From positions 1 to 21,866 of the IMG/VR virus record IMGVR_UViG_3300042876_000160: a DNA stretch of 21,866 nucleotides; one strand, 5' to 3'. Origin of the DNA: a virus. Below, in pieces: positions 1-21,866 of the stretch (positions within the stretch are counted from its first letter, which is position 1; every line of letters starts with the position of its first letter). Below the pieces are notes generated by a model. It saw only the letters and a program-made list of their open reading frames with translations. It searched no databases and was not told the origin of the DNA. Made by a program: the position numbers and the translations under genes.

Positions 1-249
1 TGTAGACTGTTGAGCTGCTGGGAATTGTGCGTTAGATTGACCAGGAGACATGTATTGAGCTGCCGCTGGGCCGTAAGAAGTTTGGATCATGAAACGGAGT
101 TCACGAGCTGCTGCTTCGTCTGCCTTTTGACGCATTACATATTCGAAGTCACGATAATCAGAAGAAATCTGATTTCTTACTCCATCCGTGAATTGAATCT
201 GGAGGAGGTTACCAAGTCTGAGTTGGTCGATGTTGCTGAAAGCTACCAT
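1..249 (-). CDS. Probable major capsid protein, N-terminal part (cut by left edge)
   Basis: An open frame of 83 codons begins at the ATG at 249-247 and leaves the window at base 1 with no stop. The protein starts MVAFSNIDQLRLGNLLQIQF and continues with an Ala/Gln/Arg-rich stretch. An AAGGA ribosome site lies about 12 bases upstream. The call rests mainly on position: it is the next gene after portal and scaffold, where tailed phages keep the shell protein. The fragment itself shows no diagnostic motif. Its codons often end in C (AGC AAC ATC GAC), unlike the AT-ending codons of the early genes, as expected for a very highly expressed protein. Another virion protein is possible but less likely. 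Confidence 0.6.
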   Translation of the reverse strand, partial: MVAFSNIDQLRLGNLLQIQFTDGVRNQISSDYRDFEYVMRQKADEAAARELRFMIQTSYGPAAAQYMSPGQSNAQFPAAQQST

Positions 250-434
250 AGTATTTAACTATTCCTTAATTTTACACCCTGTTCACTACTTAATTCGGGG
301 TAACCGAATGTCTGCTACTAAGCCTTGTGTTTTAATTTATAAGCCCATCCTAGGCCTATTTTTGTTAGTATGTTGAAACCATTTCCACATACTGGTTTTT
401 TGTTTTACTTTAAGTATTCAATACTACACGAATA

Positions 435-1556
435 TTAGAAATACTTTTTATATTCATCCCAGTTCGTTAAGATACTCATCATATCTCCCTTGCGTAACAA
501 CTTCTTAGCGTCATCAGCTTGAGAGTTAGTCTTGTATCCACTCATGGTCTTCTTCTGGACATTCTCTGCAGTTGCTTGCTTTTTCTTCTGGATAATCTTT
601 TCAGTCTGCTTCTCTGCTACATTGTCGATTAGTTTACGTACTGCCATTGCGGCCTTACGGAATTCTTGTTCAACAACAGCGGTCGGAATCTCCTGATCGT
701 CTGGAAAAGCTTCGAATGCTTTCTGTGCTTTAGTCCACACGAGATCGTCCAAGGTTGCTTCCTTCTCTGGGTCCCCAAGTGTTCCCTCAAATCGGTACTT
801 ATCAAATACGCGATCAACAAAACCTTGAGTACTTCTGATTTCAGCTTGTTCCATGCGAGCAAGGGTTTTTTCCTCTGTCTCTTTAAGTTTAGCTTCAATC
901 TCTTGAGCCCGAGCTTCTGCAGCCTTCTTAGCCTCTTCAAGTTCCATTGCTCTACGTTCCGCTGGAGTAGCATCCTCGAAAGCTTGTCTCCTAGCAATTT
1001 CTGCTTGGATAAGTTTCTCGAATCCATCCTTACCTTCAACCGTTTCGATTAGAGCTTTTAATCCGCCCTTCTCGTATGCTTGGTTCAAAGTGTCGAAATG
1101 TTGAGCTTTTTCTTTTGTAGGCTTAAGCTCTTTAGCGAGTTGATCTCTTTCAACTTGCCATTTCCTAGCACCTGCGGCGAGTTCATAAGCTTTCTTGGTC
1201 TTCTCTTTATCAGAGAAATCGATAGCAACTTTGCGTCGAACACCTTGATGGTCTGTAACAAATATCTCTTCGATATCTTTAGAACCTTGCTTACCTGGAT
1301 CTTGTTTTCGAACGTCCCCACTCGAATTAGATCCTTTAACCTTTGTGGCTTCCGCTTCTTGGTCTGGATCTCGGATTGTGTCAATCGGATCTGTTAAATC
1401 CGCTTCCGGCTCCTGCCCTTGATTAGAATAACCGTCCTCTGTTGCCAGACTGGATGGGTCCATTCCCGCTTTTTCTGCTACGCCGCTTAAGTCTTCGCCC
1501 TTACTCATCGCGTCTACAGCAGCTTGTGCCACTGGACTTAGTCCTGATACGTTCAT
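435..1556 (-). CDS. Probable capsid scaffolding protein
   Basis: This 373-residue protein would guide assembly of the capsid shell and then leave the prohead. No enzymatic motif is visible. The N-terminal ~110 residues are acidic and low in complexity. Residues ~120-250 are strongly charged helix/coiled coil, rich in Glu, Lys, Ala and Gln (for example AKLKETEEKTLARMEQAEI). The C-terminus is basic and helical, as in scaffolds that bind the shell through a positive tail. It lies between portal and presumed capsid, the classic scaffold position. The start ATG at 1556 has an AAAGAAAGG ribosome site about 11 bases upstream, and a strong promoter sits about 125 bases upstream. A fused protease domain is not visible. 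The functional call is by composition and gene order. Confidence 0.72.
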   Translation of the reverse strand: MNVSGLSPVAQAAVDAMSKGEDLSGVAEKAGMDPSSLATEDGYSNQGQEPEADLTDPIDTIRDPDQEAEATKVKGSNSSGDVRKQDPGKQGSKDIEEIFVTDHQGVRRKVAIDFSDKEKTKKAYELAAGARKWQVERDQLAKELKPTKEKAQHFDTLNQAYEKGGLKALIETVEGKDGFEKLIQAEIARRQAFEDATPAERRAMELEEAKKAAEARAQEIEAKLKETEEKTLARMEQAEIRSTQGFVDRVFDKYRFEGTLGDPEKEATLDDLVWTKAQKAFEAFPDDQEIPTAVVEQEFRKAAMAVRKLIDNVAEKQTEKIIQKKKQATAENVQKKTMSGYKTNSQADDAKKLLRKGDMMSILTNWDEYKKYF

Positions 1557-1680
1557 ATGATGAACTACCTTTCTTTTACCGTCCTTTTATTTTAATAAAG
1601 GATAGGTATTTATTCCTGGCTCTGGTAGGAAGCCCGACTATGGGTATTCCACCTATGCCTATGGATGTTTATATATGTTG

Positions 1681-1709
1681 AATATACTCAATATGTTACA
1701 GGAAGTCAA
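1681..1709 (-). promoter_or_regulatory. Sigma70-type promoter for scaffold and capsid
   Basis: Reading leftward, TTGACT (1709-1704) is followed by a 17-base spacer and TATATT (1686-1681). This matches the consensus at 5 of 6 positions in each box, with ideal spacing. It lies in the 184-base gap between portal and scaffold, and would start transcription near 1674. A second promoter here would raise scaffold and capsid message above that of portal and terminase. A short AT-rich hairpin (about 1581-1601) follows in the leader, just before the ribosome site. Confidence 0.65.
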
Positions 1710-1740
1710 GCACTATTTTTTTATAAAGGCTGAATTCTTA

Positions 1741-3735
1741 TTAAATAGTTTGGGGTCCTGTACCCTCTTGTAATGTCTGATCTTTTTGCGCTTCTTCTAC
1801 TGGATTAGGTTCTCCGGGAGGGGTTGGTCCCGGAACTTGGCCTGTAGGGGTAGGTCCCGGTTCCTGTCCTGGAGGGGGAATCTGCCCTGGCTGCTGCCCA
1901 GTTTTCTCTGCCGCTGCTGCATTCACTCTTAACTGGATGTGCTGAAGGATAAGGTCCTGCTTCTCTTTAGGGAGGTTCTGGAACTCTTTAGTCATTCGGT
2001 AAGTTAAAGCTGCCGCAAGCATATTCTCATGATCCTCGAAAGGCTGAGGCTCAATAAGGATGTTAAAGGCAATCATACGCTCAATAATTTCTCTTTGGCG
2101 ATCTTCAGCTAACTGCTGAATATCCATGATACCTTCCATATCCGCAAGTTTGAACATCTTAAGGATATACCTAGGAGGAAGTCCAGCCTTCTCAATAAAG
2201 GGAGCCATCTGCATAATCTCTTGCTTCCTAGTTAAAGGATCAAGGGAGAAGCTTTGTCCGTACTCAGCTACAATGTCGTAGCCCCCATCGACATCTGCAC
2301 CTTTAATATCGATACTCGATAACGCCCTTTCCTTACCAATAACTTGAATAGTTCTTTTAGTAGTCCAGTGACGAATAACTAGCTTGATGAATGTCCTGTA
2401 AAGCTGTTCTACAAACATTGTGTATTTATTGAATAAGCGGTGACGAATCATGTTACCTTGGTTAGTAGCAAACTGCATACTGTTACCCGAGGTTTCTCTT
2501 TGTACCTGGCCCATCATAGCGTCGTTAACACCCCAGATATCATCAATGCCTACACGCATCTGTGCGCGGAGTTCAGACATAGCTGGCATAGTTTGAGGAG
2601 GAGACATGTGAAATGCACCAGAGTTTCCAGTTACTTTAATAATATCCCAAGGAGTGTTAGTGATAGAGCCGTCTGCAATTTCTGCTCCTTCAGGAAGAAT
2701 AAGTCTAGCTACACCGTGAGCTTGAATGTTATCTAGCATCACAGTATCCAAACGATTAAGAGTATCCTGGACTGGAGCTACGTAATCAATTGCTGATTTA
2801 CCCCAAACTTTTCCTGGAACGTCTACATCTGTGAAAGGGATTAAAGGAAGTTCTGCTAGTTCGAAGTTACCCTTAGTCTTGAATCTATGGGGGTTCGGTT
2901 TAACCTCTTCAATAGGAGTACCATCAGGGAGACATACAGCGTAGCGCCCTAGATAACCGTTAAGTGGTAAGCCTTTTTCCCAGTATTCAAAAAATTCTAC
3001 AACTTCTTCTTGAGGGGCAGTGTTATCTAAAGCTGATCCATCGGAAGGAGTGTCTCCAGAACTCTTACGGAACTTTTGAAGCATATCTAATTTATCTGGA
3101 TACTTAAACTTCGCCTCCTCTAAAGGAATAGAGAATTTAATCCAGCAGTATCTTACATCTTCCCAGTGGTTCGCATCTGGATCCAACCAAACATCCCAGT
3201 TAGAGACGACGGAGAAGGAAATATCACCTTCCGTAACGATATCCCCATTCTCATCCTCCTCCAAAGGCTCACCAAGTTCACTGTCCCAGATAAGTTTAAG
3301 AAAGCCCGTACCGTAAAGTAGGGTATTAAGACCTGTTAGGTCAGTGTACTCTTGAATTTTATACTTACGAAGTGCATACCTGCAAAGCTTATCTGCAGTT
3401 TCCGCTTTATATTTGTCCTCTACATCTGAAGTAGCTGGACGCATAAGGACAGATGGGGGGTTACTAGATAGTTGAGCGTGAATGAATCTAAGGTTCTTGA
3501 ATGCGTAAGCAACTCCAATGTCTGCCGAACTATTATCTACTGAATCGAATTGGTTCCGTGTACCATCCAGGGGGTTAGAGCCAATGTTAGTTACAAAGTT
3601 ACTAGTCCTGTAAGCTGTATTCTCAGCCATTTGCCAGTTTTGCTCAAGATATCTACGCTGTCTTTTAGCATAGTCTAAACGCTTGAATAATTCTTTTTTA
3701 GCTTGGGCTGCATCCCATATAATTACTCGTGCCAT
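1741..3735 (-). CDS. Portal protein (P22-like family)
   Basis: At 664 residues this fits the P22-type portal, the dodecameric ring at one capsid vertex through which DNA enters and leaves and to which terminase docks. The sequence shows the usual long mixed alpha/beta body, with family-typical segments such as GLNTLLYGTGFLKLIWDSEL (about residues 133-152), NWDVWLDPDA and GVNDAMMGQVQRETSGNSMQ. A long helical region follows. The last ~60 residues are a Pro/Gly/Gln-rich tail (GQQPGQIPPPGQ and similar) that is probably unstructured. ATG 3735 is preceded by an AAAGGAATA ribosome site. It lies 6 bases after the 100-residue gene and downstream of large terminase, the normal order. The family call is firm at the level of portal; the P22 subgroup is a judgement from memory of the family. 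Confidence 0.85.
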   Translation of the reverse strand: MARVIIWDAAQAKKELFKRLDYAKRQRRYLEQNWQMAENTAYRTSNFVTNIGSNPLDGTRNQFDSVDNSSADIGVAYAFKNLRFIHAQLSSNPPSVLMRPATSDVEDKYKAETADKLCRYALRKYKIQEYTDLTGLNTLLYGTGFLKLIWDSELGEPLEEDENGDIVTEGDISFSVVSNWDVWLDPDANHWEDVRYCWIKFSIPLEEAKFKYPDKLDMLQKFRKSSGDTPSDGSALDNTAPQEEVVEFFEYWEKGLPLNGYLGRYAVCLPDGTPIEEVKPNPHRFKTKGNFELAELPLIPFTDVDVPGKVWGKSAIDYVAPVQDTLNRLDTVMLDNIQAHGVARLILPEGAEIADGSITNTPWDIIKVTGNSGAFHMSPPQTMPAMSELRAQMRVGIDDIWGVNDAMMGQVQRETSGNSMQFATNQGNMIRHRLFNKYTMFVEQLYRTFIKLVIRHWTTKRTIQVIGKERALSSIDIKGADVDGGYDIVAEYGQSFSLDPLTRKQEIMQMAPFIEKAGLPPRYILKMFKLADMEGIMDIQQLAEDRQREIIERMIAFNILIEPQPFEDHENMLAAALTYRMTKEFQNLPKEKQDLILQHIQLRVNAAAAEKTGQQPGQIPPPGQEPGPTPTGQVPGPTPPGEPNPVEEAQKDQTLQEGTGPQTI

Positions 3736-3741
3736 TTTATA

Positions 3742-4044
3742 TTATTCCTTTCGACCGTCGTTTTTATAAGAAGATGAGGTCTGATTTGCTAAAAATGTCT
3801 CAATATCCCTACTAAGCTCTTGACTAGCCTTTGTGGGGCTAGGTAGTTTGTCTAATAAAGACTTTATCTGGTTTAACTTTTTAAGGCAATAGGATTCTTT
3901 TCCTTGTCGGAACATGATCATATGATCCTCGGCCTGCTCCCTTAAATCGGAAAGGGTAAGCTTGGGTCTGTAGTTATCCCGAGTAGGGACAGACTCTGTC
4001 TTTTTAATAATAATCTTAAGAGTTCCAGGCTTTATCTTATCCAT
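3742..4044 (-). CDS. Small protein between large terminase and portal, unrecognised
   Basis: This 100-residue, mainly basic protein has no motif I recognise. The N-terminal ~30 residues are rich in Lys and beta-forming residues (LKIIIKK). The rest is predicted helix with many charged residues (LTLSDLREQAEDHMIMFRQG, LKKLNQIKSLLDKL). A good ribosome site (CAGGAAGATA) precedes ATG 4044, and the gene is packed 4 bases after the terminase stop and 6 bases before portal. Its place in the packaging operon suggests an accessory packaging or head assembly role, but that is inference from position only. Confidence 0.75.
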   Translation of the reverse strand: MDKIKPGTLKIIIKKTESVPTRDNYRPKLTLSDLREQAEDHMIMFRQGKESYCLKKLNQIKSLLDKLPSPTKASQELSRDIETFLANQTSSSYKNDGRKE

Positions 4045-4048
4045 TTTG

Positions 4049-5530
4049 TTATCTTCCTGTTAAAAGGTAGCCACGCCGGGCCCCACGTTTAACTCTAACT
4101 ATACCATTCTTCTGAATTGACATACCATTCTTCTGCATCTTCTCTTTCGCCCTACGCTTATCATCTGCCTCTACTAAGTAAGCATAAAAGTTTCTGTGAC
4201 TTTGTTGCTTCTCGAACTTAGGGAATAGGTCTACTGCGTATTGAGCTGAATCAATTAGGTGGAAGGAGGAGGAATTAACTATCTTATCCCCCTGGAATCC
4301 TTCAGCCCACCTACAAGTTGTAATCTCCTGGATAAAGTCTTCATTCCAGGCTGGGATATTGATTCGACTACCCATAGCTTGTTGCAAACCTTTAATAAGT
4401 TCGCCTTTTCTATGGGCCTTGTTATGTATTGTTATGTAGACAAACCCCATCTTGCTGGCCGTCTCTGTATAGAAGGGGGCCACATCGGAAACCCGCCTAC
4501 AAATGTTATAGCCTTTCACAAGGTTTTCGCAAGTAGTAACAATTTCCGTAGGTACATACACGTTTGTAATGTACTTGGATAGGATTAGGTGCCAGACTCC
4601 CGACTCTGGGTCCTCTCCCCACAAAGTTAAACCTAGTTTAGATTTAAGAGCAGGGTCTACTGACAGTAAGTGTCTCCACCCCTTGTGATAATGCTCGGGT
4701 AAAGGTCGGGACATCTTATCGTAATCCCACGCATAGACCATTTCCTCACCAACCAGCCAGTCTCCCTCCAAAGAGTTTTGGCGCTGGGTATCGGAAAGGC
4801 CTGCGAACGAGGCGATAATTTTCTTTTTATCTTCCTCATCATATATTGGGTTAAGGAGTGTATGAAGCTTGTACACTTTCCCGTAGGGCTCGTGAGTAGC
4901 GTCAACCATTCTCTTAATTTTATCGTTAATAACTTTAGGGGTAAAGGTTGCTACGAAGTGACCCCTAGTATCCAGGATACGTTTATGCAATTCTTCTACT
5001 AATTCAGCGGTCCCGGGCATCTCGTCCAACCATACGTAGTGTGCTCCGTAAGATTGAGCATTCTTTCTAGCTTCATTCGGGTTATTATGCGAGATAAAGA
5101 CTATTTTATTTCCGTTAGGTAGATACTCTACCGATTGGAGAACAATACCTGCAAAATTCTCTTTATAGGTACCTGGCTCTAGGTAAGCCTTAACCTTTTC
5201 CCACATAGTGTGGCGAATCTGCTGAGTAGTTTGACCTAGGGCCAGGATGAGTAACTTTTGTTCTCCCCAATAGGTAGGTCTTTTCCACTTTGGGTGAGTT
5301 TCAGTTAGGATCCAAGCAACTTCTCTAGCTGCAGTTTGGGTTTTTCCAGATCTGTTACCACCCCTTAGGTAGCGAAACGTATGCCTATCCAAGTCATCAA
5401 AGAATTGCTGCTGAGTAGCATTAGGCCGAGAGCCTGGCCTGTTAGGGTCAAAGTCCTCAGTCTTCTCAATACGCTTAAGCCGGGCAACCGCTGCGGCTAT
5501 AAGCTTATCATTTTCTGTGGGAGTACTCAT
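4049..5530 (-). CDS. terL: Terminase large subunit (ATPase-nuclease packaging motor)
   Basis: This 493-residue protein is the DNA-packaging motor: an N-terminal ATPase pumps DNA into the prohead and a C-terminal RNase H-like nuclease cuts the concatemer. Walker A is GGNRSGKT at residues 57-64. Walker B is YVWLDEM near residues 167-173, with the catalytic Glu directly after Asp. The nuclease acidic residues probably lie in LLSVDPALKS (~290), VSDVAPFY (~345) and IDSAQYAVDL (~430). Length is typical. The C-terminus is a basic tail. ATG 5530 lacks a strong ribosome site, and a 9-bp inverted repeat sits just upstream, so translation may be controlled by RNA structure. Confidence 0.92.
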   Translation of the reverse strand: MSTPTENDKLIAAAVARLKRIEKTEDFDPNRPGSRPNATQQQFFDDLDRHTFRYLRGGNRSGKTQTAAREVAWILTETHPKWKRPTYWGEQKLLILALGQTTQQIRHTMWEKVKAYLEPGTYKENFAGIVLQSVEYLPNGNKIVFISHNNPNEARKNAQSYGAHYVWLDEMPGTAELVEELHKRILDTRGHFVATFTPKVINDKIKRMVDATHEPYGKVYKLHTLLNPIYDEEDKKKIIASFAGLSDTQRQNSLEGDWLVGEEMVYAWDYDKMSRPLPEHYHKGWRHLLSVDPALKSKLGLTLWGEDPESGVWHLILSKYITNVYVPTEIVTTCENLVKGYNICRRVSDVAPFYTETASKMGFVYITIHNKAHRKGELIKGLQQAMGSRINIPAWNEDFIQEITTCRWAEGFQGDKIVNSSSFHLIDSAQYAVDLFPKFEKQQSHRNFYAYLVEADDKRRAKEKMQKNGMSIQKNGIVRVKRGARRGYLLTGR

Positions 5531-5532
5531 TC

Positions 5533-5571
5533 TAGTATAAATTATCCGGAAAAAGGGTTTATTTTATACTA
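5533..5571 (-). repeat. Inverted repeat directly upstream of large terminase
   Basis: TAGTATAAA (5533-5541) and TTTATACTA (5563-5571) are a perfect 9-bp inverted repeat with a 21-base loop. It fills the 45-base gap between the preceding structural gene and terL. In the leftward transcript the hairpin ends only 2 bases before the terL ATG. It has no U-tract, so it is not a normal terminator. It could mask the start of terL or be a processing site. Confidence 0.5.
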
Positions 5572-5575
5572 AAGA

Positions 5576-6214
5576 TTAAGTGCCAGCTTCTACTCTAACG
5601 TCCATAACTTGAAGGGAGTCGCCTGCTCCAGTATCCGCTACAACTCGGCATTGAGATTTAATAGGGATAAGGGCTTGGTCACCAGAGACTGCATTGTTGA
5701 TAGTTAAAGATACTACACGTACAGCGGAAGCTGTAAGGGTACCTGTACCGTCACTAGTAATATCGGTGATAATACCATCGTTCTGGACTGCAGTAAGTTG
5801 GAAAGAATCTGCATCTAAAACTTTAACGTAATAGATTTTGCTTGAGTCTAGTCCTACGGGTAAAGTTCCTGTAGTGTAAAGGGCTACTGCTTGACCTGAG
5901 GTGAACCCGTGACCTACGCTTGTAAAAATGTCGGTAGCTGAGTCAGGAGTAAGAGTCCTATTTGTGGAAGCTGAGATAGCGGAAGAGTCTTTAACGTTTC
6001 TCCAGATACCCGCTCCAGAGCTGTCCTGCAAACTAACGGTAACACCCGTAGCTGCTACGGACCGTCCAACAAGGACATCTACTCTAAGCAGATCTCGGCT
6101 ATTCATAGCGATACCGAAAGAGGGTACAGAGATTACAGCGTCGGATTGACTAGCTGGAATAACCACGCCTCTAGCTGACATTTTACTTGCGCTTTGATTA
6201 ATTTGTTGGGACAT
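5576..6214 (-). CDS. Virion surface/fibre-like protein with FCCH-like beta domain
   Basis: A 212-residue protein rich in Ser, Thr, Val, Ala and Gly with alternating hydrophobic residues, typical of an all-beta phage structural protein. Around residues 95-142 the stretch HGFTSGQAVALYTTGTLPVG, followed by YYVKVLDADSFQLTA, closely resembles the FCCH-like repeat seen in phage structural and fibre proteins. It may decorate the capsid or form a short fibre; I cannot choose. ATG 6214 has an AAGGAAG ribosome site and overlaps the end of the preceding gene by 17 bases. Its place between small and large terminase is unusual, since those two are normally adjacent. Only one domain copy is seen. Confidence 0.65.
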   Translation of the reverse strand: MSQQINQSASKMSARGVVIPASQSDAVISVPSFGIAMNSRDLLRVDVLVGRSVAATGVTVSLQDSSGAGIWRNVKDSSAISASTNRTLTPDSATDIFTSVGHGFTSGQAVALYTTGTLPVGLDSSKIYYVKVLDADSFQLTAVQNDGIITDITSDGTGTLTASAVRVVSLTINNAVSGDQALIPIKSQCRVVADTGAGDSLQVMDVRVEAGT

Positions 6215-6701
6215 CTTCTTTATCTTCCTTTTTTAAATTAGGGTCGTTTAAATACTTTACTCCTACCTTTTCCAGGTAAGCTTTAAGTTCATCTTTACTC
6301 ATTTTATTAATAAAGTCATCAGCAAACTTCTTCTGTTCCCATTTATTCGGCATTCTACCCGCAACCTCTACCATAAGTTTAGCCATATTAACACGGGCTG
6401 ATGGATTAGCCTTAGGGTCTGAAAGGATCTCCTCGGCAGTATCTAGGGCTAAGTGGGCTAGGTATTCGACCCGCTGCCGGAACTCATCCTTGTTAAGAAA
6501 CCATTCACGAAAACCCGGTAAGCCCCACCAAGCCTTTAACCGGGACTCCCCTGTAAGGGTCTGGGCTAGGGACAGGGTGATAGGTTGAGTACCCATATCC
6601 GCGTATAAGGCCCAGAACGCCGCTTTAATGCGCCGCTGCTCGGGGGAAGGGAGGAATACCACCTGATCTAATAAATCGTTTAATTTGTTAATTGAGTGCA
6701 T
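6198..6701 (-). CDS. Probable terminase small subunit
   Basis: This 167-residue, mostly helical protein lies upstream of large terminase, where the DNA-recognising small terminase normally sits. Residues ~15-60 could form a helix-turn-helix type DNA-binding unit (LPSPEQRRIKAAFWALYADM, then SRLKAWWGLPGFREWF). The middle, with NPSARVNMAKLMVEVAGRMP, resembles the oligomerisation helices of phage small terminases, and the tail is charged. Its ATG follows the stop of the winged-helix gene with a single base between, and no strong ribosome site is seen, so coupled translation is likely. The call is from helical pattern and gene order, without a decisive motif. Confidence 0.62.
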   Translation of the reverse strand: MHSINKLNDLLDQVVFLPSPEQRRIKAAFWALYADMGTQPITLSLAQTLTGESRLKAWWGLPGFREWFLNKDEFRQRVEYLAHLALDTAEEILSDPKANPSARVNMAKLMVEVAGRMPNKWEQKKFADDFINKMSKDELKAYLEKVGVKYLNDPNLKKEDKEDVPTN

Positions 6702-6702
6702 T

Positions 6703-6969
6703 TTATTTAATATAGTTCTTTAATGGTTTAACTGATAGGACCCAAGCTGAGCCTTCTGCCTTCTCTAAATTAATTAAACCTATCTGATTCAGGTAGATTA
6801 GGTAGTTCTTTAAACGTAAAGCTTTGACTTTTAAAGCTTTTGCGCAGGTACTGATATCAATCACTGCCTTATTCGAGTTCCATATAACACCCGGCAAGTC
6901 ACTATTCAGTAAGGATACTAGTACTTTATAAGGTAAAGCTTTATTGAATTCAATCATTATTTCAGTCAT
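6703..6969 (-). CDS. Small winged-helix-like protein, first gene of the head operon
   Basis: An 88-residue protein if started at ATG 6969. The core from FNKALPYKVLVSLLNSDLPG to a segment ending LNQIGLINLEK has the helix-helix-helix-beta pattern of a winged-helix DNA-binding domain, with a probable recognition helix at STCAKALKVKALRLKNYL. It could regulate the divergent promoters nearby or help packaging; neither is shown. The start is uncertain. A TTG at 7005 lies inside the -35 box and cannot be used by the predicted message. ATG 6969 falls at the predicted transcription start, and an alternative ATG at 6957 (giving 84 residues) lies just after it. No clear ribosome site precedes either ATG. 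Confidence 0.62.
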   Translation of the reverse strand: MTEIMIEFNKALPYKVLVSLLNSDLPGVIWNSNKAVIDISTCAKALKVKALRLKNYLIYLNQIGLINLEKAEGSAWVLSVKPLKNYIK

Positions 6970-6976
6970 ATAAGCC

Positions 6977-7005
6977 AGGATACATGAATGTCCTTGGGAT
7001 GTCAA
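6977..7005 (-). promoter_or_regulatory. Leftward promoter of the head operon
   Basis: On the minus strand a perfect TTGACA (7005-7000), a 17-base spacer and TATCCT (6982-6977, 4 of 6 consensus bases) form a sigma70-type promoter. Transcription should start about 7 bases after the -10 box, at or next to the ATG at 6969. The message would therefore have almost no leader. It is the only clear promoter between the control region and the leftward genes. Confidence 0.65.
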
Positions 7006-7046
7006 TAGGTAATTTAACAGAAGATTAGTACCTTACAAAAAAGTTG

Positions 7047-7075
7047 TTGCATTTTGATTAAATTTATGATATAAA
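7047..7075 (+). promoter_or_regulatory. Rightward promoter of the candidate non-coding RNA
   Basis: TTGCAT (7047-7052), a 17-base spacer and TATAAA (7070-7075) form a plausible promoter with a good -10 and a modest -35. Transcription would start near 7082. No gene follows for about 800 bases, but a terminator occurs about 270 bases on. Confidence 0.45.
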
Positions 7076-7082
7076 GTATATA

Positions 7083-7351
7083 TCTTTTCTTTTCTTTGCC
7101 TAGCTAAGGCTTAAGCTATAGCTAGGGGTTGGTTTTCTTTTAAGTGAAGTAGTAGTTATCAGGTAAGTGTACTTCAACGCACTGTGCTTACCTGGTTTTA
7201 GGTCAAGGTATAGTATAGTATTAATCTATAAGGCTTTTTCTTAGCTTGTTGCATAAGAGAAGAAGTAAAGCAATAACCAACCTAAGCTTAGCCTAGCTTA
7301 ATGTATTACGGCGCAGATTTTATTAAGGGGACTTTACCGTCTCTTTTTTTT
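7083..7351 (+). ncRNA. Candidate structured non-coding RNA of about 270 nt
   Basis: This stretch is bounded by a promoter and a rho-independent terminator, has no coding frame, and is full of complementary segments. A long-range closing helix pairs 7126-7134 with 7275-7283 (GGGTTGGTT with AACCAACCT, one G-U). A second pairs 7111-7118 (TTAAGCTA) with 7294-7301 (TAGCTTAA). Inside are a 12-bp hairpin at 7160-7194 (arms CAGGTAAG/CTTACCTG plus wobble pairs) and a 9-bp hairpin at 7235-7262. An alternative local pairing of CCTAGCTA (7099-7106) with TAGCTAGG (7119-7126) competes with the long-range helix, so two folds may exist. The structure is read by eye. Function is unknown, and it matches no phage RNA family that I recognise. 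Confidence 0.5.
7325..7351 (+). terminator. Rho-independent terminator
   Basis: AAGGGGAC (7325-7332) pairs with GTCTCTTT (7339-7346) across a 6-base loop, giving 8 bp with two G-U pairs, and a run of eight T follows to 7351. It reads rightward and would end transcripts from the promoter at 7047 before the origin-like repeats. Confidence 0.65.
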
Positions 7352-7425
7352 ATGTTTAAGCGAGGGCAACTCCCTTGTTTGCCCCCTAAGGATTTGACGT
7401 AAGTTCTTGACTTATAAGACCTCCC

Positions 7426-7503
7426 ATTTTTTTTAGGTTCGTTCTGTCATTATTTTAATATATGACTTCACAGACTACCTAAACTGGGAATTTTTTTTAG
7501 GTT
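7426..7503. repeat. Pair of 14-base T-tract direct repeats
   Basis: The 14-mer ATTTTTTTTAGGTT occurs at 7426-7439 and again at 7490-7503, 64 bases apart. The second copy is also the right arm of an inverted repeat, ACCTAAA (7477-7483) with TTTAGGT (7496-7502). Between them lies GTCAT/ATGAC, a small inverted repeat. Such T-tracts suggest bent DNA or repeated binding sites; the function is not known. Confidence 0.5.
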
Positions 7504-7644
7504 AAATTCTCTTCCTCCCTCCTAATTTAAACCCACTTGTACCCTTCTTATTCCTCTTCCCTCGTGTGTGCGTAGCCTGTGTGGGGATGTGTGTGGGGGG
7601 GTGACTTTCCCTTTCCCTGTGTATACTTGACCGACCGGCCAACC

Positions 7645-7679
7645 TGTGTGTAACCCATTGTAGTGTGGATAACCCATTG
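7645..7679. repeat. Two DnaA-box-like 16-bp iterons, candidate replication origin
   Basis: The units TGTGTGTAACCCATTG (7645-7660) and TGTGGATAACCCATTG (7664-7679) are direct repeats with two mismatches and a 19-base period. The second contains TGTGGATAA, the exact complement of the bacterial DnaA box TTATCCACA. The first differs from it at two positions. GT- and G-rich DNA lies to the left, and a strong hairpin followed by AT-rich DNA (7760-7850) to the right, an arrangement common in origins. Gene direction diverges at this region. Whether replication starts here is inference. Confidence 0.45.
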
Positions 7680-7715
7680 ATTTCGTGTAAGCTCTAAAAT
7701 TCGATTTAATGCGTT

Positions 7716-7757
7716 GTCCCGATCAGGGGATACCTAGCCTATCCCTTGAATCGGGGT
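7716..7757. other. Long imperfect hairpin
   Basis: CAGGGGATA (7724-7732) pairs with TATCCCTTG (7740-7748) around a 7-base loop CCTAGCC. After one bulged A the stem continues with CCCGAT (7718-7723) against ATCGGG (7750-7755) and two wobble pairs, about 17 bp in all. No T-tract follows on either strand, so it is not a standard terminator. It could be a single-strand initiation structure, an operator or a leader element. Confidence 0.6.
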
Positions 7758-7825
7758 CGATTAGATCTAATATCTATATAAATATCCGATTGAGCGTAAA
7801 AAAATAATTCAAATAAAGCTAAAGT

Positions 7826-7853
7826 TTTCCAAAAAACAGCCGATAAATATAAT
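7826..7853 (+). promoter_or_regulatory. Early rightward promoter
   Basis: TTTCCA (7826-7831), a 16-base spacer and a perfect TATAAT (7848-7853) precede the first rightward gene. The start of transcription should fall near 7860, about 37 bases before the ATG. The spacer contains AGCCGATAA, which recurs at 8483-8491 in front of a second gene group. Confidence 0.6.
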
Positions 7854-7879
7854 ATAAGCTGTAACCGTTCCAGCTTATA
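7853..7879. promoter_or_regulatory. Operator-like 27-bp near-palindrome over the early promoter start
   Basis: TATAAGCTG (7853-7861) and CAGCTTATA (7871-7879) are perfect 9-bp inverted halves. The centre AAC-C-GTT extends the symmetry, leaving one mismatched position per half. It begins at the last base of the -10 box and covers the predicted transcription start, exactly where a repressor would block initiation. As RNA it would instead form a 5' hairpin. Repressor identity is unknown; the winged-helix protein at 6703-6969 is one candidate. Confidence 0.55.
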
Positions 7880-7896
7880 AAAATAAAGGATCAAAT

Positions 7897-8100
7897 ATGA
7901 ATAAGCAAATAACAATTTTAGTCGACACTTTACGGGTTGAAGGGTACGAAATTAAGTCAATCTATAATCTTGATGCTTTTGTTCATTTAACCTTATCTCA
8001 CGGTAACACTGTGCTTACAATTAAGGAGCCCAGTCTAGACGTGTTAGCGCAGATTAATGAATTAAGGCCTCAATATAACTTAATCTATCGAGTAGCCTAA
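7897..8100 (+). CDS. Small early protein, unrecognised
   Basis: A 67-residue protein, first gene of the rightward arm. It looks like a compact alpha/beta fold: strands at ITILVDTL, YEIKSIYN and VHLTLSHGNTVLTIK, then a helix at SLDVLAQINELR. No motif is recognised and there is no membrane segment. ATG 7897 has an AAAGGA ribosome site 7 bases upstream. It sits directly behind the early promoter and operator-like palindrome, so it is probably among the first products of infection; a host-takeover or regulatory role would fit but is only inference. Confidence 0.7.
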   Translation: MNKQITILVDTLRVEGYEIKSIYNLDAFVHLTLSHGNTVLTIKEPSLDVLAQINELRPQYNLIYRVA

Positions 8101-8138
8101 CGTTTAATTAACTTTAACCTTAACAGTGGAGTAAACTT

Positions 8139-8351
8139 ATGTACTATCTTAACCGCCTTAACCGTATAACGCTAGCAGTAGACGAGTCCGTCCTAGTCCA
8201 TCTATTCAAGCATCAATTGACAGCTCAATTGTATGCAGCGGAATTTTACCCTATTCAAGGATCTAATGTGTGGGAGAATAGATTAACAGGGGAATTGATT
8301 AGTATTATTAAGTGTGTTGACAATCCAAATACTTTAAACAATCAATACTAG
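8139..8351 (+). CDS. Small early protein, unrecognised
   Basis: A 70-residue protein starting MYYLNRLNRI, with a probable helix over VDESVLVHLFKHQLTAQLYA and short strands after it (FYPIQGSNVWENRLTGELIS). No family is recognised. ATG 8139 follows a strong GTGGAG site 7 bases upstream, which fixes the start. It ends with one of the few TAG stops in the window; a second TAG follows shortly, so this is a genuine stop. It lies 38 bases after the preceding early gene and is probably co-transcribed with it. Confidence 0.65.
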   Translation: MYYLNRLNRITLAVDESVLVHLFKHQLTAQLYAAEFYPIQGSNVWENRLTGELISIIKCVDNPNTLNNQY

Positions 8352-8474
8352 GTGAGTTAGTGTCTATTATTAAAGCTATTAACGGGGATATAAAATAAAA
8401 TTAAAAGCTTGTATTCAAGCGTACCGGTTTTGCAAAGAATATTTTAATTTAATGTAAGTTTTGCTTAAGTATTT

Positions 8475-8503
8475 TTAAAATTAGCCGATAAGCAATGTAT
8501 ATT
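8475..8503 (+). promoter_or_regulatory. Possible second early promoter
   Basis: TTAAAA (8475-8480), a 17-base spacer and TATATT (8498-8503) lie in the 222-base gap before the gene at 8574. The spacer contains AGCCGATAA (8483-8491), identical to a 9-mer in the early promoter spacer at 7838-7846. The DNA is AT-rich, so chance matches are likely; the shared 9-mer is the better argument. Confidence 0.35.
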
Positions 8504-8573
8504 TAATGATTCATTGAGTATAGTAGATGAGATCCAGTGCAATAACGTATTTATAAATCATAAGGGGGCACAA

Positions 8574-9002
8574 ATGTATAATAAACAGTCAATTAGTCAA
8601 TCACTGCCTGAATTCGTTATCCTATCAGCAGAGCGCGGTTCCAACAACCCTATGCAGAATAGCGTGTTTACAGATGAATTGGAATCAATCCTTAAGTCTA
8701 ATGGGTACGCTTATAAAAAGGTTGAGGGGCGCTATAAAAATCAAAAAGAGGAATCTTTTGTGGTGATTTTAAATAGATCGGACAGTCTAACACAATTAAT
8801 TCGATTAGCGAGCAAATTTGACCAAGAATCAATTCTTCTCGTGAATAGCGATAGGAAGGCAGAATTAATCTATACAGCGGATCCATTGGATGGGTATGTT
8901 CTAGGTGGGACATTTCGCCTTGTAGATGGTGATTTAATTCAGCGTACTGACCTATCTTATACTTACGACCCGAATAGCGGGTATTATTATTCGGTATATT
9001 AA
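8574..9002 (+). CDS. Early protein of 142 residues, possibly DUF3293-like
   Basis: The start is ATG 8574, because a GGGGG ribosome site lies 5 bases upstream; the longer frame from a TTG at 8514 has none. The segment FVILSAERGSNNPMQNSVFT, then EGRYKNQKEESFVVIL and SILLVNSDRKAELIY, has the strand-helix-strand layout of phage and bacterial proteins related to DUF3293, including the GRY...EESF motif. That family has no settled function. The C-terminus is Tyr-rich (TYDPNSGYYYSVY). The assignment is by recall of the motif only. The gene opens a new small early group after a possible promoter at 8475. Confidence 0.6.
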   Translation: MYNKQSISQSLPEFVILSAERGSNNPMQNSVFTDELESILKSNGYAYKKVEGRYKNQKEESFVVILNRSDSLTQLIRLASKFDQESILLVNSDRKAELIYTADPLDGYVLGGTFRLVDGDLIQRTDLSYTYDPNSGYYYSVY

Positions 9003-9034
9003 TATATTCAATAACCTATAAAGGAGTTACTTTT

Positions 9035-9268
9035 ATGCAGACAATAAATACGTATAAAGACTTATGTGACAAATTAAAAAAAGGATCGTTTGAAGTCCGA
9101 ATTCATTTAGGTAACGGTATACACGTATATAAAAATATCTACAGTAAAAAAGAGGTGTACGATCTATCTCAAGAATGTACAATCAAATTTAAATCAACTA
9201 AACAATTTAAAGCCTATTGGGATAAGTATCTGAATAAAAATACAGTTGAATTTCTATATTTTAATTAA
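9035..9268 (+). CDS. Small AT-rich early protein, unrecognised
   Basis: A 77-residue basic protein with many Lys and Tyr. The pattern is helix (TYKDLCDKLKKG), strands (FEVRIHLGNGIHVYKNI), helix (KQFKAYWDKYL). No motif known to me. AAGGAG lies 8 bases before ATG 9035, so translation should be efficient. It begins a run of distinctly AT-rich genes with many ATA, AAT and AAA codons, unlike the head genes, which may mark a later acquisition. Confidence 0.62.
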   Translation: MQTINTYKDLCDKLKKGSFEVRIHLGNGIHVYKNIYSKKEVYDLSQECTIKFKSTKQFKAYWDKYLNKNTVEFLYFN

Positions 9269-9292
9269 TTAACAACAATAGGAGTATTATAT

Positions 9293-9541
9293 ATGAATTT
9301 ATATAAAATATGCACTTTAGATGTTTGGGGAAATGAAGTAGATGGGTACGACATTAATGATTATTTTACATATAAAACTAATTTTAATATAGAAGAATTA
9401 GATAATTTTAATGAGTTTTGTGAAGAACATTTAATTGGTGATCCTAATCAATATGAATTAAATGACTATGCTAATGGTTTTATGGAAATTGTACACAAAG
9501 AAACAGGAAAACCAATATTACATTTTTATGAGGAACAATAA
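9293..9541 (+). CDS. Small acidic early protein, unrecognised
   Basis: An 82-residue strongly acidic protein (many Asp and Glu, few Arg), rich in Asn, Tyr and Phe, for example in the stretch from NIEELDNFNEF to GDPNQYELNDY. Such acidic, small early phage proteins often act as DNA mimics or inhibitors of host proteins, but nothing here proves that. AGGAG lies 9 bases before ATG 9293. The stop is followed after one base by the next ATG at 9543, so the two are probably translated together. Very AT-rich codon use. Confidence 0.62.
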   Translation: MNLYKICTLDVWGNEVDGYDINDYFTYKTNFNIEELDNFNEFCEEHLIGDPNQYELNDYANGFMEIVHKETGKPILHFYEEQ

Positions 9542-9542
9542 C

Positions 9543-9872
9543 ATGCAATTCTCTTTAGATTTAAGTCCTGTGCATCGACAGGAAAATGTGTATGATGCAG
9601 AAATGATTTATACTAATAGCGAAGAATATTCCCGCGACGAATATGCCGCTATGGAAAAGGAGATACAAAGAACAATATACGGAAAAGGCTTTGAGATATA
9701 CGCATGGAATGATTCTAGCGGTTATAACTATTGGAATAATATAATGCGGGAATCTAATTACATACAATTAACAGTAGAAATACTAGACCAGACAATTTTA
9801 GATATGGAAGAATTAAATCAGAAATTAAACAACAGATGGAATGAATTAAATAATAAATATGGGAGAAATTAA
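9543..9872 (+). CDS. Small early protein with helical C-terminus, unrecognised
   Basis: 109 residues from ATG 9543, which has GAGGAA 7 bases upstream; a longer reading from 9462 would lie inside the preceding gene and has no such site. The first two thirds are acidic and Tyr-rich (EYSRDEYAAMEKEIQRTIYG). The last 30 residues form an amphipathic helix, probably a short coiled coil (LDMEELNQKLNNRWNELNNK). No family recognised. It abuts the small membrane protein at 9873 with no gap. Confidence 0.6.
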   Translation: MQFSLDLSPVHRQENVYDAEMIYTNSEEYSRDEYAAMEKEIQRTIYGKGFEIYAWNDSSGYNYWNNIMRESNYIQLTVEILDQTILDMEELNQKLNNRWNELNNKYGRN

Positions 9873-10007
9873 ATGCAATTAACTAACGATCAAGTCTTAA
9901 CAATTGTAGGCTCGGGGATGGACTTTATTCTAGCCTCACTAGGTATGGTTAGTATCCTACTAGTCGTCGGCGTTGTTCTAGTAGCTATGGAGATGATTCG
10001 AGATTAA
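9873..10007 (+). CDS. 44-residue single-span membrane protein
   Basis: ATG 9873 follows immediately after the stop of the preceding gene, with GGGAGA 6 bases upstream. The peptide begins MQLTNDQVLTIVGSGMDF and continues with about 22 hydrophobic residues (ILASLGMVSILLVVGVVLVA), ending MEMIRD. One transmembrane helix with short charged tails. It could be an inner-membrane toxin, superinfection exclusion factor or lysis regulator; no homologue is recognised. Its GC content is visibly higher than that of its AT-rich neighbours. Confidence 0.6.
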   Translation: MQLTNDQVLTIVGSGMDFILASLGMVSILLVVGVVLVAMEMIRD

Positions 10008-10034
10008 TTAATATAACTTATAAGGGGAATTTAT

Positions 10035-10259
10035 ATGAACAAATATTTACCTAATCATGAATTGTATGAAATGTATGATGAAATGTTAGATTCTGTGTAT
10101 GATCCTGTTAAAATTGGGGCTTATGAATATGAAGTGTCTACTGCTTTAAGAAAAGTAGATCCAATTGCTTACGAATTGGGATTTGATGAATGGTTAGATT
10201 CACAGATACAAGATGAAGTGTTTATTGAAGACTCGAATGGTTCCGTATATTTAAAATAA
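10035..10259 (+). CDS. Small acidic early protein, unrecognised
   Basis: A 74-residue highly acidic protein with almost no Lys or Arg: helix at NHELYEMYDEMLDSV, second helix around EVSTALRKVDPIAYELG, and acidic C-terminus (DSQIQDEVFIEDSNG). AAGGGG lies 8 bases before ATG 10035. No family recognised. The charge pattern again suggests a protein-binding early inhibitor, which is inference. It is followed 12 bases later by a basic protein. Confidence 0.62.
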   Translation: MNKYLPNHELYEMYDEMLDSVYDPVKIGAYEYEVSTALRKVDPIAYELGFDEWLDSQIQDEVFIEDSNGSVYLK

Positions 10260-10271
10260 AGGAGATTTAAT

Positions 10272-10466
10272 ATGCTTGTATTTGATTTTATATCTTATGC
10301 AGTCAGAACTTACGGGAATGATTGGAGAAAACGACCGGACAGAGGATTGACAGGAAATACTAGTCTTAATAAAAGAAAAGTAGATAAGTATGGCAGATCC
10401 ATGCAGTCAGTAAAGGATTCATACGAAAAGAATAAACAAATTATTAATAAGGATCTTAAAAAATGA
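10272..10466 (+). CDS. Small basic early protein, unrecognised
   Basis: A 64-residue strongly basic protein. A short hydrophobic N-terminus (MLVFDFISYAVRTYG) is followed by a Lys/Arg-rich, probably extended or helical region (RKRPDRGLTGN, KRKVDKYGRS, KDSYEKNKQIINKDLKK). AAGGAG is 8 bases before ATG 10272. It could bind nucleic acid by charge, but no DNA-binding fold is clear. The stop overlaps the next ATG (ATGA), so the next gene is translationally coupled. Confidence 0.6.
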   Translation: MLVFDFISYAVRTYGNDWRKRPDRGLTGNTSLNKRKVDKYGRSMQSVKDSYEKNKQIINKDLKK

Positions 10467-10651
10467 ATGAAAACAATGTAATCAGTATGATTAAACGGGA
10501 AGCGCGCGTCTCTTATGAATTATCTTTGCAGAATCAGGCTAAGATAAAACGTATTCAAGAATCGCTTGAAAAGATAAATGATTTGATGATGCAGCTTAAA
10601 TCGGGAGCTTTTGTAAAGCCTAAAGATATTGATTCCCAAGTAGAACTTTAA
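10463..10651 (+). CDS. Small coiled-coil early protein
   Basis: A 62-residue protein that is almost all helix. Residues ~8-48 show heptad spacing of hydrophobic residues (IKREARVSYELSLQNQAKIK, then IQESLEKINDLMMQL), so it probably forms a dimer or higher oligomer. Overlaps the preceding gene by 4 bases, with AAGGATC as ribosome site. No family recognised. It is followed by a 14-bp palindrome and then a small membrane protein. Confidence 0.6.
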   Translation: MNENNVISMIKREARVSYELSLQNQAKIKRIQESLEKINDLMMQLKSGAFVKPKDIDSQVEL

Positions 10652-10654
10652 TTC

Positions 10655-10668
10655 GTTTGTATACAAAC
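10655..10668. repeat. 14-bp perfect palindrome between early genes
   Basis: GTTTGTATACAAAC is a perfect 14-bp palindrome in the 36-base gap before the small membrane protein at 10688, right next to that gene's AAGGAG ribosome site. It may be a protein-binding site or a small RNA hairpin; it has no T-tract for termination. Confidence 0.45.
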
Positions 10669-10687
10669 AAAAAGGAGTATTATTTTT

Positions 10688-10840
10688 ATGATTAAGTATT
10701 TGATCTATCCGCTATTCGCTATCTGTGTGGGTATTATTTTAGTACCTATTCTTATGTTCCTATCTGCTTTCGGGGATATCTTTTTTCGCGTTGACCTAGA
10801 AAAGTTGTATGAAGCTAACGAATTACTTAAGGATAAATAA
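10688..10840 (+). CDS. 50-residue single-span membrane protein
   Basis: ATG 10688 has AAGGAG about 10 bases upstream. The peptide begins MIKYLIYPLFAICVGIILVP and continues with further hydrophobic residues to about position 28, then a charged helical tail (DLEKLYEANELLKDK). A single N-terminal transmembrane helix with a cytoplasmic or periplasmic tail is clear; topology is not. It lies 2 bases before another small membrane protein, and the pair may act together, for example as a lysis or exclusion pair. No family recognised. Confidence 0.6.
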   Translation: MIKYLIYPLFAICVGIILVPILMFLSAFGDIFFRVDLEKLYEANELLKDK

Positions 10841-10842
10841 AT

Positions 10843-11007
10843 ATGAGTGATAAAAGATTTTTAGGGACATTGCTACTTATTATCCTGAGCTTGATCTTTC
10901 TAGCAGCGCTAAAGCATCAAGCTTTAATGATCAAAGCTTTAGATCCGGAGGATACAACCTGTCCCACTAAACTAGATGAATGGCCAGTTAGACCTGCAAC
11001 ATGTTAA
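10843..11007 (+). CDS. 54-residue membrane-anchored protein with two cysteines
   Basis: ATG 10843 follows the preceding small membrane gene by 2 bases. N-terminus MSDKRFLGT is basic, followed by a transmembrane helix (LLLIILSLIFLAAL), then a polar C-terminal domain with Cys40 and Cys54 (DPEDTTCPTK, VRPATC). Positive-inside logic places the C-terminal part in the periplasm, where the two Cys could form a disulfide. It is shaped like a very small inner-membrane spanin or an export-type toxin, but no partner is recognised. Ribosome site AAGGATAA is moderate. Confidence 0.55.
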   Translation: MSDKRFLGTLLLIILSLIFLAALKHQALMIKALDPEDTTCPTKLDEWPVRPATC

Positions 11008-11032
11008 CAATATGAAATATAAGGGAAGTAAT

Positions 11033-11590
11033 ATGCTAAAATATAAATTAACAAATAATAAAAATGCGCAAGGTTTTTATCAGATTCAAGCTTTACGGGA
11101 TATTCCTAAGTTTTACGTAAAAGCTGGAGATAGGGGGGGATTTATTGAACAGGAAAGCAATCTAAGCCATAATGGCGATGCTTGGGTTTTTGATAATGCT
11201 GTGGTTTATGGGGAGGCTTGGGTTTATGGGGATGCTAAGGTTTTTGATAATGCTGTGGTTTATGGTGATGCTAGGGTTTGTGGTAATGCTGGGATTTATG
11301 GGGAGGCTTGGGTTTATGATAATGCTGTGGTTTATGGGGATGCTAGGGTTTATGGGGATGCTAAGGTTTGTGGGGATGCTGTAATTGATTCTAGTTCTGA
11401 TATTATTTATATTCAAATGAAACCTTACAATATTACATTCACGCCACAGAACATTATTATAGGTTGTCAAAATAAAACATATAAAGAATGGATGAAAGTT
11501 AAGCATAAAGATACTGAATTAGATTTAAAAACATTTAATAAATACAAGAAAATTCTTCAATTCTTTAACTTAGAAGGAAAAACAAAATGA
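11033..11590 (+). CDS. Left-handed beta-helix (hexapeptide-repeat) phage protein
   Basis: 185 residues from ATG 11033, chosen because AGGGAAG lies close upstream. The N-terminus (LTNNKNAQGFYQIQALRDI, then KAGDRGGFIEQESNLSHNGD) is the typical head of a phage family that leads into repeats of the form G-[DNE]-A-x-V-[YF]. Twelve such hexapeptides run from residue 48 to 119 and predict a left-handed beta-helix of about four turns, as in hexapeptide transferases. The C-terminal ~65 residues are mixed and basic. No catalytic His of an acetyltransferase is evident, so an enzymatic role is doubtful. The family is widespread in phages with unknown function. Its stop overlaps the next start. Confidence 0.75.
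   Translation: MLKYKLTNNKNAQGFYQIQALRDIPKFYVKAGDRGGFIEQESNLSHNGDAWVFDNAVVYGEAWVYGDAKVFDNAVVYGDARVCGNAGIYGEAWVYDNAVVYGDARVYGDAKVCGDAVIDSSSDIIYIQMKPYNITFTPQNIIIGCQNKTYKEWMKVKHKDTELDLKTFNKYKKILQFFNLEGKTK
11174..11389 (+). repeat. Twelve tandem 18-bp units encoding hexapeptides
   Basis: The coding DNA repeats with an 18-base period, with units such as GTTTATGGGGATGCTAGG and GATAATGCTGTGGTTTAT. Several units are nearly identical at the DNA level, including at third positions (for example the DNAVVYG unit occurs three times). This indicates recent duplication and makes the array prone to gain or loss of units. Confidence 0.8.
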
Positions 11591-11784
11591 AACAGATTAA
11601 TCAGGGTCAATTAACACAAGCATTCAAATTTTATGAACAACTTACGGAGAAGTCTAGGTATAACCGTTGGCTTCAGAGTGTAATAGAAGAAGGCTATATC
11701 GTGAAGGATACGGAAGGGAATCTTTATTATAATAAAGTAGCAGCGGATATGATGGCCTCAGCTTTACATTTAAAAGGGAATTAG
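11587..11784 (+). CDS. Small early protein, unrecognised
   Basis: A 65-residue protein, mostly helical: GQLTQAFKFYEQLTEKSRYN, RWLQSVIEEGYI, a beta turn at KDTEGNLYY, and a final helix. It overlaps the beta-helix gene by 4 bases (ATGA) and has AAGGAAA upstream. No family recognised; fold might be a small helical DNA- or protein-binding unit. Ends with TAG. It is the last gene of the early block before the lysis cassette. Confidence 0.62.
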   Translation: MKQINQGQLTQAFKFYEQLTEKSRYNRWLQSVIEEGYIVKDTEGNLYYNKVAADMMASALHLKGN

Positions 11785-11798
11785 TATTTAAATATAAT
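11770..11798 (+). promoter_or_regulatory. Probable promoter of the lysis cassette
   Basis: TTAAAA (11770-11775), a 17-base spacer and a perfect TATAAT (11793-11798) lie just before the amidase gene, with a predicted start near 11805 and an AAAGGAAA ribosome site following. The -35 overlaps the end of the previous gene. Confidence 0.45.
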
Positions 11799-11820
11799 AT
11801 GATATAAAGGAAAATACAAA

Positions 11821-12354
11821 ATGCAACAACGCAAAAGAACTAATCAAATTATTATTCATTGCTCTGATTCCCCCGATTCTAGGGGGGACATTGGGGTTAA
11901 AGAAATACGGGACTGGCATCTTAAAAGAGGATGGTCAGACATTGGCTATCACTTTGTTGTTAAAAGAGATGGGACAGTAGAGGAGGGAAGAGGCGAGCAT
12001 TTCGTAGGAGCACATACGGAAAAGTGGAACGGTAAGTCTATAGGCATATGTTGGGTTGGAAGGAAGGAACCTACTCCCATTCAACTAGCTAAGTTACTTA
12101 GGAAGGTAAAGGACTTATTAAAAAAGTACGGGCTTAATGAAAGCCAAGTCCTTGGACATAAGGAACTTAACCCGAATAAGACATGCCCTAATCTAGATAT
12201 GGAAAAGTTCCGAGCTTTATTAAAAATGCAAAGTGTATCAAACGATACCTTGACAAATGCAGCGACAAGTCCTATCGTACCTAAAGATTTATTCTCCGAT
12301 TCTCATTTGGATTTACCAGATGATCTATTCGGACCACAAGAAAAGGATGTGTAA
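11821..12354 (+). CDS. N-acetylmuramoyl-L-alanine amidase (T7-lysozyme-like endolysin)
   Basis: A 177-residue zinc amidase of the Amidase_2/PGRP family that cuts the bond between N-acetylmuramic acid and the peptide of peptidoglycan. Zinc ligands are His13 (IIIHCSDSPD), His113 (GHKELNP) and Cys122 (NKTCP). The catalytic Tyr43 (IGYHF) and Lys120 match T7 lysozyme Tyr46 and Lys128. There is no signal peptide, so release needs a holin. T7 lysozyme also inhibits RNA polymerase, which cannot be judged here. Beyond residue ~135 is a non-family Ser/Asp-rich tail with a repeated DLF motif (PKDLFSDSHLDLPDDLFGP). It starts the lysis cassette. Confidence 0.9.
   Translation: MQQRKRTNQIIIHCSDSPDSRGDIGVKEIRDWHLKRGWSDIGYHFVVKRDGTVEEGRGEHFVGAHTEKWNGKSIGICWVGRKEPTPIQLAKLLRKVKDLLKKYGLNESQVLGHKELNPNKTCPNLDMEKFRALLKMQSVSNDTLTNAATSPIVPKDLFSDSHLDLPDDLFGPQEKDV
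12250..12278 (+). promoter_or_regulatory. Possible promoter inside the amidase gene
   Basis: A perfect TTGACA (12250-12255), a 17-base spacer and TATCGT (12273-12278) lie in the tail-coding part of the amidase gene, about 80 bases before the ClpP-like gene. It could supply extra transcription of the exported protease, transglycosylase and holin genes. The -10 is weak. Confidence 0.35.
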
Positions 12355-12356
12355 GT

Positions 12357-13115
12357 ATGATGTTAAGATTAGTAATGTTGTCCATGACTTTAATGGCTCT
12401 AATCGGGTCCAGTCTTTATGGAAAAGCCAAGTCCGTAACTGTTAATCTAGACTCTGCAGTTATTATTTCGGGACCTATTTTTCCTGAGAGTATGAAGAAT
12501 CGGATTAAAGAACTTATCGATCTGCAGAAGAACCCAGAAGTGCAGTCAGTTGATATTGTTCTGAATAGTCCGGGGGGTGAAGTCTATTCCACCCTTATGT
12601 TCATCTCAGTAATGGAACAGATTAAAGCTTCAGGTAAAGAGGTTCGGTGCGTTGTTCTTAACGGGGCTGCTAGTGCTGCTTTCCAGATCCTTTCTCACTG
12701 TTCTCAGCGTGTCAGCATGGAGCATTCATTCCTTCTTTGGCACCCAGTTAGAATTGGCCTTGGCTTTGGCGCAAGTCTTACACCTACAGAAGCAGTAAGT
12801 CTAGCTAACCACCTTGTATACCTTGAAGACATTCTTATTAAGGACTTAAGACAGACTCTTAAAGTATCTGATGAAGACTTCTGGAAGCATTACAACTTGG
12901 AAACTTTACATACTGGAGCCAGCCTTCACGAGCTAGATAAATCTTTTCTTGACATTGTTGGATTCGTTACTAACTTAAAGGAAGTAAGAGAGAAAGCTGA
13001 GGAGCAGGAGAAGAAGGACGCTAGCGTGGGTGGTATCTTTGGAATGAGTATCAGTCCGGAAGACTTTATCTTTGACTACTCTACTCCTATCTATATTCCT
13101 GATCTTATTCAGTAA
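12357..13115 (+). CDS. Exported ClpP-like serine protease
   Basis: A 252-residue protein of the ClpP/SppA/crotonase fold. NSPGG (70-74) is the oxyanion segment. Ser106 in GAASAAF and His129 in LLWHPVR fit the ClpP Ser-His pair and spacing. The third catalytic residue is not obvious among the acidic residues after 160. Unlike cytoplasmic ClpP, the N-terminus is a signal peptide: MMLRLVMLSMTLMALIGSSL, with likely cleavage after about residue 24. The C-terminus has a charged coil (KEVREKAEEQEKKD). It lies between amidase and transglycosylase with 2-base and 32-base gaps, so a role at the cell envelope during lysis or exclusion is plausible. A prohead protease role is unlikely, given the signal peptide and location. 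Confidence 0.75.
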   Translation: MMLRLVMLSMTLMALIGSSLYGKAKSVTVNLDSAVIISGPIFPESMKNRIKELIDLQKNPEVQSVDIVLNSPGGEVYSTLMFISVMEQIKASGKEVRCVVLNGAASAAFQILSHCSQRVSMEHSFLLWHPVRIGLGFGASLTPTEAVSLANHLVYLEDILIKDLRQTLKVSDEDFWKHYNLETLHTGASLHELDKSFLDIVGFVTNLKEVREKAEEQEKKDASVGGIFGMSISPEDFIFDYSTPIYIPDLIQ

Positions 13116-13147
13116 TTGATTCTGTATTTAGCATTACGGGGGGATTT

Positions 13148-13651
13148 ATGATTAAGTTATTTGTTTTATTATTTACAGGACTGCTTCCCTTTACAGGGAA
13201 TGCAGACCCTCTTCTGGATTACATTCAAAAGATTAACCCTTATATTAATAAAACATTTGCTAAGACTTTAGCTAAGGAAGTAAACACGCAAGCTAAAAGG
13301 TATGGGCTAGATCCTTTTATCTCGATTAAGATCGGGATGCTTGAGTCTAGCCTACGCATGGATGCAGTTTCAAATACGGGAGACTACGGAATATTCCAGA
13401 TCAACCTTAAGACCATGCAAGACTTTGGTATTCCTATCTCCGATCTAGGTACACTTAAAGGGCAGGTTCGTGCTCACATGAAAATCTTGAAGCAAAAGAT
13501 TCAAGTATGTTCCAAGCGTCCAGAGTTAAGGGGAAGAGAGTGGGTTTGCTATCACTCCTTCACTCCTAAATATAATGAGCTATATTATGTACGGGCGACT
13601 CGACTTATTCAAATTAAAGAGGAGATTTCTAATTATGTTACAGCAAATTAG
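13148..13651 (+). CDS. Exported lytic transglycosylase (SLT/lysozyme-like)
   Basis: A 167-residue peptidoglycan-cleaving enzyme with a signal peptide (MIKLFVLLFTGLLPFTGNA, cleavage probably before Asp20). The SLT domain shows the catalytic Glu66 in GMLESSLR and the signature NTGDYGIFQIN (76-86), which are standard for soluble lytic transglycosylases. The mature enzyme would act in the periplasm and cleave the glycan strand to 1,6-anhydro ends. Two Cys late in the domain may form a disulfide, in keeping with export. ATG 13148 has GGGGGGA upstream. It ends with TAG and overlaps the holin candidate by 17 bases. Having both this and a cytoplasmic amidase gives the phage two lysis enzymes. Confidence 0.85.
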   Translation: MIKLFVLLFTGLLPFTGNADPLLDYIQKINPYINKTFAKTLAKEVNTQAKRYGLDPFISIKIGMLESSLRMDAVSNTGDYGIFQINLKTMQDFGIPISDLGTLKGQVRAHMKILKQKIQVCSKRPELRGREWVCYHSFTPKYNELYYVRATRLIQIKEEISNYVTAN

Positions 13652-13799
13652 TACGGAACAAGTAATGCTATGGGCTATGGCTGCCGCTTTCGGTTTCGGT
13701 ATTGGGTCTATGTTCTCTGGTATCCTGAGAGCTACAGTATCCATGCTATTCACTTCGGTCGCACTGTTTGTTCTCGGTTCAAATAAAAAAGAAGGGTAA
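13635..13799 (+). CDS. Two-helix small membrane protein, holin candidate
   Basis: 54 residues from ATG 13635, which has GAGGAG 10 bases upstream; the longer frame from 13575 lies inside the transglycosylase gene and lacks such a site. Two hydrophobic helices (VMLWAMAAAFGFGIGSMF and LRATVSMLFTSVALFVLG) with a tight turn and a basic C-terminal tail (NKKEG) match a class II holin. Holins have little conserved sequence, so the call depends on topology, size and position beside two lysis enzymes. It overlaps the transglycosylase by 17 bases. Confidence 0.6.
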   Translation: MLQQISTEQVMLWAMAAAFGFGIGSMFSGILRATVSMLFTSVALFVLGSNKKEG

Positions 13800-13804
13800 T
13801 AAGT

Positions 13805-15013
13805 ATGACTTTTAAATTTAATAAAGTTGAGGGCGGGTATAAGTGTAGAGGCTTAGGCTTTGTGTATCCTTATGCATTAGGCTTGCAAGCTTGGATTGAT
13901 TCAGAGAATTTGGTAGTAGAAGACATTGATAAGGTACCTTTTTCTGGTAAGCCTTTTACTCAGCGTTTATCTTTCAGTAAACACGGGACACTTTACTCGG
14001 GAATCTACGGAGCTTTCCATATAAAGAATAAGAATAAATGGGGAGTAAAAGGAATTCATTTTGATTTGGATGTTGATAATCCTAATAGATTAGATTTTCA
14101 AATCTATACGGACACACACCCAGAAGAGTTTATGGGTATGCTCCAAAGCTTAAGCAAAAATCTGGACATATTTACTGGGGCAGGAATTAGTTTATCTAGA
14201 AGAGAAGGCCTTTCTTTCTTTCAAGGGATTCAAGATAAACCTATCTTCTCGAAAGAAGTAGCAAATCAATTAGGGTATTCTATCTATACCCCAATCCTCC
14301 ATCATGCAGACTTTCCCGATTCCGAATTTAAAAGAGGAGTTCTTCTTCACGGTACTTACGGGATGGGTAAAAGTTCCGTAGCTAGTTACACTGCTCACTT
14401 AGCTAACCAGTTAGGTATTACTTTTCTTTATTGTAAGACTGCACATGATTTTGTAACTGCTACAGAATACTTCTCTGTTCTGAAAGGTAAAAAGATTGTA
14501 TTCGTAGAGGACATTGATAAGCTATTCAAGGATCGAGAAAGGGATAGTACAGTAGATGATATCCTTAACTCTTTGGACAGCGTGGATAATAAGTCAAACA
14601 GTGTAATGTATATCTTTACTACAAATGAACTAGAGGTGATTGAAAGGGCGATGCTTAGACCGGGACGTATTGATTCTGTCTTAGGCTTAGAGCTTCCGAA
14701 TAAGGAGGCAATGTTCCATATCCTTTCTAGGTATACAGATGGAAATACCTTAGCAGTATCCGACTTCCTTGAGACATTAAAGGCAGGGGAAAGTTATAGT
14801 CCAGCTTTCCTTAGGGAGATGTGTCAACGTGCTAAGTATATCCTTAAACAAGAGAATAAAAAGATGTTGACAGGACAAGATCTAGTGTTATCTTTAGAGA
14901 CGCTGAAGCCTCAGATTGCTTTAGTGAATGCGGATCGTAAAGTTATTCCGGAAGAGCAGAAGCTTTATCAAAACTTAATGACAGTAATTAATAGAGGTGT
15001 GCATGGAGACTAA
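13805..15013 (+). CDS. AAA+ ATPase (FtsH/Cdc48-type clade)
   Basis: A 402-residue protein. The N-terminal ~170 residues are beta-rich and unrecognised, probably a substrate or partner domain. The AAA module follows: Walker A GTYGMGKSS (about 183-191), Walker B IVFVEDIDK (about 231-239), sensor-1 TTNE, and MLRPGRID, the second region of homology with its arginine finger typical of classic AAA proteins. A small helical lid ends the protein. Classic AAA proteins act as hexamers that remodel protein or nucleoprotein complexes. Placed at the head of the replication block, it may remodel replication or host complexes; that is inference. A clamp loader is less likely, since that clade lacks MLRPGRID. 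Confidence 0.85.
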   Translation: MTFKFNKVEGGYKCRGLGFVYPYALGLQAWIDSENLVVEDIDKVPFSGKPFTQRLSFSKHGTLYSGIYGAFHIKNKNKWGVKGIHFDLDVDNPNRLDFQIYTDTHPEEFMGMLQSLSKNLDIFTGAGISLSRREGLSFFQGIQDKPIFSKEVANQLGYSIYTPILHHADFPDSEFKRGVLLHGTYGMGKSSVASYTAHLANQLGITFLYCKTAHDFVTATEYFSVLKGKKIVFVEDIDKLFKDRERDSTVDDILNSLDSVDNKSNSVMYIFTTNELEVIERAMLRPGRIDSVLGLELPNKEAMFHILSRYTDGNTLAVSDFLETLKAGESYSPAFLREMCQRAKYILKQENKKMLTGQDLVLSLETLKPQIALVNADRKVIPEEQKLYQNLMTVINRGVHGD

Positions 15014-15224
15014 TAACAATAAGCAAACTAGAATGGATGCGGCTTTAAGTAGGGCGAATAGATTGATTGAGTCTTGGACTTTGGAAGAGCTTAAGACTTT
15101 CGCATTCGATAGACTAGTAACCGAGTATCTTAATGATTACCAGAATGCAAGTCCTGTCCAGTGGGGATACGATGCGAATGGATCTCCTGTCCCGATAGAA
15201 GAAGAAGAAGATACTAATGAGTAA
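15003..15224 (+). CDS. Small acidic protein, unrecognised
   Basis: 73 residues from ATG 15003, which has AGAGG 5 bases upstream; a GTG at 14997 is possible but less likely. Helix over DAALSRANRLIESWTLEELK and a second over FDRLVTEYLNDYQN, then an acidic disordered tail (PIEEEEDTNE). It overlaps the AAA+ gene by 11 bases, suggesting coupled translation and perhaps a physical partner of the ATPase. No family recognised. Confidence 0.65.
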   Translation: METNNNKQTRMDAALSRANRLIESWTLEELKTFAFDRLVTEYLNDYQNASPVQWGYDANGSPVPIEEEEDTNE

Positions 15225-15315
15225 GGTAACCTACCTTATAGGTATATTCCTGATCTGGTATTTTACTGGGTACATCATAGGCGATTTAATTATATTCATA
15301 TTTAATAAAGGATAA
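15217..15315 (+). CDS. 32-residue membrane peptide
   Basis: ATG 15217 overlaps the previous stop by 8 bases. The peptide starts MSKVTYLIGIFLIWYFTGYI and ends IGDLIIFIFNKG; nearly all of it is a hydrophobic helix with a Lys at each end. The ribosome site is a weak purine run (GAAGAAGAAGA), but the frame fills exactly the gap to the next gene, whose own ribosome site overlaps this stop. It could be a membrane regulator or chance; short length limits confidence. Confidence 0.45.
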   Translation: MSKVTYLIGIFLIWYFTGYIIGDLIIFIFNKG

Positions 15316-15321
15316 CTGTAA

Positions 15322-15612
15322 ATGACAAACAAAAACGAACCATTGAAAGCTAGAGTTAAAGTTAGACTTACATTGTATGATAACTTAGGCTATGCTTTCC
15401 AACAACTAGCCAACCTGTACCAACTGGATTACGATAAGCTAGCTGAACGTCTTATCTTCTCGGGGGTAGAGTCCCACCTTCATGCTATTAATGAATTGCA
15501 AACTAAACAACAGGAGAGCCAAGCAAATGCAGACCAACAAGCCAACCAGCCTTCTGGAATTGTTTCGTCTAGCGGGACACCGCTCCTTCCAAACGATCCA
15601 TTTCTCAAATGA
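15322..15612 (+). CDS. Small protein with ribbon-helix-helix-like start
   Basis: 96 residues. The first ~50 residues show a strand (LKARVKVRLTLY) followed by two helices (DNLGYAFQQLANLYQLD and YDKLAERLIFSGVESHLHAI), compatible with a ribbon-helix-helix DNA-binding fold, which would make it a possible regulator. The last ~40 residues are Gln/Asn/Pro-rich and disordered. That tail is read in another frame by the following gene for 86 bases. AAAGGA precedes ATG 15322. Function is not established. Confidence 0.65.
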   Translation: MTNKNEPLKARVKVRLTLYDNLGYAFQQLANLYQLDYDKLAERLIFSGVESHLHAINELQTKQQESQANADQQANQPSGIVSSSGTPLLPNDPFLK

Positions 15613-15760
15613 GAGAAAGCCTACAGAGATTGTAGGTATAGTAGATTCAGGTTGTTCTATTAATGGACAGGTTATTGACAAGCCTATGGCTGTTGGTTAT
15701 TATCTGAAAGAGAAAGAAATAAAAGTATTTTCATTGGAGAACAGGGAGTGGATACAATGA
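15527..15760 (+). CDS. Small beta-rich protein in a long overlap, unrecognised
   Basis: 77 residues from ATG 15527, which has GGAGAG 9 bases upstream. A longer frame from 15482 starts deeper in the previous gene without a better site. The body (TEIVGIVDSGCSINGQVIDK, then MAVGYYLKEKEIKVFSLENR) looks like a small beta barrel. The N-terminal 28 codons overlap the disordered tail of the preceding gene in a different frame, an unusually long overlap for this genome. No family recognised. Its stop overlaps the next start (ATGA). Confidence 0.6.
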   Translation: MQTNKPTSLLELFRLAGHRSFQTIHFSNERKPTEIVGIVDSGCSINGQVIDKPMAVGYYLKEKEIKVFSLENREWIQ

Positions 15761-16086
15761 ACAACACCGCTAAAAAGTTAGATACGAATAAGCCAGACTT
15801 ATCTTTGAATCCTAAAGTTGCATTAGACCAGATGGCTTTCGCTTTTATGTATGGAGAAAAGAAGTATGGACGTTACAATTACACAGCAGGTTTTGATTCT
15901 CACAGACTTATTGCCGCAGCTATGCGTCACCTTACTCAGTATCAAGAAGGTGAGGACCTGGACCCAGAATCCGGGGCTAGTCATTTAGGACACGCCCTAG
16001 CTAGTATCGCAATGCTTCTTCACACTATTGAGCTAGGAACTAACAAGGATACTAGGTTGCACAAAAAGGGCTTAAAGAATGATTAA
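15757..16086 (+). CDS. dATP/dGTP diphosphohydrolase-like protein (DUF5664 family)
   Basis: 109 residues from ATG 15757, preceded by AGGGAG 8 bases upstream; a GTG at 15748 is the alternative. The pattern KPDLSLNPKVALDQMAFAFM, EKKYGRYN, HRLIAAAMRHLTQYQEGEDL, ESGASHLGHALASIAMLLHT is the signature of the phage family annotated as dATP/dGTP diphosphohydrolase, an all-alpha domain related in role to MazG-type enzymes. It would remove pyrophosphate from purine deoxynucleotides and so alter the dNTP pool during replication. It lies between small unknown genes and the nuclease, in the DNA metabolism block. Substrate is taken from the family name and not shown by this sequence. Confidence 0.75.
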   Translation: MNNTAKKLDTNKPDLSLNPKVALDQMAFAFMYGEKKYGRYNYTAGFDSHRLIAAAMRHLTQYQEGEDLDPESGASHLGHALASIAMLLHTIELGTNKDTRLHKKGLKND

Positions 16087-17011
16087 TATTAAAGATAGTT
16101 TAAAAGATTACTTCTCTTTTACTCAAAAAGAATCTGAGGAAAAGGATCGGGAGCAAGCCGGAACTTTAAGAGGAGGTAACGCTGGAGTTGTTCTGGATGG
16201 TCAGCCTTACGCGAAATATAACTGCCCACGTAAAACCTATTTAAGATATAAGGGTATCTCCCTTAAAGATAAAGAAGACAGTACTCTCCTTATGTTCGAA
16301 GGAGGTAAGGTTGCAGAAGAGATTTGGAAGATTGTTCTATCCGGACATGAGTCAGATAACCTAGTTATTAAAAGAGAAGAAGAGGCAGCGGTATCTTTCC
16401 GGATCCAAGATAAGGAAGTAACTGGTAGGCCTGACTTCGCTATTTATAATAAGGAGGGAAGACCTTTATTAGGAGTGGAACATAAGAACCTATCCTCTGT
16501 TTATTCTAGCTTGGATGTTAGAGTAGGTGGAGAACCGGGCTTCGACCACCTCGCGCAAGCCGGGTTCTATATGGCCGCTTTAGGTTGCCAGTATAAACTT
16601 ATCTATACTCAGACTGTAATGTTTCCTTTGATTGGTTGGCTAGCCAAGAAGGTGTCTCGCGACTCCCCCCTAGTAGAGCTTAATGATAAGGGAGAACCTA
16701 AAACATTGAAGCCTGGGATTGAAGTATTCGACCTACGCTTTGGACCGAATGGAGTTCTTCAGTTTAAAAGAGAAGAAGAACTTATCTATAAAGATAGTAT
16801 CATTACTCGTCAGTCTATCATGAATAACTATGAGTACATTCTTAACATGGATAAGACAAACAGTTTAGGTAAGCGCCCCAAGAATATTAAATGGGATGGT
16901 AAGGAAAAGGATTGGACAGCGTGTACCTACTGCTCTCTTAAAGATACTTGTGATAGGTTAGAGTCGAATCCTAAAGCGTGGCTTAAAGAAATACAGGAGA
17001 AGAACAAATGA
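16079..17011 (+). CDS. Cas4/RecB-like PD-(D/E)XK exonuclease with Fe-S cluster
   Basis: A 310-residue nuclease. The PD-(D/E)XK core is visible as TGRPDFAIYN (Asp near 118) followed by LLGVEHKN (Glu-x-Lys near 134-136). One Cys near 48 (YNCPRKTYLRY) and three near the C-terminus (ACTYCSLKDTC, about 281-290) are spaced as in Cas4, AddB and related enzymes, where four Cys hold a 4Fe-4S cluster. Such phage enzymes trim double-stranded ends for recombination or degrade host DNA. No CRISPR array or Cas genes are nearby, so an adaptation role is not suggested. It overlaps the diphosphohydrolase by 8 bases and the next gene by 4. Confidence 0.82.
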   Translation: MINIKDSLKDYFSFTQKESEEKDREQAGTLRGGNAGVVLDGQPYAKYNCPRKTYLRYKGISLKDKEDSTLLMFEGGKVAEEIWKIVLSGHESDNLVIKREEEAAVSFRIQDKEVTGRPDFAIYNKEGRPLLGVEHKNLSSVYSSLDVRVGGEPGFDHLAQAGFYMAALGCQYKLIYTQTVMFPLIGWLAKKVSRDSPLVELNDKGEPKTLKPGIEVFDLRFGPNGVLQFKREEELIYKDSIITRQSIMNNYEYILNMDKTNSLGKRPKNIKWDGKEKDWTACTYCSLKDTCDRLESNPKAWLKEIQEKNK

Positions 17012-17463
17012 AATACGATCCGTATTATATATTAACTGCTTGGCAAGGTATAAAGTTTATTGTAGAAAACGTATTCATACAAAGATTAGAACCTATAAGT
17101 GTAGATAGAAGTACACAAATAATGACAGGTAGATTGATTGATGAGTGGGGAAATTCCATGGGTATTAACCAATGGGATTTAAATACAAGGGAGTGTATAA
17201 CTAGCCAGGGAAAAACTTACTCTACATTTAAAATCGTAGGGGAATTAGATTCTCAAGGTAATAAAATTCTATATGATACTACTTCTACCTTCTCTTCTGG
17301 ATCTGCTATTTATTATACAACAGCCCCTTCAAGTCCTATAACTATCCCAGAAGGATACGAACTTACTATAAATAATTTAGGATCTACGCATAAGTGTGTG
17401 GCCGTCGATACAGGTTTCCGTAAGACGTGGTGCAAAATCTGTAACAGAGATATGGAGTACTAA
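17008..17463 (+). CDS. Hypothetical protein with C-terminal Cys/His cluster
   Basis: A 151-residue protein, mostly beta by pattern (FKIVGELDSQGNKILYDTTS, SAIYYTTAPSSPITIPEGYE). The last 25 residues hold HKC, then WCKICNRD, a possible zinc-binding cluster; such C-terminal knuckles recur in phage DNA-metabolism proteins. It overlaps the nuclease gene by 4 bases (ATGA), implying coupled expression. No family recognised, and the zinc site is inferred from Cys spacing only. Confidence 0.65.
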   Translation: MKYDPYYILTAWQGIKFIVENVFIQRLEPISVDRSTQIMTGRLIDEWGNSMGINQWDLNTRECITSQGKTYSTFKIVGELDSQGNKILYDTTSTFSSGSAIYYTTAPSSPITIPEGYELTINNLGSTHKCVAVDTGFRKTWCKICNRDMEY

Positions 17464-17464
17464 T

Positions 17465-17800
17465 ATGAGTTCAATTAAAGATAAAGATAAACTATTGAAT
17501 GACTTGGAAAAAGCTTTGCAAGATCCTATCCTGAGAGGGACAGTAGGTTTAGGGATCTACGCTAGAGAACTATGCTCAAGTATGGGAGTAGCACATACTA
17601 TTCTTCTCCTTACTGAGCAAGCTAAAAGATTAATAGATGGAGTCATCGAGGACCCGGAAGATAGAGCAGCTTTGAAGATGGCTATCATCGAAGACTTTGC
17701 AGACAAGGTTATTCATATGGAAGCGGATCCTACTTTGGAACAATTCCTGGATGAAGCGGAAGAAAAGGGCTTGACAAAAAAGAAGGAAGACTTAAACTAA
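17465..17800 (+). CDS. Small acidic helical protein, unrecognised
   Basis: 111 residues from ATG 17465, which has GGAG 7 bases upstream; the frame is open further upstream but lies inside the previous gene. The protein is helical and acidic: KDKLLNDLEKALQDPILRGT, LLLTEQAKRLIDGVIEDPED, and a tail of Glu/Lys (FLDEAEEKGLTKKKED). No motif recognised. It starts 1 base after the preceding stop. A perfect -35 box near its 3' end (17771) may belong to a promoter for the following gene. Confidence 0.65.
   Translation: MSSIKDKDKLLNDLEKALQDPILRGTVGLGIYARELCSSMGVAHTILLLTEQAKRLIDGVIEDPEDRAALKMAIIEDFADKVIHMEADPTLEQFLDEAEEKGLTKKKEDLN
17771..17798 (+). promoter_or_regulatory. Possible promoter for the small basic protein gene
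   Basis: A perfect TTGACA (17771-17776), a 16-base spacer and TAAACT (17793-17798) end just at the stop of the preceding gene and would start transcription about 70 bases before ATG 17877. A weak hairpin, GATCCTA (17816-17822) with TAGGATT (17832-17838), lies in the leader. Confidence 0.4.
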
Positions 17801-17876
17801 CCCTCAACTACAACGGATCCTAGGATGGTCTTAGGATTTGTTTAGTATATGCCAACGAGAATAAGGAAAAGAAAAG

Positions 17877-18155
17877 ATGGCTAACAATTATCAAGGCAAG
17901 TACTCGAACTCAAACAACACTCAACGTGCTGCTGCTCCCGCAAAGACTACAGGTAAAGGCATGCGCCCTGCTGCTGTAGTTAAGGTTGTAGTAAGCAAAG
18001 GAAAAGGACAGAAGCCAGAATACATGGACTCTGGTATTATCTTTTTCCAGAACACAGACGAGAAGACAGGTCAGAAGAAAGGATACTCGATTAAGCTTCG
18101 CTCGGACGTTACTATCCCAGCGGGAACTAAGCTTTCATTGTTCTTAAACGACTAA
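17877..18155 (+). CDS. Small basic, probably abundant protein (possible nucleic-acid binder)
   Basis: 92 residues. The first ~30 are disordered, rich in Asn, Gln, Ala and Lys (NNYQGKYSNSNNTQRAAAPA). The rest is beta-rich with a basic patch (VVKVVVSKGKGQKPEYMDSG, KKGYSIKLRSDVTIPAGTKL), compatible with a small barrel. No known family, but charge and position in the replication block suggest binding to DNA or RNA, possibly a single-strand binder. Codons are richer in C/G third positions (AAC, GGC, AAG, CGT, CGC, GCT) than in neighbours, and it has a gap and a possible promoter of its own, which together suggest strong expression. Confidence 0.68.
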   Translation: MANNYQGKYSNSNNTQRAAAPAKTTGKGMRPAAVVKVVVSKGKGQKPEYMDSGIIFFQNTDEKTGQKKGYSIKLRSDVTIPAGTKLSLFLND

Positions 18156-18229
18156 GCTAAGTTGTGTTTTAATGACTAAAAATATTAGGTTGATCCAAAG
18201 CTTTCGCGGGTTTCAGGCAATCTAATATA

Positions 18230-18309
18230 AGAAGGAGTAGGTGCTAGGCATGGAGATGTTTATCCGGTCCATAGCTAAGTGGTCAAAGTAAGACCAGCCT
18301 ACTCTTTCT
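18230..18309 (+). ncRNA. Candidate branched (tRNA-like) structured RNA
   Basis: In the 172-base gap, AGAAGGAGTAGG (18230-18241) pairs with CCTACTCTTTCT (18298-18309) to give a 12-bp closing helix with one G-U. Inside are two further helices. GCT plus ATGGA (18243-18245, 18250-18254) pair with TCCATAGC (18268-18275), with a 4-base bulge. TGGTC (18280-18284) pairs with GACCA (18292-18296) around a 7-base loop. The shape is a three-way junction like part of a tRNA, but T-loop and anticodon features are missing. It could be a separate small RNA or a leader controlling the downstream polymerase genes. Pairing was found by eye. Confidence 0.5.
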
Positions 18310-18327
18310 CTTTTACGTGAGGCGATT

Positions 18328-18768
18328 ATGAGAACAGGCTATACGTGGTACAAGCTTAGTGCTGACTGGCTTAATGGCAAGTCAAGCAACAATCTATCCA
18401 TTCCCTTATCCGGTACATTGGAGCCGGGTGTATATAAAAACTGTAAGGTAGTATCCAGGTTAGAACATAACAAACTGATTGTTCAAGATTTAGATTCTAA
18501 TAAACGTATTGAGTCCTCCCTATTTTACCTACCTAATGATATAGGTACAGGAGACTCTGTAGAAATTCAAGTTGCTTTATATGGGGATTACATTATAACA
18601 GTAAAAGGAGATGGTTCCTTCTACGCGTGTGATCCCGTATCCAAATATACATTAAATAAAATAGCAGGGCCAAGTATCCAGTGGGTGAGAGAATGGGCAG
18701 CGGAACGTGGGCTAAGGGAACAACGCCCTGTCATCCTTAAAGTATGGAAGAAGATTGTAAATGAATAA
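18328..18768 (+). CDS. Hypothetical protein upstream of DNA polymerase
   Basis: 146 residues, with a beta-rich body (SIPLSGTLEPGVYKNCKVVS, KLIVQDLDSNKRIESSLFYL, DSVEIQVALYGDYIITVKGD) that could be an OB-like barrel, and a helical basic C-terminus (IQWVREWAAERGLREQRPVI). No family recognised. GAGG lies 5 bases before ATG 18328. It overlaps the polymerase gene by 8 bases, so it may be made with it in fixed ratio, as an accessory factor would be; this is inference. It follows the branched RNA candidate by 18 bases. Confidence 0.65.
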   Translation: MRTGYTWYKLSADWLNGKSSNNLSIPLSGTLEPGVYKNCKVVSRLEHNKLIVQDLDSNKRIESSLFYLPNDIGTGDSVEIQVALYGDYIITVKGDGSFYACDPVSKYTLNKIAGPSIQWVREWAAERGLREQRPVILKVWKKIVNE

Positions 18769-21022
18769 TGGATCTGCTTACACATTAATTAAACCGGGCA
18801 ACTATCCAAGCAGGGATAAGATATTTATTACTGACTCCTTGGATGATCTATTCGCTTTCATCCAGGACCTGAAGGAAGGCGAAGTTGTTGCGGTAGACTT
18901 TGAGACTAATGGTTTACCTATTCCCTCCTCAGGATTCAGAGCTGTAGGTATCTCCTTAGCAGGAGATCCAGGTGCAATCTACTGCGACTTAAGGGGGCAG
19001 AATGAATTGGATGTCAGGGACATTCTTAATACCCTATCTTCTAAAGTAAATCTTATAGCACACAATGTTATGTACGACGGGTCAGTATGGCTTAAGCTTA
19101 CAGGGCAACACGCAAATTGGAAGTACTGTACTTATGGACTGGCTAGGCAATGGGCCACGGAAGGCTGGTATGAGCAGCGTTGGGGTCTTAAACATTTGAT
19201 GGTTGAGCTTCTCGGGTGGGACACTCCCAACACTACGGACTTGGATGGGTGGTTATCCTCTCAAGGGTACATCAAAGGTAACAGACAAGGTAACCCTGAC
19301 TACTCCAAAATGTCCCTAGCTCCTCTAGATATCCTAGGTAAGTACGGTGCTTTGGATGCTGAGGCAACGTGGCTTCTCTACCATGAAATTTTTAAACCTT
19401 TAATGGAAGAGTTCCCGGCACATGTCAGTCAATATCATACAGAGTTCTTTATACAGAATGTTCTTCTTCTTATTGATCAGCAGCATTCGGGTATTCTTAT
19501 AGATACACAGAAGTTATTACAGTACAAGGAAACTTTAAAGATCCAGATTGAGGAAGCTAGAGTTAGGGCTATCAATCATCCGGATGTCCTTCCCATCCTT
19601 ATAAAGTTCTGGGAGAACCAAGTTAAAGAATTAGAAAAGCTAGAGCCAGTTAAATATAAAGTCGTAAAGCTTGGCAATCCTCCCGCTCAATTTAAAAAGG
19701 ATGGTACCCCAAGTAAGAACTATGAGAAGTGGTTAATCAAAAGCCAGAAGCCTAAAGAGATTACAATCAATTGGAAGAAGTGGGAACGTAAACTAGATGA
19801 GCTTAAAGCTAAACACATAAACGTATTCAATCTTAATAGTAATAAACAGTTGCAGTGGTTGTTATATGAGAACCTATTCTCCTACACTGTAGTTCGGGAA
19901 CACCTGATGGATAGGCCAGGGCTTATCTCTGTTAGGCTATCGGATAAAGAAGAGATTGAACTAGACATGACAGACTCTGGGTCTCTGCCTACGGATGGGG
20001 CTAGCCTTATTCAGATGGGAGAGGTCGGAGTCCTGATCGATAAGTATAAAGAGTTACTTAAAGTAGATACATTCATTGATGCGACGTTAGCCTTCTCCTC
20101 TGAAGATGGTAGAGTACACCCAGAATTTAAAGCGCCTGGAACTTTAACAGGGAGGTTAGCTGGGGGTGGAGATCTTAAAGGGCATAAGCTAAACATCCAG
20201 CAGCTTCCAAAAGTGCGTGGATACTTGGAGACTTGGGTATCTGACCCAGGTAAAATTATTATCCAAGCTGACTTCTCTGCTTTGGAGAACGTAGTCCTTG
20301 CAGAACTTAGTCGGGATAAAGCATTGTTTGATTTGTATGGACCGGGTAGACCTAATCAGGACATCTACTTATATACAGGGGCAGGCATTGCCGCTATCCA
20401 GAAGAACATTCTTAAATCTGGATATGATCCACAGAATCCTACGGATGAAGCTATTGCTAAAGCTAAGAAGGAAGCTAAAAAGGAAAGAGGTATTAGTAAG
20501 GTACTTGTTCTATCCAGTGGATACGGAGCAGGTCCTCACAAGATATGGAAGACATTGAAGGCACAGAAGGTAGATGTATCTCTGCAAGAAGTAAAGCAGA
20601 TGCATCAAGATTACTGGAACTTATATAAAGGTATTAAAGACTTTGAGGCCGATGTAGAAAGGGAGTGGTACCAGAATAAAGGTTGGGTCCTGAATGGATT
20701 AGGTCGCCCTATCGGAATCTTCCACCAAAAGAAAAAGGATTTAGTTAACAGAGTAATCCAGAGTACTGGTCACGACTGCCTGATGATTGTAATCGTGTTC
20801 CTTAAGGAGGAACTAGATAAGGAAGGGATTGAGTGGATGCCTTGGATCATTGACCTGCATGATGAGCTTATGTTTCAGGTTAATTTAAAAGATAAAGAAA
20901 AGGCTATGGCTTGTGTTGACAGAGCAGTCAAGCGCCTTAACCTATTTTTGGGTGGGGAGATCCCACTTAAGATGGAACCTGGAGCATTCACAAACTTGGC
21001 CGATATTAAAGTGGAGTCTTAA
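18761..21022 (+). CDS. Family A DNA polymerase with 3'-5' exonuclease
   Basis: A 753-residue replicative polymerase. Exonuclease motifs: VAVDFETNG (Exo I, Asp47/Glu49 approx.), AHNVMYDGS (Exo II) and YGALDAEAT (Exo III). Polymerase motif A is ADFSALENVVLAEL (near 503-516), where the usual Arg two positions after the Glu is replaced by Val. Motif B is a Lys followed by the YG of SSGYGAG (about 580-590). Motif C is DLHDELMF (His-Asp-Glu near 700-702). There is no 5'-3' exonuclease domain, as in other phage family A polymerases. A charged helical insert at about 275-360 is unlike short forms. It overlaps the preceding gene by 8 bases. Confidence 0.93.
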   Translation: MNNGSAYTLIKPGNYPSRDKIFITDSLDDLFAFIQDLKEGEVVAVDFETNGLPIPSSGFRAVGISLAGDPGAIYCDLRGQNELDVRDILNTLSSKVNLIAHNVMYDGSVWLKLTGQHANWKYCTYGLARQWATEGWYEQRWGLKHLMVELLGWDTPNTTDLDGWLSSQGYIKGNRQGNPDYSKMSLAPLDILGKYGALDAEATWLLYHEIFKPLMEEFPAHVSQYHTEFFIQNVLLLIDQQHSGILIDTQKLLQYKETLKIQIEEARVRAINHPDVLPILIKFWENQVKELEKLEPVKYKVVKLGNPPAQFKKDGTPSKNYEKWLIKSQKPKEITINWKKWERKLDELKAKHINVFNLNSNKQLQWLLYENLFSYTVVREHLMDRPGLISVRLSDKEEIELDMTDSGSLPTDGASLIQMGEVGVLIDKYKELLKVDTFIDATLAFSSEDGRVHPEFKAPGTLTGRLAGGGDLKGHKLNIQQLPKVRGYLETWVSDPGKIIIQADFSALENVVLAELSRDKALFDLYGPGRPNQDIYLYTGAGIAAIQKNILKSGYDPQNPTDEAIAKAKKEAKKERGISKVLVLSSGYGAGPHKIWKTLKAQKVDVSLQEVKQMHQDYWNLYKGIKDFEADVEREWYQNKGWVLNGLGRPIGIFHQKKKDLVNRVIQSTGHDCLMIVIVFLKEELDKEGIEWMPWIIDLHDELMFQVNLKDKEKAMACVDRAVKRLNLFLGGEIPLKMEPGAFTNLADIKVES

Positions 21023-21027
21023 CCTAG

Positions 21028-21168
21028 ATGCAAACATCTCTTATCACAAAAGAACAAGCAGAGCTTGCACTCAAGATTGCAACTTCTGATTATCATAGGT
21101 GGGATACTATGGTATATGAATTCATGATTGCTTTAGGACTAGATCCAGAAGAGGAGACAAATGAATAA
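21028..21168 (+). CDS. 46-residue helical protein, unrecognised
   Basis: ATG 21028 lies 5 bases after the polymerase stop, with GTGGAG about 11 bases upstream inside the polymerase gene. The peptide begins MQTSLITKEQAELALKIATS, continues DYHRWDTMVYEFMIALGLDP and ends EEETNE; two acidic amphipathic helices. No family recognised. Its stop overlaps the next ATG by 8 bases, keeping the packed pattern of this operon. Confidence 0.58.
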   Translation: MQTSLITKEQAELALKIATSDYHRWDTMVYEFMIALGLDPEEETNE

Positions 21169-21373
21169 CGTTACTGTATAGAAAAGAGTGAAGGTAGTGT
21201 ATAGCTTGGATCCTCCCGGAAAGTTAGAGACTGGAGTGGAACCAGTAGCCGACCTTATGCTTACTGATAAAGAACTTAAGCAGATTGAATTTACATTTAT
21301 GGACTTTAAACAAACACAAAAAGACTTAAGTCAAAGAGTCCTAGCTAAAAGAGGGATAAACTATTCAACATGA
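21161..21373 (+). CDS. Small protein gene interrupted by an early in-frame amber codon
   Basis: ATG 21161 has a near-perfect GAGGAG ribosome site 4 bases upstream and overlaps the preceding stop, like its neighbours. After six codons (MNNVTV) the frame meets TAG (21179-21181), then stays open for 64 more codons: KRVKVVYSLDPPGKLETGVE, and on to a helical basic end (LKQIEFTFMDFKQTQKDLSQ, VLAKRGINYST). The next gene begins in the last bases of this frame, so the frame looks real. It may be read through, restarted at GTG 21188 (giving 61 residues, weak ribosome site), inactivated by a CAG-to-TAG change, or a sequencing error. No family recognised. Confidence 0.5.
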
Positions 21374-21866
21374 CAATTCATAAATATAATAAAGACTTAA
21401 TCCTTAAAGGTACATTCATATCTATTGACCCAAGCTCAGGCAGTAACTCTAGTATGCCTGCCTATGCAGTATATAAAGAATCGCGCCTTATATCTAGCGG
21501 CACAATAGAACTTAACCTTAATAAAGATTTGATGTATAGACTTGCCGACTTAACTAAACAGCTAGGTAAAGTCCTGGAAGAATACCCTGATATTAACTTA
21601 GCAGTAGTAGAGAACATCCCAGTTATACCGGGTAAGTTTTCGCACCATTCTTTATCCTCGCTTATGAAAAGCGTAGGGGCTATAGCCGGGGCTTTCGACC
21701 CAGACACTATAACCTTTATTGAAATCATGCCTAGGACTTGGCGTAAGTTTGCAGGAGAAGGGTACCAGAAAACTGATGTAGGGGATGCTATCCAGATTGG
21801 CCGGGCTGCTATCGAATTAGCTAAGCTACTTAAAGAGCCTAAAGAGAAAAAGAGCAAGAAGGCTTG
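21370..21866 (+). CDS. RuvC-like Holliday junction resolvase (cut by right edge)
   Basis: At least 165 residues from ATG 21370, with no stop before the right edge. RNase H-fold acidic residues are visible: Asp in FISIDPSSGS (about 20), Glu in LAVVENIP (about 81), and the Asp residues of KTDVGDAIQI (about 137-140), followed by a helix and a Lys-rich tail. This is the RuvC-type layout; such phage enzymes cut branched DNA before packaging and during recombination. The fourth acidic residue and C-terminus may lie beyond the window. The start overlaps the previous stop by 4 bases. A non-resolvase RNase H-like nuclease is the main alternative. Confidence 0.68.
   Translation, partial: MTIHKYNKDLILKGTFISIDPSSGSNSSMPAYAVYKESRLISSGTIELNLNKDLMYRLADLTKQLGKVLEEYPDINLAVVENIPVIPGKFSHHSLSSLMKSVGAIAGAFDPDTITFIEIMPRTWRKFAGEGYQKTDVGDAIQIGRAAIELAKLLKEPKEKKSKKA

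Follow-up and report, generated by a model that had tools for sequence, protein, structure and literature searches.

A candidate noncoding leader or small RNA in the divergent gap between the TerS and early modules of a phage clade

We analysed a 21,866-bp stretch of viral DNA (IMG/VR virus record IMGVR_UViG_3300042876_000160, positions 1–21,866; the whole stretch is hereafter called the window), in which a divergent gap, 7006–7896, holds a candidate RNA locus. This region is best explained as a divergent control region between a leftward winged-helix/TerS module and a rightward early module. The anatomy of the candidate and the conservation of its position among related phages are seen directly, and the sequence at this position has turned over completely. 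We regard the locus as a credible but unproven noncoding RNA of the phage, a leader or a small RNA of about 270 nt, predicted to be transcribed rightward from 7082 to 7351 (+ strand, both ends predicted). That a discrete transcript is made here, whatever its role, appears fairly probable.

Gene organization around the divergent gap

The left part of the window carries leftward genes for capsid-like, portal, TerL, head/baseplate-like (5576–6214), TerS (6198–6701) and small winged-helix-like (6703–7005) proteins. TerL and portal gave profile matches, TerS was assigned by position and clade similarity only, and the winged-helix protein had no Pfam match. Rightward genes start at 7897 with two small genes, followed by a gene (8514–9002) whose product matches the S-adenosylmethionine (SAM) lyase family PF23780 (E 5.7e-20); amidase, ClpP-like, AAA ATPase, Cas4-like, PolA and RuvC-like genes lie further right. 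The SAM-cleaving enzyme of phages such as T3 is an early anti-restriction protein. A tRNA/tmRNA search returned none.

A near-identical contig (L003/L169, 99.7%) has zero differences from the window over 7047–7360. Elsewhere, this contig appears to be about 108 bp shorter at an 18/54-bp tandem array (window 11172–11381) within a beta-solenoid-like gene, consistent with two 54-bp units.

Promoters and terminator in the window

The sequence-only reading had described about 270 bases without a reading frame, enclosed by a promoter and a rho-independent terminator. No ORF of at least 40 aa overlaps 7006–7500 on either strand, which bears out the first point. The terminator also stood: an intrinsic terminator lies at 7325–7351 (+ strand), with an 8-pair stem (7325–7346, −7.3 kcal/mol) followed by U8. 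Its stem is modest and its U-tract strong, and shuffled sequence would yield just 0.14 terminators of this kind per 900 bp. The promoter, in contrast, did not rise above chance. The candidate rightward promoter TTGCAT-17-TATAAA (7047–7075, + strand) matches at 8 of 12 positions (3/6 and 5/6), under the threshold of our promoter scan. Two sites of this grade occur in 7006–7110 against a shuffle mean of 1.4, 70% of shuffles have at least one, and the best rightward promoter near the winged-helix gene is itself an 8/12 match (p 0.95). The site nevertheless occupies the slot in which relatives carry 10–12/12 promoters. Thus, of the marks of an intrinsically terminated noncoding transcript, the hairpin and U-tract are present in the window, whereas a better-than-chance promoter is seen in the relatives and not in the window. 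Because the window promoter is too weak by itself, the case for the window rests on the terminator, the core fold and the position.

On the other side of the slot, the leftward promoter TTGACA-17-TATCCT (6977–7005, − strand, 10/12) belongs to the winged-helix/TerS operon. A noncoding stretch of 546 bp separates the terminator from the first early gene, and in it the promoter scan found a separate promoter-like site (7826–7853); a 13-bp inverted repeat (7853–7879) overlaps its −10 element. The early genes therefore need not depend on read-through from the candidate unit.

Predicted fold of the candidate RNA

The minimum free energy of 7082–7351 is −73.8 kcal/mol (z −1.90), and 13 of 300 shuffled sequences fold as well; for 7080–7351, 8 of 200 shuffles are as good. 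Folding of the core, 7099–7303, is stronger, with z-scores of −3.24 (3/300 shuffles) and, separately, −3.47 (0/200), to be read with the fact that the core limits were picked from the stems themselves. Against shuffled controls the structure proposed from the sequence is thus strong in its core and weak as a whole unit.

The individual elements fared unevenly. The domain at 7126–7283 is closed by the proposed long-range helix 7126–7134/7275–7283, made of eight Watson–Crick pairs and one G–U, and most of its pairs are predicted with P >0.9. The second proposed helix, 7111–7118/7294–7301, is an exact 8-bp complement, yet its predicted P is only about 0.12. A hairpin at 7160–7194 can be drawn with 8 bp but has P=0, ousted by hairpins at 7145–7176 and 7181–7214. 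The hairpin proposed at 7235–7262 is weak (P 0.05–0.38), and the predicted fold has a weak hairpin at 7233–7271. The competing local hairpin (7099–7126, pairing 7099–7106 with 7119–7126) does exist, at P about 0.3–0.6. It competes with helix 7111–7118/7294–7301, the 3′ strand of which forms a hairpin at 7283–7300 in the alternative fold. When forced, the fold with the local hairpin has −73.4 kcal/mol and that with the second long-range helix −73.0 kcal/mol, about 0.4 apart. Two near-isoenergetic folds are accordingly possible on paper, but the switch that had been read from them amounts to an energy coincidence in one sequence.

The excess folding was not confined to the strand of the predicted transcript, as the core is folded equally well when read from its reverse strand (z −3.41). 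Such strand symmetry is expected from palindromic DNA and weighs against an RNA claim. It fits a DNA-level control array, in which the repeats and palindromes would serve the divergent promoters or an origin as operators or iterons, bound perhaps by the winged-helix protein, with RNA folding as a by-product. We consider this rival serious, though on balance somewhat unlikely; the data do not tell an RNA role from an operator/iteron role.

Repeats and other DNA elements

The excess of short repeats over shuffled sequence expected of an operator or iteron array was indeed found. Across the relatives' slots, direct 7-mer repeats number 284 against 97 expected and inverted ones 283 against 124 expected, and the repeats differ from phage to phage. 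One relative, L011, carries tandem AGCTTAGCTATA units adjoining the promoter. The constant presence of the winged-helix gene beside the slot and a nearby DnaA-box match likewise suit DNA-level control. On the other hand, such an array leaves the terminators of the window and of the relatives L175, L125 and L111 (below) unexplained, and the winged-helix protein is only a putative binder. The DnaA-box match lies in a 16-nt direct repeat at window 7645–7679, one copy of which matches the box perfectly (TGTGGATAA).

A separate conserved noncoding element, CCCCAGTGTGG, was observed upstream of TerS in L170, L181, L185, L198, L199, L203, L201, L195 and L207, in most loci with CCCACTT about 40 bp past it. 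Its exact core, CCACACTGGGG, occurs in 8 of 32 gaps. The window version, at 7484–7575, keeps AAACCCACTTG and is degenerate in its first half. This element could be an origin or a packaging site.

The slot in related phages

To collect relatives, TerL was first aligned with distant homologues from phages, and this alignment led to the clade. The clade TerL alignment then gave more than 50 loci with 31–48% TerL identity, plus three in MAG contigs, and a TerS alignment gave 53 loci (TerS identity up to 55%), most of which include sequence upstream of TerS. We used tblastn and blastp to check synteny, the winged-helix pair of the window and L011 being weak by itself (E 0.018), and alignment of 22 winged-helix proteins established their gene as the constant neighbour of the slot. 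Near-complete records of the clade are 57–60 kb long. In L012 (6768–9278), a long in-frame insertion, which matches Hint/intein profiles weakly, splits TerL at the Walker A region after about residue 60; similar TerL gaps occur in L168, L115, L117, L132, L133 and L140. In ten clade virus records, no integrase was found and no T7-type RNA polymerase matched, the polymerase control being silent everywhere too.

The common layout consists of the winged-helix gene and TerS leftward, then a rightward promoter, a repeat-rich, ORF-poor stretch and the early genes; in many relatives the ORF-poor divergent gap beside the winged-helix gene measures very roughly 0.8–1.2 kb. We scored promoters lying no more than 250 bp from that gene. 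Of 21 loci, 6 have a rightward promoter matching at 11/12 positions or better, where 0.06 were expected, and 9 have one at 10/12 or better (1.27 expected); leftward promoters of at least 10/12 are present in 12 of 21 loci (1.65 expected). The 200 nt immediately 3′ of the rightward promoter are more stably folded than their shuffled versions (mean z −1.71, 12 loci), whereas control stretches 400 nt further on show no excess folding (mean z −0.23, 10 loci).

The cleanest counterpart, L175, has the promoter TTGACT-17-TAGACT, an ORF-poor unit of about 230 nt and a terminator with a 16-bp stem (−23.7 kcal/mol) followed by a T-run. Rightward terminators also lie in the slots of L125 (=L195; −14.7 kcal/mol, T8) and of L111 (=L193; −17.4 kcal/mol), in the latter 3′ of a second promoter. 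The terminator scan, which recognised none in L192 and L171 (both with 12/12 promoters), also gives false matches within genes, so that the count of terminators by itself is only suggestive. This positional evidence as a whole speaks for a genuine rightward transcription unit occupying the slot across the clade. The discrete structured RNA of the sequence-only reading is thus plausible, with its support coming from the relatives and not from the window itself.

Other short units were noted in these loci. Upstream of TerS in L193 (815–974, window orientation), a short stretch poor in ORFs separates the second rightward promoter (11/12) from a strong terminator. Short promoter–terminator units pointing in the opposite direction, toward the winged-helix gene, are present in L010 (=L199; about 782–960, + strand; terminator about −19 to −20 kcal/mol), L116 and L011 (about 362–560, + strand; bidirectional hairpin).

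The slot sequence itself cannot be aligned between relatives. Searches of the whole window with the covariance models of Rfam 15, including 6S RNA and phage pRNA, found nothing at E ≤ 5, and no homologue of the region was found by blastn against 50,697 phage records or by blastn and nhmmer across related intergenic regions. A covariance model of the core, searched in 60 loci, likewise identified no homologue; it recovered the window itself, a piece of the window's reverse strand and, at the expected position but with E 0.39, L123. Scans for close relatives by TerL, portal and PolA returned the near-identical contig or nothing. The sole alignable copy is identical over 7047–7360 and so offers no compensatory base changes. 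Among the relatives no common RNA sequence motif emerged, only phage-specific repeats, and a common long-range closing helix was rejected as not beyond shuffles.

Interpretation of the candidate transcript

Among the roles considered we rank first, as a tentative reading, a cis-acting 5′ leader or attenuator for early transcription. The rightward promoter would make a short, ORF-free, folded transcript, ended about 270 nt on by the intrinsic terminator. By default, RNA polymerase would halt near 7346–7351; nascent structure or a factor might permit read-through and hence more early transcription, beyond that from the separate site at 7826. The ORF-free stretch, a core that beats shuffles, a U8 terminator rare by chance, and the promoters, folding and terminators of the relatives speak for a leader, and L192 and L171, with strong promoters and no recognised terminator, would read on toward the early genes in a leader-like manner. 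Against it stand the chance-level window promoter, the strand-symmetric fold, the lack of a homologue, the promoter-like site at 7826–7853 that could serve the early genes separately, and the 546-bp noncoding gap.

A trans-acting regulatory small RNA, working by base-pairing or protein binding, is an unlikely alternative to such a leader. The self-contained unit with its U8 tail and pyrimidine-rich 5′ end would suit it, and phage small RNAs of 50–550 nt are known (PMC12197685). However, a search for pairing with the translation starts of 39 candidate window genes found none above chance (best z −1.7), in a test whose duplex tool ignores internal structure and which covered phage genes only.

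We think it quite improbable that the transcript is a primer or activator RNA of a neighbouring origin. The GC skew of the window turns near 7000–8000, the DnaA-box match and repeats lie at 7645–7679, and the conserved noncoding element follows in the relatives; but the terminator would end the transcript about 300 bp short of the DnaA box, and the origin is itself putative. Equally improbable is the absence of any functional RNA, with chance complementarity in AT-rich DNA and a terminator serving other transcripts: the promoter at chance level, the whole-unit z of −1.9 and long-range stacks no longer than those of shuffles (within the first 200 nt, the longest uninterrupted one falls short of the shuffle average) agree with it, whereas a layout common to relatives well above shuffles and a core z of about −3.3 do not.

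A broader reading, which we consider rather doubtful, is that the clade has a noncoding-RNA gene at a constant place, between the divergent TerS/early promoters on its left and the conserved origin- or packaging-like element on its right, with the layout of promoter, self-complementary repeats and terminator retained while the sequence is completely replaced, and that this gene controls an early/late or replication decision. If the transcript is real, this phage group, known here from metagenomes alone, has a slot for a noncoding RNA, and such loci can be found by position even when neither sequence similarity nor covariation helps. The relatives collected above open the question to testing.

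Comparison with known systems

The phi29-type pRNA is a structured RNA near packaging genes that keeps its fold while its sequence changes. The candidate would resemble it in being a structured RNA near packaging genes; a phi29-type pRNA is nevertheless unlikely, given that the phage has a TerS/TerL pair and not a phi29-type packaging ATPase, and that Rfam gave no match.

The lambda 6S transcript is the terminated leader RNA of pR′. In lambdoid phages, transcription from pR′ passes through a short noncoding leader to a terminator, and read-through needs Q (PMC6266700). The candidate would share this succession of phage promoter, short noncoding leader and terminator. It differs in lying on the early side, beside the TerS operon, and in that the early genes come with a separate promoter-like site; no antiterminator gene was recognised in the phage. 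The putL and putR elements of HK022 are structured RNAs of about 70 nt with two stem-loops, which lie just 3′ of early promoters and influence RNA polymerase in cis (PMC9378689). The location at an early promoter fits, whereas the candidate, compared here by description, is about 270 nt long, multi-branched and closed by a terminator. Lambda OOP and PreS are discrete phage small RNAs, OOP being a 77-nt antisense RNA to cII located by the replication region (PMC12197685). The candidate would likewise be a short noncoding phage transcript; unlike OOP, it would have 270 nt, and it overlaps no gene. By analogy, and with no claim of membership, the candidate would work like terminated leaders, put elements or discrete small RNAs.
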